Source of the DNA: Sinorhizobium sp. 8-89
GTDB lineage: Bacteria > Pseudomonadota > Alphaproteobacteria > Rhizobiales > Rhizobiaceae
DNA length: 64,000 nucleotides
Assembly (NCBI RefSeq): GCF_030124325.1
Contig: NZ_JASKLR010000005.1
Location: 248,001 to 312,000 of the forward strand
Direction of reading: 5' to 3'
Shown here: piece after piece, positions 1 to 64,000 of the stretch
How positions within the stretch are numbered: position 1 is the stretch's first letter
Layout: each line of letters opens with the position of its first letter
Notes under the pieces: model-generated
The model's input: the letters and a program-made list of their open reading frames with translations, nothing else
What the model was told of the DNA's origin: nothing
Databases searched by the model: none
Made by a program: the position numbers and the translations under genes

Positions 1-536
1 AGACGGTCCAAGACCGAGTGCCGCATCGAGAATCGCCGTATTCGTTTCAAGCGCGGCCCCGGCAAGCCACGAGAGCTCGAAGCGGTTGGGCGTCGCCAGT
101 GTCGCCAGCGGCAGCAGCCGGTCGCGAACGGCGGCGGCAATCTCGGCGGAGACATAAAGGCCGTTGCCATCGCCGATGATTGGGTCGCAGGCGTATACAA
201 GATCTGGATTACGCTGACGTAATGCCGTCACGAGGTCAGCAACGCCTTCGACGTGGCCCGGCGAACCCAGATACCCGGAGAGAACCGCCTGCACCTCGCC
301 GGTCCAACGCGCATTGGCGAGATCCTCGATGATCGACTGGAACTGCTGATCGGCGATCGTCACCGTGTCGAAGGGCCGTGGCCGGGATGCCACGGCAGAA
401 TCACCGTCGGCACAGCCCAGACGCGGTGCCCGAGCGTCTCCAGCGCGAAGACCGCGGCCCGGTTGCCGACGGTGCCGCGAACCACATGGCTTGAAATAAC
501 GATGACGGCGCCGGGTGCGGCATGCATTTCGGGCAT
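1..536 (-). pseudogene. pdxY: Pyridoxal kinase PdxY, frameshifted, 3' end outside window
   Basis: Pyridoxal kinase phosphorylates pyridoxal to PLP in the vitamin B6 salvage pathway. The N-terminal frame reads MPEMHAAPGAVIVISSHVV and on through GNRAAVFALETLG to HPGHGPSTR, then meets TGA at 362-360. Reading continues without a stop in the -1 frame from VTIADQQFQSIIEDL through AVLSGYLGSPGHVEG, YACDPIIGDGNGLYV and LATPNRFELSWLAG to the window edge, all typical PdxY sequence. One base is missing near 360-366 (CGGTGACG where CGGGTGACG is expected). The ATG at 536 is chosen because conserved sequence begins just after it. The gene is either truly inactivated or carries a one-base sequencing error; the downstream half shows no further decay, so the event is recent or artefactual. 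The C-terminus lies beyond the window. Confidence 0.8.
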
Positions 537-818
537 CGGGCAATCCCATTCCTTCGAATCGAGGTGTGATCGCCCGACTGTCACCGGCCTGTCAACAGCG
601 GATGCCAGACATGCCCGGAACTAGCCTTCGGCGTTTTCGTGCGTTTCCACCGTTTTTCGAGCAATTTTTGCAAAATCGCCTTCGATTTAAATGGATTTAG
701 GTCGAAATCGCGCGAATTTCTCCAAAATTCAGCTCGATTTTGCCGAAAACGGACATAAAACGGTCGCCATTGGCCATGGTTCTGATAGGTTCATCTATCA
801 CGTACGGGGAGACAGTTC

Positions 819-3800
819 ATGGGCGTGAAATACAATCCGAAGCGGGACAGGCATATCGACGCGGCCAAGGCGGCTGCTGAGAAGATCGGCGCGGAGGCGC
901 TGGCGCCGGAGATCCTTTTCGGTGGGGCAAGCAACGACGACCTCGACCTCTACACCGCCGACATGCTGGCATTGACCGCCGCACATGCACGCAACGAACT
1001 CGCACGCTGGGACGGAGGCAAGCCGCAGGTTTCGGTCGAAACCGTGCCGGGCGTTGCGCCCGGCGGCACGGACGTCTCGATCATCGCCATCACCGAACGC
1101 AACATGCCCTTCCTTTACGACTCGATCATGGGCGAGGTGACGAGCACGCACCGCGACATCCATCTCGCAATCCATCCCATTCTCGTCAGGGAACCCGGCA
1201 AGCCCATCAAGGCGTACGATCCGGATGAGGAAAGCGATCCGACGCACCGGGTGAGCCATATCCAGATTCACCTGGACAAGCTCGCACCGCTCGAAGCGCG
1301 CCAGCTCAGCAAGCGCATCGCCGACGTGCTGGACCAGGTCCATCAAGCCGTTCACGACTGGCCGGCGATGACGACATTGCTCAACCAGGCCATGCAGGAA
1401 CTGGAAGAGTACAATGCTTCGCGCAAGAAGAGCGACCGTGATGAGGCGCTCGCTTTCCTTCGCTGGCTAAGAGACAGCAATTTCACGTTCCTCGGAATGC
1501 GGGAATACACCTATTCCGGCAAGGGCGAGAAGGCGACGGTCGAACGCGGCAAGGGCAGGGGCCTTGGCCTTCTCTCCAATCCCGATGTCCGGGTATTGCG
1601 CCAGGGCACGGACGCCGTGCTGACGACGCCGGAGATCCTCGCCTTCCTCGAAGGGCCGGAGTTCCTGATCGTCACCAAGGCCAATGTGAAATCCCTTGTC
1701 CACCGCCGCGCCTATATGGACTACATCGGCGTCAAACGCTTCGACACCTCCGGCAACGTGATCGGGGAACTGCGCATCGTCGGCCTCTTCACGTCGACGG
1801 CCTATACGCGTCAGGCGTCCGAAATACCGTTGCTGAGACATAAGATCGAAAAGATCATCGATCATTTCGGTTACGATCCGCAGAGCCATTCGGGCAAGAT
1901 GCTGGCGAACACGCTGGAATCCTATCCGCGTGACGATCTTTTCCAGATCGACGTCGGGCTGCTGGCTGCGTTCTGCGAACAGATCAACGAACTCAGCGAC
2001 CGGCCGCGCATCCGCGTGCTGCCGCGCATCGACCATTTCGACCGTTTCGTCTCGATCCTCGTCTTCGTACCGCGCGAGCAATATGATTCGGACGTCCGCG
2101 AGAAGATCGGCAACTATTTGAAGACGGTCTATGACGGCCGCGTTTCTGCCTATTATCCCGCTTTCCCCGAAGGCGGGCTGGCGCGCGTCCATTTCATTAT
2201 CGGCCGCTATGCCGGGAAGACGCCGCGCGTTCCGCAGGCCAAGCTCGAGGAGGCGGTTCGCAGCATCGTCACCCGCTGGACCGACCGCTTTAACCTGCTT
2301 GCGCGCAAGGACGGCATCGAGATCTCGGTCGGCGAAGCCTATCAGGCGGCCTTCACGCCGGCGGAAGCCTATGACGATCTTCAGGACATCGCCGCCTGCA
2401 GGCGCGACGACCCGATCCGCATCTCGTTCTATCATAAGCAGAAAGAACGGCCGGACACGCTCGAACTGAAGATCTTCCACGCGGAGGATCCCGTTTCGCT
2501 CTCGCGTCGCGTGCCGCTCCTTGAAAATCTCGGGTTCCGCGTCATCAGCGAGCAGACCTACGACATCGGCGTCAGCGGGCATGCGGAAGAACAGCGGCTT
2601 GTGGTGCTGCACGACATGGAGTTGGTCCACCGCGATGGACATGCGCTCAATATCGCCAAGACCGGTGCGGCGCTCGAAGAGGCGTTTCTGGCTTCCTGGA
2701 GCGGCACGATCGAAGACGACACCTTCAACCGGCTGATCCTGCTTGCCGGCCTCACCGCGCGCGAAGTCACGGTGCTGCGCGCCTATGCCCGTTATTTGCG
2801 CCAGGCGGGCATTACCTATTCGCAAGGCTATATCGCCGACACGCTGAACAAGTATCCGGCGATCGCCGCCGACATCTTTCGGCTGTTTGCGACGCGCATG
2901 GATCCGAAGATCGAGGCGAAGGCGAGGATGAAGAAAGGCAACGCCTTGCTCTCGGCCATCGAGGAGGCGCTCTCGGCCGTGCCGAGCCTCGACGAGGACC
3001 AGATCCTGCGCCGCTATGTCAACGTGATCCAATCGACGCTCCGGACGAACTATTTCCAGAAAGACGCGGACGGCAGGCCGCGTGCGGTTCTCGCTTTCAA
3101 GCTTGATCCGAAGCAGCTTGACGGCCTGCCTGAGCCTCGGCCTTTCCGCGAGATCTTCGTCTACGGCACCGAGGTCGAAGGCGTGCACCTGCGCTTCGGC
3201 AAGGTGGCCCGCGGCGGCCTTCGCTGGTCGGACCGGGCGCAGGACTACCGCACCGAGGTACTCGGCCTCGTCAAGGCGCAGCAGGTAAAGAACGCGGTCA
3301 TCGTGCCGGTCGGCGCCAAGGGCGGCTTCTATCCGAAGCAGCTGCCGGTCGGCGGCACGCGCGACGAAATTTTCAAGGCCGGCACTGAAGCCTACAAGAC
3401 CTATATCCGCACGCTGTTGTCGGTTACCGACAACATCGTCGGCCATGACGTCGTGCCGCCGGCCGACACGCTGAGGCTCGATGGCGACGATCCCTATTTC
3501 GTCGTCGCGGCCGACAAGGGCACCGCCACCTTCTCCGACACGGCCAATGGGCTTGCCCAGGAAGCCGGCTTCTGGCTCGACGACGCCTTCGCCTCCGGCG
3601 GCTCGGCGGGCTACGACCATAAGAAGATGGGAATCACCGCCCGCGGCGCCTGGGAAGCCGTCAAGCGTCATTTCCGCGAGATGGACATCGACATCCAGAC
3701 GACGCCCTTCACCGTCGCCGGCGTCGGCGACATGTCCGGCGACGTTTTCGGCAATGGGATGCTGCTTTCGGAGAAGATCCGGCTGATCGCCGCCTTCGAC

Positions 3801-5606
3801 CATCGCGATATCTTCATCGATCCGAATCCGGATACCGACCTTTCCTTCGCCGAGCGCAAGCGTATGTTCGCGCTTCCGCGCTCGAGTTGGCAGGACTACG
3901 ACCGCAACGCGGTATCGCAGGGCGCCATGATCATCTCCCGCACGGAGAAGTTCGTCACCCTGACGCCGGAGGCGATGGCAGCCATCGGCCTCGACAAGCA
4001 GAAGGCGACCCCTTTCGAGATCATGAACGCCATCCTCAAGAGCTCGGTCGATCTGCTCTGGTTCGGCGGCATCGGCACCTATGTGCGCGGCAGCAACGAA
4101 ACGGACGCCGAGGTTGGCGACCGCGCCAACGACGCGATCCGCGTCACGGCGGAGGAAGTGCGTGCCCGCGTTATCGGCGAAGGCGCCAATCTCGGCGTCA
4201 CCCAGAAAGGCCGCATCGGCTTCTCGCTCGCCGGAGGGCGCTGCAATTCCGACGCGATCGACAATTCGGCCGGCGTCAACTCCTCCGACGTCGAGGTCAA
4301 CATCAAGATCGCGCTTGCTTCGGCCATGCGCGACGGACGTCTGACGCGGCCGAAACGCAACACGCTTCTTGCCTCGATGACCGACGAGGTGGCGCACCTC
4401 GTGCTGCGCAACAACTACCAGCAATCGCTGGCAATCTCGCTGACGGAAATGCAGGGGCTCGCTAACCGCACCTCGCTCTCGCGGCTTATGGCGCGGCTCG
4501 AGACCGACGGCCACCTCAACCGCAAGGTCGAGACCCTGCCGACGGAACTGGCGATGAGCGAGCGTTACCAGGCGGGCAAGCCGCTGACGCGTCCTGAGAT
4601 TGGCGTTCTGCTTTCCTATGCGAAGCTGGTGCTGTTCGAAGAGCTGATCGTCGGCGATCTGCCGGACGATCCCTATTTCACTGCGACGCTGGAGCGCTAT
4701 TTCCCGGCAAAGATGCGCAAGACCTATGCCGCGGATATCCACGGCCATCGGCTGCGCCGCGAGATCATCGCGACCGTCCTCGGCAATGAAGTGATCAACC
4801 GCGGTGGTCCCGCATTCGTTTCGACGCTGACCGATACGACCGGCTTTCTCCCCGGCGATGTCGTCAAGGCGGCCGTGCTGGCGCTCGACGGCTTCGATCT
4901 GCAGCGGATCTACGGTGAGATCGACGCGCTCGACAACAGGATCAGCGGCGCCGTTCAGAATGCGCTCTATCAGGAAGTGAGCCGCATCTTCGTGCTCGTA
5001 ACCGAGAAGGCTTTGCGCACGCGCGCCACGAGTGACCCGGTTTCCGATGCGGTTTCGCGTCTGCGCGACGGCTTTCAGAAGCTGCGCGGCACGATGCGCA
5101 CGGCGATCTCCGGCGACAGCGCCGAAGAGGCGCGCCTGAAGACCGCGACCTTCATCGAAAGCGGCGTGCCGGCAAAGCTCGCGGAGGAAATTGCCGAACT
5201 GTCGCTGATGACCCTCGTGCCGGAGATCATGCAGATCTCCACCGAGACCGGCGAAACGCTGAGCCGCACCGCGCAGGGTTATTTCACCGTGACGGAGAAC
5301 CTCAGGATCAATCGTCTGCTGGCCGCCGCCGATCGCGTACCGGCGACGGAGCAGTTCGAGGCCATGGCGCTTTCGCGCGCCGTCGCCGATATCGGTGCCG
5401 CCCGGCGGGACATCACAGTCGCAGCCCTGGTCGAGCAGAAGGGCGAACGCAATCCGGTTCTTGCCTGGCACGACAGTGATCGCGAACGCGTCTCACGCGT
5501 TGGCGACCAGCTGAAGCTGCTTACCGAAAAAGGCGAGACGACACTCGCCAAGATTACGGTTGCGGCTGGCTTGCTCGACGACCTTGCACGCGGCAAGGCG
5601 AAATGA
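819..5606 (+). CDS. gdhB: NAD-specific glutamate dehydrogenase, large (180-kDa class)
   Basis: This 1595-residue protein belongs to the large NAD-dependent glutamate dehydrogenase class and converts glutamate to 2-oxoglutarate and ammonium, so it serves amino-acid catabolism. The catalytic core is recognisable at about residues 790-850 (KVARGGLRWSDRAQDYRTEV, then KNAVIVPVGAKGGFYPK). A nucleotide-binding part follows with VAGVGDMSGDVFGNG, GGIGTYVRGSNETDAEVGD and VIGEGANLGVTQKGR. Length and domain order match the complete family. The ATG at 819 follows a GGGGAGA ribosome site. A GC-rich stem-loop sits just after the stop. It appears monocistronic, with the next gene 121 bases away. The gene symbol varies between genomes (gdh, gdhB, gdh2). 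Confidence 0.95.
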   Translation: MGVKYNPKRDRHIDAAKAAAEKIGAEALAPEILFGGASNDDLDLYTADMLALTAAHARNELARWDGGKPQVSVETVPGVAPGGTDVSIIAITERNMPFLYDSIMGEVTSTHRDIHLAIHPILVREPGKPIKAYDPDEESDPTHRVSHIQIHLDKLAPLEARQLSKRIADVLDQVHQAVHDWPAMTTLLNQAMQELEEYNASRKKSDRDEALAFLRWLRDSNFTFLGMREYTYSGKGEKATVERGKGRGLGLLSNPDVRVLRQGTDAVLTTPEILAFLEGPEFLIVTKANVKSLVHRRAYMDYIGVKRFDTSGNVIGELRIVGLFTSTAYTRQASEIPLLRHKIEKIIDHFGYDPQSHSGKMLANTLESYPRDDLFQIDVGLLAAFCEQINELSDRPRIRVLPRIDHFDRFVSILVFVPREQYDSDVREKIGNYLKTVYDGRVSAYYPAFPEGGLARVHFIIGRYAGKTPRVPQAKLEEAVRSIVTRWTDRFNLLARKDGIEISVGEAYQAAFTPAEAYDDLQDIAACRRDDPIRISFYHKQKERPDTLELKIFHAEDPVSLSRRVPLLENLGFRVISEQTYDIGVSGHAEEQRLVVLHDMELVHRDGHALNIAKTGAALEEAFLASWSGTIEDDTFNRLILLAGLTAREVTVLRAYARYLRQAGITYSQGYIADTLNKYPAIAADIFRLFATRMDPKIEAKARMKKGNALLSAIEEALSAVPSLDEDQILRRYVNVIQSTLRTNYFQKDADGRPRAVLAFKLDPKQLDGLPEPRPFREIFVYGTEVEGVHLRFGKVARGGLRWSDRAQDYRTEVLGLVKAQQVKNAVIVPVGAKGGFYPKQLPVGGTRDEIFKAGTEAYKTYIRTLLSVTDNIVGHDVVPPADTLRLDGDDPYFVVAADKGTATFSDTANGLAQEAGFWLDDAFASGGSAGYDHKKMGITARGAWEAVKRHFREMDIDIQTTPFTVAGVGDMSGDVFGNGMLLSEKIRLIAAFDHRDIFIDPNPDTDLSFAERKRMFALPRSSWQDYDRNAVSQGAMIISRTEKFVTLTPEAMAAIGLDKQKATPFEIMNAILKSSVDLLWFGGIGTYVRGSNETDAEVGDRANDAIRVTAEEVRARVIGEGANLGVTQKGRIGFSLAGGRCNSDAIDNSAGVNSSDVEVNIKIALASAMRDGRLTRPKRNTLLASMTDEVAHLVLRNNYQQSLAISLTEMQGLANRTSLSRLMARLETDGHLNRKVETLPTELAMSERYQAGKPLTRPEIGVLLSYAKLVLFEELIVGDLPDDPYFTATLERYFPAKMRKTYAADIHGHRLRREIIATVLGNEVINRGGPAFVSTLTDTTGFLPGDVVKAAVLALDGFDLQRIYGEIDALDNRISGAVQNALYQEVSRIFVLVTEKALRTRATSDPVSDAVSRLRDGFQKLRGTMRTAISGDSAEEARLKTATFIESGVPAKLAEEIAELSLMTLVPEIMQISTETGETLSRTAQGYFTVTENLRINRLLAAADRVPATEQFEAMALSRAVADIGAARRDITVAALVEQKGERNPVLAWHDSDRERVSRVGDQLKLLTEKGETTLAKITVAAGLLDDLARGKAK

Positions 5607-5608
5607 CA

Positions 5609-5639
5609 CAGTCCCTCCGGGCATCGGCCCGGAGGACTG
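5609..5639 (+). terminator. Stem-loop after glutamate dehydrogenase gene
   Basis: The arms CAGTCC plus TCCGGGC and GCCCGGA plus GGACTG enclose a four-base loop with one bulged C. The hairpin begins three bases after the gdh stop codon. No T-tract follows, so it is either a Rho-assisted end or an mRNA 3' stabiliser. Confidence 0.5.
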
Positions 5640-5727
5640 ATTCCGCTTCGGGTTTTATCGCGATTTCAGCGCGTTATCGCTCCTCGCCAAGCAGTCGGCG
5701 AGGGCCGATGAATTCCGGGAGGGGAAA

Positions 5728-7116
5728 TTGGACGTTACGGCCGAAGCGAGAGAGCAGCCCAGGACGCCGCGCCTCGGCATCGCCGGCTGGATGCTTTTCG
5801 ACTGGGCTGCACAGCCTTTTTTCACCGTCATCACCACCTTCATCTTCGCGCCATACTTCGTTTCCCGGCTCTCGGCGGATCCTGTGCAGGGGCAGGCGGT
5901 CTGGGGCTATACGCTCACCATCTCGGGCATCATCATCGCTGTCCTTTCGCCGGTTCTCGGCGCGATCGCGGACGCGACCGGACCGCGCAAACCCTGGATC
6001 GGCTTTTTCGCTGTCATCAAGATCGTCTCGCTCGTCATGCTGTGGTTTGCCGCGCCGGGCTCGCCCATCCTCTATCCGGCGATCTTCCTTGCCCTGGCGA
6101 CTGTCGCCGCCGAATTTTCCATCGTCTTCAATGATTCGATGATGACGCGGCTGGTGAGCGAGAAAGAGGTTGGCCGTATCTCGAACATTGCCTGGGGACT
6201 CGGCTATCTCGGCGGCATGATCGTGTTGATTGTCGTCGTTGCGCTCATTGCCGGAAATCCCGCAACGGGCAAGACGGCACTCGGCCTCGACCCGATCTTC
6301 GGCCTCGATCCCGCCAAGGGGGAAGATGCCCGTATTACTGGACCGATCTCGGCCGTCTGGTATCTGATCTTCATCCTGCCGATGCTCCTGTTCACCCCGG
6401 ATGTGGAGAAGGCGACGATGTCGCTCTCGAACGCAACGGCCCGGGGCCTCAAGGAACTTGAGGGCACACTCCGGGAACTCAAGGCGAGAGCAGGCATCCT
6501 GCGCTTTCTGATCGCTCGGATGATCTTCCAGGACGGTGTCAACGGGTTGATCGCCCTTGGCGGCACCTTTGCAGCCGGGATGTTCGGCTGGCAGACGATA
6601 GAACTCGGCCTCTATGGAATGATTCTCAACGTCGTCGCGATCGCAGGCTGCCTCTATGCGAGCCGGCTCGACGCACGGCTCGGCTCGAAAACGATTGTCG
6701 TTGCGAGCCTCGTCTGTCTCACCATCGCAACACTCGGCATCGTCTCGACCGGACCCGGCTTCACGCTGTTCGGGCTGCTGACGCTTCCGACCGAAGATTC
6801 CGGCGGCCTCTTCGGTACGGCTGCGGAAAAGGCCTACATCCTCTACGGCCTCCTGGTCGGCATCGCTTTCGGGCCAGTTCAAGCCTCGTCTCGTTCCTAT
6901 CTCGCCCGAAGCGTCGCAGTCGAGGAAGCTGGCCGCTATTTCGGCCTCTATGCGCTTTCCGGACGGGCGACCTCATTCCTGGCGCCGGCGTCGGTCGCGA
7001 CGATAACGGTGCTGGCCGATTCGGCACGCATCGGCATGATGGCGCTCGTCGCCTTCCTCGCCGTCGGCCTCTTCATTCTTCTAAGAACGCCCTATCCGGC
7101 ACATCGCCCGGCATGA
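5728..7116 (+). CDS. MFS transporter, UMF1 (Atg22-like) family
   Basis: This is a 462-residue polytopic membrane protein of about 12 hydrophobic segments. The N-terminal signature WMLFDWAAQPFFTVITTFIF followed by APYFVSRL is that of UMF1/Atg22-like major facilitators, whose bacterial substrates are unknown; yeast Atg22 exports amino acids from the vacuole. Further family features are GYTLTISGIIIAVLSPVLGAI with ATGPRKPWI, and FGPVQASSRSYLARSV near residue 385. The start is TTG at 5728, supported by the strong ribosome site GGGAGGGG just upstream; no in-frame ATG precedes the conserved region. It is not obviously co-transcribed with gdh. The family call is firm and the substrate unknown. Confidence 0.85.
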   Translation: MDVTAEAREQPRTPRLGIAGWMLFDWAAQPFFTVITTFIFAPYFVSRLSADPVQGQAVWGYTLTISGIIIAVLSPVLGAIADATGPRKPWIGFFAVIKIVSLVMLWFAAPGSPILYPAIFLALATVAAEFSIVFNDSMMTRLVSEKEVGRISNIAWGLGYLGGMIVLIVVVALIAGNPATGKTALGLDPIFGLDPAKGEDARITGPISAVWYLIFILPMLLFTPDVEKATMSLSNATARGLKELEGTLRELKARAGILRFLIARMIFQDGVNGLIALGGTFAAGMFGWQTIELGLYGMILNVVAIAGCLYASRLDARLGSKTIVVASLVCLTIATLGIVSTGPGFTLFGLLTLPTEDSGGLFGTAAEKAYILYGLLVGIAFGPVQASSRSYLARSVAVEEAGRYFGLYALSGRATSFLAPASVATITVLADSARIGMMALVAFLAVGLFILLRTPYPAHRPA

Positions 7117-7146
7117 AAAACCCGCCGCGACAGCTTTCGCGGCGGG
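7116..7146 (-). terminator. Rho-independent terminator of purH
   Basis: A ten-base-pair perfect stem (CCCGCCGCGA at 7121-7130 with TCGCGGCGGG at 7137-7146, six-base loop) is followed on the minus strand by five Ts (AAAAA at 7116-7120 on the plus strand). It lies 24 bases past the purH stop and also faces the end of the MFS gene, so it separates the two convergent genes. Confidence 0.85.
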
Positions 7147-7169
7147 CCTCGAACAAAGTGTTTCAGGGC

Positions 7170-8780
7170 TCAATGGCGGAAATGGCGCATGCCGGTGAAG
7201 ACCATGGCAACGTTGTGCTCGTTTGCCGCCGCGATCACCTCTTCGTCGCGCATCGAACCGCCCGGCTGGATGACGGCAGTGGCGCCGGCGCCGATCGCCG
7301 ACAGCAGGCCGTCGGCGAAGGGCAGGAAGGCTTCCGATGCGACAGCCGAGCCCCGGGTTAGCGGTTCGGCGAGTCCGAGCGCCTTGGCGGCTTCCTCCGC
7401 CTTGATGGCGGCGATACGGGCTGAATCGACGCGGCTCATCTGGCCGGCGCCGATGCCGGCAGTCTGGCCGTCCTTGGCATAGACGATCGCGTTCGACTTC
7501 ACATGCTTCGCCACCTTGAAGGCGAACTTCATGTCTTCGAGCTCCTGCGCGGTCGGTGCGCGCTTGGTCACGACCTTGAGTTCGAGATCCTCGACCATGC
7601 CGTTGTCGCGCGTCTGGACAAGCAAGCCGCCGGCGACGGTCTTTGCGGAAAGGCCGGGCACACGCGGATCCGGTAGGCCGCCGGTCGCAAGCAGCCGGAG
7701 GTTCGGCTTGCGCGCGATGATCGCCTTTGCCTCGTCGCTGACCGACGGCGCGATGATGACTTCGGTGAAAAGCTTGACGATCTCGTCCGCGGTCTCGGCG
7801 TCGAGCTCCTGATTGAGCGCGATGATGCCGCCGAAGGCGGAGGTGGAATCGCAGGCGAGCGCCCGGCGATAAGCTTCCGCAAGCGACGGCGCCGTCGCGA
7901 CGCCGCAAGGGTTGGCGTGCTTGATGATCGCGCAAGCCGGTGCCTTCTCCGGCAGGAACTCGGCCACGAGTTCGAAGGCGGCGTCGGTATCGTTGATATT
8001 GTTGTAGGAGAGCTGCTTGCCCTGCAGCAGCGTGGCGGTCGCGACCCCTGGGCGATTTTCGCCGGTCACGTAGAAGCCTGCCTTTTGATGCGGGTTTTCG
8101 CCGTAGCGCATCTCTTCCTTGAGCACGCCTCCGATCACCCGGTGGCGCGGCATCGGCGTATCGAGAACGTCCGCCAGCCAGTCGGAAATCGCCGCGTCAT
8201 AGGCCGCGGTCCGGGCATAGGCTTTTGCCGCCATTTTCTGGCGGAATGCGTAGCGCGTCGTGCCGCCGGCGATCTCTTCGAGAAGGAGCGCATAGTCGGC
8301 GGGATCGGTGACGATGGTAACATAGGCATGGTTCTTCGCTGATGCCCGGATCATCGCCGGACCGCCGATGTCGATGTTCTCGACCGTCGTCGGATAGTCG
8401 CCGCCCTTGGCGCGGACTTCCTCGAACGGATAGAGATTGATGACGGCAAGATCGATGGCCGTGATGCCGTGCTTGTCCATCGCCGCCACATGCTCGGTGT
8501 CGTCGCGGATGGCAAGCAGGCCGCCGTGAACACCCGGGTGAAGCGTCTTGACGCGGCCATCCATGACCTCCGGAAAGCCGGTCAATTCCGAAACGTCGCT
8601 GACGGGAAGCCCGGCGTCCGACAGTGCCTTGTGCGTGCCACCGGTCGAGACGAGGCGCACGCCCTTTTCATGAAGAGCGCGCGCGAGCTCGACGATGCCG
8701 GTCTTGTCGGAAACCGAGAGGAGGGCGGTGCGGATCCGGACTTCGTCCGGGGCGGGGATTTTCTTGGAGGCGACAGCCAT
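7170..8780 (-). CDS. purH: Bifunctional AICAR transformylase / IMP cyclohydrolase
   Basis: This 536-residue enzyme carries out the last two steps of de novo IMP synthesis: formyl transfer from 10-formyl-THF to AICAR, then ring closure. The N-terminal IMP cyclohydrolase (MGS-like) domain shows [36 protein letters not shown] and [16 protein letters not shown]. The transformylase domain shows [13 protein letters not shown], the KHANPCGVA motif, [12 protein letters not shown] and the C-terminal FLPFADGL. The ATG at 8780 is preferred over a TTG one codon earlier because AGGAG lies eight bases upstream. It ends with its own terminator. Length is normal for the family. Confidence 0.97.
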
Positions 8781-8904
8781 CAACCATGCTCCTTTGGCGG
8801 CGCCGGACGCCCGGGAGAAAGGTGCCGGCGGTTGGAATGGCTGCCGTTAGCATAGCTTGCCCCGTGAAGAAACCTTCGGCACCGGGAGGAGCGGAAAATA
8901 GGTG

Positions 8905-9010
8905 CCAGAGCGGGATGAGGAAAAGTGTGTTTGGTTTTCCGCCCGCATCCCGCCCTGACTCTTTAGAACCGATCACGTTTGTGTTTTGGGTCGATTCGAC
9001 CCAAAAACAT
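8905..9010. repeat. Palindromic intergenic repeat, RIME-like
   Basis: The purH-heparinase gap contains a stem GCGGGATG (8910-8917) / CATCCCGC (8946-8953) and then a second, almost perfect palindrome TTTTGGGTCGA (8984-8994) / TCGACCCAAAA (8996-9006). A related GGGATG...CATCCC unit sits at 20390-20433. It resembles the rhizobial intergenic mosaic elements in layout; the family name is from memory. Confidence 0.55.
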
Positions 9011-9029
9011 CGTAATCTCGGGCAACGTT

Positions 9030-10715
9030 CTAGCTCTCGCGGGTGAGCGTCCACTGGATTTCCGGCTGCGCCGCCACAGCGAAAGTGACGGTTATCTGCG
9101 ACGAAGCCCGCACCCCCGAGGGATCGGCAAAGAAGATATCTTCCTCGATCGCCAGTTCCCCATCCCTGCAGGCGAAGAGCCAGGCGTCGCCATCGGGCGC
9201 GGCCAGGTAGATCTCGCTGTCGCTTGCCCGTCGCATCGCGATCGCCGGGTGGATGTGAAAGCGGGCGACGGCGCTGGCGACATTGGCCGCGTCCGGATCG
9301 CCGCCGTCTTCCCGCAAAAGCCGATCGCGGCCACTGACCAGCCGGCCGCCGTTCAAGACGCTGATATCGCGTTCATGGAGAAGGCCGAAGGATACGAGAT
9401 ACCCATCATGACTGGCCCTGACGGACTCGATGCGGCCCGGCTCATCCTGTCGCTCGACGAGCACCTTCGACAGGCCGGAGGTCATGATCGGCCCGAGGAA
9501 GCGTGATTGGGAAAAGCGGCAAGAGGACGTGTCGTTAACCGTCACCGTGGAATGAGCGGCCGTCGCCCGGGCCATCTGACGAAATCGTTCGCCGGCGAAC
9601 TTTGGTGCGCCGGAGTTGATGACGAAGCGGTTTCTGCCCGACGACATCTCGAAGGAGAGGCAGCCGGCATGGGCGCTACGCGAAAGGTCGATCGAAAGCG
9701 GCCGACCCGTATCCATGATGACGACGGTTTCGCCGAGCGACAGCCGCTCATAGTGGACGTGGGGCAAGGACCGGAAGGGTTCGCCGGCCGTTTCGTCGTA
9801 TCGCAGCACAGAGGCGAGTTCGTGCGCCAGAACTGAGGTCGCGCCATTGAAAAGCGCGAGTTCGCCGCCCTGGTGGCGGAAGAAGCGCAGGGCCGGATAC
9901 ATCCGGTCGATACAGGGGATGAGCCGCGACGGCACGTCGTGGCCGAGATTGACATAGGTCTGTCGGAGCGGCAGCAGATCGAGCAGCAGCGCGAGCCCCG
10001 CCCGGGGGCTGCGAGAGGAATGCCCGCCGTCCGGCAGGATCTGACGATCGAGTTCCTGATCGAGATTGCGGGCGGCCTTGCGGATGGCGGAAGCCGAGGC
10101 GGGCATCGAGACGGATGCCATGGCCAGCGCCATGCGTACGCGCAGGCGTGCCTCGCCGTCACAGACCGTGTCCGCAATGTGCCGAAGGTAGCGAACCTGG
10201 AATGCCAGGCTTTTCAGGAAGCGGCGGTAGAACCCGTGTTCGGCGTTCCGCAGCACCACCGGCGAGTGCGACAGCCAGGCGATGATGCGTTGGGCGATCA
10301 CGTCGGCTTCCCAGGAAATGCCACCAATGTTGCGGCCGTGGCTGCCGATCCAGTCGTCGACGATCTGCCGGAGCCTGACGAAGCCTGCATCGTCACGGAT
10401 CGCGCGCAGATGCCGCAGCCAGCCGAAGGAGTGGAGCCGGATAGCAAACTCGTGCGACGGCAAATCGATCTCGAAGGGAGATTCGCCTTCGGTGTCGAGC
10501 ACACGGCCCGCAAGCGGAAAGCGGCCCTGCAGTATCTCTTCAGCGACGAAAGGATCGATCGCCCTCAGGTCCGTTGGTGCAACGATCAACCGGTCGGGAG
10601 TTGATCCGGCAAAGCGCATCGCCGTCACGCGGCCGAGCGAGATGCGGCGCGAAAATCGGCGCCAACCTTCCCGCAGGTACAGGTAAAGAAGCCTTTGCTT
10701 ACCGGAAAACAACAT
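9030..10715 (-). CDS. Heparinase II/III family protein
   Basis: This is a 561-residue protein with the two-part heparinase II/III arrangement: an alpha-helical toroid-like N-terminal half and a beta-rich C-terminal half with GCLSFEMSSGRNRFVINSGA, ARATAAHSTVTVNDTSS and the ARFHIHPAI segment. Characterised relatives cleave acidic polysaccharides by beta-elimination. No export signal is seen; the N-terminus (MLFSGKQRLLYLYLREGWRR) is basic and not a signal peptide, so the cellular site and substrate are open. It lies between rsmB and purH on the same strand, with 227 bases to rsmB and 249 to purH. Family placement is reasonably firm; the function in rhizobia is unknown to me. Confidence 0.8.
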   Translation of the reverse strand: MLFSGKQRLLYLYLREGWRRFSRRISLGRVTAMRFAGSTPDRLIVAPTDLRAIDPFVAEEILQGRFPLAGRVLDTEGESPFEIDLPSHEFAIRLHSFGWLRHLRAIRDDAGFVRLRQIVDDWIGSHGRNIGGISWEADVIAQRIIAWLSHSPVVLRNAEHGFYRRFLKSLAFQVRYLRHIADTVCDGEARLRVRMALAMASVSMPASASAIRKAARNLDQELDRQILPDGGHSSRSPRAGLALLLDLLPLRQTYVNLGHDVPSRLIPCIDRMYPALRFFRHQGGELALFNGATSVLAHELASVLRYDETAGEPFRSLPHVHYERLSLGETVVIMDTGRPLSIDLSRSAHAGCLSFEMSSGRNRFVINSGAPKFAGERFRQMARATAAHSTVTVNDTSSCRFSQSRFLGPIMTSGLSKVLVERQDEPGRIESVRASHDGYLVSFGLLHERDISVLNGGRLVSGRDRLLREDGGDPDAANVASAVARFHIHPAIAMRRASDSEIYLAAPDGDAWLFACRDGELAIEEDIFFADPSGVRASSQITVTFAVAAQPEIQWTLTRES

Positions 10716-10942
10716 CAGCGCCCGTCGGTTTCCTTATTCTGCAACGGACCCTTCAAGGCGCCTGAGGCTGGATCATGCCTGGATTGCGCCAGAATCCCTT
10801 TCCAGCGCGGAATGGTGCCGGAAAGATCATTAAACTTTTATCAATCCTGTCGACATTGATAGGCCGACGGGCCGATAGCGTCAATTGACGCGGCAAAACA
10901 GCCTGTTGACGGGAGTTGCTTGCGCCAAAATCGGCGGGCCAT

Positions 10943-12358
10943 TCAGGCGCGCTTGCGGCGGAGCACCGCGGCATAAAAACCATCGAGCCCGCTGGAGAAG
11001 GGTGGCGCAAGCGGAAGCATGGCGGGCGTCGTGCGAAACTCGCCGCGATCCGTGATCGCGTCGCCGAGACCCGGCCAATCCGCCGCAGTGATCGGAACCC
11101 GATCGCAGTCCTCGCCATCGCCGACAACGCGCGCGACAACTTCCTCGCCTTCGCGCGGATCAAGCGAGCAATTGGAAAAGACGACCAGTCCACCGGGCTT
11201 TACAACGCTCAGCGCGTGGCGCAGCAAGCGCTCCTGCAGCCCTGCCAGCTTCTCGATATCCTCTGGCCCCTTCGTCCAGAGAACGTCCGGATGGCGGCGC
11301 GTCGTTCCGGTGGACGAGCAGGGGGCGTCCAGGAGCGCGGCGTCAAACAGTTCGTCGGGTTGGAAGTCCGCCATGTTGACTTCCTGCGTCCGGGCCTCCA
11401 GGCCGAGCCGCGCGAGGTTGGCCTTCAACCGCCGCAAGCGGCTGGACGACTGATCGAGTGCCGTCACCTTCGCCCCGGCGAGAATGAGCTGTGCCGTCTT
11501 GCCGCCGGGTGCGGCGCAGAGATCGACGACGCGCTTGCCGGCGACATTTCCGAAAAGACGTGCCGGGATGGAGGCAGCCGCGTCCTGGACCCACCACTCG
11601 CCCTCCGAGAATCCCGGAAGTGCGGGAATGGCGCCGGAGAACGTACCGAGCCGAACGGAGCCGGTCGGCAGAACCATGCCGCCAAGACGCTCGGCCCAAG
11701 CGGCCGGGTCGGATTTCACCGACAGATCGATCGCCGCCGGAACTTCTTGCGATGCGGACATGCGTTCGGCCTCTTCCCGGCCGTAGCTGGCGACAAGTCT
11801 GTCGTAGAACCAGCTTGGCATCGCCGGAATCGTCTTCACCCTGTCGAGAATGGCGTCCTTCTCGCGCGAAAGCCGGCGAAGAACCGCATTGACGAGACTC
11901 GCAAAGCGGCGATTGCGCGGATCGGCTTGTGCCTGCTCGACAGCAAGGTCGACGGCGGAATGATCCGGGATGTCGAGGTAGAGAATTTGCGCCGCGGCAA
12001 CGGTCAGCACATGATCGAGCGCGCGAGCCCCCTCCGGCAGCGGCGTCTGCAACAGAGAATCGATTGCGGCCCGAATGCGCGGCAGGTGCCGAAGCGCGGA
12101 ATTGAGGATGGCGCGCACCAGCGCCCGATCGGCGTCGTTGAGCTCGCGGTAGGCCGGATTGCCGTGCTCCTGGTCGAGCATGCCGTCAAGGGAGGTCTTG
12201 CGGTCGATGACGGCCGCCAGGATCTTGGCGGCTGCCTGACGACTCTTCAAACCCGGCTTCTCCGCCATCGCGGCACTAGCGGTGCCCGGCGTCTTCGGCG
12301 ACGTGTTGTCAGCTCGGGTTCGTTTCGGGCGTGAATCGTTTTTCTTGTCTTCAGGCAT
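10943..12358 (-). CDS. rsmB: 16S rRNA m5C967 methyltransferase RsmB
   Basis: This 471-residue RNA (cytosine-C5) methyltransferase has an N-terminal NusB-like helical domain (about residues 35-165, SRQAAAKILAAVIDRKTSL to VNAVLRRLSREKD). The Rossmann methyltransferase core shows the SAM motif VDLCAAPGGKTAQLILAGA, the catalytic motif DAPCSSTGTTRRHPDV and the second-cysteine motif SNCSLDPREGE. It methylates 16S rRNA at C967 (E. coli numbering). The start ATG shares one base with the stop codon of htpX (TGATG), which indicates translational coupling with that gene. The lysine/arginine-rich first 30 residues are probably disordered. Confidence 0.93.
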   Translation of the reverse strand: MPEDKKNDSRPKRTRADNTSPKTPGTASAAMAEKPGLKSRQAAAKILAAVIDRKTSLDGMLDQEHGNPAYRELNDADRALVRAILNSALRHLPRIRAAIDSLLQTPLPEGARALDHVLTVAAAQILYLDIPDHSAVDLAVEQAQADPRNRRFASLVNAVLRRLSREKDAILDRVKTIPAMPSWFYDRLVASYGREEAERMSASQEVPAAIDLSVKSDPAAWAERLGGMVLPTGSVRLGTFSGAIPALPGFSEGEWWVQDAAASIPARLFGNVAGKRVVDLCAAPGGKTAQLILAGAKVTALDQSSSRLRRLKANLARLGLEARTQEVNMADFQPDELFDAALLDAPCSSTGTTRRHPDVLWTKGPEDIEKLAGLQERLLRHALSVVKPGGLVVFSNCSLDPREGEEVVARVVGDGEDCDRVPITAADWPGLGDAITDRGEFRTTPAMLPLAPPFSSGLDGFYAAVLRRKRA

Positions 12359-13317
12359 CAGGACCAGGGACCTTTGGGCGGTTCGGAACCACCGCGACCC
12401 CAGCCGGTTTTCGGAACAGAGCGCGATTTGCGCACCGAATTATCAGCACGTACCGGCGGCGTCGAGCCCATCGACATGTCGCGTGCCAACTGCTCCAGCG
12501 CCGCAACGCGATTTTCCGTGCTCGGATGGGTCGAGAAGAGATTGTCCATCCGTTCCCCGGAAAGCGGATTGATGATGAACATATGCGCGGTCGCCGGGTT
12601 GCGCTCGGCGTCGTCGTTGTGGATCACGTGAGCTGCACCGGCAATTTTCTGGAGCGCCGAGGAAAGCCAGAGCGGATTGCCGCAGATTTCCGCTCCGCGC
12701 CGGTCGGCGGAATATTCGCGCGTGCGGCTGATCGCCATCTGTACCAGCATCGCCGCGAGCGGCGCCACGATCATGGCGACGAGCACGCCAATGAAGCCGA
12801 GTGGATTGTTGTTCTCGCGGTTTCCGCCGAAAAAGAAGGCGAAGTTGCCGAGCATCGAAATGGCACCCGCCAGCGTCGCCGTCAGCGTCATCGTCAGGGT
12901 GTCGCGATACTGGATATGCGCAAGCTCGTGCGCCATGACGCCGGCGACTTCCTCATAGGAGAGCGAGTGCAACAGGCCCGTGGAGGCCGCAACGGCGGCA
13001 TTCTCGGGATTGCGGCCGGTCGCAAAGGCGTTCGGCTGCGGACTATCGATGACGTAGACGCGCGGCATCGGCAGACCGGCGTTCTGCGCCAGATCCCGGA
13101 CGATCCCGTAATATTCGGGCGCGGTGCGTTCATCCACTTCCTGGGCCCGGTACATGGCGAGCACCATGCGATCGGAATTCCAGTAGGAGAAGAAGTTCAT
13201 ACCGGCGGCTATGACGAGGGCGATCATCATCCCGCCCCTGCCGCCGATGGCGTAGCCGACGGCCATGAAGAGGACGGTCATGACGGCAAGCAGCATTGCG
13301 GTGCGCATGAGGTTCAT
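12358..13317 (-). CDS. htpX: Zinc metalloprotease HtpX
   Basis: HtpX is a membrane-bound M48 peptidase of protein quality control. The 319 residues contain two N-terminal membrane segments ([20 protein letters not shown] and a glycine-rich second stretch), the zinc motif HELAH inside [19 protein letters not shown], two further hydrophobic segments, and the third-ligand region [13 protein letters not shown]. Length is slightly longer than E. coli HtpX because of a C-terminal tail rich in charged residues. It is the first gene of an htpX-rsmB pair overlapping by one base. A parS-like site lies 88 bases upstream of the start. Confidence 0.94.
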
Positions 13318-13404
13318 GGATGAGCTCCAGCCATATCCGTATCGTTCGGCGATTGGGTGGAAAAGCGTTTGCAGCGGCTTTCGTTCCGTTCAACTCGCCC
13401 GAAC

Positions 13405-13418
13405 GTTTCACGTGAATC
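13405..13418. other. parS-like site, intergenic
   Basis: GTTTCACGTGAATC differs by one base from the palindromic core GTTTCACGTGAAAC bound by chromosomal ParB proteins. It lies between htpX and the divergent SdhAF4 gene, about 12 kb from parB. Confidence 0.6.
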
Positions 13419-13503
13419 AGGGTTTCCGTTCGCACGGAAGCGCTTATATGATGGGGATAAATCTTCCGCTCTTCAATATCGTTACGGAAAGCCGGACCGC
13501 CAG

Positions 13504-13704
13504 ATGCAGAACGACAACGACAATGCGCCCGATCGCCCCAAACGCCCGCTGCCGGCAGCCGCTCTGCGCGCGCTGAAGGAGGCGGAAGAGAGAAGGCGGG
13601 CTGCGGAACCGCAAGTGATGCCGACCGAGGTCGGCGGCCGTGGAGGCCTCGATCCTGCACGTTTCGGCGATTGGGAGATCAAAGGGCGGGCAATCGATTT
13701 CTGA
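13504..13704 (+). CDS. DUF1674 protein, succinate dehydrogenase assembly factor 4-like
   Basis: A 66-residue protein whose C-terminal half, GGRGGLDPARFGDWEIKGRA followed by IDF, is the DUF1674/SdhAF4 signature. In mitochondria this factor binds flavinylated SdhA and protects it during assembly of complex II; the bacterial homologues are presumed to do the same. The N-terminal third is basic and proline-rich. An upstream in-frame ATG at 13357 would add 49 residues that resemble nothing and overlap the promoter/parS region, so the ATG at 13504 is preferred. It is divergent from htpX. Confidence 0.85.
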   Translation: MQNDNDNAPDRPKRPLPAAALRALKEAEERRRAAEPQVMPTEVGGRGGLDPARFGDWEIKGRAIDF

Positions 13705-13763
13705 CGAGGTCAGGCGGCGCCATAGGGTGAATCATCGTTCCGCCAACGAATCGAATAAAGGGC

Positions 13764-13862
13764 TACTGCACGGTTCCTTAAATTGGAATCGATTTAGGAA
13801 TCATGCAGAAACGCAAGTTCTACAGCGACCTTTGCGCGTCTGATTGGGCGCGCGGCGCTGTG
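13764..13862 (+). repeat. Mosaic palindromic repeat, copy 1
   Basis: It contains TACTGCA, a palindromic core around TTCCTTAAATTGGAATCGAT, a CATGCAG motif and the tail CTACAGCG...GCGCGCGGCGCTGTG. The same building blocks recur at seven other intergenic sites in this window. It lies between the SdhAF4 and acsA stop codons. Confidence 0.75.
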
Positions 13863-13900
13863 GGCCCCGTACCCACCGATACGGAGCCCCGCGGATACCA

Positions 13901-15850
13901 TCAAGCGCGATTCTGGCGATTGGCAATCAGATCGTCGACCACCGCGGGATCGGCGAGCGTCGACGTATCGCCCAAAGAGCCGTAGTCGTCCTCCGCGATC
14001 TTGCGGAGAATACGCCGCATGATCTTGCCGGACCGCGTCTTCGGTAGGCCGGGCGCGAACTGGATCTTGTCGGGCGTGGCGATCGGTCCGATCTCCGAGC
14101 GGACATGCTTGACGAGGTCCTGGCGAAGATCGTCGTTGCCCGTCTCGCCAGCCATCAGCGAAACATAGCAGTAAATGCCCTGTCCCTTGATCGGGTGCGG
14201 ATAGCCGACCACCGCCGCCTCGGAAACCAGGTGATGCGAGACGAGCGCCGATTCGACCTCCGCCGTGCCGAGGCGGTGGCCGGAAACATTGAGCACGTCA
14301 TCGACGCGGCCGGTAATCCAGTAATAGCCGTCCTCGTCGCGCCGGCAGCCGTCACCGGTGAAATATTTGCCCCTGTAGGTGGAGAAATAGGTCTGGATGA
14401 AGCGTGCATGGTCGCCATAGACGGTCCGCATCTGTCCCGGCCAGCTATCGACGATGCAGAGATTGCCGTCTGCCGGCCCCTCGAGCACGTTGCCCTCGTT
14501 GTCGACCAGCTGCGGCTGGACGCCGAAGAAGGGCCGCGTCGCCGAGCCGGGCTTGAGATCGGTCGCTCCCGGTAGCGGCGTGATTAGGATGCCGCCCGTT
14601 TCGGTCTGCCACCATGTGTCGACGATCGGCGAGCGCTGTTCGCCGACGACGTTGTAGTACCATTCCCAGGCTTCCGGATTGATCGGCTCGCCGACCGTTC
14701 CGAGCAGGCGCAGAGACGAACGCGAGGACCGCGTGACGAACTCGTCACCGGCGCCCATCAGAGAACGGATCGCCGTCGGGGCAGTGTAGAAGACGTTGAC
14801 CTTGTGCTTGTCGACGACCTCCCAGAAGCGTCCGGCATCCGGGAAATTCGGCACCCCTTCGAACATCAGTGTCGTCGCGGCATTGGCGAGCGGCCCGTAG
14901 ACGATATAGGAGTGACCGGTCACCCAGCCGACGTCGGCCGTGCACCAGTATATATCGCCGTCCCGGTAGTCGAAGACATACTCGTGCGTCATCGACGCGT
15001 AGACGAGATAGCCGCCGGTCGTGTGCAGCACGCCCTTCGGCTTGCCGGTCGAGCCCGAGGTGTAGAGAATGAACAGCGGATCCTCGGCCCGCATCTTCAC
15101 CGGCGGGCAGTCCGGCTTCACGGTCGCGATCTCCTGGTGGTACCAGACATCGCGCCCCGGCGCCCAGGCGACCTTGCCGCCGGTGCGGCGCACGACCAGG
15201 ACCTTGTTGACCATCACGTGCTGCTTAGCGGCGATATCGATCGCCCTTTCGGTATTTTCCTTGAGCGGTACCGGCTTGCCGCCGCGCACACCTTCGTCGC
15301 AAGTGATGACGAACGTCGATTCGCAGTCGACGATGCGGCCGGCGAGCGCATCGGGCGAGAAGCCGCCGAAGACGACGGAATGGATGGCGCCGATGCGCGC
15401 GCAGGCGAGCATCGCGTAAGCCGCTTCCGGAATCATCGGCATATAGATGGTTACGCGGTCGCCCTTTTTGACGCCGTGTTTCTTGAGCACGTTGGCGAGA
15501 CGGCAGACCTGATCGTATAGCTGGTTATAGGTGATCTTCTTGTCGATGTAGGGGTTGTCCCCCTCCCAGATGATCGCGGTCTTCTCGCCATGGGTCTTCA
15601 GATGGCGGTCGATACAGTTGTAGGAGACGTTGGTAACGCCGTCCTCGTACCACTTGATCGAGACTTTGCCCTTGAAGGACGTATTCTTGACCTTGGTATA
15701 GGGTTTGAACCAGTCAATCCGCTTGCCGTGCTTGCCCCAGAACTTGTCCGGATCGGCAACACTCTCCTCGTACCACTTCAGATAGGTAGCGTTGTCGAGT
15801 AGCGTCCGGCTCTTGGCGGATTTCAGAACCGGATAGGTCTTTACGGACAT
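13901..15850 (-). CDS. acsA: Acetyl-CoA synthetase (AMP-forming)
   Basis: This 649-residue ANL-superfamily enzyme activates acetate to acetyl-CoA through acetyl-AMP. Visible motifs are the P-loop-like [20 protein letters not shown] (about residue 265), [38 protein letters not shown] with [15 protein letters not shown], and the C-terminal [11 protein letters not shown] holding the catalytic, acetylation-sensitive lysine. Length matches Acs. It is transcribed away from trcR with a 227-base shared promoter region. The full Acs-type N-terminus ([20 protein letters not shown]) separates it from the shorter acyl-CoA synthetases and from PrpE at 18.4 kb. Confidence 0.96.
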
Positions 15851-16077
15851 GTGTTTCCTCCCTGCGCATTCCTAGCCCGCGGCGACACTCCCAGCCGCCC
15901 GTTCGGTCACGATTCATAGCAGGTCAAAGCCCGCCCGCAATTAGACAAAAGGACATTCGATCCTGAAAGAATTGCAATTTCGAGACAGTGACGCTATAGA
16001 GGCGCTCAATTCCCGGAAATCAGTGGTAGACTCCACGGCCCGCGACACCGGCGCGGACGGACGAAAGGACTATATCC

Positions 16078-16776
16078 ATGGCTCAGCAACTGCTTATGCC
16101 CAAGGCAACTGCCGTCTGGCTCGTTGACAACACAGCGCTGTCATTCGACCAGATCGCGCAGTTCTGCAAGCTGCACCCGCTCGAAGTGAAGGCAATCGCC
16201 GACGGTGAATCGGCGCAGGGCATCAAGGGCCTCGATCCGATAGCCACCGGCCAGCTTTCTCGCGACGAGATCGCGCGCGCCGAAGCCAACCCGAACCACA
16301 AGCTCAAGCTCTCCGAACCCAAGGTTCGCGTTCCGGACTCCAAGCGGAAGGGCCCGCGCTACACGCCGGTCTCCAAGCGCCAGGATCGTCCGAACGCCAT
16401 CCTCTGGCTGGTACGCAACCATCCCGAGCTGAAGGACGCGCAGATTTCGCGGCTGGTCGGCACGACGAAGACGACGATCGAGCAGATTCGCGAACGCACC
16501 CATTGGAACTCGGCCAACCTGACACCGATGGATCCGGTGACGCTCGGCCTTTGCTCGCAGATCGACCTCGATCTGGAAGTCGAACGCGCCGCCAAGGGCC
16601 GCCCGCTGCCGACCGCAGCCGAGGCAGGCGCCACTCTGGAGGCAGCGCAGGAGACCGAGAAGCTCGGCTACAACTTCGAGCGCGAGGAAGAAAAGGAAAT
16701 CGATGCCGATGCCGTCTTCGCCAAGCTGAAGTCGCTGAAGTCGGATCGCAAGGACGACGAAGACGACGACTATTGA
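16078..16776 (+). CDS. trcR: DUF1013 cell-cycle regulator TrcR
   Basis: A 232-residue protein starting MAQQLLMPKATAVWLVDNTA, the signature of the alphaproteobacterial DUF1013 family, named in databases as cell-cycle transcriptional regulator TrcR. The first 50 residues (LSFDQIAQFCKLHPLEVKAI) and a second stretch (LKDAQISRLVGTTKTTIEQI) look like helix-turn-helix units, so two DNA-binding-like modules are separated by a basic linker (KVRVPDSKRKGPRYTPVSKR). The C-terminus is an acidic tail (KDDEDDDY). The ATG follows GAAAGGAC. It is single-gene, divergent from acsA, and a terminator lies after the downstream repeat. The exact regulon is unknown. Confidence 0.85.
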   Translation: MAQQLLMPKATAVWLVDNTALSFDQIAQFCKLHPLEVKAIADGESAQGIKGLDPIATGQLSRDEIARAEANPNHKLKLSEPKVRVPDSKRKGPRYTPVSKRQDRPNAILWLVRNHPELKDAQISRLVGTTKTTIEQIRERTHWNSANLTPMDPVTLGLCSQIDLDLEVERAAKGRPLPTAAEAGATLEAAQETEKLGYNFEREEEKEIDADAVFAKLKSLKSDRKDDEDDDY

Positions 16777-16789
16777 TCATCTGTCGACG

Positions 16790-16888
16790 TACAGCGCCGC
16801 GCCTTAGACGCGCGAAGGACTCTGTAGCACTTTGATTTGCTGCATGTTTTGTCCTTAAATCGGATACGATTTAAGGAAACATGCAGTA
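16790..16888 (-). repeat. Mosaic palindromic repeat, copy 2
   Basis: Copy in reverse orientation. The plus strand begins ACAGCGCCGCGCC, followed by CTGTAGCACTTTGATTTGCT, then a hairpin GTCCTTAAATCG / CGATTTAAGGA flanked by CATGTTTT and AAACATGCAG. It lies just after the trcR stop codon. Confidence 0.75.
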
Positions 16889-16900
16889 GGACACAGGCAA

Positions 16901-16927
16901 AACCTGGATCTCGCGATCCGGGTTTTT
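16901..16927. terminator. Bidirectional Rho-independent terminator
   Basis: Arms AACCTGGATC (16901-16910) and GATCCGGGTT (16915-16924) with one G-T wobble and a four-base loop are followed by TTTT on the plus strand and preceded by AAA. It lies between the convergent trcR and ectC genes and can end both transcripts. Confidence 0.75.
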
Positions 16928-16938
16928 TGTTGCGCCTT

Positions 16939-17325
16939 TCAGTAGGCCGAGCCCGACGGATCGCTGAGATTGTGGCGCTCGGTTCCCCTGAGCGGCGGAT
17001 TGAAGATGCTGATGAGGATCAGGTCCTCGTCGCGGCCACCGCGCAAGTAGTGCTTGTCGTGTTGGTCGAGCACATAGATGTCTCCTTCGCGGATCGGGAA
17101 GACATTACCCTGCATGTCCTCGACCTCGCCTTCCCCGGCAATGCAATAGCAGGCTTCGAGATGATTGCGGTATTCGAGCAGCGAAACCGTATTGGCGCGC
17201 ACCACTGTGTGGCAGACGGTGAATCCCATGCCGTCCTTTACCGTCAGCAGCCGATGGCTCGTGCCGCTTCCCCATTCGACGAAATAGTCTGTCGCTTCGA
17301 CATCCTTCAGGCTGCGCACGAACAT
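16939..17325 (-). CDS. ectC: L-ectoine synthase-like protein EctC (solitary)
   Basis: A 128-residue cupin whose sequence follows ectoine synthase along its whole length: [31 protein letters not shown], the cupin core [20 protein letters not shown], then [17 protein letters not shown] and the C-terminal SIFNPPL. EctC closes N-gamma-acetyl-diaminobutyrate to ectoine. The motif glutamates, Tyr and His expected for iron and substrate binding are present. No ectA, ectB or ectD is found in this window, so the gene stands alone; the acetyl-diaminobutyrate would have to come from elsewhere, from uptake, or the protein may act on ectoine breakdown products. It is divergent from a LysR gene that is itself broken. 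The ATG has GGGAGAG six bases upstream. Confidence 0.88.
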
Positions 17326-17463
17326 GCGGCTCTCCCATTGTTAGAAAATTTGACAAAACCGGCGATACGAATTCAGATAGGATCGCGATAACCTCCTTAT
17401 TTGCCGAATTCGTACTCTGCACAAATGACGATTCCTCACCGGATCGTTGAGGAGAATTTACAT

Positions 17464-18336
17464 ATGATGCCACCGCTTGGAGCGCTCAAGGTTTTCGAAG
17501 CGGCAGCGCGCCTGGCGAGCTTTTCGCGCGCAGCCGACGAGCTGCATGTGACGCATGCCGCTGTCAGCCACCAGATCAGGCTTTTGGAGGAATGGTTCGG
17601 GCGACCGCTGTTCCTGCGGGAAAAACGCGGTGTCCGTCTGGCGCCGGAAGCCGAAAGGCTGGCCGAAATACTGTCGGCCACTTTCGAACGCGTTTCGGCC
17701 GAAGCCGAAGCGTTGAAACAGAGAACGAAATCGGAGATCACCGTCGCGTGCATTCCCTCGATCGCAACACGCTGATTGATTCCAGCGCTCGGCGATTTCC
17801 TTGCCGCCAACACCGACATCACCGTGAAGGTCGTTTACGCCATGGCCGCACAGCGCCTGCGCGAGACGGGTTGCGATGTGCTGATCACGCTCGGCGCCGA
17901 CACTTCGGATGGTGTCGGCTGCGAGCGGCTCTTCTCGCGCGTCAATCGGCCGGTCGCCAGCCCGCGCTACCTCGAGCGCAGGGGCCGCATCGGCACGCCC
18001 GATGAGATCGCCGCAGCGGACCTGCTCCACGACGAGACAACGAGACATTGGCAGCATTGGCTTACCAAGGCCGGCCTATCACACCAGCCGCTTAGCGGAC
18101 CGATCTTCCAGGACTTCAATCTGTTGGCAACAGCCGCCATCGCCGGTCACGGCGTGGCGCTTTGTCCGGTCGAAGTCTGCCGGCGGGAAATCGAGAACGG
18201 CGACCTGATCGTGCTCTCCGACATCGCCGTCCTAGAAGACGAGAGCTATTTTCTCATCAGCAAGGTCTCGCGGCAAAAGGCGGCTTCCGCCTTCTGCGCG
18301 TGGTTCAAGGCGGTGGTCAACCCGGTGGCGGGCTGA
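17464..18336 (+). pseudogene. LysR-family regulator with in-frame stop (GcvA-like)
   Basis: The sequence encodes a complete LysR-type regulator in one frame, interrupted by TGA at 17773-17775. The first part (MPPLGALKVFEAAARLASFS, then RAADELHVTHAAVSHQIRLL) is the winged helix-turn-helix of the GcvA/AmpR branch, ending SIATR. The second part resumes directly with LIPALGDFLAANTDITVKVV and carries the whole effector domain to VVNPVAG. In relatives the junction is SxATRWLIP, so TGA most simply replaces a TGG tryptophan codon. The flanking halves look fully conserved, so loss is recent unless TGA is a sequencing error or is read through. It is divergent from ectC with 138 bases between starts, making it that gene's likely former regulator. 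Confidence 0.85.
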
Positions 18337-18372
18337 CTCACTCGCAGACGCACAGAGGCGCTGCAGCACGGC

Positions 18373-20280
18373 TCAAAGGCCGATGCCCTTGGCATGAAGC
18401 GCCGCCGTGATCTCGTCGAGGATCGCCGGGTCATCGATCGTCGCCGGCATCTTCCACGGCTGGCGGTCAGCGATCTTCTGGATCGTTGCCCTGAGGATCT
18501 TGCCGGATCGCGTCTTCGGCAATCGCTTGACGCAGATCGCCGTCCTGAAGGCGGCGACCGGCCCGATACGCTCCCGCACGAGACCAATGACTTCCTTTTC
18601 GATTTCCGACGTTTCACGGGAAACATTGGAATTGATCACCAGGAAACCGGCCGGGATCTGCCCCTTCAGCGGATCGGCAATGCCGATCACCGCGCATTCC
18701 GCCACGTCCGGATGGCTGGCGCAGACCTCTTCCATCGCGCCGGTCGACAGACGGTGGCCGGCGACGTTGATGATATCGTCGGTGCGGGCCATGATGAAGA
18801 TGTAGCCGTCCTCGTCGACATAGCCGGCGTCCGCGGTCTTGTAGTAGCCGGGATATTCGTTGAGGTAGGCCGCATGGAAGCGATCGTCGGCGTTCCAGAG
18901 AGTCGGCAGGCAACCGGGCGGAAGCGGCAGCTTGACCACCACGTTGCCCAGAGTGCCAGCCCCCACCGGATGCCCGGCATCGTCGAGGACCTGCACGTCA
19001 TAACCGGGCAGGGGAACGGCCGGAGAGCCGTATTTCACAGGCAGCAGCCCAAGACCTAGCGGATTTCCGGCGACCGGCCATCCCGTTTCCGTTTGCCACC
19101 AATGGTCGATGACCGGAACGCCCAGCGCCCGCTCGGCCCACTGGATCGTGTCCGGGTCCGCCCGTTCGCCGGCAAGGTAAAGTGCGCGGAAGCGTGAAAG
19201 GTCGTAGCGGACCACGTGGGCGGCCTCGGGATCCTCCTTGCGGATTGCGCGCAATGCCGTCGGCGCGGTGAACATGACCGCGACGCCATGCTCGGCGATG
19301 ATGCGCCAATAGGTTCCGGGATCCGGCGTGCCGACCGGCTTGCCCTCGAAGAGAATAGAGGTGTTGCCGTTGAGGAGTGGCCCATAGACGATATAGGAGT
19401 GTCCGACCACCCAACCGATGTCGGAAGCCGCCCAGAAGACTTCGCCCGGCCGAACGCCGAAAAAATTCTCCATCGACCATTTCAGCGCGACCATGTGGCC
19501 GCCATTGTCGCGCACGACGCCTTTCGGCTGCCCCGTGGTTCCGGAGGTATAGAGAACGTAAAGCGGATCGGTCGATGCGACGGGGGCGCATGGCTCCGTT
19601 TCGCCGGCCTCCTTGGCCGCCGCGAGCGCCTCGGTGAAATCGATGTCGCGTCCGGCAACCATGCCGGCGGCCAGCATGTCGCGCTGAAAGATCAGGCAAT
19701 GGGCCGGCTTGTTTGCTGCAATTTCGATTGCCGCATCGAGAAGCGGCTTGTAGGCGACCGTGCGGCCAGGCTCGATACCGCAACTTGCCGAGACGACGAG
19801 CTTCGCCTGGCAATCGTCGATGCGCACCGCAAGCTCGTTGGCGGCAAAACCGCCGAAGACGACCGAATGCACCGCGCCGATCCGCGCGGCGGCGAGCATT
19901 GCCACCGCCGCCTGCGGGATCATCGGCATATAGATGATGATCCTGTCGCCCTTGCCGACCCCAAGATTGCGGTAGACCGAAGCCATCGCCGTCACGTCGG
20001 TCAACAGTTCCGCATAGGAGATCTTTTCGATCCGGCCCGTGACGGGGCTGTCGTAGATGAAGGCGGGCTGTACCCCGCGACCCGCTTCCACATGGCGGTC
20101 GAGACAATTATAGCAGGTGTTCGTCACGCCGTCGGGAAACCAGTGTCCATAGGTTCCGCGCTCGGACTCGAAAACGCGCTCGGGCGGCTGGAACCAGTCG
20201 ACCGCTCCGGCGGCATCGGCCCAAAATCCATGTGGATCCGATTTCCACGCGGCATACACTTCGGAATAGCGGCTCGCCAT
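18373..20280 (-). CDS. prpE: Propionyl-CoA synthetase (PrpE-like)
   Basis: A 635-residue AMP-forming acyl-CoA synthetase. Motifs: VLYTSGTTGQPKGVVRDNGG, DHWWQTETGWPVAGNPLG, YYKTADAGYVDEDGYIFIMA with RTDDIINVAGHRLSTGAMEE, and [10 protein letters not shown] with the catalytic lysine. The N-terminus SRYSEVYAAWKSDPHGFWAD and the VVRDNGGH variant favour propionyl-CoA synthetase over acetyl-CoA synthetase. It would activate propionate or other short acids for the methylmalonyl-CoA route. The ATG at 20280 has GGAGGAGA at a good distance; a longer reading frame upstream adds 50 unlike residues. A parS-like 14-mer is embedded in the codons for NVSRETS near the C-terminus. Confidence 0.9.
   Translation of the reverse strand: MASRYSEVYAAWKSDPHGFWADAAGAVDWFQPPERVFESERGTYGHWFPDGVTNTCYNCLDRHVEAGRGVQPAFIYDSPVTGRIEKISYAELLTDVTAMASVYRNLGVGKGDRIIIYMPMIPQAAVAMLAAARIGAVHSVVFGGFAANELAVRIDDCQAKLVVSASCGIEPGRTVAYKPLLDAAIEIAANKPAHCLIFQRDMLAAGMVAGRDIDFTEALAAAKEAGETEPCAPVASTDPLYVLYTSGTTGQPKGVVRDNGGHMVALKWSMENFFGVRPGEVFWAASDIGWVVGHSYIVYGPLLNGNTSILFEGKPVGTPDPGTYWRIIAEHGVAVMFTAPTALRAIRKEDPEAAHVVRYDLSRFRALYLAGERADPDTIQWAERALGVPVIDHWWQTETGWPVAGNPLGLGLLPVKYGSPAVPLPGYDVQVLDDAGHPVGAGTLGNVVVKLPLPPGCLPTLWNADDRFHAAYLNEYPGYYKTADAGYVDEDGYIFIMARTDDIINVAGHRLSTGAMEEVCASHPDVAECAVIGIADPLKGQIPAGFLVINSNVSRETSEIEKEVIGLVRERIGPVAAFRTAICVKRLPKTRSGKILRATIQKIADRQPWKMPATIDDPAILDEITAALHAKGIGL
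18611..18624. other. parS-like site inside prpE
   Basis: GTTTCACGGGAAAC is one base from the parS core, the change falling in the central CACGTG. It encodes the VSRET peptide of PrpE on the minus strand. It is weaker than the sites near parAB because the centre is altered. Confidence 0.4.
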
Positions 20281-20384
20281 ATCCGTTCTCCTCCACTTAC
20301 CTCCCGGACTTGAAGTCCGGCTCCTCACGATCGAGGATAGGCGAATGAAGTCGAAGGCTGAACCCCGACGAAAGCGTAATGTCC

Positions 20385-20437
20385 GGAATGGGATGAAGAA
20401 ATAAGACTGCGGGCGATTTCTCGCTCGCATCCCGCGC
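20385..20437. repeat. Palindromic intergenic repeat, RIME-like
   Basis: GGAATGGGATGAAGAA...CGCTCGCATCCCGC contains the outer arms GGGATG (20390-20395) and CATCCC (20428-20433) and ends at the yggS stop codon. It shares layout and the GGGATGA...GCATCCCGC words with the element at 8905-9010. Confidence 0.5.
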
Positions 20438-21097
20438 TCAGCGCGAACCGAAAATCGCCGAACCTATCCGCACGCTGGTGGCGCCGAAAGCGATCGCCGT
20501 TTCAAAATCGCCGGACATGCCCATCGAGAGCTTGTCGAGGCCGCACATCGCCGCGAGTTTCGCAAGCAGGGCGAAATGCGGACCGGGATTCTCGTCGACC
20601 GGAGGAATGCACATCAGCCCTTCGATGTTCATCGCGAGGTCCCCGCGACACAGATTAACGAAGGCAACAGCTTCTTCCGGCGCGATGCCTGCCTTTTGCG
20701 GTTCGAGACCGGTGTTGACCTGGACGTAGAGCCGAAGGTTGCGACCCTGCCGGCTCATCTCGGCGGAAACGGCCCGGGCAATCTTCTCGCGATCGATCGT
20801 CTCGATGACATCGAAGAGAGCGACGGCGTCCGCGGCCTTGTTCGATTGCAGCGGACCGATCAGATGCAGTTCGATATCAGCCGTCTCGAGGCGGAGCGCC
20901 GGCCATTTGCCTTGCGCCTCCTGGACGCGATTTTCGCCGAAGACGCGTTGGCCGGCGGCGATGACAGGGTGTATCGCATCGGCACCGAAGGTCTTCGACA
21001 CGGCGACCAGCGTGACGGCCTGTTCGGGCCGGTTTGCCGTTCTTTCGCTGATGCGAATCCGGCTCACGACTTCGTTCAACCGTTCCTGCACTTCCAT
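20438..21097 (-). CDS. YggS-family PLP homeostasis protein
   Basis: A 219-residue protein of the YggS/PROSC family, a PLP-binding fold-type III barrel without known catalysis that keeps B6 vitamers balanced. The PLP lysine lies in TLVAVSKTFGADAI; other family words are RVFGENRVQEAQGKW, ELHLIGPLQSNKA, LYVQVNTGLEPQKAG and the phosphate-binding LSMGMSGDFETAI. The ATG at 21097, after GGGAG, fits the family length; an upstream in-frame codon would add 39 unlike residues. It stands alone between prpE and the divergent leuS. The lesion in pdxY at the start of the window makes its role in vitamin B6 balance of interest. Confidence 0.93.
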   Translation of the reverse strand: MEVQERLNEVVSRIRISERTANRPEQAVTLVAVSKTFGADAIHPVIAAGQRVFGENRVQEAQGKWPALRLETADIELHLIGPLQSNKAADAVALFDVIETIDREKIARAVSAEMSRQGRNLRLYVQVNTGLEPQKAGIAPEEAVAFVNLCRGDLAMNIEGLMCIPPVDENPGPHFALLAKLAAMCGLDKLSMGMSGDFETAIAFGATSVRIGSAIFGSR

Positions 21098-21173
21098 CCT
21101 TGTGCTCCCATGCCCGAAGACCACGACGAACCCTTTCCTGCGGCTTATTGAAACTTGCGATACTTGCCAAGGC

Positions 21174-21278
21174 CTACTGCATGTTTCCTCAAAACCGTAC
21201 TCGATTGAGGACAAAAATATGCAGCAACTGAAAGTGCCACAGCATCATTTGCGCCTGATGAGACGGGCGACGCTGTAG
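21174..21278 (+). repeat. Mosaic palindromic repeat, copy 3
   Basis: Starts CTACTGCATG, has a hairpin TTTCCTCAA / TTGAGGACAAA, a second CAGCAACTGAAAGTGCCACA block and the tail GACGGGCGACGCTGTAG. It sits in the yggS-leuS divergent gap, between promoter regions. Confidence 0.75.
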
Positions 21279-21423
21279 CGGCGGATCGCCTGCGGAAATA
21301 CGCCAAAGTGCGCGGCCAAGCCCTTCAAAACTTGACGCTCAGGCGGTTTCGTGGTGAAGGTCACGCCAGCTATCATGAGGGTGCCTGGAGCGCCCCCCAG
21401 AATTTCCGGAACATCGAAAAGAC

Positions 21424-24054
21424 ATGGCGACCGAACGATATAATCCGCGTGATGCCGAACCGCGCTGGCAGCAGGAATGGGAAGCAGGCAAGGTCTTCGA
21501 GACCAGCAATGACGACCCGCGCGAAAAATACTACGTGCTCGAGATGTTCCCCTATCCCTCGGGCCGCATCCACATGGGGCACGTGCGCAACTATACCTTG
21601 GGTGACGTCGTTGCCCGCTACAAGCGAGCCCGCGGCTTCAACGTGCTGCACCCGATGGGCTGGGATGCCTTCGGGATGCCGGCGGAAAACGCCGCGATGG
21701 AGCGCGGCGTGCATCCGGCGAGTTGGACCTATCAGAACATCGCCGCGATGAAGGCGCAGTTGAAGGTCATGGGCCTGTCGCTCGACTGGAACCGCGAATT
21801 CGCCACCTGCGACCCGGCCTATTACCAGCGCCAGCAGCATCTCTTCCTCGATTTCCTCGAGAAGGGCCTCGTGTACCGCAAGCAGTCGAAGGTCAACTGG
21901 GACCCGGTCGACAATACGGTGCTCGCCAACGAGCAGGTCATCGACGGACGCGGCTGGCGTTCCGGCGCGCTGGTGGAGCAGCGCGAGCTGACGCAATGGT
22001 TCTTCCGCATCACCGACTTCAGCCAGGAACTGCTCGACGCACTGGATACGCTCGACCAGTGGCCGGAAAAGGTCCGGCTGATGCAGAAGAACTGGATCGG
22101 CCGCTCTGAAGGCCTGCTGGTGCGGTGGGAGCTCGATCCAGCGACTGTTCCCGCGAGCGCGACGGAACTGGCCGTCTATACCACGCGTCCAGACACGCTT
22201 TTCGGCGCCTCGTTCCTGGCAATTTCCGCAGACCATCCGCTCGCCAGCGAAGCCGCGGCCAACAATGCAGAGATCGATGCCTTCTGCGAAGAATGCCGGC
22301 GCGCGGGCACGTCGCTCGCCGCCCTCGAAACGGCAGAAAAAAAGGGCATCGATACCGGCATTCGCGCCAAGCATCCGCTCGATCCGAGCTGGGAGCTGCC
22401 GGTCTACGTCGCGAATTTCGTGCTGATGGACTACGGTACCGGCGCCATCTTCGGCTGCCCCTCCGGCGACCAGCGCGACCTGGATTTCGCCCGCAAGTAC
22501 GGGCTGCCGGTCGTGCCCGTTGTGATGCCGAGGGATGCCGATGCCGCAACCTTCAAGATCGAGAACGAAGCCTATGTCGGCGACGGCGTGATGATCAATT
22601 CGCGCTTCCTTGACGGCCTTTCGACGGGCGAAGCCTTCGAGACGGTTGCCTCGAAGCTCGAGAAGGAGACACTGAACGGCACGCCCCGCGCCGAACGCAA
22701 GGTCAATTTCCGCCTGCGCGACTGGGGTATTTCCCGGCAGCGCTATTGGGGCTGCCCGATTCCGGTGATCCATTGCGACGACTGCGGCGTGGTGCCGGTG
22801 CCGAAAGCGGATCTGCCGGTCACGCTGCCGCCGGACGTCACCTTCGACAAACCCGGCAACCCGCTCGATCGCCATCCTACCTGGCGGCATGTCGCCTGCC
22901 CGCAATGCGGCAAGGAGGCCCGGCGTGAAACCGACACGATGGACACCTTCGTCGATTCCTCTTGGTACTTCACGCGCTTTACAGCGCCTTGGGAGAACGA
23001 TCCGACCGATCCGAAGGTCGCCAACCGCTGGCTTCCGGTCGACCAGTATATCGGCGGTATCGAGCATGCGATTCTGCACCTCCTCTATTCGCGCTTCTTC
23101 ACCCGCGCCATGAAGGCAACGGGGCACGTGGCGCTGGACGAACCATTCAAGGGCCTCTTCACCCAGGGCATGGTGGTGCACGAGACCTATAGCCGCGGCG
23201 AGGGTGCTCAGCGCGAATGGATCACGCCGGCCGAGGTCCGCATCGAGGAAATCGACGGTGAGCGGCGCGCGCTTCTGATCGAAACCGGCGAGGAAATCGC
23301 TATCGGCTCGATCGAGAAGATGTCGAAGTCGAAGAAGAACGTCGTCGATCCTGACGATATCATCGCCTCCTATGGCGCCGACACCGCACGCTTCTTCGTT
23401 CTCTCCGATTCGCCGCCGGACCGTGACGTGATCTGGTCCGAGGCGGGCGTCGAAGGCGCTCATCGTTTCGTTCAGCGCGTCTGGCGCCTGATCGCCGAGG
23501 CGGCGGAAAACCTGCGCAACAGCGAAGCTTCGCCGGCAAAGGAAGGCGAGGGTCTTGCTATCTCTCATACTGCGCACCGGACGCTGCGCGCCGTCGAAGC
23601 GGACTACGACAAGCTCGCCTTCAACAAGGCCGTCGCGCGGATCTACGAGCTGGTCAATGTCCTGGCCGCTTCGCTGGTCCAGGTGGCCAACGGCAAGGCG
23701 GACCAGGCGGTCACCGCGGCGGTCAAGGATGCGGTTGCGATCCTGATCAATCTGATCGCGCCGATGATGCCGCACCTTGCGGAAGAGTGCTGGCGGGAAA
23801 TCGGTGGCGATGGCTTGATTGCAGAGCGAGGCTGGCCGAGCTTCGATCCGGCACTGGTGGTGGAAAACGAAATCACCCTGCCGGTCCAGATCAACGGCAA
23901 GAAGCGCGCCGATTTGACAATCGCGCGCGACGCAGATCAGAGTGCGATCGAAAGCGCCGTGCTTGCTCTCGACGCCGTCAAGGCGGCGCTCAACGGCAGC
24001 AACCCGAAAAAGATCATCGTCGTGCCGCAAAGGATCGTCAATGTCGTTGTCTGA
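21424..24054 (+). CDS. leuS: Leucyl-tRNA synthetase
   Basis: An 876-residue class I synthetase that charges tRNA-Leu. The HIGH-type motif is [20 protein letters not shown] (about residue 42). The CP1 editing domain contains [20 protein letters not shown], and the second class I motif is [20 protein letters not shown] (about residue 633). The [12 protein letters not shown] and [18 protein letters not shown] segments are also typical. The start fits the family. Its last 14 bases overlap lptE, which with holA forms a leuS-lptE-holA transcription unit conserved in alphaproteobacteria. Confidence 0.98.
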
Positions 24055-24586
24055 TAGAGCCGGTTCCCGCCGCCGGTCCTTCTCCGTCTTCGCCGGTGCC
24101 ATGCTTCTGACGGCTCTTGCCGGCTGCCAGGTCCGGCCGCTTTATTCCGACGGCCCCACCGGTTCGACATCGGCGGCACTCGCCTCGATCGAGATCTCGG
24201 AGGCCGACGACCGCGTCGAGCAGGAGGTGCGCAACGCCCTCGTCTTCCTCGCCTCGCGCGGCGCTGGCGAGCCGGTCAACCCGCAGTACCATCTCGCACT
24301 CAACGTCTCGCACCGGACCATGGGTGTGCTGTTTGACACGACGGATAATGACGATGACGACGACGACGCGGGAGCCGGCCGCATTGTCGTGAAGGCGGAC
24401 TACAACCTGACCAGAACCGCCACCGGCGAAACCGTGAGGGCGGGCAACCGAACGGCCGTCGCGCTGGTCGACTTCCCCCAACAGGAATTCGCCAAGGTTC
24501 GCGCCGTTCGCGACGGCGAGAATCGTGCGGCGAAGGAACTGGCGGAGATCATCGGCGCCGATATCGCAGCGGCCCTCGGCCGCTGA
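24041..24586 (+). CDS. lptE: LPS-assembly lipoprotein LptE
   Basis: A 181-residue lipoprotein. The signal region [20 protein letters not shown] ends in a lipobox LAGC, so Cys is the lipidated residue. The mature part matches LptE ([46 protein letters not shown]-like C-terminus). LptE plugs the LptD barrel and helps place lipopolysaccharide in the outer membrane. It starts inside leuS (overlap of 14 bases) and ends 10 bases before holA. An uninterrupted aspartate run near residues 106-111 (codons GAC/GAT) is unusual and may mark a repeat-prone stretch. Confidence 0.88.
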
Positions 24587-24596
24587 TCCGGGTCCG

Positions 24597-25631
24597 ATGA
24601 GCGAGATAAAGTCGCACGAGTTCGACGGCTTCCTGCAGAGGGCGGCTGGAAGCTACCGGCTTTTCCTGCTCTACGGTCCGGATCGCGGTCTCGTTTCCGA
24701 ACGCGCCGGACTGCTTGCCGCTAAATTCGGCATTCCGCTCGATGACCCATTTGCCGTCGTCAAGCTCGACGCCAGCGATCTGCAGCAGGATCCCGGACGA
24801 TTGCTCGATGAAGTCAACGCCATTGGCCTTTTCGGCGGCGAGAAACTCGTCTGGATCCGCGGCGCATCGGCCGAGAAGGCACTTTCCGAAGCCCTGCAGA
24901 TCCTTGCGACTGATCCGCCCACGGGCAGCTATCTGATCATCGAGGCTGGGGATCTCAAAAAGGGGGCTGCCCTTCGGAAGGCGGGCGAATCGGCCCGTTC
25001 CATTGCGTCCATCGCCTGCTATAGCGACGATGCCCGTAGCCTGCACGCACTCATCGACCATGAGCTCGCCGAGACCGGACTTCGAATCAGCCCCGCCGCG
25101 CGCGAGCGCCTGCTGGAAGTGCTTGGCGGAGATCGCCTCGCTTCGCGCAACGAAGTTCGAAAACTCGCGCTCTACTGCCGCGGCAAGGAGATGGTGGACG
25201 AGGACGATGTGCTCGACATCGTCGGCGATGCCAGCGCGATTTCGGTCGATGATGCGGTCGATGCCGTTCTAAAGGGCGACGTCGACGCACTGCTCCATGC
25301 CATGAAGAAGATCACGACGTCGAAGACGCCGCCCTTCCTCGTGCTGCAGGCCTGCTTGAGGCAGTTCCAGCAGCTGGACGCGATGCGGGCTGAGATGGAT
25401 GCCAGCCGCCAATCATCGAGCCAGGTGATCGCAAGCCTTGGGCGTAACCTGCATTTCCGCCGCAAGCCGATTGTCGAATCAGCGCTCCGTCACTGGACTG
25501 GACCGGCGATCCGACGTGAAATGACCCGGCTACAGGCGACGGTATACCAAAGCCGCGCTCGCCAGAGCCTGGAGGACAGTCTCGTTCTGCAGAACCTTCT
25601 AGCGATAACCGTGCAATCGGCGAAGCGCTGA
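24597..25631 (+). CDS. holA: DNA polymerase III delta subunit
   Basis: A 344-residue clamp-loader subunit that opens the beta ring. It shows the family's N-terminal FLLYGPDRGLVSERAGLLAA (degenerate AAA+ P-loop), KLVWIRGASAEKALSEAL, YLIIEAGDLKKGAALRK, and a C-terminal helical domain with LVLQACLRQFQQLDAMR and LHFRRKPIVESALRHW. The ATG at 24597 starts 10 bases after lptE; a longer reading frame upstream overlaps lptE and lacks homology. It is convergent with parB. Confidence 0.93.
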   Translation: MSEIKSHEFDGFLQRAAGSYRLFLLYGPDRGLVSERAGLLAAKFGIPLDDPFAVVKLDASDLQQDPGRLLDEVNAIGLFGGEKLVWIRGASAEKALSEALQILATDPPTGSYLIIEAGDLKKGAALRKAGESARSIASIACYSDDARSLHALIDHELAETGLRISPAARERLLEVLGGDRLASRNEVRKLALYCRGKEMVDEDDVLDIVGDASAISVDDAVDAVLKGDVDALLHAMKKITTSKTPPFLVLQACLRQFQQLDAMRAEMDASRQSSSQVIASLGRNLHFRRKPIVESALRHWTGPAIRREMTRLQATVYQSRARQSLEDSLVLQNLLAITVQSAKR

Positions 25632-25739
25632 CTGCAGAGCGCGGGCGGCGCCGACTCAGCGAGGCTGTCCTATGGGCAGGAGATGTGCAACGCAGTTGCT
25701 ATGTGCCGTATGGATGCCGACGATTTTGGACGGACACAC

Positions 25740-25872
25740 CGCGTCGCCGTCTTCAGGTTTGACCCGAGGATCCCGTCGCGCGCCGCCAGAAGCTGAATCG
25801 ACAGGCGTCATGGATGCTGTCCGCAGCCGGGCCGGCAGTGTCGGGATCCTCGGGCAAGCCCAAGGATGACAG
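25740..25872. repeat. Intergenic repeat between holA and parB
   Basis: The gap holds GTCTTCAGGTTTGACCCGAG, then GATCCCGTCGCGCG, and at the other end GGGATCCTCGGGCAAGCCCA followed by AGGATGACAG. The inner words GAGGATCCC and GGGATCCTC are inverted copies, giving an outward-facing palindrome of about 100 bases. Such blocks translate to DPRVKPEDG-like peptides in many rhizobial genomes and are known as extragenic repeats. No gene is supported here. Confidence 0.5.
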
Positions 25873-25893
25873 TCGGGGAGAGTCGAGCTACGC

Positions 25894-26781
25894 TCAGCGG
25901 CGCTCCAGCAGCCGGCAAATCTCTTCGAGCTGGTCGAGCGTCTTGTAGGCGATACGCAGGTGCCCGCCGGAAGCCTTGTGGCTGACGGTAACTTCGAGCC
26001 CGAGGCTGTCCGACAGTGTGCGCTCCAGCGCCAGCGTGTCGGCATCCTTCTCCTCGCGGCGCGGTGCTTTGGCGAAGTTCGGATCGTTCTGCGCCCGGAT
26101 ATCGTTCTGCGCAAGGCGCTCCGCCTCGCGCACGGAGAGCCCCTTCGCAACGATGTTGCGCGCCAAGGCCACCGGGTCCGACGTCGGAATCAGAGCGCGC
26201 GCATGGCCGGCCGACAGGCTGCCGTCGGAGAGCATGTCACGCACGGGCTCCGGCAGCTTCAGCAAACGGAGGCTATTGGCGACGTGACTGCGGCTCTTGC
26301 CGATGATGTCACCGAGATCGTTTTGCGTATATCCATGTTCGGCAATCAGTTGCTCGTAGCCCAAGGCTTCTTCGAGCGGATTGAGGTCGGATCGCTGGAC
26401 GTTCTCGACGATCGCAATTTCCAACGCGGTGCGATCATCCACATCCCGAACGATCACCGGGATCTCGGTAAAGCCCGCAAGCTGGGCCGCCCGCCAACGG
26501 CGTTCGCCGGCAATGATCTCGTAGCGGTCATGACCGACGGTGCGGACGACGACAGGCTGCACGATCCCGTGCTGTCGGATCGAACTCGCTAGATCCTGCA
26601 GTTCGGCCTCGTCAAACTGGCGACGGGGGTTACGGGGATTGCGCGACACAAACTCGATCGGCACGCGGCGGTCGGGATTGAGCGGCGCCTGCGGCGCGCC
26701 ACTTTGCAACGGCTGATCCATCTCGCCGATCAATGCCGCAAGACCGCGGCCCAGACGCCTTTTCGAGCTGTCGTCGTTCAT
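25894..26781 (-). CDS. parB: Chromosome-partitioning protein ParB
   Basis: A 295-residue ParB/Spo0J protein that loads on parS sites and spreads as a CTP-dependent clamp. The N-terminus (KRRLGRGLAALIGEMD) is the ParA-stimulating segment; the CTP-binding domain shows NPRNPRRQFDEAELQDLASS and IIAGERRWRAAQLAG (box II); the DNA-binding helix-turn-helix is YTQNDLGDIIGKSRSHVANS followed by LRLLKLP. The C-terminal dimerisation domain ends LEEICRLLERR. It lies 33 bases after parA in the mnmG-rsmG-parA-parB order, within 10 kb of oriC and close to several parS-like sites. Confidence 0.97.
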   Translation of the reverse strand: MNDDSSKRRLGRGLAALIGEMDQPLQSGAPQAPLNPDRRVPIEFVSRNPRNPRRQFDEAELQDLASSIRQHGIVQPVVVRTVGHDRYEIIAGERRWRAAQLAGFTEIPVIVRDVDDRTALEIAIVENVQRSDLNPLEEALGYEQLIAEHGYTQNDLGDIIGKSRSHVANSLRLLKLPEPVRDMLSDGSLSAGHARALIPTSDPVALARNIVAKGLSVREAERLAQNDIRAQNDPNFAKAPRREEKDADTLALERTLSDSLGLEVTVSHKASGGHLRIAYKTLDQLEEICRLLERR

Positions 26782-26814
26782 CTCTCATCCAATCCTATTA
26801 CGATACCGAAACGA

Positions 26815-27609
26815 TTATGCCGCCTTGCGTTGCCGCTCGCGCTGGATCACTTCGGACGCCAATTGCAGATATGCCTGGCTTCCGGCGCACTTCAGATCAT
26901 AAAGGATGGCCGGTTTGCCATAGGAAGGCGCCTCTGAAACCCGGACATTTCGCGGAATCAAGGTGTGATAGACCTTGTCACCAAGATGGGTGCGAACATC
27001 GCTCACGACCTGCTGAGCGAGATTGTTGCGGGAATCGAACATCGTCAGCACGATGCCTTGAATGTCCAAGCTCGGATTCACCGTCCGACGCACCTGATCG
27101 ACGGTCTCCAGCAATTGACTCAGCCCTTCCAGCGCAAAAAATTCGCACTGCAGCGGGACAAGCACGGAATGCGCTGCGGCCATCGCATTCATCGTCAGCA
27201 GATTGAAGGAGGGAGGGCAATCGACCAGAACGTAGGAATAAGCGAGGGCCTCGCTCCCCGCCAGTGCCTTACGAAGCCGAAAGACACGGTCGGGCTCTCG
27301 TGCGATCTCCATTTCGAGACCAAGTAGATCCATGGTCGAAGGCACGATCGACAGGTTCGGCACCGCCGTGCTTTGGGCGATATCGCCGACCGAATGCGTT
27401 CCTATCATCAATTCATAGGACGACAGGTGACGGTCGCGGCGCTGGATCCCGAGACCCGTGCTGGCATTCCCCTGCGGATCGAGATCGACAATCAGGACTT
27501 TCTCGCCAATTGCGGCCAAAGCGGTCGCAAGATTAATGGCGGTCGTCGTTTTTCCGACTCCGCCTTTCTGGTTGGCAATTGTGATAATCCGATTTCTAGG
27601 GCCAAACAT
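26815..27609 (-). CDS. parA: Chromosome-partitioning ATPase ParA
   Basis: A 264-residue deviant Walker-type ATPase that binds DNA with ATP and positions ParB-parS complexes. Motifs: IITIANQKGGVGKTTTAINL (deviant Walker A with the signature lysine), VLIVDLDPQGNASTGLGI (switch I), YVLVDCPPSFNLLTMNAMAA (Walker B), and FSALEGL-type EFFALEGLSQLLETV. The ATG at 27609 has GGCGAG upstream and gives the usual length; a GTG at 27627 that overlaps the rsmG stop (GTGA) is an alternative. Co-transcribed with rsmG and parB. Confidence 0.96.
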   Translation of the reverse strand: MFGPRNRIITIANQKGGVGKTTTAINLATALAAIGEKVLIVDLDPQGNASTGLGIQRRDRHLSSYELMIGTHSVGDIAQSTAVPNLSIVPSTMDLLGLEMEIAREPDRVFRLRKALAGSEALAYSYVLVDCPPSFNLLTMNAMAAAHSVLVPLQCEFFALEGLSQLLETVDQVRRTVNPSLDIQGIVLTMFDSRNNLAQQVVSDVRTHLGDKVYHTLIPRNVRVSEAPSYGKPAILYDLKCAGSQAYLQLASEVIQRERQRKAA

Positions 27610-27623
27610 GTTTCGCTCGCCTA

Positions 27624-28265
27624 TCACTTCGTCCGACGTGAAAGATTTGCAATCTCGAGCACGACCGAATCTGGCTCGACGACACTCGCATGTTTTACCA
27701 GATCGAATTGAAACCGGCTAACGGCTTTGTCGATTTCCTGCTGGTAATCCCGCCCTTTATGGAAAAATGCCACCGCATTGGCGCCTTCACCGAGCATCCA
27801 GGGTGCACAATAATCCAGCAAATGGCTCAAATCCGCGAGTGCGCGCGCCGAAATAGCATCGCAATAGGGTATGATTGCACTCGCATTCTCGATTCGAACC
27901 GGATGCACGGAGCCGCGCGCGCCAGTTTCATTCAGAGCCACGCGCAGAAATGCGCATTTCTTGTTGTTGCTTTCCACCAGGTGAACCCAGCCGTCGCCGA
28001 GTTCCGACAGACAGATTGCCGTTATCACACCCGGAAAACCACCGCCGCTGCCGAGGTCGACCCAAGTCTTCGGGGTGGGGGACAGTCGGAAGATCTGCAG
28101 GCTATCGATGATATGGCGCCGCCACAGATCCTCCAGCGTCGACGGCGCGACGAGGTTGATGGACTTCGCCCATTTTCGAAACAAGGCGCCAAAGTGTTCC
28201 AGCTTCTCGACCGTTTCACGTGAAACACGCAATCCGTTCAAGCTTTCGGCCAGACTCGTTTTCAT
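27624..28265 (-). CDS. rsmG: 16S rRNA m7G527 methyltransferase RsmG
   Basis: A 213-residue Rossmann methyltransferase (formerly GidB) that makes m7G at position 527 of 16S rRNA. The SAM motif is [20 protein letters not shown]; other family words are [10 protein letters not shown]-like [36 protein letters not shown] and [20 protein letters not shown]. The ATG at 28265 overlaps the mnmG stop as ATGA. The codons for RVSRETV near the N-terminus contain a perfect parS core, so the protein sequence and a segregation site are read from the same bases. Confidence 0.96.
28213..28226. other. parS site inside rsmG
   Basis: GTTTCACGTGAAAC is the perfect palindromic parS core, 0.6 kb upstream of parA and within the 5' codons of rsmG. 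Confidence 0.85.
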
Positions 28266-30145
28266 TGTACGCCTTGCCTCTCTACACGCAGTACCTCTCG
28301 ATCCTGACGCTTCAACCAAGTGAGAATCAGTGACACGGCGGCCGGCGTCATACCGTCGATCTTCATGGCCTGCGCCAGGTTGCGGGGCTTCTTTTGCGTC
28401 AGCTTCTGCTTCAGCTCGTTCGACAATCCGGGCAGCAGACTATAGTCGAAATCCTCCGGGATGCTGGTGCTTTCTTCCCGGCGAATGCCGGCAATGTCGG
28501 CAGCCTGCCTTTCCATATAGACAGCATAGGCAGCGTCGATTTCCAGCGCTTCGACCACGCGCCGGTCGATCGCGTCGAGTTCCGGCCAGAGAGGCTTCAA
28601 CCCACAAATCGATTGCTCCGGGTAGGACAGGATTTCAAATGCCGATCGCCGTTGACCATCCTGGTTGAGTTTCAAGCCAAATCGCTTGCCTTCCGTCGGC
28701 GTCACAGAGAGGGACTGCAAGAGTGTGCGCCCGTTTTCGTAGGCGCCTTTCCACTCCGCGAAACGCTGCTGACGCGCCTCACTCACCAGTCCGAGACCTA
28801 TGCCCACCGGGGTCAGCCGCATGTCGGCGTTGTCAGCCCGGAGCGATAGCCGGTATTCGGCGCGCGACGTGAACATCCGGTAGGGCTCGGCGATACCCCG
28901 CGACGTGAGATCATCGATCATCACGCCGATATAGGAGTCTGTGCGGCTGAAGTGGAACGGCGGGCGTCCCATCGCGGCGAGGGCGGCATTCAACCCGGCG
29001 ACCAACCCTTGAGCGCCCGCTTCTTCGTACCCGGTTGTTCCGTTGATCTGACCCGCAAGGAACAGACCGGGTGCCTTCCGGACTGCCAGCGACAGTTGCA
29101 GCTCCCGCGGGTCGACGTGATCGTACTCGATCGCGTAACCAGGCTGCAGGATTGTCACGTTCTCCAGTCCCGGAATCGTCCGGATAAAGGCATCCTGAAC
29201 GTCCTCGGGCAGCGAGGTCGAAATTCCGTTGGGATAAACTGTATCGTCATCGAGTCCCTCCGGCTCCAGGAAGATCTGATGGCCGTCCCGCTCGCCGAAG
29301 CGAACGATCTTGTCCTCGATCGACGGGCAGTAGCGCGGACCGACACCCTCAATCTGACCCGAATACATCGCAGACCTATGGATGTTGTCAGCGATGAGCT
29401 TGTGCGTGGCGTCGGTCGTGCGCGTCACGCCGCAATCGATCTGCCGGTTAGCGATCTTATCCGTCAGGAACGAGAAGGGCACCGGATCCTCGTCCGGCCC
29501 TTGGCGACCGACTCGGTCCCAATCAATCGTCTGGCCGTGGAGGCGAGCCGGCGTCCCGGTCTTCAGTCTTCCGAGATTAAGCCCAAAGCGAGCCAACGTC
29601 TCGGAAAGACCAAGCGACGGTTCTTCTCCGACACGCCCCGCCGGGATCTTGCGATCGCCGATATGGATCAAGCCTTTGAGGAAGGTGCCCGTGGTCAGCA
29701 CGACAGCCGCCGCGCGAAAGGTTCGACCGTCCTTCATCACGACGCCGGAAACGACTCCATTCTCGGTCAGCAGGTCGAAAGCGTCGCCCTCGATAACCGA
29801 CAGATTCTGGACGGTACCGATCGCGCTCTGCATCGCCTCACGATAGAGCCTTCGATCCGCCTGCGTCCTCGGGCCTCGTACGGCAGGTCCCTTGCGGCGG
29901 TTAAGCAGCCGGAACTGTATGCCCGCAGCGTCGGCGACGCGCCCCATCAGCCCGTCGAGAGCGTCAATCTCCCTGACCAGATGCCCCTTGCCCAAGCCGC
30001 CGATGGCCGGATTGCAAGACATGACGCCGATCGTATCGCGCCTATGCGTAATGAGGGCCGTGCTGGCGCCGAGTCGCCCGGATGCAGAGGCGGCCTCGCA
30101 GCCGGCGTGTCCGCCGCCAATCACGATGACATCATAACTCGTCAT
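28262..30145 (-). CDS. mnmG: tRNA uridine-5-carboxymethylaminomethyl enzyme MnmG
   Basis: A 627-residue FAD enzyme (GidA) that with MnmE installs carboxymethylaminomethyl at U34 of several tRNAs. The FAD motif [20 protein letters not shown] opens the protein; [60 protein letters not shown] and [20 protein letters not shown] follow. The C-terminal MnmE/tRNA-binding part shows [20 protein letters not shown]. It heads the mnmG-rsmG-parA-parB run. The ATG follows a GGAGATTGG box. Confidence 0.97.
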
Positions 30146-30199
30146 TCCAATCTCCAGCTATAAAGCCTGATTCTGAATTTCAATCTATCGAGTCAAGTG

Positions 30200-30213
30200 G
30201 TTTCACGTGAAAC
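30200..30213. other. parS site, intergenic
   Basis: GTTTCACGTGAAAC, the perfect core, sits in the 109-base gap between mnmE and mnmG. Confidence 0.85.
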
Positions 30214-30254
30214 GCTGTGAATGACTCGCTGACGCGGTATCTGGCCCGGTCTAC

Positions 30255-31580
30255 CTATTTTCCGATGCAGAACTCTGAAAAGATCACATCGAGCAAGTTC
30301 TCCACGTCGACGCGGCCCGTGATCCGGCCGAGCGCATCGCCGGCAATGCGAAGTTGCTCCGCCTGGATGTCGAGTCCCAGGGCCGCCACCGACAAACCGC
30401 GCTCCAAAGCCGCACTCGCCTGACGAAGACAATCGACATGACGCTTTCGCGATGGCATCGACAATGACGTCTTGCCCGCCAGATCCGGGAGGTAGGTCCC
30501 CAACAGCTCGAGCAGGTCGGCGATGCCGGCCCCGGTCTTGGTCGACAGGAATACATCCGCATCGCTCGGCAGCCACGAAACATCGCCTCGATCGATCTTC
30601 GTCAAGACCCTTACGACCGGGACATTACCCGGAACGGCTTCACTAACCGCAAAACGAGCCGGATTATCCGATAACAGAAGCACGAGATCGGCCCTTGCGA
30701 TAGTTTCGCGCGCGCGCCGAATTCCTTCTCGCTCGACGAGTTCTTCCGTCTCCCGCAACCCTGCCGTGTCGAACAGCTTAACGGAGAATCCGGCTAAGGA
30801 AAGGTCGACCGAGATAATGTCACGAGTGGTTCCGGCAATTTCCGTGACGATGGCGATGTCGCGCTTGGCCAATGCATTCAACAGACTCGACTTCCCGGCA
30901 TTCGGCTCACCGGCAATGACGATCTTGAGACCATCGCGAATTATCTCCGCCAAGCCTGCCTGGCCGATATGCGCGTCGATCTCACCACGAAGCTTCTCGA
31001 CGTCCTTCCAGATCGATACGCTGACCGAACCGGGGACGTCCTCCTCATCGGCGAAATCAAGCTCGGCTTCGATCATTGCCCGCGCATGCGTCAGCCGCCG
31101 CGCCCAACCCTCGTAGAGCGAAGACTGACCGCCGCCCGAATGTTCGAGCGCCAACCGCCGCTGCATCTCGGTCTCGGCCGCGATCAGATCGGCAAGGCCC
31201 TCGACCTCCACCAAATCCATCTTGCCGTTCTGAAACGCACGTCGTGAAAACTCGCCCGCCTCGGCATGGCGCAGGCTGTCAATTCCCGCGAGCTCATCCA
31301 GTATCGCGTGAACGACGGCACGCCCGCCGTGAACCTGCAACTCGCAGCAATCCTCGCCGGTAAAGGAAGCAGGCCCCGGAAAGTAAAGCACCAGCCCGCT
31401 GTCCAGCGGATCACCGTTTCGAGTCCGAATCGTTCTCAAGCTGGCGGAGCGAGCTCGCGGCAAGGACCCGCAAAGCTGCGCAACTGCATCGGCCGTTGCC
31501 GGTCCGCTGATACGGATAACCGCAACGCCCGCCGGCAAGGTGCCGCTCGAAAGTGCGTATATTGTATCCGTAAACTGCAT
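30255..31580 (-). CDS. mnmE: tRNA-modifying GTPase MnmE
   Basis: A 441-residue GTPase (TrmE), partner of MnmG in U34 modification. The N-terminal formyl-THF-like domain has [20 protein letters not shown] and [17 protein letters not shown]; the G domain has [45 protein letters not shown] and the NKxD-like TKIDRGD; the protein ends in FCIGK, with the conserved C-terminal cysteine. The ATG at 31580 is used; an earlier in-frame start adds nine unlike residues. Confidence 0.96.
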
Positions 31581-31960
31581 AGCGGCTACCGGGCATCCCA
31601 AGCGCACTGCATAGTGCCGCGAGCTCGGTTCGATTTCTGTCGTTGAGGGTTAGAGCGGCTGCTTCGTTGAACGGCATCGTCTTCGTTCTGCCAAGCAACT
31701 CTCGCCATTTCTGCACAGGATGCAGAGCGCCGCGACTTATGCACCTCGCGGCGCCGGAAATCAAGTATCTCACAACGGCGCCACCATTCATGCGAAACGC
31801 GAGCCGCGTGTTTCACGTGAATCATCGTGGCGAACGGGCACGCGCGCAACATGTGTTCACGCCGAATCCGGCCAAGGAAACTCCACGGAATACCGCAAAT
31901 GAAAATGGCCGAGACGCGACGCGCCTTGGCCATTTGAAATCCGAGAAACTCGAAAAGTTA
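31581..31960. other. mnmE-rho intergenic region
   Basis: This 380-base stretch has no reading frame with recognisable protein similarity. It must hold the mnmE promoter and the 3' end of rho. The only distinct signal I see is the parS-like site at 31810-31823. Confidence 0.5.
31810..31823. other. parS-like site, intergenic
   Basis: GTTTCACGTGAATC, one base off the core, between mnmE and rho. Confidence 0.7.
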
Positions 31961-33226
31961 TCAGGTATTCATCGATTCGAAGAAATCGCCGTTCGTCTTC
32001 GTCTGCTTCAGCTTGTCGATCAGGAACTCGATTGCATCGGTGGTGCCCATCGGAGCAAGGATGCGGCGAAGAACGAAGATCTTCTGGAGATCCTGCCGCG
32101 GCACCAGGAGATCCTCCTTGCGCGTCCCGGACTTCAGAATGTCCATCGCGGGGAAGATGCGCTTATCGGCTACCTTGCGATCAAGAACGATTTCCGAGTT
32201 ACCGGTGCCCTTGAATTCTTCGAAGATCACTTCGTCCATGCGGCTGCCGGTATCGATCAGCGCCGTCGCGATGATCGTCAGCGAGCCGCCTTCCTCGATG
32301 TTGCGCGCCGCGCCGAAGAAACGCTTCGGGCGCTGGAGCGCATTGGCATCGACGCCGCCGGTCAGGACCTTACCGGATGACGGCACAACGGTGTTGTAGG
32401 CGCGGCCGAGGCGCGTGATCGAGTCGAGCAGAATAACGACGTCCCTGCCGTGCTCGACGAGGCGCTTCGCCTTCTCGATGACCATTTCGGCAACCTGCAC
32501 GTGGCGCGTCGCCGGTTCATCGAAAGTCGAGGAGACCACTTCGCCCTTCACCGAACGCTGCATGTCGGTCACTTCTTCCGGCCGTTCGTCGATCAGGAGA
32601 ACGATCAGATAGCACTCCGGATGGTTGGCGGTGATCGAGTGGGCAATGTTCTGCAGCAGCACCGTCTTACCGGTGCGTGGCGGTGCCACGATCAGCCCGC
32701 GCTGGCCCTTTCCAAGCGGCGCCACCAGATCGATGACGCGCGCGGAAAGATCCTTCGACGTCGGAACCTCGAGCTCCATCTTGAACCGCTCGTTCGGATA
32801 GAGCGGCGTCAGGTTGTCGAAATGCACCTTATGGCGGATCTTTTCCGGATCGTCGAAGTTGATCGTGTTAACCTTCAGCAGCGCGAAATAACGCTCGCCT
32901 TCCTTCGGACCACGAATCGGTCCTTCGACCGTATCGCCGGTCTTCAGGGAGAACCGGCGGATCTGCGAGGGCGAAATATAGATATCGTCCGGACCGGGAA
33001 GATAGTTTGCATTGGCGGAGCGGAGGAAGCCGAACCCGTCCTGCAGCACCTCAACAACGCCTTCACCGATGATCTCCGTGTCCTGCGTGGCGAGCATCTT
33101 GAGGATTGCGAACATCAACTCCTGCTTGCGCATCGTGCTGGCGTTCTCGACCTCGAGCTCTTCGGCAAAGGCCAGGAGATCGGTCGGCGTCTTGTTCTTA
33201 AGTTCTTGAAGCTTCATTTCAGCCAT
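31961..33226 (-). CDS. rho: Transcription termination factor Rho
   Basis: A 421-residue hexameric RNA helicase. The N-terminal helical domain starts [20 protein letters not shown]. The cold-shock-like primary RNA site has [20 protein letters not shown] and ISPSQIRRF. The Walker A is [20 protein letters not shown] and the Walker B is [20 protein letters not shown]. The Q/R-loop region [20 protein letters not shown] is intact. Length is that of a compact Rho without the actinobacterial-type insert. Monocistronic or upstream of mnmE in the origin-flanking minus-strand block. Confidence 0.98.
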
Positions 33227-33351
33227 GAAGGGTCCACGTATCGTAGGGGGAATGGAGGTTGGCGTGATTTTGTAAGGGAGCTGCGAGAGGGAAGAGGCAG
33301 GCTCTAAACTTTGTCACAAGCCACGAGAAGAAGGAGATGAGGGAAAATAGC

Positions 33352-33365
33352 GATTCACGTGAAAC
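33352..33365. other. parS-like site, intergenic
   Basis: GATTCACGTGAAAC, one base off the core, in the rho-hemJ gap, 1.9 kb from the DnaA boxes. Confidence 0.7.
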
Positions 33366-33422
33366 GCCGCAAGGGGCTCGCGCAAATTAGCGACAACTAT
33401 TGCAGCTAAAAATCGATTGAAT

Positions 33423-33965
33423 TCAAAATGGTTTCACCACGACCATGATGACGATGAGAATCATCAGCAGTGTCGGTGCTTCGTTCATCAGCCGCCAGTA
33501 GCGAGCATCGCGGTGATTCTCGTCACGCTCGAAAGCTTTCACCGCGCGGCTGAAATGCATGTGCACGATCGTCAGCAGCACGACGAAAAACAGCTTGGCG
33601 TGCAGCCAGCCGCCCTGAAAGCCATAAACGCTCCAGGCAAGATAAAGGCCGAGTGCCCACGAGATCATCATCGCCGGGTTCATGATGACCTTCAGCAAGC
33701 GCTGCTCCATCATCTTGAACGTTTCGGACTGCGCCGATCCCGGCGCCGCGTCGGTGTGGTAGATGAAGAGGCGCGGCATGTAGAGAAGCGCTGCCATCCA
33801 GGATATGACCGCAATGACGTGCAGCGCCTTGATCCAAAGGTAGAGATCGTCCGGCTGCAGCACGAAGAGGCCGATCAGCAGCAGGGCAAGGGCGGAGAGG
33901 GCGATCCAGGCGCGCAGGCGCGCCCTGTTCCCCGGGCCGCTGTCGGTCTGGCGCTCCACCATCAT
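33423..33965 (-). CDS. hemJ: Protoporphyrinogen oxidase HemJ
   Basis: A 180-residue membrane protein of the HemJ (UPF0093) family, which oxidises protoporphyrinogen IX in bacteria lacking HemG/HemY. It has about four membrane segments. Conserved histidine and lysine positions for heme appear in [30 protein letters not shown] and [20 protein letters not shown]. Its ATG overlaps the hemE stop as ATGA, so the two heme genes are coupled. The transcript is read from hemE, with its start at the oriC border. Confidence 0.93.
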
Positions 33966-34993
33966 CGTCTCCCGCGGACCCGCGAAACCAGCGCCGCGAC
34001 GTGCTCCGGGTCCGCCTGCGGCGTAATCCCATGGCCCAGATTGAAGATCAGCGGCCCGTTTCCGAGCACATCGAGGATCCGGTCAATTCCGCTTTCCAAA
34101 GCGGCGCCGCCGGCGACGACCCGCATCGGATCCAGATTCCCTTGGACAGGGCCATCCTTCTGCAGCTCGGCCGCAAACGACAGGGGCACCGACCAGTCGA
34201 GCCCGATCGCGTCAGCGCGGGTCGACTGCCGATAATCCTTGAGCAAGAGCCCCGCGCCCTTTGCGAAGGCAATGACCTTGGCTGCCGGTCGCCTCGCGCG
34301 AACGGAAGCGATCATCCGCCGGACGGGCTCGACGGCAAAACGGGCGAATTCCTCCTCGCCCAGCACACCCGCCCAGGAATCGAAGATTTGCACCGCATCC
34401 GCACCCGCGTCGATCTGCTCCACCAGATAGTCCGCCGAAATGTCGGCCAGGAACGCCAGCAGATCGTCGAACGCTTTCGGGTAGCGATAGGCGAATTGAC
34501 GGGCAGGAGCCTGATCCGGCGTCCCGTGCCCGGCGATCATATAGGTCGCTACGGTCCATGGTGCGCCACAGAAACCAAGCAGCGTCGTCTCCGCCGGCAA
34601 CTCCCGACGCAGCCGCGAAACCGTCTCGAACACCGGCCGCAGGTGATCGGAGACGCCGGCCGCGCTCAGCCGCGCAATTCCGTCGGCGTCGATCGGATCC
34701 ATCTTCGGCCCGTGACCTTCCTCGAAGCGCACATTCCGGTGAAGTGCATCCGGGATCACGAGGATATCGGAAAAGAGGATTGCAGCGTCGAAAGCATATC
34801 GCCGGATCGGCTGCAATGTCACTTCCACGGCCAGTTCGGGGGTGTAGCAGAGATCGAGGAAGCTTCCGGCCTTCGCCCGCGTCTCACGATATTCCGGGAG
34901 GTAACGTCCCGCCTGGCGCATGAGCCAGATCGGTGGAGGTGTGAGACATTTCCCGGCCAGCACTTCTAGGACCTTACGGCGTTTCACGCTCAC
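33962..34993 (-). CDS. hemE: Uroporphyrinogen decarboxylase
   Basis: A 343-residue enzyme converting uroporphyrinogen III to coproporphyrinogen III. The N-terminal substrate-binding [20 protein letters not shown], the aspartate in [41 protein letters not shown] and the C-terminal [20 protein letters not shown] are all intact. The start is GTG at 34993 (a second GTG is two codons on). It lies immediately left of the putative oriC and reads away from it, the alphaproteobacterial arrangement also seen in Caulobacter. Confidence 0.96.
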
Positions 34994-35400
34994 CCGCGCC
35001 TTCTCCCAATCTAATAATCAAACTGAATCTAAAAGGTTTCTATTTCTTAGAGTCGGTGGCTATCAAGGATTAAAATCCATCCGCAATTCATCCAGTGGTC
35101 CCGTTAGAGCCGTGCGATGCCGGGAGAAAATCGGCAATTCTCCGCAACGGAGCGAGGAAAGAGCAGAAAACATCGAAAAGTCCGACGCTTACGTGCTTCG
35201 CGAATCTTGCGCTTTCTGTGGACAACCTGTCGAACCGCGTGACATTTTGTCGTCGCCATGAGTCTTGTCCACATGAGGCGCTCGACGTTCTCCGGAAGAG
35301 GCTGGGATGTGAATAAGTCGGCGCTTTTCCACTTGCCTGAACGGCTGCCGCGCCGTTAGCTGTTTTTGTCCCGGCCTATCAACAGCCCCCGGAGAATTGC
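34994..35400. other. oriC: Probable chromosomal replication origin (oriC)
   Basis: A 407-base non-coding gap between divergent hemE and ppsR. It has an AT-rich block at about 35010-35075 (CTAATAATCAAACTGAATCT and onward) next to hemE, and DnaA-box-like 9-mers toward ppsR. The hemE-oriC-DUF299 order is the known site of the Caulobacter origin, and the S. meliloti origin has been mapped next to hemE. The genes on both sides mostly read away from it, and parAB with parS sites lie within 10 kb. Origin function is inferred from these; no replication data are available here. Confidence 0.85.
35217..35333. promoter_or_regulatory. Cluster of DnaA-box-like sites
   Basis: TGTGGACAA (35217-35225, minus) and TTGTCCACA (35265-35273, plus) are an inverted pair of one-mismatch boxes. 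TGTGAATAA (35308-35316) is a full TTATNCACA match on the minus strand, and TTTTCCACT (35325-35333) is degenerate. Confidence 0.75.
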
Positions 35401-36222
35401 GTGGAGAACCGAAAAAACTACTTCCACCTGCATCTCGTCTCCGATTCGACGGGCGAGACGCTGATTGCAGCTGGACGCGCGGCCGCGGCGCAATTCCAGT
35501 CGTCGCATGCGCTGGAGCACGTCTATCCGCTGATCCGGAACAGGAAGCAGCTGATGCAGGTGCTGGACGCGATCGATGGTGCGCCGGGCATTGTTCTTTA
35601 CACGATCGTCGACCGCGAGCTTGCAGACATCATCGATCAGCGCTGCCGCGAGATCGGCGTGCCTTGTGTCTCGGTGCTGGACCCGATCATCGATCTGTTT
35701 CAGTCTTATCTCGGCTCGCCATCCCGGCGCCGCTCGGGAGCGCAGCACGTCATGGACGCCGAGTATTTCGCCCGGATCGAGGCGCTGAACTTCACCATGG
35801 ACCATGACGATGGCCAGATGCCGGCGGATTTCGACGAGGCCGATGTCGTTCTTGTCGGCGTAAGTCGTACATCGAAGACGCCGACGAGCATCTATCTTGC
35901 CAATCGCGGCATCAAGACGGCGAACATCCCGATCGTGCCTGGCGTGCCGTTGCCGGACGGTCTGATCAACGCGACGAAACCGCTGGTGGTCGGCCTTATC
36001 GCGACCGCCGACAGGATCTCGCAGGTGCGCCAGCACCGCCTGCTCGGGACGACCCAGAGCTTCCATGGCGAACAGTATACCGACCGGGCCTCGATCGCCG
36101 AGGAGTTGAAATATGCCCGCTCGCTCTGTGCGCGCAACAATTGGCCAATGATCGACGTGACACGCCGGTCGATCGAGGAAACCGCCGCTGCGATCGTTGC
36201 CCTGCGCCCGCGGCTCAGATAG
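35401..36222 (+). CDS. ppsR: Kinase/pyrophosphorylase, DUF299 (PpsR family)
   Basis: A 273-residue protein of the DUF299 family, whose members phosphorylate and dephosphorylate PEP synthase or pyruvate phosphate dikinase using ADP. Family words: [20 protein letters not shown], the P-loop-like [19 protein letters not shown], and [14 protein letters not shown] at the C-terminus. The start is GTG at 35401 with CGGAG before it. In alphaproteobacteria this gene flanks oriC opposite hemE. It opens a plus-strand row with maf, aroE and coaE. Confidence 0.92.
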
Positions 36223-36251
36223 AGCGAAACAGGAAAACCCGAGATTTAACG

Positions 36252-36851
36252 ATGACGACCGCACTCGTGTTGGCTTCCGCCAGTCCCTTTCGTCGCGCGC
36301 TGTTGGAAAGCGCCGGCCTGACATTTCAGGCAAGGGCCGCCAACGTGGACGAGCGGGCATTGGAGCAACCGCTCGAGGCGAGCGGCGCTTCGCCATCGGA
36401 TGTCGCGCTGGTATTGGCGGAGGCCAAGGCAAGGGATGTCGCACGGCATTTCGATGGCGCGCTCGTTATCGGCTCGGATCAGACCATGTCGCTCGGATCG
36501 CGCGTCTATCACAAGCCGAAGGACATGGCCGAAGCCGCCGACCACCTCTTTTCGCTGTCCGGCAAGACGCACAGTCTGAACAGTGCGATCGTTCTCGTCC
36601 GTGACGGCGAGGTCGTCTGGCGCCACGTTTCCTCTGCCCATATGACTGTGCGGCCGCTCACTCGGGGCTTTATCGAAAGACACCTTGCAAGGGTCGGCGA
36701 GAAGGCGCTTGCAAGCGTCGGCGCCTATCAGCTCGAAGGCGAGGGCATACAGCTTTTCGAAAAGATCGAAGGCGACTATTTCACGATTCTCGGCTTGCCG
36801 ATGCTGCCGCTCCTCTCGAAACTCCGTGACCTGGGCTCGATCGATGCGTGA
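36252..36851 (+). CDS. maf: Maf-family nucleotide pyrophosphatase
   Basis: A 199-residue Maf/HAM1-type enzyme that hydrolyses non-canonical nucleoside triphosphates. It begins with [20 protein letters not shown], the Maf signature, and shows [28 protein letters not shown] and the [20 protein letters not shown] segment. The ATG at 36252 gives the family length; the longer upstream frame overlaps ppsR. It overlaps aroE by eight bases. Confidence 0.93.
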
Positions 36852-37704
36852 TTCACGTGAAACATTTGTTAACCATGCCTTCGTCACCGGATTTCCGGTG
36901 CGGCATTCGCGCTCGCCGCTGATCCACGGCTATTGGCTGAAGGAGTTCGGGATTGCCGGCAGCTATAGGGCCTATGAGATCTCGCCGGACGGCTTTCCGG
37001 AATTCATGCTTCAACTGAAGAGCGGAGCTTCCGGTCTATGTGGCGGCAACGTGACCATTCCCCACAAGGAAGCCGCATTCCGTCTCTCCGATCGTCCGGA
37101 CGAATTGAGCGCCGAGCTCGGCGCCGCCAATACCTTGTGGCTTGAAGGCGGAGAGATCTGCGCGACGAACACCGACGGGCGAGGGTTCGTCGCCAATCTC
37201 GACGAGCGCGCGGAAGGGTGGGACAGGATTTCGACCGCCGTCGTCCTCGGCGCCGGTGGTGCAAGTCGCGCCGTGATCCAGGCGGTACGCGATCGCGGCG
37301 TCAAGGCAATCCATGTGGTAAACCGCACACCCGAGAGGGCGCAGGAACTGGCGGATCGCTTCGGCTCCGTCGTTCACGCCCACCCGCTCGAGGCCTTGCC
37401 CGAAGTGATGTCGGGCGCGCGCCTCTTCGTCAACACGACTTCACTCGGTATGGATGGCGAGCCGGCGCCAGAGATTGATTTCTCAATGATGGACGAGGGG
37501 GCGGTCGTGACGGATATTGTCTATGTGCCGCTCAAAACGCCATTGCTGCGTCAGGCCGAAGATCAGGGCTTTGCGATCGTCGACGGGCTCGGCATGCTGT
37601 TGCATCAGGCGGTGCCCGGATTCGAAAAATGGTTTGGCCGCAGGCCGGTCGTAGACGAAACCCTTCGGCAGATCATCATTCACGATATGGACAGTCACAG
37701 ATGA
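36844..37704 (+). CDS. aroE: Shikimate dehydrogenase
   Basis: A 286-residue NADPH enzyme of aromatic amino-acid synthesis (3-dehydroshikimate to shikimate). Motifs: [20 protein letters not shown] (substrate-binding Ser-x-Ser), [13 protein letters not shown] with the catalytic lysine, [11 protein letters not shown] with the catalytic aspartate, and the nucleotide motif [16 protein letters not shown] with [15 protein letters not shown]. The ATG at 36844 is inside the end of maf. A parS-like 14-mer forms codons 3-7 (the peptide DSRET), before the conserved catalytic fold. Confidence 0.96.
36850..36863. other. parS-like site at the start of aroE
   Basis: GATTCACGTGAAAC, one base from the core, spans the maf stop and the first aroE codons, 1.5 kb right of oriC. 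Confidence 0.7.
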
Positions 37705-38285
37705 TCATTGTCGGGCTCACGGGATCTATCGGAATGGGCAAGTCGACCGCAGCCCAGATGTTTCGCGAGCTCGGCGTTCCGGTGAACGACGCCGACGAGG
37801 CGGTCCACGAACTCTATCGCGGTAAAGCGGTGGCACCGGTCGAAGCTGCATTTCCCGGTGTGGCAAAGGACGGGGTCATCGACCGCGCCGAGCTTTCGCG
37901 GCAGCTCCTTGCCAGCCCCGGGCGGCTGCGTGAACTGGAGCGGATCGTGCATCCGCTCGTTCGTGCCAAGGAGAGGGAATTCATCGACCGGCACCGGGCT
38001 GCCGGTGCGCCGTTTGTGGTCCTCGACATTCCCCTGCTTTTCGAAACCAAGGCGGAAGGACGCGTCGACCAGGTCGTCGTCGTCACCTGTGCGCCCGAAA
38101 TACAGCGGGAAAGGGTCATGAAGCGGCCGGGAATGACGGCGGAAAAATTTGCGATGATCCTCGCGCGCCAGATCCCCGACAGCGAAAAGCGCGAACGGGC
38201 GGACCATATCATCGACACGAGCGACAGCTTCGACGTCACCCGAGCGCAAATTCGGGCGATCGTCGACCGCTTGCGTGCAAGCTAG
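37701..38285 (+). CDS. coaE: Dephospho-CoA kinase
   Basis: A 194-residue P-loop kinase that makes CoA from dephospho-CoA. The Walker A is [20 protein letters not shown]; the substrate region has [14 protein letters not shown], the lid/CoA part [15 protein letters not shown] and [11 protein letters not shown]. The C-terminal [12 protein letters not shown] is family-typical. Its ATG overlaps the aroE stop as ATGA, so the two are coupled. Confidence 0.95.
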
Positions 38286-38404
38286 GGATGGGGCGGTCGT
38301 GCGCGGCGGTTTTTTGTCCCGTACAGCGCTACAAGTTGCTAGAATCGACCGCATGTGGTCCCGGATTGATTCGCTCCGATCCAGCCTGACCCAGGAGAGA
38401 CTGT

Positions 38405-39103
38405 ATGCGTGAAATCATCTTCGATACGGAAACGACGGGCCTCGACAGCCGCGACGACCGCGTGATCGAAATCGGCGGAGTCGAGCTTGAGAACCAGTTT
38501 CCGACGGGGCGCACGCTGCATCTCTACATCAATCCGGGCGACCGCAAGGTCCACCCGGACGCCTTGGCCGTTCACGGCATCACCGATGAATTTCTGAAGG
38601 ACAAGCCGAGCTTTGCCGATGTCGCCGACGAGATTCTCGAATTCTTCGGCGGCGCGCGCTGGATAGCGCACAACGCCACCTTCGACATCAGCTTCATCAA
38701 CGCCGAATTTGCCCGTTTGGGCCTTCCGCCGGTGGCGAGCGAATATGTGACGGACACACTCGTCCTCGCCAGGCGAAAACATCCGATGGGCCCGAATTCA
38801 CTCGATGCCCTCTGCCGCCGGTATGGCATCGACAATTCCCATCGAGCCAAGCACGGCGCGCTTCTCGACTCCGAACTCCTGGCGGAAGTCTACATCGAGA
38901 TGATCGGCGGTCGGCAGGCGGCGCTCGGCCTCGTGACGAGCGTTGCCGGCGGCCAGACGATCGAAGCCGAAGACGGACCGATCATTGTCCTGCAGCGGCC
39001 GCGACCTTTGCCGGTCCGGTTGACGGAGGCCGAAATCGCGGCACATGCCGCCCTTATCGCCAAGATCGGCAACAAAGCAATCTGGTCGAAATACGAGTGC
39101 TGA
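38405..39103 (+). CDS. dnaQ: DNA polymerase III epsilon subunit
   Basis: A 232-residue proofreading 3'-5' exonuclease. Exo I is EIIFDTETTGLDSRDDRVIE with the catalytic D and E; Exo II is IAHNATFDISFINAEF; Exo IIIe is HRAKHGALLDSELLAEVYIE with the general-base histidine and metal aspartate. The C-terminal tail carries the polymerase-binding segment. It lies 119 bases after coaE, with its own promoter space, and is followed by a bidirectional terminator facing secB. Confidence 0.96.
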   Translation: MREIIFDTETTGLDSRDDRVIEIGGVELENQFPTGRTLHLYINPGDRKVHPDALAVHGITDEFLKDKPSFADVADEILEFFGGARWIAHNATFDISFINAEFARLGLPPVASEYVTDTLVLARRKHPMGPNSLDALCRRYGIDNSHRAKHGALLDSELLAEVYIEMIGGRQAALGLVTSVAGGQTIEAEDGPIIVLQRPRPLPVRLTEAEIAAHAALIAKIGNKAIWSKYEC

Positions 39104-39106
39104 AAT

Positions 39107-39141
39107 GAAAAAGGCCCGGCGTAAACCGGGCCATTTTCTTT
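39107..39141. terminator. Bidirectional terminator between dnaQ and secB
   Basis: GGCCCGG (39113-39119) pairs with CCGGGCC (39126-39132). The stem is preceded by GAAAAA and followed by ATTTTCTTT, so either strand gives a hairpin with a T-tract. Confidence 0.8.
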
Positions 39142-39161
39142 AGAAACTAGCCGACAGCGGA

Positions 39162-39665
39162 TCAGTTGGCGGTGTCGTTGCTGTTGGCAACTTGGGCACG
39201 GACCTTTTCTTCGGCCATGCGCTGGGCAAACATCTGAGCAAAATCGATCGGATCGATCATCAGCGGCGGGAAACCGCCATTGCGGGTTGCGTCGGAGACG
39301 ATCTGGCGCGCGAACGGGAAGAGAAGCCGCGGGCACTCGATGAAGAGCAGCGGCAGCATGTGTTCCTGCGGAAAACCGGAAACACGGAATACGCCGCCAT
39401 AGGCGAGTTCGACATTGAACAGAACCTTGTCGCCGTCCTTTGCTTCCGCATTCAGCGACAGGACGACGTCGAAATCGTTCTCGGCGAGCGGGTTAGCGTT
39501 GACGTTGACATTGATGTTGATCGACGGGGCGCGGTCACGAGCCTGCAGAGAACGCGGCGCACCGGGATTCTCGAAGGAAAAATCCTTGACATACTGGGCC
39601 AGGATATTGAGTGCAGGGCTTTGCTGGGCGCCGCCGTTGCCAGTGGATGCGGTATCAGTCGTCAT
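39162..39665 (-). CDS. secB: Protein-export chaperone SecB
   Basis: A 167-residue tetrameric chaperone that holds preproteins unfolded for SecA. The core is [60 protein letters not shown] and [20 protein letters not shown] with [11 protein letters not shown]. The ATG at 39665 follows a GGAAACCC box; an upstream start would add 14 unlike residues. Convergent with dnaQ. Confidence 0.96.
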
Positions 39666-39750
39666 AAGGGTTTCCTCGGACTTCAAATCGGTGAGGCCAT
39701 CTAACATTTCGGACTTGGGCTTACAACCCTTGCCATCCGGGCCTTTCCCA

Positions 39751-39853
39751 GAGCGCCGCGGGTCTTATCGACCGCGCGAAGAACGCTGTAGCATTTTGAA
39801 TTGCTGCACGTTTCATTCCTGGATCGGCTACGATTCAAGAAAACATGCAGCAG
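39751..39853 (-). repeat. Mosaic palindromic repeat, copy 4
   Basis: Reverse-oriented copy. The plus strand starts GAGCGCCGCGGGTCTTATCG, has ACGCTGTAGCATTTTGAATT and the degenerate hairpin TTCCTGGATCGG / TACGATTCAAGAA, and ends AAACATGCAGCAG. It lies in the secB-fxsA gap. Confidence 0.75.
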
Positions 39854-39966
39854 CGGCGCCAGACGAGCGATTTTCGCCTTGTCCGTACCTTCGCCTCACG
39901 CATTATAAACCCGTTCCCGGTGGATGGGGAAAAGCGCGAGGCGCCTTGTCGTTTGCCGCCGTGATT

Positions 39967-40473
39967 TCAGCGGGAAATCCGGTTCGTGGGCTTCGACCCA
40001 TCGTCATCCTTCTTTTCCCGAGAGAATTCATCCTCGTCCAGATCGATGACGCGTGGCCCCGTTCGCCTGCCGCTTTCGGCAGTACCGGAGCGATAAAAAC
40101 CGGTTCCGGCCGTCACTATAGTCAATCTTGTCTGCAGGAATGTGGCGACGGCGCGCCTTACCGGCGGAAGGAACAAGAACAGACCGATTATGTCGCTGAT
40201 GAAACCCGGAACGATCAGGAGGATCGCTGCGACGAAGACCAGCGCGCCCTCCAGAACGTCACGGCCCGGATCTCGGCCCGCGCGTGCCGACTCCTGCACG
40301 CGGCGAAACACCTCGAATCCCTGGATGCGCAGCAACGCGATACCGACCGCGCCGCTCAGGAATACGAGGAGCAGCGTCGCCAGCAGCCCGACTTCGCGAC
40401 CGACGATGACGAAGCCGGCGATTTCGGCGAGCGGAAGCCCGAGGATGACGAGCGGGAGGATCAAGGAACGCAT
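39967..40473 (-). CDS. fxsA: FxsA family cytoplasmic membrane protein
   Basis: A 168-residue FxsA-like protein. Named for relief of F-exclusion of phage T7 in E. coli; the cellular role is otherwise unknown. It has three to four membrane segments (LILPLVILGLPLAEIAGFVI, GLLATLLLVFLSGAVGIALL and ALVFVAAILLIVPGFISDII) and the family's RIQGFEVFRRVQESARAGRD cytoplasmic loop. The C-terminus is acidic and charged. The ATG at 40473 has GGGAG eight bases before it; a TTG five codons earlier is less supported. Confidence 0.9.
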   Translation of the reverse strand: MRSLILPLVILGLPLAEIAGFVIVGREVGLLATLLLVFLSGAVGIALLRIQGFEVFRRVQESARAGRDPGRDVLEGALVFVAAILLIVPGFISDIIGLFLFLPPVRRAVATFLQTRLTIVTAGTGFYRSGTAESGRRTGPRVIDLDEDEFSREKKDDDGSKPTNRISR

Positions 40474-40608
40474 CGGCGCCGCTCCCAAGAAGTTTCGTGC
40501 AATTGGTTGGCCTCCGGTTTAAGGGTGCGACATCGCCATTTGAATGGTTTATCCTTGCGGACTATATGGAATAGTTCAGAGAAATTCTAACAGCGGTTCC
40601 GGGTGGAA

Positions 40609-41313
40609 ATGGGCTCTTTTGACTTCATCACGTTTTTTTTCCTGATCGCTGCCGTGGTCATCTTCCTGCAGTTGCGCAGCGTTCTGGGGCGCCGGACCGG
40701 CAGTGAACGCCCGCCTTTCGATCCCTATTCGCCCCGCGAGGTGAGCAAGGGGCCGGAGAACGCCGACAATGGCAAGGTCGTGCAACTCCCCCGCCGCGAA
40801 AGTGCGGCTGAAGAGGAGTCCCGCTACACAGCCATCGATACCTTTGCCAAGGTTGGCACGCCTTTGAACGGCCAGCTCAGGGCACTGAGCGATGCCGACC
40901 GCAGCTTCAATCCGGAGGATTTCGTCAACGGCGCCAAGATGGCCTACGAGATGATCGTGATGGCTTTCGCGGATGGCGACCGCAAGACGCTCAAGGGCTT
41001 GTTGTCGCGCGAGGTCTACGAGGGCTTTGATGCCGCCATTTCCGAGCGGGAGGCCAGGGGCGAGGTGGTCAAATCCACCTTTGTCGGCATCGAGAAGGCC
41101 GACATCACCCATGCGGAGATCAAGGACAACGAGGAAAATATCACCGTCCGGATCATCAGCCAGCTCATCTCGGCCACCTATGACAAGCAGGGCAAGCTGA
41201 TCGACGGCGATGCCGACTCCGTTGCCGAAGTGAACGACCTCTGGACCTTTTCGCGTGATATCCGGTCGCGCGATCCCAACTGGAAACTGATCGCCACAGA
41301 ATCGGAAAACTGA
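40609..41313 (+). CDS. Tim44-like domain protein (TimA)
   Basis: A 234-residue protein with an N-terminal membrane segment (FITFFFLIAAVVIFLQL) and a C-terminal Tim44-like domain (FVNGAKMAYEMIVMAFADGD, RKTLKGLLSREVYEGFDAAI and DLWTFSRDIRSRDPNWKLIA). The mitochondrial relative Tim44 tethers the import motor; in alphaproteobacteria the protein faces the inner membrane and its partner is uncertain. The middle is charged and likely disordered. A GTG at 40603 is an alternative start. It heads the timA-mltA-smr-xre row, where genes are close or overlapping. Confidence 0.85.
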   Translation: MGSFDFITFFFLIAAVVIFLQLRSVLGRRTGSERPPFDPYSPREVSKGPENADNGKVVQLPRRESAAEEESRYTAIDTFAKVGTPLNGQLRALSDADRSFNPEDFVNGAKMAYEMIVMAFADGDRKTLKGLLSREVYEGFDAAISEREARGEVVKSTFVGIEKADITHAEIKDNEENITVRIISQLISATYDKQGKLIDGDADSVAEVNDLWTFSRDIRSRDPNWKLIATESEN

Positions 41314-41320
41314 GGCGATC

Positions 41321-42427
41321 ATGGCCTTTCATCTCGAGCCGGTCGCCTTTTCGGACTTGCCGGGTTGGCAAGCGGACGACCCGAGACCCGTCATTGCGGC
41401 TCTTCGGCGCTGTCATCACCACGTCGCCACGGCCAAGCCGTACAAGACGGGCTCGCTCGGCATTTCCGTGGCCGACCTGTTGCCCGCTTTCGAGGCGGCC
41501 GGCACGAACGTTTCTGGTCCGACGGCTGCGCGCGCCTTCTTCGAGGAGCAGTTCCTACCGTTCAGGGTCCGGACCGGCGAGGGCGGCACGGGCTTCGTCA
41601 CCGCTTTTTACGAGCCGGAGGTCGAGGTTCGTGCCGAGGCGGATGAGATCTTTCGCTTTCCCTTCTATCGCAGACCGGCCGATTTGATCGATATCGACGA
41701 CGCGAACCGCCCGGAAGGCATGGATTCCTATTTCGCCTTCGGTCGCCTTTCGGGCGATCAGATCGAAGAGCACCCGGACCGCCAGGCGATCGATGGGGGC
41801 TTTCTCGCGGGGCGCGGGCTTGAGATCGCCTATGCCCGCTCGAAGGTCGACGTTTTTTTCGTTCATGTGCAGGGTGCAGCCCGACTGGTCTATCCGGACG
41901 GATCGCGTCGCCGCATCACCTATGCGGCAAAGACCGGGCACCGCTTTTCAGCAATCGGAAAGCTGCTGATCGATCGCGGAGAAATAGATACCGCGACCGT
42001 GTCCATGGCCAGCATCCGCAATTGGCTTGCCGCGCATCCTGAAAAGGTGGACGAAGTTCTGTGGCACAATCGGTCCTTCATCTTCTTTCGCGAGGCGTCG
42101 GTAGACGAGGAAGACCTAGGCCCCGTTGCCGCGGCAAAGGTGCCGCTGGAGCCGGGCCGGTCGCTTGCCATCGATCGGCTCATTCACACCTTCGGCGTCC
42201 CCTTCTACATCGCCAGCGAGACCCTGACCCATCTCGACGGCGGGCGTTCGTTCGCGCGTCTGATGCTCGCGCTGGACACCGGTTCTGCGATCGTCGGGCC
42301 TGCGCGGGGAGACATCTTCACCGGATCCGGTAACGCGGCGGGCGATCTCGCGGGATCGGTGCGCAATGCGGCGGACTTCTTCATCTTCGTTCCTCGTGCG
42401 GCCGCGGCCAGATACCGCCATGGCTAA
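41321..42427 (+). CDS. mltA: Membrane-bound lytic murein transglycosylase A
   Basis: A 368-residue enzyme that cleaves peptidoglycan with formation of 1,6-anhydro-muramyl products. It carries the MltA domain (GTGFVTAFYEPEVEVRAEAD and RLSGDQIEEHPDRQAIDGGF) and the C-terminal 3D domain (DTGSAIVGPARGDIFTGSGN with the catalytic aspartates). No clear signal peptide or lipobox is visible at MAFHLEPVAFSDLPGW, so export or true start is unresolved. It starts 7 bases after timA and overlaps smr by 8 bases. Confidence 0.9.
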   Translation: MAFHLEPVAFSDLPGWQADDPRPVIAALRRCHHHVATAKPYKTGSLGISVADLLPAFEAAGTNVSGPTAARAFFEEQFLPFRVRTGEGGTGFVTAFYEPEVEVRAEADEIFRFPFYRRPADLIDIDDANRPEGMDSYFAFGRLSGDQIEEHPDRQAIDGGFLAGRGLEIAYARSKVDVFFVHVQGAARLVYPDGSRRRITYAAKTGHRFSAIGKLLIDRGEIDTATVSMASIRNWLAAHPEKVDEVLWHNRSFIFFREASVDEEDLGPVAAAKVPLEPGRSLAIDRLIHTFGVPFYIASETLTHLDGGRSFARLMLALDTGSAIVGPARGDIFTGSGNAAGDLAGSVRNAADFFIFVPRAAAARYRHG

Positions 42428-42986
42428 GGAAAAGAAGCTTTCGCCAGAGGATCGCATTCTTTGGGGGAAGGTCGCACGTTCGACCAGGCCCATGCCCGGC
42501 CGCCTCGACGATCTTGCGGATCTGCTTGGCGAGAGCGAAAGGGAGTCGCTCGCCGCGGCGCCGGAATCTCCGACCGTTGCGGCAGCCTCGCCTGAGAAAA
42601 GTGAAAAGGGCTTTGCGCTCAGCAAAGGCAAGCCCGAGCGCCGTCACCATCCGCTCGAGAGACCGGTGAAACGCAAGCTCTCAAAGGGCCGTCTGGCGCT
42701 CGAAGCGCGGATCGACCTGCACGGCATGATCCAGAGTGAAGCGCATGGCCTCCTGTTGCAGTTTCTCCTCAAGGCGCACGAGCGCGGCCTTCGCCACGTG
42801 CTGGTCATCACTGGCAAGGGCACGTCGCTCGGTAGCGATGGCGCGCTGAAAAGGGCGGTGCCGCTCTGGTTTTCGCTTCCGGAGTTCCGGTCTCTGATCT
42901 CGTCCTACGAGCCGGCGGCGCGAAACCATGGCGGTGAGGGCGCTCTTTATGTCCGCTTGGCGCGTGCCAAGGGTAGTGCGATATGA
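42420..42986 (+). CDS. Smr/MutS2-domain protein
   Basis: A 188-residue protein with a charged N-terminal half and a C-terminal Smr domain. The domain shows the LDLHG-type motif as RIDLHGMIQSEAHGLLLQFL, HVLVITGKGTSLGSDGALKR and GGEGALYVRL. Smr domains cleave RNA or nick branched DNA; which applies is not known for this stand-alone form. The ATG lies inside the end of mltA and the stop overlaps the xre start (ATGA). Confidence 0.88.
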   Translation: MAKEKKLSPEDRILWGKVARSTRPMPGRLDDLADLLGESERESLAAAPESPTVAAASPEKSEKGFALSKGKPERRHHPLERPVKRKLSKGRLALEARIDLHGMIQSEAHGLLLQFLLKAHERGLRHVLVITGKGTSLGSDGALKRAVPLWFSLPEFRSLISSYEPAARNHGGEGALYVRLARAKGSAI

Positions 42987-43360
42987 CGCCCTTTGGCGAG
43001 GCCATGCGCGAACTGCGGCGCAGGAAGGGCGTGTCGCAAAAGCAGATGGCGGCTGCGATCGGCGTTTCCGCGGCCTACCTTTCAGCGCTTGAACACGGCA
43101 AACGGGGGGCGCCGAGCTTCGACTTCCTTCAACGCGTCGCCGGCTATTTCAACGTCATCTGGGACGAGGCGGACGAACTCTTCCGGATCGCCGACATTTC
43201 CGACCCGAAGGTCGTACTCGACACATCCGGCCTGCCGCCCGGCCACACCGCGTTTGCCAACCGGTTGAGCGGACAGATTCGCAGTTTGTCGGAAGAGACG
43301 ATCCGGGCTTTGGAAGATGTTTTGGAAAAAGCCACAATTCCTGATAATGACAGGGGATGA
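42983..43360 (+). CDS. XRE-family transcriptional regulator
   Basis: A 125-residue protein with an N-terminal XRE helix-turn-helix (MRELRRRKGVSQKQMAAAIG, then VSAAYLSALEHGKRGAPSFD) and a hydrophilic C-terminal part without another recognised domain. Its start overlaps the smr stop, so it is the last gene of the timA-mltA-smr row. It lies 135 bases before gyrB, and a role in control of either is possible but not shown. Confidence 0.88.
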   Translation: MTPFGEAMRELRRRKGVSQKQMAAAIGVSAAYLSALEHGKRGAPSFDFLQRVAGYFNVIWDEADELFRIADISDPKVVLDTSGLPPGHTAFANRLSGQIRSLSEETIRALEDVLEKATIPDNDRG

Positions 43361-43489
43361 AAGCCTTTCCCGGCCGTCTCGCGCGGCCCGGGATTTGGAA
43401 CCCGTGGACAAATTTCCTATATTCCGCGAGGCCTCCCGCGCTGTGATTCGCACTGAATCACGCCGTTCGCAAAACCTGGAAAGACCTGA

Positions 43490-45931
<2,442 letters not shown>

Positions 45932-45959
45932 TCCGCTTGATCGCAGGATCCAGATCTGG

Positions 45960-45988
45960 CCGGCGCCGAAAGGCGCCGGTCTTCTTTT
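45960..45988 (+). terminator. Rho-independent terminator of gyrB
   Basis: CCGGCGCC (45960-45967) and GGCGCCGG (45972-45979) form a perfect stem with a GAAA tetraloop, followed by TCTTCTTTT. It separates gyrB from the convergent nitroreductase gene. Confidence 0.9.
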
Positions 45989-45994
45989 ACGCCG

Positions 45995-46591
45995 TCAGTC
46001 GGCCTTGAACTGGCCTTCGAAGACGAAGTCGGCGAGCGGCTTGCGCTGGCTCGGTTTTTCCCGCTCGCGCAGATCGTCCGGCAGCGTGGACGGATCGGCA
46101 AGTTTGCCGATCGCGACGGCGGCTTCGACCCGGTAGTGTTCCGGTACGCCGAGCACGCGCATGGCCTTGTCCCGGTCAATCCCCGCCATCGCATGAGCGT
46201 ACAACCCCGCAAGCCGGGTCTGCAGCGCGAGCGCCAACCATGAAGCGCCGGTGTCGAAGGCGTGTGTGTAGGCCGGTCGCATCTCGCCGGTCGAGGTAAG
46301 CCTATGGGTCTTCGAAAGAATGATGACGATCGCCGCGGCGTTTTTCGCCCAGCGCTGGTTGCTTTCATCAAGAATGTCCAAGAGCGACGCAAAGTGCTCG
46401 GTACCGCGGCGGGCATAGACGAAGCGCCAGGGTTGGTTGTTGCTCGCCGAAGGTGCCCAACGTGCCGCTTCAAAGAGGGCAAGCAGATCCTTTTCGCTGA
46501 TTTCCTCGCCGGTAAAGGCGCGCGGCGACCAGCGCTCCAGGAAGATCGAGTGGATCGGGTGGTCGGCTCTTCTATGGTTGATTTCTGTCAC
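45995..46591 (-). CDS. Nitroreductase-family protein
   Basis: A 198-residue flavoprotein-like protein of the nitroreductase superfamily. FMN-binding words are LERWSPRAFTGEEISEKDLL, ARWAPSASNNQPWRFVYARR and the C-terminal AVAIGKLADPSTLP. Members reduce nitro compounds, quinones or enones with NAD(P)H; the substrate here is not predictable. It is divergent from the decarboxylase gene with a 137-base gap. Confidence 0.88.
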   Translation of the reverse strand: MTEINHRRADHPIHSIFLERWSPRAFTGEEISEKDLLALFEAARWAPSASNNQPWRFVYARRGTEHFASLLDILDESNQRWAKNAAAIVIILSKTHRLTSTGEMRPAYTHAFDTGASWLALALQTRLAGLYAHAMAGIDRDKAMRVLGVPEHYRVEAAVAIGKLADPSTLPDDLREREKPSQRKPLADFVFEGQFKAD

Positions 46592-46728
46592 AAACGAACA
46601 TCCTTATTTGCGCGTGAATCCTTTTGGGAGATCCCAAAGACTCGATGGTGGCCAGGAGGGCGGATTCGGCGTCACGCTACAAAAGTTCCAGCATCGATGG
46701 AACCGCAACATGGAAATGGGAGGGAACG

Positions 46729-48135
46729 ATGGATGAGGCAACGTTCAGACATTGGTCAGCCAGGGCCGCGGATTGGGGTGTGGACTACCGGCAATCCCTT
46801 CGGGATCGTCCCGTCCGAGCGCAGACGGAAGCCGGTGAGATAGCGGGCCAAATCGCGCAATCCCCACCGGAAGCCGGCGAGGCCATGGAGCGGATCTTCG
46901 AGGATTTCGAGAAGGTTATCATGCCGGGCATGACACACTGGCAGCACCCGCGTTTCTTTGCCTATTTCCCCGCCAATGCAGCGCCCGTCTCGGTCGTCGC
47001 AGAATACTTGGTTACCGCAGTCGCGGCGCAATGCATGCTCTGGCAGACCTCGCCGGCAGCGACCGAGCTCGAGGCGAAGATGCTGGATTGGTTGCGGCAG
47101 GCGATCGGACTGCCGGCGGATTTTTCCGGTGTCATTCAGGATTCCGCGTCGTCGGCCACGCTCGCCGCCGTTCTGGTGATGCGGGAGAAGGCCTTGGCCT
47201 GGAACGGCAATCGGGCAGGGCTCGCCGCCAATCCTAAAGTCCGCGTCTATTCCTCCGACCAGGTCCACACCTCGATCGACCGCGCCATCTGGGTGAGCGG
47301 CATAGGCGAAGAGAACCTCGTCCGCATACCGACGGTCGGCGAGCGTCGGGCGATGGACTGCGTTGCCCTTGCCGCGGCGATCGAGGCGGACCGCAAGGCA
47401 GGTTATGTTCCGGCGGGCATCATCGCTTGCACCGGCGGGACAAGTGTCGGCGCCTGCGATGATATTGCCGAGGTTGTCCGTGTCGCGAGAGGACATGGCC
47501 TTTATGTCCACGTGGACGCCGCCTGGGCGGGGGCAGCGATGATCTGCGAGGAATTCCGCCCACTCTGGCAGGGCGTCGAAGGCGCCGATTCGGTCGTCTT
47601 CAATCCGCACAAATGGCTCGGTGCACAGTTCGACTGCTCCGCCCATTTCCTCCGCAACCCTGACGATCTGGTGCGCTCCCTGGCCATCCAGCCGGAATTC
47701 CTGAAGACCCATGGGCAGGACGGCGTCGTCAACTACTCCGAATGGTCGGTGCCGCTGGGCCGGCGCTTCCGCGCCCTCAAGCTCTGGTTTCTGTTGCGCT
47801 TCCACGGGCTTTCAGGACTGAGGCAAATGATCCGCAACCATGTGCGCTGGGCCGAGAATCTGGCGGAGCGCTTGCGGAACGAACCGAGCTTCGAAATCGT
47901 TACAGAACCGGTTCTGTCTCTCTTTTCGTTCCGACATGCCGGCGGCTCCGATGCCGACGCCCATAATCTCGCTCTGGTGAAGGCGATCAACGACGACGGC
48001 CGGATCTACCTGACGCAGACGCGCGTCGACGGGCGCATTGCCATCCGGTTCCAGGCGGGGCAATTCAGCATGACGCAGGATGATGCAGAAACGGCGTTCA
48101 AGGTGATTGTCGAACTGTCTAAAAAAGTTGTATAA
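46729..48135 (+). CDS. PLP-dependent group II decarboxylase
   Basis: A 468-residue fold-type I PLP enzyme of the aromatic-L-amino-acid / diaminobutyrate / glutamate decarboxylase group. The cofactor lysine is in ADSVVFNPHKWLGAQFDCSA; other conserved words are MTHWQHPRFFAYFPANAAPV, VIQDSASSATLAAVLVMREK and LYVHVDAAWAGAAMICEEFR. The residues after MTHWQHPRFFAYFP point to aromatic-amino-acid decarboxylase-like enzymes, but substrate choice cannot be read from sequence alone. The ATG at 46729 has GGGAGGG just before it. The neighbouring aldehyde dehydrogenase at 48168 may handle an aldehyde derived from the amine product. Confidence 0.85.
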   Translation: MDEATFRHWSARAADWGVDYRQSLRDRPVRAQTEAGEIAGQIAQSPPEAGEAMERIFEDFEKVIMPGMTHWQHPRFFAYFPANAAPVSVVAEYLVTAVAAQCMLWQTSPAATELEAKMLDWLRQAIGLPADFSGVIQDSASSATLAAVLVMREKALAWNGNRAGLAANPKVRVYSSDQVHTSIDRAIWVSGIGEENLVRIPTVGERRAMDCVALAAAIEADRKAGYVPAGIIACTGGTSVGACDDIAEVVRVARGHGLYVHVDAAWAGAAMICEEFRPLWQGVEGADSVVFNPHKWLGAQFDCSAHFLRNPDDLVRSLAIQPEFLKTHGQDGVVNYSEWSVPLGRRFRALKLWFLLRFHGLSGLRQMIRNHVRWAENLAERLRNEPSFEIVTEPVLSLFSFRHAGGSDADAHNLALVKAINDDGRIYLTQTRVDGRIAIRFQAGQFSMTQDDAETAFKVIVELSKKVV

Positions 48136-48167
48136 GTTCTGTAGTTTTTTCCGAGGAAGGACGCGCC

Positions 48168-49622
48168 ATGAACTTGAAAGATCCGTCGCTGTTTCGCCAG
48201 GCCGCTCTCGTCGGCGAAAACTGGATCGAAGCCGACCCGAAAAACGCGATCGAGGTGAACAATCCGGCGACCGGTGAGATCATCGGCCGTGTTCCGAAGC
48301 TTGGCGCCGCCGAAACCCGGGCTGCAATTGAAACCGCAGCGCGGGCGCAGAAGGAATGGGCGGCACGCACCGCCAAGGAGCGCTCCACCATCCTGCGTCG
48401 CTGGTTCGAGCTGATAATCGAGAACAAGGACGATCTCGGCCGGATTCTGACGACCGAACAGGGCAAGCCGCTGGCGGAAGCGACCGGCGAAATCGTCTAC
48501 GGCGCAAGCTTCATCGAATGGTTCGCGGAAGAGGCGCGTCGCGTCTATGGCGACATCGTGCCCGGCCATCAGAAGGACAAGCGCATCCTGGTGATGAAAC
48601 AGCCGATTGGCGTCGTCGCGGCCATCACGCCCTGGAACTTCCCCAACGCGATGATCACCCGCAAAGCCGGACCCGCATTTGCCGCCGGCTGCGCGATGGT
48701 GCTGAAGCCCGCCGCACAGACGCCCTTCTCGGCGATTGCGATTGCCGTTCTTGCCGAACGCGCCGGCATGCCGAAGGGCCTCTTCAGCGTCATCACCGGC
48801 TCGGCGCGCGAAATCGGCGCCGAGATGACCTCGAACCCGACCGTGCGCAAGCTGACCTTTACCGGCTCGACCGAAGTCGGCGCCGAGCTCTATCGCCAGA
48901 GCGCGACCACGATCAAGAAGCTTGGTCTCGAGCTTGGCGGCAACGCGCCCTTCATCGTCTTCGACGATGCCGACCTCGATGCGGCAGTCGAGGGTGCGCT
49001 GATCGCCAAGTTCCGCAACAATGGCCAGACCTGCGTCTGTGCCAACCGCATCTATGTTCAGGACGGTGTCTACGAGGCCTTCTCCGAAAAGCTTGCCGCC
49101 GCCGTCGCCAAGTTGAAGACCGGCAACGGCATGGAAGAAGGCGTCATTCTGGGGCCGCTGATCGACCAGCCGGCGCTCGCCAAGGTCGAGGAGCATGTGG
49201 CCGATGCGCTTGCCAAGGGCGCTCGCGTGGTCCAGGGCGGCAGGCGCCATGCCCTCGGCGGCACGTTCTTCGAGGCAACGGTGCTGGCCAACGTCACCCA
49301 GGCGATGGCCATCGCGCGCGAGGAGACCTTCGGGCCCGTGGCCCCGCTCTTCCGCTTCAAGGACGAGGCCGATGTGATCGCCCAAGCCAACGACACGGAG
49401 TTCGGCCTTGCTTCCTATTTCTACGCCAAGGATCTCGCGCGCGTTTTCCGTGTCGCGGAAGCGCTGGAATACGGCATGGTCGGCGTCAATACCGGGCTCA
49501 TCTCCACAGCCGAGGCGCCGTTCGGCGGTGTCAAGCTTTCCGGCCTCGGCCGCGAAGGCTCGAAATACGGCATCGAGGAGTTCATGGAGATCAAGTACGT
49601 CTGCCTCGGCGGTATTGCCTGA
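48168..49622 (+). CDS. gabD: NAD(P)-dependent succinate-semialdehyde dehydrogenase
   Basis: A 484-residue aldehyde dehydrogenase. Motifs: VAAITPWNFPNAMITRKAGP, FTGSTEVGAELYRQ, the active-site glutamate in LGLELGGNAPFIVFDDADLD and the nucleophile Cys in NNGQTCVCANRIYVQ. The FNEWFAEEARRVYGD-like FIEWFAEEARRVYGDIVPGH and the C-terminal EYGMVGVNTGLISTAEAPFG are typical of GabD. It oxidises succinate semialdehyde to succinate; close relatives oxidise lactaldehyde or glutarate semialdehyde. It follows the decarboxylase by 32 bases and has its own terminator. Within the sugar cluster context, a role on L-lactaldehyde is possible but unproven. Confidence 0.88.
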   Translation: MNLKDPSLFRQAALVGENWIEADPKNAIEVNNPATGEIIGRVPKLGAAETRAAIETAARAQKEWAARTAKERSTILRRWFELIIENKDDLGRILTTEQGKPLAEATGEIVYGASFIEWFAEEARRVYGDIVPGHQKDKRILVMKQPIGVVAAITPWNFPNAMITRKAGPAFAAGCAMVLKPAAQTPFSAIAIAVLAERAGMPKGLFSVITGSAREIGAEMTSNPTVRKLTFTGSTEVGAELYRQSATTIKKLGLELGGNAPFIVFDDADLDAAVEGALIAKFRNNGQTCVCANRIYVQDGVYEAFSEKLAAAVAKLKTGNGMEEGVILGPLIDQPALAKVEEHVADALAKGARVVQGGRRHALGGTFFEATVLANVTQAMAIAREETFGPVAPLFRFKDEADVIAQANDTEFGLASYFYAKDLARVFRVAEALEYGMVGVNTGLISTAEAPFGGVKLSGLGREGSKYGIEEFMEIKYVCLGGIA

Positions 49623-49648
49623 GGCGGCCAACCACCGGTGTTGATGCA

Positions 49649-49682
49649 AAACCGGCCGGGAGCCCTGGCCGGTTTTCTTTTG
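49649..49682 (+). terminator. Rho-independent terminator of gabD
   Basis: AAACCGGCC (49649-49657) pairs with GGCCGGTTT (49667-49675), nine base pairs with a nine-base loop, followed by a T-rich TCTTTTG tract. Confidence 0.9.
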
Positions 49683-49762
49683 CCGGGAAGAAGTTAGTCT
49701 TCATAATCGATTCTAATGCCCGGCGGACTTTCCCATGATCCGTCCGGAAGAGGAGACCGATC

Positions 49763-50563
49763 ATGCCGGCCCCGAAAAACCCCTTTAAAGCGGCGATCCG
49801 CGAAAACCGTTTCCAGCTCGGCCTGTGGGTGGCGCTGGCCAATCCCTACGCCGCCGAAGTCGTGGCCGATAGCGGTTACGATTGGCTGCTGATCGACGGC
49901 GAGCATGCTCCGAACGATCTACCGCTTCTCTCGGCGCAGTTCCGCGCGATCGCGGGGCGCGCCAGCCATCCGATCGTTCGTCTGCCCGTCGGCGATACGG
50001 CGCTCATCAAGCAGGCGCTCGACACAGGCGTTCAGACCCTGCTGATCCCCATGGTCGATAGCGTCGAGCAGGCGCGGCAACTGGTCCGCGCCGTTCGTTA
50101 TCCGCCGCACGGCATTCGCGGCGTCGGCGCCGCTCTTGGCCGCGCCTCGAATTTCGGGCGGATCGGCGATTATCTGCAGACGGCCAACGAGGAGATTTGC
50201 CTCATCCTGCAGATCGAGAGCCGCAAGGGGCTGGATGCGATCGACGCCATCGCCGCGCTCGACGGCGTGGACGGCCTCTTCATCGGCCCCGCCGACCTCG
50301 CCGCGGACATGGGCCATCTCGGCAATTCCGGCCACCCCGAAGTCCGGGCCGCCATTGTCGATGCTTTCGCGCGCATCAAACGCGCCGGCAAGGCGCGCGG
50401 CATCATGACCCTCGATCTTGCCCAAGCGCGCGATTACCGCGATCTTGGCGCGGATTTCATGGCCATCGGCACGGACGTCACACTCCTTGTCAGCGCGACG
50501 CAGCGCTTGCGGCAGGAATTTTCAGGCGAGCAACAAACCTCGAGGCCCGAATCCGGATACTGA
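49763..50563 (+). CDS. HpcH/HpaI-type 2-keto-3-deoxy acid aldolase
   Basis: A 266-residue class II aldolase of the HpcH/HpaI family, which splits 2-oxo-3-deoxy acids into pyruvate and an aldehyde. Family words: LGLWVALANPYAAEVVADSG, DWLLIDGEHAPNDL, metal and substrate sites in LILQIESRKGLDAIDAIAAL and VDGLFIGPADLAADMGHLGN. GarL, HpaI and RhmA (YfaU) are the characterised relatives. It stands before the sugar cluster but is separated from it by the minus-strand GntR gene. If it acts there, it would cleave 2-keto-3-deoxy-L-fuconate or a related acid to pyruvate and L-lactaldehyde. Confidence 0.85.
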   Translation: MPAPKNPFKAAIRENRFQLGLWVALANPYAAEVVADSGYDWLLIDGEHAPNDLPLLSAQFRAIAGRASHPIVRLPVGDTALIKQALDTGVQTLLIPMVDSVEQARQLVRAVRYPPHGIRGVGAALGRASNFGRIGDYLQTANEEICLILQIESRKGLDAIDAIAALDGVDGLFIGPADLAADMGHLGNSGHPEVRAAIVDAFARIKRAGKARGIMTLDLAQARDYRDLGADFMAIGTDVTLLVSATQRLRQEFSGEQQTSRPESGY

Positions 50564-50595
50564 GCGCGGCCGAGTTGAGATAACCCGGTAGCCGG

Positions 50596-51474
50596 CTACG
50601 GAATGGATTGCAGCAGGGTCTCCCGCGCCGATTTCAAATGCCGCCGGCAAGCCTGGTCCACCTGCTTCGGGTCGCGCGACTGCAGCGCGGCGATATAGGC
50701 GAGATGCTCTTCGAGCGCACGCGCATTGCGTTCACGCGAGTTCGCCTTGTTCCACTGGTAGTGATAGTGGAAGACGATCGCGATGATGTCGTAGAAGTCG
50801 ATGATGAAGCGGTTGCTGGACGACTTATGCACCAGCAGATGGAAGCGCTCGTCGAGTTCGGAAAACTCCTTGTAGCGGTTGTCGATGTCAGCGAGGATTT
50901 CGCGGTGCACCGCCTCGATCTTCTTCAGCTCCTCCCAGGCGGGGTGGTCCCCCGGCAGGGCGACGAAGGTCGCGGCGGATCTCAACTCGAACATTTCCCG
51001 CACTTCGGTCAGTTCGAGCGCGAACTCGCGGGTAAAGCCCTTGAGCACCCAATGGCTGTTCGGCCGCTTCTCGATCAGGCCGAAGCGGCTGAAGCGGATC
51101 AGGAATTCGCGTACGCTTGTCGTCCCGGTGCCGATCTCGCGCGCGAGCTCTAGCTCGTTGATCTGCATGCCGGGTTCGGCGCCTCCGGCCAGAATCCGGC
51201 GCATGAAACTGCGCTCGATGATCTCGGCAAGCGAATTGGTTTCTTCGGTCGGAAAATAGTCGCGCGGCTCCGGGCGGCGCAGCACGATCTTCCGGCGTTT
51301 GTCCCAGATGATCAGCTTGAGCTCCTCGCAGCGGGAAAGAATGGCCCGGACCGTGGTGCGGCTCACCCCCAGCACCTGCCCGAGTTCCGGTTCGGAAGGC
51401 AGCGTGGAGGTCTCTGCCAGCAGCTTCAGGCAGCGATTGAAGGCATCCTTGAAAACGGTGTTCTGCTTCGCCAT
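50596..51474 (-). CDS. GntR/FadR-family regulator with tandem winged helices
   Basis: A 292-residue regulator with two winged-helix segments. The first is STLPSEPELGQVLGVSRTTV followed by RAILSRCEELKLI, and the second is QINELELAREIGTGTTSVRE followed by FLIRFSRFGLIE, then a C-terminal all-helical FCD effector domain (ELTEVREMFELRSAATFVAL; metal-ligand-like histidines in FHLLVHKSSSNRF and CRRHLKSARETLL). Typical FadR-type proteins have only one helix-turn-helix, so the duplication is unusual. It is transcribed toward the aldolase and divergent from the dehydratase gene; it is the likely controller of the sugar cluster. Confidence 0.85.
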   Translation of the reverse strand: MAKQNTVFKDAFNRCLKLLAETSTLPSEPELGQVLGVSRTTVRAILSRCEELKLIIWDKRRKIVLRRPEPRDYFPTEETNSLAEIIERSFMRRILAGGAEPGMQINELELAREIGTGTTSVREFLIRFSRFGLIEKRPNSHWVLKGFTREFALELTEVREMFELRSAATFVALPGDHPAWEELKKIEAVHREILADIDNRYKEFSELDERFHLLVHKSSSNRFIIDFYDIIAIVFHYHYQWNKANSRERNARALEEHLAYIAALQSRDPKQVDQACRRHLKSARETLLQSIP

Positions 51475-51540
51475 GGAAAGTCCGGCCGGTTCCCTGTTGC
51501 TGCGGGCGTCGCGCCCGGAACTGTTGCTGTTCTACGGCTT

Positions 51541-51602
51541 GGGGCGTCTTACCAGACGCTCGGAAGCGGCAGTAGCATTTTGATTTACTGCGTGATTCAT
51601 CG
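51541..51602 (-). repeat. Mosaic palindromic repeat, copy 5 (truncated)
   Basis: Reverse-oriented fragment with GTAGCATTTTGATTTACTGC and GATTCAT; the hairpin core and one end are missing. Confidence 0.6.
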
Positions 51603-51766
51603 AGTCGGCGCCGACCGAAGCAATGATGCAATAGCCCGGCGACGCAGGTTTGTCTTCGTTGCGGCAACGATATCCAGGCATTCGGTCGCCCCCGATCTTT
51701 CCACGCCCTTACGGCCGGCCATGGTCCATGACGCGAGTTTTCGATCATAATACCTGTTGACGGATT

Positions 51767-51789
51767 TCTGTCTATTGTGGATAAAAGAC
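51767..51789. promoter_or_regulatory. Operator candidate, upstream of dehydratase
   Basis: A 23-bp site beginning TCTGTCTATT and ending GATAAAAGAC. It overlaps the -10 and matches the site at 54581-54603 at 18 of 23 positions. Half-sites TCTNTYT and ATAAAAGA are imperfect inverted copies. A GntR-type dimer site is inferred. Confidence 0.55.
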
Positions 51790-51839
51790 AAATTGATCGT
51801 GCGACTATTGCACAAGAATGAATTCAGGAGTGCCGCAAT

Positions 51840-53348
51840 TTGTCCGCCGCCCCGTCTTCAATCCTTCTCTCGCCGGAGGACAATGTCGCTGTTGCCACCT
51901 TCCCGATCGAAGCGGGGCAGCTGCTTCCGGGTGGCGCCCGGGCCAAGGCGCGGATCGAGCCCGGCCACAAGGTTGCGACACGAGCCATCGCAAGCGGCGA
52001 GCCGGTAATCAAATATGCGCAGGCGATTGGCCGCGCGACCGGCGACATAGGCGCTGGCGACCATGTTCATTCGCACAATCTCGCCTTTGACAAGGACCGT
52101 CTTGCGATTGGCGCAGCCGTTCCGCCGGAAGCCGCGAGTGCGGCCGACAAGGCCCGGACTTTCCTGGGTTACCGCAGGGCCGACGGGCGGGCCGCCACCC
52201 GCAACTATATCGGCATCATCGCAAGCGTGAACTGTTCCACCACGGTCTGTCGAGCCATCGCCGACGAGGCCAACCGGCGCATCCTGCCGAGATACGAAGG
52301 CATAGATGGCTTCGTGCCGATCGTGCATGATCAAGGCTGCGGCATGTCGTCGACCGGCGAGGGGATGAAGAACCTGCACCGGACGCTCGCCGGCTATGCG
52401 CGTCACGCCAATTTCGGCGGCGTGCTGATGGTCGGGCTCGGCTGCGAGGTCAACCAGTTGACGCTCTACGGCCAGAGCGGCTCCGGCGCGGAAAAGCGCC
52501 ATTTCAACATCCAGGAGGCGGGCGGATCCCGGCGGTCGGTCGAGCGCGCCCTGGGTGTCCTCGACGAAATCGCCCAGGAAGTCGCAACGGCGCGGCGCGT
52601 GCCGATTCCGGTCAGCGAGATCATTGTCGGCCTGCAATGCGGCGGCTCCGACGGGCTTTCAGGCGTTACGGCGAACCCGGCGCTCGGCGCAGCAGTCGAT
52701 ATTCTCGCGAGCGCCGGCGGCACCGCTATCCTCTCGGAGACCTCGGAGATTTATGGCGCCGAACACCTCTTGCGCAGCCGGGCGGTCAACGAAGGCGTCG
52801 CGGTGAAGCTCGACGGACTGATTTCCTGGTGGGAAAATTACGTGGCATTGCATGGTGCATCGCTCGACAACAATCCTTCGCCGGGCAACAAGCGCGGCGG
52901 TCTCACGACGATCCTGGAGAAATCGCTCGGTGCGGTCGCCAAGGGCGGGCGGTCGCCGTTGACGGCTGTCTACAACTACGCCGAGCGCGTCACCGAGCAT
53001 GGGCTCGTGTTCATGGATACGCCCGGCTACGACCCGGTTTCGGCAACCGGACAGGTCGCGGGCGGCGCGAATGTCATCGCATTTACGACAGGACGCGGCA
53101 GTTGCTTCGGCTGTCGCCCTGCGCCGTCGATCAAGCTCACCAGCAACACGCCGCTTTATCGCGCCATGGAGGAAGACATGGACATCGATTGCGGCGTGAT
53201 CGCTTCGGGAGAGGCAACCATTGCCGGTCTTGGCCGTGAAATCTTCGATCTCATCATCGATACCGCTTCCGGCCGCAAGACCAAGAGCGAACTCTTCGGT
53301 TATGGCGACAATGAATTCGTTCCCTGGCATCTGGGGGCGACACTCTGA
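51840..53348 (+). CDS. UxaA/GarD-family sugar-acid dehydratase
   Basis: A 502-residue enzyme of the altronate/galactarate dehydratase family. The N-terminal SAF domain (VATFPIEAGQLLPGGARAKA to HVHSHNL) is fused to the catalytic part. Conserved words: VHDQGCGMSSTGEGMKNLHR, LMVGLGCEVNQ, VGLQCGGSDGLSGVTANPAL, FMDTPGYDPVSATGQVAGGA, and the metal site in FTTGRGSCFGCRPAPSIKLT, with cysteines instead of the threonine-rich loop of galactarate dehydratase. Family members dehydrate altronate, galactarate or related acids, needing Fe2+. The neighbouring genes suggest a 6-deoxy-L-aldonate such as L-fuconate. The start is TTG at 51840 with AGGAG nine bases upstream; the nearest ATG is out of frame. Confidence 0.85.
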   Translation: MSAAPSSILLSPEDNVAVATFPIEAGQLLPGGARAKARIEPGHKVATRAIASGEPVIKYAQAIGRATGDIGAGDHVHSHNLAFDKDRLAIGAAVPPEAASAADKARTFLGYRRADGRAATRNYIGIIASVNCSTTVCRAIADEANRRILPRYEGIDGFVPIVHDQGCGMSSTGEGMKNLHRTLAGYARHANFGGVLMVGLGCEVNQLTLYGQSGSGAEKRHFNIQEAGGSRRSVERALGVLDEIAQEVATARRVPIPVSEIIVGLQCGGSDGLSGVTANPALGAAVDILASAGGTAILSETSEIYGAEHLLRSRAVNEGVAVKLDGLISWWENYVALHGASLDNNPSPGNKRGGLTTILEKSLGAVAKGGRSPLTAVYNYAERVTEHGLVFMDTPGYDPVSATGQVAGGANVIAFTTGRGSCFGCRPAPSIKLTSNTPLYRAMEEDMDIDCGVIASGEATIAGLGREIFDLIIDTASGRKTKSELFGYGDNEFVPWHLGATL

Positions 53349-53389
53349 CGATGTGGGAAGAGCGCATCCTTGGAGGGAGGAGACAGGGA

Positions 53390-54409
53390 ATGCAGAAAAG
53401 AAAAATCGGCCGGACGAATCTCTCCGTGACCGAATACAGTTTTGGTGCGGCCGGGCTTGGCGGCCTCTATCGCGAATGCACGCGGGAGGCAGCGATGGAG
53501 ACGCTCGACGCCGCTTGGGCGGCCGGCATCCGCTATTTCGACGTGGCGCCCTATTATGGGTTGGGCCTGGCCGAGCGGCGCGTCGGCGATTTCCTGCAGG
53601 ACAAGCCGCGCGACAGCTTCGTGCTTTCGACAAAAGTGGGCCGCCTGCTTCGTCCGGTCCCGGAAAGCGCCGTTCCGGACTATTCCTACGTAAAACCGCT
53701 GAATTTCGACGTCACTTTCGACTACAGCTATGACGCGATCATGCGGTCCGTCGATTTCAGCTACGCCCGCCTCGGTCTCAATCGCATCGATATCCTCTAT
53801 GTTCATGATATCGGCGTCTACACCCACGGCGCCGCGAAGAATGCCGTGTTTTTACGGCAGCTGATGGATTCCGGCCTGAAGGCCCTGGAAGAGCTGAAGT
53901 CGAGCGGCGTCATCTCGGCCTATGGCCTGGGCGTTAACGAGGTGCCGGTCTGCCTTGAGGTCATGCGGCGGGCCGATATCGACTGCATACTCCTGGCCGG
54001 TCGCTACACGCTTCTCGACCGCTCGGCGGTCGCCGAGTTGCTTCCGCTTTGCGAGAAGAAGGGGACATCGCTCGTCGTTGGCGGCGTGTTCAATTCCGGT
54101 ATTCTCGCCACCGGACCGGTCGAAGGCGCCCATTTCGACTATATGCCGGCCAGCGAAGAAGTGCGGGGGCGTGTTGCCGCAATGGAAAAGATCGCACGCG
54201 ATCGCGGCATGCCGCTCGCTGCACCTGCGCTCCAGTTCCCTCTTGCCAGTCCGCAGGTCGCTTCGGTGCTGCTCGGCACCGCAAAGCCCGCGAGCCTCGA
54301 GCGCAATATGGAACTCACCCGACAGAAGATCGCGGCGGAAGACTTCGCCGCCTTCGAGCCTTACACACTTGTCGCGCCCGAACTCGGGCTGGACGCGGTA
54401 CGGGCCTGA
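53390..54409 (+). CDS. Aldo/keto reductase, aldose 1-dehydrogenase type
   Basis: A 339-residue AKR of the L-fucose dehydrogenase / D-threo-aldose 1-dehydrogenase / pyridoxal 4-dehydrogenase branch. The AKR tetrad is visible: Asp and Tyr in IRYFDVAPYYGLGLAERRVG, Lys in FVLSTKVGRLLRP and His in DILYVHDIGVYTHG. It likely oxidises the C1 of an L-sugar such as L-fucose or L-galactose to the lactone with NAD(P)+. The ATG at 53390 follows GGAGGGAGGAGA, a very strong ribosome site. It lies 41 bases after the dehydratase gene, so the two are probably co-transcribed. Confidence 0.87.
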   Translation: MQKRKIGRTNLSVTEYSFGAAGLGGLYRECTREAAMETLDAAWAAGIRYFDVAPYYGLGLAERRVGDFLQDKPRDSFVLSTKVGRLLRPVPESAVPDYSYVKPLNFDVTFDYSYDAIMRSVDFSYARLGLNRIDILYVHDIGVYTHGAAKNAVFLRQLMDSGLKALEELKSSGVISAYGLGVNEVPVCLEVMRRADIDCILLAGRYTLLDRSAVAELLPLCEKKGTSLVVGGVFNSGILATGPVEGAHFDYMPASEEVRGRVAAMEKIARDRGMPLAAPALQFPLASPQVASVLLGTAKPASLERNMELTRQKIAAEDFAAFEPYTLVAPELGLDAVRA

Positions 54410-54580
54410 CAGGTGCCGTTGCGCTGACTTGATGTCCGCGCGGCGGCAAACCGGGACACCGGTACGCCTGTACCCTTCCGGAAATGCCTATGAAAACATA
54501 TTGTTGCGTCTGGGAGGAACGCGATGAATGGGATCGGCAGAACGGCTTGCCATTTCAAATTCACTGCGCTAGCGTGTCAA

Positions 54581-54603
54581 TCTGTTTTTTATAGATAAAA
54601 GAT
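54581..54603. promoter_or_regulatory. Operator candidate, upstream of ABC transporter
   Basis: A 23-bp site beginning TCTGTTTTTT and ending GATAAAAGAT, the closest relative of the site at 51767-51789. It lies 69 bases before the binding-protein start and includes a TATAGA -10-like word. Confidence 0.55.
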
Positions 54604-54671
54604 CGATCCGTATGCACCTTGCGGATCGCATTCGATAACGGAACGAGGTGTTACTTGAGAGGAGAAACCCG

Positions 54672-55661
54672 ATGAGCATAACCAAGCGCATTCTGTCCCG
54701 CCGAGCCTTCACCGCACTTGCCGGTGCCGCCTTCCTCGCCACCATGGCGCCCGTCGCGTCCTTCGCCCAGGACGTCACGATCCCGATTATCGTGAAGGAC
54801 ACCACTTCCTTCTACTGGCAGATCGTTCTCGCGGGCGCGCGCGCCGCCGGCAAGGACCTCGGCGTGAATGTGCCGGAACTTGGCGCTCAGTCCGAATCGG
54901 ACATCAACGGCCAGATCAGCATCCTTGAAAACGCCGTCGCCGGCTCGCCAGCCGCAGTCGTGATCTCGCCGACCGAGTTCAAGGCGCTTGGCAAGCCGAT
55001 CGACGAGGCAGCAAAGTCGGTCCCGATCATCGGCATCGATTCGGCGGCAGACTCGAAGGCCTTCACCTCGTTCCTGACGACCGACAACGTCCAGGGCGGT
55101 CGTATTGCCGCCGACGGGCTCGCTGCGGCGATCAAGGAGGCGACCGGCAAGGAGGAAGGCGAAATCGCCATCATCACCAGCCTGCCCGGCGTCGGCTCTC
55201 TCGACCAGCGCCGTGAAGGCTTCCTCGATCAGGTCAAGACCAAGTATCCGGGCTTCAAGGTCGTTGCCGACAAATATGCCGATGGTCAGGCAACGACCGG
55301 CCTCAACATGATGACCGACCTGATCACCGCCAATCCGAATCTCGTCGGCGTCTTCGCCTCCAATCTGATCATGGCGCAGGGCGTCGGCCAAGCGATCGCC
55401 GAGAACAAGCTCGGTGACAAGATCAAGGTGATCGGCTTCGACAGCGACGAAAAGACGGTCGGCTTCCTGAAAGAAGGCGTGCTGGCGGGTCTGGTGGTGC
55501 AGGATCCCTATCGCATGGGTTATGATGGCGTAAAGACGGCGCTTGCGGTCTCGAAGGGCGAGAAGGTCGAAGCCAATGTCGATACCGGCGCGAACCTCGT
55601 CACCAAGGCCAACATGGCCGATCCGAAAATCGATGCGCTTCTGAATCCGAAGGTGAACTGA
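54672..55661 (+). CDS. Sugar ABC transporter, periplasmic binding protein
   Basis: A 329-residue ribose/xylose-type solute-binding protein (type 1 fold). The leader KRILSRRAFTALAGAAFLAT has a twin-arginine motif and AxA cleavage site near AVASFAQ, so export through Tat or Sec is likely. The mature part has FYWQIVLAGARAAGKDLGVN, ISPTEFKALGKPIDEAAKSV, GSLDQRREGFLDQVKTKYPG and VFASNLIMAQGVGQAI, typical of ribose-binding proteins. It presumably captures the sugar processed by the cluster. The ATG follows TTGAGAGGAGA. Two stem-loops separate it from the ATPase gene, which would favour its higher expression. Confidence 0.93.
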   Translation: MSITKRILSRRAFTALAGAAFLATMAPVASFAQDVTIPIIVKDTTSFYWQIVLAGARAAGKDLGVNVPELGAQSESDINGQISILENAVAGSPAAVVISPTEFKALGKPIDEAAKSVPIIGIDSAADSKAFTSFLTTDNVQGGRIAADGLAAAIKEATGKEEGEIAIITSLPGVGSLDQRREGFLDQVKTKYPGFKVVADKYADGQATTGLNMMTDLITANPNLVGVFASNLIMAQGVGQAIAENKLGDKIKVIGFDSDEKTVGFLKEGVLAGLVVQDPYRMGYDGVKTALAVSKGEKVEANVDTGANLVTKANMADPKIDALLNPKVN

Positions 55662-55716
55662 AGCAATTCCAATGTGACGGTTTTTCCGTCCGGAGTTGGC
55701 GAAGTCTCAAAGAGTC

Positions 55717-55855
55717 AGATCGTTTCACTGCGTCACCGACGCGGTGGAACGATCTAAGGATCCGGATGAGGCGACAGCAGGTTCGAGGGGGCGCCGTCGC
55801 CTTCCGGGTCGGCGCATAACCCCGGGAGTTGCAAGCGATTTTCGGGGTTATGCGC
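55717..55855 (+). other. Two stem-loops between binding protein and ATPase genes
   Basis: Hairpin one: AGATCGTTTCAC (55717-55728) with GTGGAACGATCT (55744-55755), one wobble pair. Hairpin two: GCGCATAACCCCG (55812-55824) with CGGGGTTATGCGC (55843-55855), 13 perfect pairs. Neither has a T-tract. Such structures often slow 3' decay of the binding-protein message. Confidence 0.7.
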
Positions 55856-55921
55856 AGTTTCTAAGGCATTGCAGCGCCGCCGGCGGCTTTGAAGCAAGGC
55901 GCTGCCGAGGAGGAGGCTTAC

Positions 55922-57475
55922 ATGATTGGACTTCACGAGGTCGGCCATCGACACGAGGGCAAGCTGAGAACGCCTGCCGGCCACCCCGTTCCCAAGGGTG
56001 AACCGATCCTCGAATTGCACAGTCTGCGGAAGAATTACGGTGCCGTCGAAGCACTGAAACCCGCGACCATCACCTTTCTCTCCGGCGAGGTCCATGCGAT
56101 CGTCGGTGAAAACGGCGCCGGCAAGTCGACGCTGATCAAACTGCTGACCGGTGTGATAACTCGAACCTCGGGCGAGATCCTGTGGTGCGGCGAGCCGGTT
56201 CAACTCGCAAGTCCCAACGAGGCGATTTCGCGCGGCATCAACGCCGTCCATCAGGAAGTCGTGCTCTGCCCGCATCTTTCCGTCGCGGCCAACATGTTTC
56301 TCGGTGACGAGATGAACAGGCGCGGCCTGATGCGTAAGCGCGCGATGACCGACGCCGCCCAAGGGGTGCTCGACGATCTCGGCTTCAACCTGCCCGCAGG
56401 TGCGGTGCTCGGCAGCCTGACGATCGGTCAGCAGCAACTGGTCGCGACCGCCCGCGCGGCGATGCGGGGCACCCAGTTCCTGATCTTCGACGAGCCGACG
56501 GCCTATCTCACGCGACAGGAATCCGAACAACTGTTCCGCCTCATTCGCCGGCTGCAGAGTGAAGGGGTCACGATCGTCTACATCAGCCACCGCCTGGAGG
56601 AAGTGTTCGAACTTGCCGACCGCGTCTCCGTTCTGCGCGACGGCACTCATGTCGGCACGCGGGCGATCGGCGAGACGAACGAGGCCGAACTGATCGCGCT
56701 GATGATCAATCGCACGATCGAACAGATTTATCACAAGGAGCATTTTACCGCGGGCGAGACACTCATCGAGACGCGGGGGCTGAGCGGCCCAGGCTTCGCC
56801 GACGTGTCGCTGACTGTCAGGGCCGGCGAGATAGTCGGCCTCTACGGCCTGATCGGCGCCGGCCGCAGTGAATTTGCGCTCGGCCTTTACGGGCGCCATC
56901 GGCTCAGCGCAGGAGAGGTCTTCTGGCAGGGCAGGAAGGTCGAGATCGACAGTGAGCGAAGGGCAATGGAACTCGGCATCGCGCTTGCGCCCGAGAGCCG
57001 CCGTGACCAGGGCCTCTGCCTCAACCTGCCGATCGGCCTCAACATCAACTTGCCGGTTTTCCGCAGGCTGACGCGCGGACTGACGATCAACCGTGCCGAA
57101 GAGGCCGCAAACGCCGATCGCCAGATCAGGGATCTGAAGATCAAGACGCCGTCACGCCGGGTGCTGGCATCGGCCATGTCCGGCGGCAATCAGCAGAAGA
57201 TCGTCATCGGCAAATGGCTGAGCCACGGGGCAAAGCTGTTCATCTTCGACGAACCGACCGTCGGCGTCGATGTCGGCACCAAGGCGGAAATCTATCGGCT
57301 TTTCTCGCGGCTGCTGGAGAAGGGAGCGGGCATTATCCTGATCTCCTCCTACTTGCCCGAGGTCTACGAACTGTCGGACCGGCTTCATGTCTTCCGGCAG
57401 GGGCGGGTTGTGGGAAGCCACGGCTACCGTACCGCCAGCCATGAGGACGTGCTGGCACAGGCGATCGGCGCGTGA
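55922..57475 (+). CDS. Sugar ABC transporter, ATP-binding protein (RbsA type)
   Basis: A 517-residue fused ATPase with two nucleotide-binding domains. The first has Walker A VGENGAGKSTLIKLLTG, signature LTIGQQQLVATARAAM and Walker B LIFDEPTAYL. The second has a degenerate Walker A in LYGLIGAGRSEFALGLYG, signature MSGGNQQKIVIGKWL and Walker B FIFDEPTVGVDVG. This asymmetric layout is normal for the ribose/xylose/galactose class. The start is ATG at 55922 with GAGGAGG; an upstream ATG adds 11 residues. It partners with the permease 41 bases downstream. Confidence 0.94.
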   Translation: MIGLHEVGHRHEGKLRTPAGHPVPKGEPILELHSLRKNYGAVEALKPATITFLSGEVHAIVGENGAGKSTLIKLLTGVITRTSGEILWCGEPVQLASPNEAISRGINAVHQEVVLCPHLSVAANMFLGDEMNRRGLMRKRAMTDAAQGVLDDLGFNLPAGAVLGSLTIGQQQLVATARAAMRGTQFLIFDEPTAYLTRQESEQLFRLIRRLQSEGVTIVYISHRLEEVFELADRVSVLRDGTHVGTRAIGETNEAELIALMINRTIEQIYHKEHFTAGETLIETRGLSGPGFADVSLTVRAGEIVGLYGLIGAGRSEFALGLYGRHRLSAGEVFWQGRKVEIDSERRAMELGIALAPESRRDQGLCLNLPIGLNINLPVFRRLTRGLTINRAEEAANADRQIRDLKIKTPSRRVLASAMSGGNQQKIVIGKWLSHGAKLFIFDEPTVGVDVGTKAEIYRLFSRLLEKGAGIILISSYLPEVYELSDRLHVFRQGRVVGSHGYRTASHEDVLAQAIGA

Positions 57476-57515
57476 TTGCGAGAAACAGGCATAAGGGACT
57501 GCAGGGAGGAACGAG

Positions 57516-58493
57516 ATGAGTGTGGAAACGGTAGAAAGCAGCGCGGGGCCGACGCCGAGGAAAGGGATCAGCATCCTGTTCGGTCTGACGTTGCTGGGGC
57601 TCCTGCTCTTCCTCTGGCTGCTCCTCGGCTTCGCGACCAACAGCTTCTGGACGCCAAACAACATCAGCAACCTGCTGCGCCAGGGAGCGATGACGGCAAT
57701 CCTTGCCGTCGGCCAGACCTTCGTGATCATCACCGCCGGCATCGACCTCTCGGTCGGAGCCGTGGTCGGTTTCACCAGCGTCATTGTCGCATGGCTGCTT
57801 GCCGCCGGCGTTCCTCTCTGGCTTGCCCTCATCGCCACTTTGGCGATCGGCGTCCTGATCGGCGCGTTCCATGCCTTCGCTATCGTCCGCATGGGCCTGC
57901 CGCCATTCATCATTACGCTGGCAACGCTGACGTCGCTGCGCGGCATCGGCCTGCTCATCACCAACGGCTCGACGATATCGATCACCAACGAGGCCTTCAC
58001 CAATTTCTCGCGGGCCGATTTTCTCGGTGTGCCGAGCCTGTTCTGGATGGTGATCGTCGTCGCCGTGCCGGCCTATATCTTCCTGCACCTCAGCCGTTTC
58101 GGTCGCTATCTCTTTGCTGTCGGCTCGAACAGCGAGGCGGCCCGCCTTTCCGGCGTCAACGTCAACCGCACGATCTATCTGGCCTATATCCTGTCGTCGA
58201 CCTGCGCAGCCTTTGTCGGCCTGCTGCTTGCCTCGCGCATCGGCATCGGCAACGCCACGCAGGCGGAGGGCTGGGAACTGCAAGCGATAGCCTCGTCGGT
58301 GATCGGCGGCACGAGCCTTTTCGGCGCCGTCGGTTCGGTCCACGGCCCGCTGCTCGGCGCCTTCATTCTGGCGACCATCAACAACGGCGCCAATCTCATG
58401 AACGTCAATTCCTTCTGGCAGCGCGTCATCACCGGGCTGCTCATCATCGTCATCGTCTACTTCGACCAGCTCCGGCGGCGGGGCGAGCGATGA
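57516..58493 (+). CDS. Sugar ABC transporter, permease (RbsC type)
   Basis: A 325-residue permease with eight to ten membrane segments. Family words: NISNLLRQGAMTAILAVGQT, FVIITAGIDLSVGAVVGFTS, the cytoplasmic coupling region VGSNSEAARLSGVNVNRTIY and ASSVIGGTSLFGAVGSVHGP. Acts with the ATPase and binding protein to import a pentose or deoxyhexose. It ends 14 bases before the zinc dehydrogenase gene. Confidence 0.95.
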   Translation: MSVETVESSAGPTPRKGISILFGLTLLGLLLFLWLLLGFATNSFWTPNNISNLLRQGAMTAILAVGQTFVIITAGIDLSVGAVVGFTSVIVAWLLAAGVPLWLALIATLAIGVLIGAFHAFAIVRMGLPPFIITLATLTSLRGIGLLITNGSTISITNEAFTNFSRADFLGVPSLFWMVIVVAVPAYIFLHLSRFGRYLFAVGSNSEAARLSGVNVNRTIYLAYILSSTCAAFVGLLLASRIGIGNATQAEGWELQAIASSVIGGTSLFGAVGSVHGPLLGAFILATINNGANLMNVNSFWQRVITGLLIIVIVYFDQLRRRGER

Positions 58494-58506
58494 TCGGGGT
58501 TCATGC

Positions 58507-59529
58507 ATGAAAGCCATCCTCTGCCCGGAGCCGGGGCGCCTCGAGATCGTCGACCGTAACCGACCGGGGGCACCCGCCGCCGGCTGGGCCCGCCTCGCCG
58601 TCAGCCATGTCGGAATCTGCGGTACCGACTATCACATCTTCGAAGGCAAGCACCCCTTCCTGCAATATCCCCGCGTGATGGGGCACGAGATTTCGGCGAA
58701 GGTGATCGAAGCGGGCCCCGAGACATCCCTCGCGTCCGAGACGCTGGTGGTGGTCAATCCCTATCTCTCCTGCGGAACCTGTGTGGCCTGCCGAAGCGGA
58801 AAGCCGAATTGCTGTACGGCGATCCGTGTTCTCGGCGTTCACACCGATGGCGCCTTCTGCGAGGAGATCATGATGCCGGAACAAAATCTCTATCCGGCTC
58901 AGGATCTATCGCCCGAAGCTGCCGCTGCGGTCGAATTCCTGGCGATCGGAGCCCATGCGGTGCGTCGGTCGAACGCCGCGCCCGGCGCCCGTTCGCTCGT
59001 CATCGGCGCCGGTCCGATCGGCCTCGGAACGGCGATCTTTTCCCGGATCGCCGGACACGGCGTCACCCTTCTCGATACGAGTGCCGAAAGACTGGGCTTC
59101 GCCGCCGACAGGCTTGGCTTCCTGCACCGCATCGTTGTCGACGATGACGTTAAACGTGCGGTCGCGCAGGCGACGGATGGCGATGGCTTCGATGTCGTCT
59201 TCGACGCAACAGGCAACGGAACGTCGATGGAACGGTCGTTTGCCCACGTCGCCCATGGCGGAACGCTCGTCTTCGTCAGCGTGGTCAAGGACGATATTCG
59301 TTTCTCCGACCCGGAATTTCACAAACGCGAGATGACCTTGGTCGCTAGCCGCAACGCCACGCGTGTGGATTTCGACCACGTGATTGCGTCGCTTCGCGAC
59401 GGCCTGGTCCCGATCGATGCGCTGATCACCCATCGCACGACACTCGATCAGGCGGTGCACGATCTGCCGCGCTGGGCGCATGACAAGTCCGGTCTCGTCA
59501 AGGCGGTGATAAAAGTGGGTGCCGCATGA
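58507..59529 (+). CDS. Zinc-binding alcohol dehydrogenase
   Basis: A 340-residue medium-chain dehydrogenase. The catalytic zinc site is VGICGTDYHIFEGKHP with VMGHEISAKV; the structural zinc cysteines are in SCGTCVACRSGKPNCC; the NAD part is LVIGAGPIGLGTAIFSRIAG. It resembles RspB/LgoD-type enzymes that oxidise sugar acids. In the cluster it could oxidise 2-keto-3-deoxy-L-fuconate or an L-aldonate such as L-galactonate. Four bases overlap the lactonase gene (ATGA). Confidence 0.9.
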   Translation: MKAILCPEPGRLEIVDRNRPGAPAAGWARLAVSHVGICGTDYHIFEGKHPFLQYPRVMGHEISAKVIEAGPETSLASETLVVVNPYLSCGTCVACRSGKPNCCTAIRVLGVHTDGAFCEEIMMPEQNLYPAQDLSPEAAAAVEFLAIGAHAVRRSNAAPGARSLVIGAGPIGLGTAIFSRIAGHGVTLLDTSAERLGFAADRLGFLHRIVVDDDVKRAVAQATDGDGFDVVFDATGNGTSMERSFAHVAHGGTLVFVSVVKDDIRFSDPEFHKREMTLVASRNATRVDFDHVIASLRDGLVPIDALITHRTTLDQAVHDLPRWAHDKSGLVKAVIKVGAA

Positions 59530-60359
59530 CCTTCATCGATGCTCACCAGCACTACTGGACGCTCGGCCTTGGCCATAACGACTGGCCGGTGCCCGATCTG
59601 GCGCCGATTTACCGTGATTTCGGACCCGACGACCTCAAGCCTCACCTCGCGGCGTCAGGAATTTCGCGAACCGTCCTCGTTCAGGCCGCGCCGAACGTGA
59701 AGGAAACCGAGTTCCTGCTTTCGCTCGCAGAACGGGAGGATACGGTCGCCGCCGTGGTCGGTTGGGTCAACATTCTGGCCGCCGATGCTATTTCGGAGAT
59801 CAGCCGTCTTAAGGCCCACCGGAAGTTCAAGGGTATCCGACCGATGCTGCAAGGCATTGTGGAGACTGCCTGGATCCTGCAGCCGCGGGCGATTGTCACT
59901 CTGCAGGCATTACCGCAATTGGACCTCAGGTTCGACGCCTTGATCCAGCCGCGGCATTTGCCGGTGATCGCGACCCTTGCCGATGAGGTGCCCGCGCTTG
60001 CGATCGTCGTCGACCACGGCGCCAAGCCCTTTATCGCCGCGGGAGAGCTGGAGCCTTGGCGGTCCGATATGGCAGCGCTCGCGCGTCGCCCGAACGTTCA
60101 CGTCAAGCTCTCGGGGCTAGTGACGGAGGCTGGAGCCGGCTGGTCGGTCGAGAGACTCAAGCCCTATGCAGCGCATCTCCTCGATGTCTTTGGGCCCGAT
60201 CGCGTGATGTTCGGCAGCGACTGGCCGGTGGTGCTGCTCGACGCGGATTATGGCGCATGGTTTGCTGCGGCACAGGAACTGACGGCGCACCTCACACCCT
60301 TGGAGCGGGAGAATGTTTTTTCGCGCACGGCGGCCCGCTTTTACGGAATTTCCGGCTAA
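59526..60359 (+). CDS. Amidohydrolase-family lactonase (fuconolactonase type)
   Basis: A 277-residue amidohydrolase_2 protein, close to L-fuconolactonase / L-rhamnonolactonase. The HxH-type site is FIDAHQHYWTLGLGHNDWPV; other words are ISRTVLVQAAPNVKETEFLL, FKGIRPMLQGI, KLSGLVTEAGAGWSVE and the C-terminal FGPDRVMFGSDWPVVLLDAD with the conserved Asp. It opens the lactone made by the aldo/keto reductase to the free aldonate. It is the last gene of the transporter unit. Confidence 0.9.
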   Translation: MTFIDAHQHYWTLGLGHNDWPVPDLAPIYRDFGPDDLKPHLAASGISRTVLVQAAPNVKETEFLLSLAEREDTVAAVVGWVNILAADAISEISRLKAHRKFKGIRPMLQGIVETAWILQPRAIVTLQALPQLDLRFDALIQPRHLPVIATLADEVPALAIVVDHGAKPFIAAGELEPWRSDMAALARRPNVHVKLSGLVTEAGAGWSVERLKPYAAHLLDVFGPDRVMFGSDWPVVLLDADYGAWFAAAQELTAHLTPLERENVFSRTAARFYGISG

Positions 60360-60474
60360 GCAATTGCCTTGCCCGGCTTTTCGCGAGAACAGCCTCGCGA
60401 AAGGGAACGGGCGCAGTGTTGGGAATCCAGTAACATTTTACTGAGAGATCTTGTTCCGAGGTGGAAAGGGCATA

Positions 60475-60490
60475 TTGTTGCACTGCACAA
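60475..60490. promoter_or_regulatory. Possible PhaR-type operator before phaZ
   Basis: TTGTTGCACTGCACAA, 109 bases before the phaZ start, resembles the TGCA-rich palindromes bound by PhaR/AniA regulators of PHA metabolism in alphaproteobacteria. Resemblance only; from memory. Confidence 0.4.
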
Positions 60491-60598
60491 AAACCGTGGT
60501 GGTCTGGCAGCGATTGCGGACACCAAGACAAACAATCGCAAGCTTGCGTCCGACTGGGAGCGGCATTGTCATTGATTGAAACAAGGGGTACGCGTCCC

Positions 60599-61873
60599 AT
60601 GTTCTACCAGCTTTACGAATTGAACCATGCCATGATGGCCCCGTGGCGTACGGCCGCGGATGCGCTGCGCCTCGCCTTCAACAATCCGATGAATCCCGTC
60701 TCGCACACCTATTTCGGTCGTGCCGCGGCCGCGGGGTTGGAGGTTTTCGAGCGCGCCACGCGGCGCTACGGCAAACCGGAATTCGGCCTTCCGGAAACGA
60801 TCGTCGACGGGCAGCCCGTGGCGGTTCGCGAGAAGATCGTCTGGCGCGCGCCTTTCTGCAATCTCATCCACTTCGAGCGCTCCCTTCCGAAGGGAAGAAC
60901 GCCGGACCACAAGGTCCTGATCGTCGCGCCGATGTCCGGGCATTACGCCACGCTGCTGCGCGGGACCGTCGAAGCACTGCTGCCGCATGCAGATGTCTAC
61001 ATCACCGACTGGATCGATGCCCGGATGGTGCCTTTGGCTGAAGGCACGTTCGATCTCGACGACTATATCGACTACGTCACCCAGATGCTGCACTTCCTCG
61101 GACCCGACACTCATGTGATCGGCGTCTGTCAGCCGGCGGTGCCGGTCCTGGCCGCGGTTTCGCTGATGGAAGCGGCGGAAGACCCCCTTGCGCCAGCGTC
61201 GATGACGCTGATGGGCGGGCCGATCGACACCCGCATCAATCCGACGGCCGTCAATCAACTGGCGGAAGAGCGCTCCACCGAATGGTTCCGCGACAATGTC
61301 ATCATGCCCGTTCCGTGGCCGCAGCCGGGCTTCATGCGCATGGTCTATCCGGGCTTCCTGCAGCTCTCCGGCTTCATGTCGATGAATCTCGATCGGCACC
61401 TGATCGCCCACAAGGAATTTTTCGCGCATCTCGTCAAGAACGACGGTGATGCCGCCGACAAGCACCGCGATTTCTATGACGAGTATCTGGCGGTCATGGA
61501 TCTGACGGCGGAGTTCTACCTCCAGACCGTGCAAGTCGTCTTCATGCAGCATGCCTTGCCGAAAGGCGAGATGACGCACCGGGGGCGGCGCGTCGACCCG
61601 GCGGCCATCCGCAAGGTGGCGCTTTTGACGGTGGAGGGCGAAAACGACGACATTTCCGGCGTCGGCCAGACGAAGGCCGCGCAGACGATCTGCACCAACA
61701 TCCCGGAGCATATGCGCCAGCATTACATGCAGCCGGATGTCGGCCATTACGGCGTCTTCAACGGATCGCGCTTCCGCCGCGAGATCGCGCCGCGCATCGT
61801 CGCTTTCCAGCGGCAGCACTCGCGTCGCGCGCAGCCGGTCAAGCAGCTTATCAAGGGCGGCAAGTCGGCCTGA
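60599..61873 (+). CDS. phaZ: Intracellular polyhydroxyalkanoate depolymerase
   Basis: A 424-residue intracellular PHB depolymerase. The family N-terminus MFYQLYELNHAMMAPWRTAA is complete, so the ATG at 60599 is used. The lipase-like box is HVIGVCQPAVPVLAAVSLME, with Cys as nucleophile as in intracellular PhaZ. Further motifs are DHKVLIVAPMSGHYATLLRG, VYITDWIDARMVPLAEGTFD and a late His in QPDVGHYGVFNG. It releases 3-hydroxybutyrate from storage granules. Rhizobia store PHB, and this enzyme mobilises it. The region before it is divergent-free and contains a PhaR-like site. Confidence 0.95.
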   Translation: MFYQLYELNHAMMAPWRTAADALRLAFNNPMNPVSHTYFGRAAAAGLEVFERATRRYGKPEFGLPETIVDGQPVAVREKIVWRAPFCNLIHFERSLPKGRTPDHKVLIVAPMSGHYATLLRGTVEALLPHADVYITDWIDARMVPLAEGTFDLDDYIDYVTQMLHFLGPDTHVIGVCQPAVPVLAAVSLMEAAEDPLAPASMTLMGGPIDTRINPTAVNQLAEERSTEWFRDNVIMPVPWPQPGFMRMVYPGFLQLSGFMSMNLDRHLIAHKEFFAHLVKNDGDAADKHRDFYDEYLAVMDLTAEFYLQTVQVVFMQHALPKGEMTHRGRRVDPAAIRKVALLTVEGENDDISGVGQTKAAQTICTNIPEHMRQHYMQPDVGHYGVFNGSRFRREIAPRIVAFQRQHSRRAQPVKQLIKGGKSA

Positions 61874-61892
61874 CATGAGAGTGTTCCGCCTG

Positions 61893-61972
61893 ACTGCATG
61901 TTTCCTCAAGATGCAGCAACTCGAACTGCCACAGCGTCCTTTGCGCGTATGATAAGACGCCCGGCGCTGTAG
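61893..61972 (+). repeat. Mosaic palindromic repeat, copy 6 (internally deleted)
   Basis: Begins GACTGCATGTTTCCTCAAGA and runs into ATGCAGCAACTCGAACTGCC, ACAGCGTCCTTTGCGCG and GCCCGGCGCTGTAG; the right half of the hairpin core is absent. Confidence 0.7.
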
Positions 61973-62135
61973 CCGATGCCGTGAAGGCGGAATGCTCGAG
62001 GGTCCTTTTTGCCGATGTAGAGTCAAGATCTTGTTCGATTCCGATCTCGAAAGTCTTGCAGTGACGGTGGGCCTTTCCCACATCGTTTTCATCGGGTCGC
62101 GATGGGCGGCCCGCTGACTGCGAGGAATCGTGAAG

Positions 62136-62561
62136 ATGAACCAATCTGCATTGATCCGTCCGGACTGGACGCCCGCGACCATTGCGTTGATGGTGCTCGG
62201 CTTCGTTGTGTTCTGGCCGCTTGGCCTGGCAATGCTCGCGTATATCCTCTTCGGCGAAAAGCTGAGGGCGTTCAAGAAGGACGCCAACGGCAGCGTGGAT
62301 CGCATGTGCGCCGGCTTCCGGCGCAACCACCGTCAGCACTGGGCGCATCATCGCACCGGCAACGTCGCTTTCGACGATTGGCGTGAAGCGGAACTTGCCC
62401 GCCTCGACGAAGAGCGCCGCAAGCTTGACGAAATGCGCGAGGAATTCGACGCCTATGTGCGCGAACTTCGCCGCGCCAAGGACCAGGACGAGTTCGACCG
62501 CTTCATGCGCGAGCGCAGGAACGGTGGCCCCGCTCCGTCCACGGGTTCCGAGACAAGCTGA
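62136..62561 (+). CDS. DUF2852 domain-containing protein
   Basis: A 141-residue protein of the alphaproteobacterial DUF2852 family (function unknown). The N-terminus has a membrane segment (ATIALMVLGFVVFWPLGLAM followed by LAYILFGEK), and the rest is a long charged helix likely forming a coiled coil (DDWREAELARLDEERRKLDE, MREEFDAYVRELRRAKDQDE). The ATG at 62136 has CGAGGA 11 bases upstream; a GTG at 62130 is an alternative. It is a single gene between phaZ and the metallopeptidase. Confidence 0.85.
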   Translation: MNQSALIRPDWTPATIALMVLGFVVFWPLGLAMLAYILFGEKLRAFKKDANGSVDRMCAGFRRNHRQHWAHHRTGNVAFDDWREAELARLDEERRKLDEMREEFDAYVRELRRAKDQDEFDRFMRERRNGGPAPSTGSETS

Positions 62562-62581
62562 GCCGAAAGCACTTATCCGGC

Positions 62582-62595
62582 GTTTCACATGAAAC
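62582..62595. other. parS-like site, intergenic, degenerate
   Basis: GTTTCACATGAAAC has a changed central base. It sits inside a longer near-palindrome (ATCCGGCG...CGCCGGAT), so it may instead be a terminator-like hairpin after the DUF2852 gene. Confidence 0.35.
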
Positions 62596-62649
62596 GCCGG
62601 ATAACCAACCGCTGCTGCGAACAATCCGCGAATCGGATAGAAAGGCGCC

Positions 62650-63405
62650 ATGTTTCCTTCCCTCAAGCGGCGCCGCCACGATGGATCTCCCGCAGATATC
62701 ACGCGCGACATCGAGGTCGCCGGCAAGCTTCTGCCGCTGACCATCCGCCAGAATGCCCGTGCTACACGGATGACTCTTCGCATCGAGCCAGGCGGCCGGG
62801 CATTGAAGCTCACCGTCCCGGAAGGCCTGCCCGAGCGCGAAGTCCACGCCTTCCTGAACCGCCATCAGGGCTGGCTGATGACCAAGCTTGCGCGGTTTTC
62901 CGGTGAAAGCGAACTCGAGGATGGGGGCTCCATCCTGATCCGCGGCGTCGCCCACCGCATCGAGAGAACCGGCAGGATTCGCGGATTGACGGAGGCCCTG
63001 ACGCTTGGCGAAGAGAGCGTTTTGCGGGTGAGCGGCGGGGAGGAACATTTGCGCCGGCGGATTGCCGACTTTCTGAAGAAGGAAGCGCGCAACGATCTCG
63101 AACGTCTCGTTGCCGTCTATGCCGGCAGGATCGGGTGCCGGGCGCGGTCCTTGAGTCTGAAGGACACGCGCAGCCGTTGGGGTTCCTGTTCCGCAGAAGG
63201 TGACTTGAGCTTCTCCTGGCGGATCGCGATGGCGCCGCCGAAGGTTATCGCCTATCTCGCGGCGCATGAGGTTGCTCACCTCCAGGAGATGAACCACGGA
63301 CCGGGTTTCTGGGCGCTTTGCGAGAAATTGTGTCCCGACACCCGCGACGCCAAGCACTGGCTGAAGCGCAACGGCACCATGCTGCATGCGATAGACTTCG
63401 GCTAA
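62650..63405 (+). CDS. YgjP-like (DUF45) M48-family metallopeptidase
   Basis: A 251-residue protein of the YgjP/SprT-like zinc-hydrolase family. The zinc motif is IAYLAAHEVAHLQEMNHGPG (HExxH and a third His), and the preceding word SLKDTRSRWGSCSAEGDLSF is the family signature. The N-terminal domain (ARATRMTLRIEPGGRALKLT) is also typical. Substrate not known. Its stop codon overlaps the end of a broken minus-strand gene. Confidence 0.9.
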   Translation: MFPSLKRRRHDGSPADITRDIEVAGKLLPLTIRQNARATRMTLRIEPGGRALKLTVPEGLPEREVHAFLNRHQGWLMTKLARFSGESELEDGGSILIRGVAHRIERTGRIRGLTEALTLGEESVLRVSGGEEHLRRRIADFLKKEARNDLERLVAVYAGRIGCRARSLSLKDTRSRWGSCSAEGDLSFSWRIAMAPPKVIAYLAAHEVAHLQEMNHGPGFWALCEKLCPDTRDAKHWLKRNGTMLHAIDFG

Positions 63406-63578
63406 AGCAGTTCCCCGGGCAACGCGCGGCCGTGGAGTGCCGCGTTGATCTTCTGGTTCGTCTTGTACTGGTTGAGCGCGTAGACCGACTAGATCGCTGC
63501 CGAAATCCAACCGATCAGTGTAATCTGCAGAATGAGGCAGATGATGCCCGCAAAGGGCCGACCGATCGTGAAAAACAT
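63402..63578 (-). pseudogene. Small two-helix membrane protein gene with internal stop (Pmp3/YqaE-like)
   Basis: Read on the minus strand, one frame gives about 58 residues, MFFTIGRPFAGIICLILQIT, then LIGWISAAI, a TAG at 63491-63489, then SVYALNQYKTNQKINAALHG and on to GELL. The GWIxAAIWxVYALxQYKTxQKI pattern, familiar from small rhizobial membrane proteins, indicates that TAG replaces a TGG Trp codon. The family name is uncertain: the helical layout resembles YqaE/Pmp3, but I cannot confirm it. The start ATG lies at the edge of the adjoining mosaic repeat, so the repeat may also have replaced the original 5' end. The frame stays open on both sides of the stop, so the lesion is recent. Confidence 0.6.
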
Positions 63579-63638
63579 GCAGCAGTTCAAAAAGCGCTAC
63601 AGCGTCCTTTGCGGGTCTGATGACGCGCGGCGCTGTAG
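63574..63638 (+). repeat. Mosaic palindromic repeat, copy 7 (truncated)
   Basis: CATGCAGCAGTTCAAAAAGC followed by GCTACAGCGTCCTTTGCG and GACGCGCGGCGCTGTAG; the left hairpin half is missing. It overlaps the start of the broken membrane-protein frame. Confidence 0.7.
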
Positions 63639-63741
63639 GGCAAGATGAGGGCGATCAGCAGACGCGTGCTTCCTTCTCCGTTGTGGTACAATGCATACGG
63701 TGAGAAGCTGGCCGTGCCGCAACGTTGCGCCGGTCGTGCTC

Positions 63742-63850
63742 GCAGCATAATTCCTTAAACCGGAATCGATTTAGGGGCCAAAATTATGCAGCGAGTTTGA
63801 GATGCTGCAGTGCCCTTGGCCCATCATATTTTTGACGCGCGGCGCTGTAG
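63742..63850 (+). repeat. Mosaic palindromic repeat, copy 8
   Basis: Starts CAGCATAATTCCTTAAACCG, has the palindrome with GAATCGATTTAGG and AAATTATGCAG, a distinct middle (GATGCTGCAGTGCCC), and the shared tail GACGCGCGGCGCTGTAG. Confidence 0.75.
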
Positions 63851-63904
63851 GCGACGCAACGTTTTGGCTCGACTCGGGCGACATTTCATGCAAGGTCGCT
63901 TCCC

Positions 63905-64000
63905 ATGAAAACTGACGTGAAAATATGCGGGTTGAAGACCGCCGAGGCTGTGGAGCGCGCTGCCGCGCTTGGCGCATCGCACACCGGCTTCATCTTCTAT
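63905..64000 (+). CDS. trpF: Phosphoribosylanthranilate isomerase, N-terminal part
   Basis: The first 32 codons of a gene cut by the window edge: MKTDVKICGLKTAEAVERAA and ASHTGFIFY. The VKICGLKTAEAV opening is the TrpF beta-1/active-site loop with the catalytic Cys. It catalyses the Amadori step of tryptophan synthesis. In rhizobia trpF precedes trpB and trpA. Confidence 0.9.
   Translation, partial: MKTDVKICGLKTAEAVERAAALGASHTGFIFY

Follow-up and report, generated by a model that had tools for sequence, protein, structure and literature searches.

Prediction of the chromosomal replication origin of a Sinorhizobium strain in the hemE-ppsR intergenic gap, with a near-invariant AT-rich block beside hemE

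Using autonomous replication and DnaA binding, Sibley et al. (2006) reportedly placed the Sinorhizobium meliloti origin next to hemE. Published work also makes use of a 477-bp oriC of this species, SMc04880 (PMC11476347). In Caulobacter crescentus the origin, Cori, is described as a segment of 404 bp between hemE and COG1806 (ppsR) that contains an AT-rich region, DnaA boxes, five CtrA sites and one IHF site, and the same source reports CtrA sites to be few or absent in some other Alphaproteobacteria (PMC1914354). Transcription of hemE runs within Cori (PMC8959179). The published rule for sequences of the DnaA-trio basal unwinding system (BUS) calls for a DnaA box (≤ 2 mismatches), a spacer of ≤ 16 and, in the opposite strand, three or more NAN, and BUS sequences were predicted by Pelliciari et al. 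in 1755 of 2070 origins (PMC8287927).

The window (the whole stretch of DNA analysed, 64,000 nucleotides of Sinorhizobium sp. 8-89) forms part of a 365,845-bp contig (C38) of a draft genome of 7.06 Mb in 103 contigs. Within it hemE and ppsR, named by NCBIfam, diverge around an intergenic gap of 407 bp (Table 1). The limits of this gap had been drawn correctly in the first-pass annotation, which had also recognized its flanks as those of the Caulobacter origin; hemE and COG1806 indeed match the flanks of Cori (PMC1914354). The PpsR proteins of the window and of Sinorhizobium psoraleae share 99% identity, which points to a Sinorhizobium/Ensifer host. The locus is like S. meliloti oriC in belonging, by sequence, to the same genus and in occupying the same hemE-ppsR gap; in S. 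meliloti 4H41 (L037) the gap measures 405 bp, is 74% identical and carries the same AT-rich block, but it reads TCATCCACA at the first box position and has no third box at ≤ 1 mismatch. The gyrB gene was seen at 43496-45931 (plus strand), 8 kb right of the predicted origin. A search of positions 34700-35700 against Rfam gave no match at E ≤ 1 and therefore detected no known RNA family, such as Caulobacter CcnA; a CcnA-like RNA may nonetheless be encoded in the gap. A terminator-like hairpin at 35340-35357 (plus strand), upstream of ppsR, was dropped, being by eye (without a pair count) not kept in relatives.

Table 1. Features of the hemE-ppsR gap and its surroundings, in window coordinates; identity is mean column identity.
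Feature	Position	Strand	Basis or conservation
parB	25894-26781	-	TIGR00180, 184 bits, above cut-off
parA-type ATPase	26815-27627	-	best NCBIfam matches RepA/ParA partition ATPase models, below cut-offs
parS site CGTTTCACGTGAAACA	28212-28227	.	≤ 1 mismatch
parS site TGTTTCACGTGAATCA	31809-31824	.	≤ 1 mismatch
hemE (uroporphyrinogen decarboxylase), left flank	33962-34993	-	TIGR01464, 407 bits, above cut-off
Gap between hemE and ppsR (407 bp), predicted oriC of the chromosome	34994-35400	.	flanks, boxes, skew, parS, length
Near-invariant AT-rich block, candidate unwinding element, 39 bp, TTTCTATTTCTTAGAGTCGGTGGCTATCAAGGATTAAAA	35037-35075	+	identity 0.951
Pyrimidine-rich stretch, position of the triplet array of other orders	35037-35048	+	identity 0.975
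AGAGTC spacer, with GANTC (CcrM-type) site at 35050	35049-35054	.	identity 0.994
Degenerate DnaA-box position 1, GGTGGCTAT	35055-35063	-	alignment and motif; identity 0.898
Degenerate DnaA-box position 2, CAAGGATTA	35064-35072	-	alignment and motif; identity 0.985
DnaA box TTGTCCACA	35217-35225	-	identity 0.863
DnaA box TTGTCCACA	35265-35273	+	identity 0.887
DnaA box TTATTCACA	35308-35316	-	identity 0.940
DnaA box TTTTCCACT, one mismatch	35325-35333	+	identity 0.891
CTATCAACA, probable degenerate DnaA box near ppsR	35376-35384	+	identity 0.942
ppsR / DUF299 / COG1806, right flank	35401-36222	+	PRK05339, 345 bits, above cut-off
parS site TGATTCACGTGAAACA	36849-36864	.	≤ 1 mismatch

Fifty-nine Rhizobiaceae-type gaps (58 loci plus the window) were drawn from 80 named ppsR loci, picked by closeness of their PpsR to that of the window and not at random. 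Loci L047 and L099 were omitted from the gap sets, having no hemE on the stretch, and 30 loci (L102-L131) were kept out of the alignment and the motif sets because the genus was repeated. Gap length was 398-409 bp across the 59. A gap length fixed at ~400 bp throughout the class was considered and rejected, 56 further gaps spanning 306-1596 bp with a median of 410.5. The gap of the window shares with Cori the flanking genes, an AT-rich region and a cluster of DnaA boxes, whereas it differs from Cori in holding neither an exact CtrA site nor an IHF-consensus site. The exact CtrA site, TTAA-N7-TTAA, was found in 0 of the 59 gaps; of the two forms of the IHF consensus sought, WATCAANNNNTTR and WATCAN5WTR, neither occurs in the window gap, and the latter is matched in 7/59.

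Near-consensus DnaA boxes were defined as those with ≤ 1 mismatch to TTWTCCACA. The gap holds four, against a mean of 0.16 in dinucleotide shuffles (four in 0/2000), and it is the densest 407-bp stretch of the 365,845-bp contig, on which there are 79 such boxes in total and at best two in a stretch of this length elsewhere. The first-pass annotation had listed three of the four, at 35217 (minus), 35265 (plus) and 35308 (minus), and these stand as given; the fourth, at 35325 (plus), had been overlooked. The identities of these four (0.86-0.94) are attained by 1.3-5.7% of the 9-mers right of the AT-rich block. At least three boxes at ≤ 1 mismatch were present in 56/59 gaps and two in 3/59, with single boxes gained or lost between relatives, as at 35308, where the S. 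meliloti and S. medicae loci have none at ≤ 1 mismatch. Closer to ppsR, CTATCAACA at 35376 ranks with the best-conserved 9-mers to the right of the block in the 59-gap alignment, and it is probably a weak DnaA box since many relatives read TTATCAACA at this position. An exact TTATCCACA is absent from the gap; the sole copy in the window was seen at 51776-51784 (minus strand), 16 kb further right, and within 5 kb of it no other box at ≤ 1 mismatch occurs.

Strand skew was computed from the 19 stretches making up contig C38. The cumulative keto-skew minimum of the contig fell at window position 35186, inside the gap, and the cumulative GC-skew minimum at 36291, 0.9 kb beyond the gap; within 80 kb on either side, the sum of G minus C was -500 on the left and +822 on the right, on a contig whose skew is shallow and which is one of the 103 in the draft. 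As the contig is only part of the draft, the 3.97-Mb contig C1 of a relative (G021) was therefore sampled in 20 stretches of 20 kb along its length. In G021 the samples between 1.52 and 3.42 Mb had negative GC skew, and the sample at 3.61 Mb and those between 0 and 1.33 Mb had positive skew, except at 950 kb, the one discordant sample of the 20. The sign turns from minus to plus in the interval 3.42-3.61 Mb, which contains ppsR (3.546 Mb), and the change from plus to minus lies about opposite this locus. A skew minimum elsewhere in the chromosome had been named beforehand as an observation that would speak against an origin here; the minima of the contig lie inside the gap and just beside it, and the switch in G021 brackets ppsR.

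Sites matching parS with ≤ 1 mismatch were present at only three places in the 7.06-Mb genome, all around the gap. Among relatives, 2-4 such sites were found within about 17 kb of ppsR in 14/14 searched, with the qualification that, of the three sites in each of G002 and G016, two are ≤ 7 kb from the far contig end and are near ppsR only if the contig is circular. Two-mismatch parS-like sites were also seen at 13404-13419, 18610-18625 and 30199-30214 (none in 100 shuffles).

Taken together, the skew, the parS sites, the parS sites and skew of relatives, the nearby parB and parA-type genes, and a dnaA region free of boxes (see below) leave little doubt that positions 34994-35400 are the chromosomal oriC. 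This reading, proposed in the first-pass annotation, is further supported by the flanking genes, the box cluster and the AT-rich block, and it assigns a Sinorhizobium chromosome its origin on the basis of sequence. Counting against it are the lack of an exact TTATCCACA, of an exact CtrA site and of an IHF-consensus site in the gap, the shallow skew of a contig from a draft genome, and the discordant sample of G021. Computation gave the location, the cluster of boxes, the conservation, the switch in skew and the flanking parS sites; from these we infer that DnaA binds, in what order events run and that the block melts, as follows. DnaA would bind the boxes on the ppsR side (35217, 35265, 35308, 35325 and possibly 35376) and would then open the duplex at the AT-rich block beside hemE (35037-35075), where the degenerate boxes at 35055-35072 would position a DnaA filament alongside the AT-rich strand pair and its pyrimidine-rich stretch. 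Two replisomes would depart divergently, and ParB at the parS sites on both flanks would segregate the new origins. That the AT side would melt first, as the asymmetry of the gap had earlier suggested, receives only indirect support, from this being the most conserved 39-bp stretch and from its position, which is that of the triplet-array and DnaA-box module of other orders. As an origin the locus is ordinary for the genus; its noteworthy part is the fixed block, together with the apparent absence of a triplet array.

An AT-rich block beside hemE had been annotated at 35010-35075, and this was borne out: 69.7% of these bases are A or T, a content reached by 0.025% of the 66-bp windows along the contig. 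The near-invariance of the block had not been noted. Over 35037-35075 the mean column identity in the 59-gap alignment was 0.951, as against 0.637 for the rest of the gap and 0.808 for the best 39-bp stretch clear of the block, and the first 18 bases are identical in 45/59 gaps. GAGTC is present at the offset of 35050 in 59/59 gaps, and the gap carries four GANTC sites, as many as are found in 1% of 407-bp contig windows. Judged by alignment and motif, 35055-35063 and 35064-35072 may act as DnaA boxes; the first of these positions reads TGTGGATTA in some more distant relatives and the second CGGGGAT in other orders. Of 199 genomes in the family, 45 carry a 22-base pattern of the block (≤ 2 mismatches), with one copy each, and its reversed control was never matched; the pattern being absent at this threshold from the other 154, the block is therefore confined to part of the family. 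In the genomes with both positions known (G000, G015, G028 and G035) the pattern lies 340-365 bp upstream of ppsR. An element of 39 bp kept near-unchanged in dozens of species offers a place to study origin opening without a recognisable DnaA-trio array or CtrA sites.

More distant gaps were taken from 20 of 23 genomes with a ppsR match (2 of the same family and 18 of the same order) and from 40 further genomes (1 of the same order and 39 of other orders), the latter taken mostly by score and not at random; ppsR had been found in 99/144 genomes in the search behind this set of 40. In 56 of these 60 further Alphaproteobacteria hemE lies divergently upstream of ppsR, with a gap of < 1 kb in 55. 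Loci L165, L171, L183 and L211, with no hemE or ppsR on the stretch, and L185 (gap 1596) were omitted, and L152, being too close, took no part in motif training. In many gaps of other orders, TGTGGATAA stands a few bases behind runs of TAG/TTG/TGG triplets near hemE and leads directly into CGGGGAT, the two making up adjacent DnaA-box-like 9-mers; TNG arrays with adjacent DnaA-box-like sequences were seen near hemE in many gaps among L093-L101 and L173-L210. Runs of at least four TNG, a pattern picked after inspecting the sequences, occurred on the plus strand in 11/36 other-order gaps and on the minus strand in none (shuffles averaged 0.25 gaps); on the plus strand they occurred in 3/18 mostly same-order gaps and in 0/59 Rhizobiaceae-type gaps. 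Four or more strict NAN in a row, next to a box on the minus strand close to hemE, were found in 1/36 other-order gaps, which is the shuffle level. By position, the Rhizobiaceae block falls where other orders often have the triplet module, and intermediates such as TTATTCTTCTTAGAGTCTGTGGATTA in L088 occur in some more distant relatives, several of which are MAGs labelled Rhizobiaceae or Hyphomicrobiales.

The correspondence of block and module was scored with 44-bp motifs. The motif from set A (74 gaps, the 59 test gaps excluded) ranked the block 1 of 731,604 contig positions on both strands and placed it best in 59/59 gaps and 58/58 whole loci; among held-out gaps, 7/10 beat all 200 shuffles and the other three were equalled by 1/200. 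With set B (66 gaps, close relatives removed) the block ranked 10 and was best in 54/59 gaps. With set C (36 gaps, other orders only) it ranked 253, with 32/59 gaps, and with a variant of set C it ranked 96 at a score of -1.3, with 36/59 gaps and 124/1000 shuffles as good; this variant gave higher scores to other contig sites, among them a minus-strand site at 34974 (8.8). Direct homology between the block and the triplet module of other orders was considered and is not established, the other-order-only motif recognising the block unreliably. The correspondence therefore rests on position and on the intermediates, and the link would be bridged by more distant relatives of the order rather than be direct.

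In its layout of box, spacer and array, the BUS of Bacillus subtilis and others resembles what other alphaproteobacterial orders carry near hemE, but the Rhizobiaceae block differs from it in having no triplet array. The suggestion that the block is itself a canonical DnaA-trio BUS as in Bacillus draws on its alignment by position with those arrays and on its first rank under the set A motif. Against it, the published rule finds no match in the window gap and is matched at the block in 0/59 gaps (a triplet doublet appeared in 1/59 in the DnaA-trio scan), and the motif from other orders is unreliable for the block, so that we regard a canonical BUS as improbable. We propose instead, tentatively and as less likely than not, that in the Sinorhizobium-Rhizobium part of the Rhizobiaceae the triplet array was replaced by a fixed, non-repetitive TTTCTATTTCTTAGAGTC and two degenerate boxes; DnaA would read that element, whose GANTC might allow origins that have fired to be marked by CcrM methylation in a lineage without CtrA sites at its origins. 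Literature on the DnaA-trio with Caulobacter included, by title, none on a rhizobial origin. Alphaproteobacterial arrays may already stand in the tables of Pelliciari et al., and neither array nor block is claimed here as unpublished.

The gap could also be viewed as an ordinary divergent promoter region with chance boxes, in which the block is mainly the hemE promoter and the right-hand conserved bases form that of ppsR. Candidates for both were picked out by eye: on the minus strand, for hemE, TTGATA (35066-35061), 18 nt and TAGAAA; on the plus strand, for ppsR, TTGCCT, 17 nt and TTAGCT, kept by eye in most of 30 aligned sequences, with TTGCCT as a possible -35 that appears to overlap the box at 35325. 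Cori likewise has hemE transcription (PMC8959179). However, AGAGTC, the most conserved part of the block, sits in what would be the promoter spacer; a promoter scan reported neither pair and gave one hit, at 35271-35244 on the minus strand; and the box cluster, the skew minimum and the parS sites are left unexplained. As a full account of the gap we hold promoters to be very unlikely. Promoters would not conflict with an origin, and a hemE promoter may overlap the block and a ppsR promoter the box at 35325.

Bacterial origins usually adjoin dnaA (PMC10225481), and dnaA here lies on a separate contig, C60, but an origin at that gene, with the hemE gap only a DnaA-regulated region, has next to no likelihood, as the 3.5 kb around dnaA contain no box at ≤ 1 mismatch and no match to the 44-bp motif, and parS and skew indicate hemE. 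A second, weaker match to the DnaA domain (31 bits, over the cut-off) was observed at G000:C10:26103-26408, in an open frame of 274 aa that possibly encodes a DnaA-related regulator.
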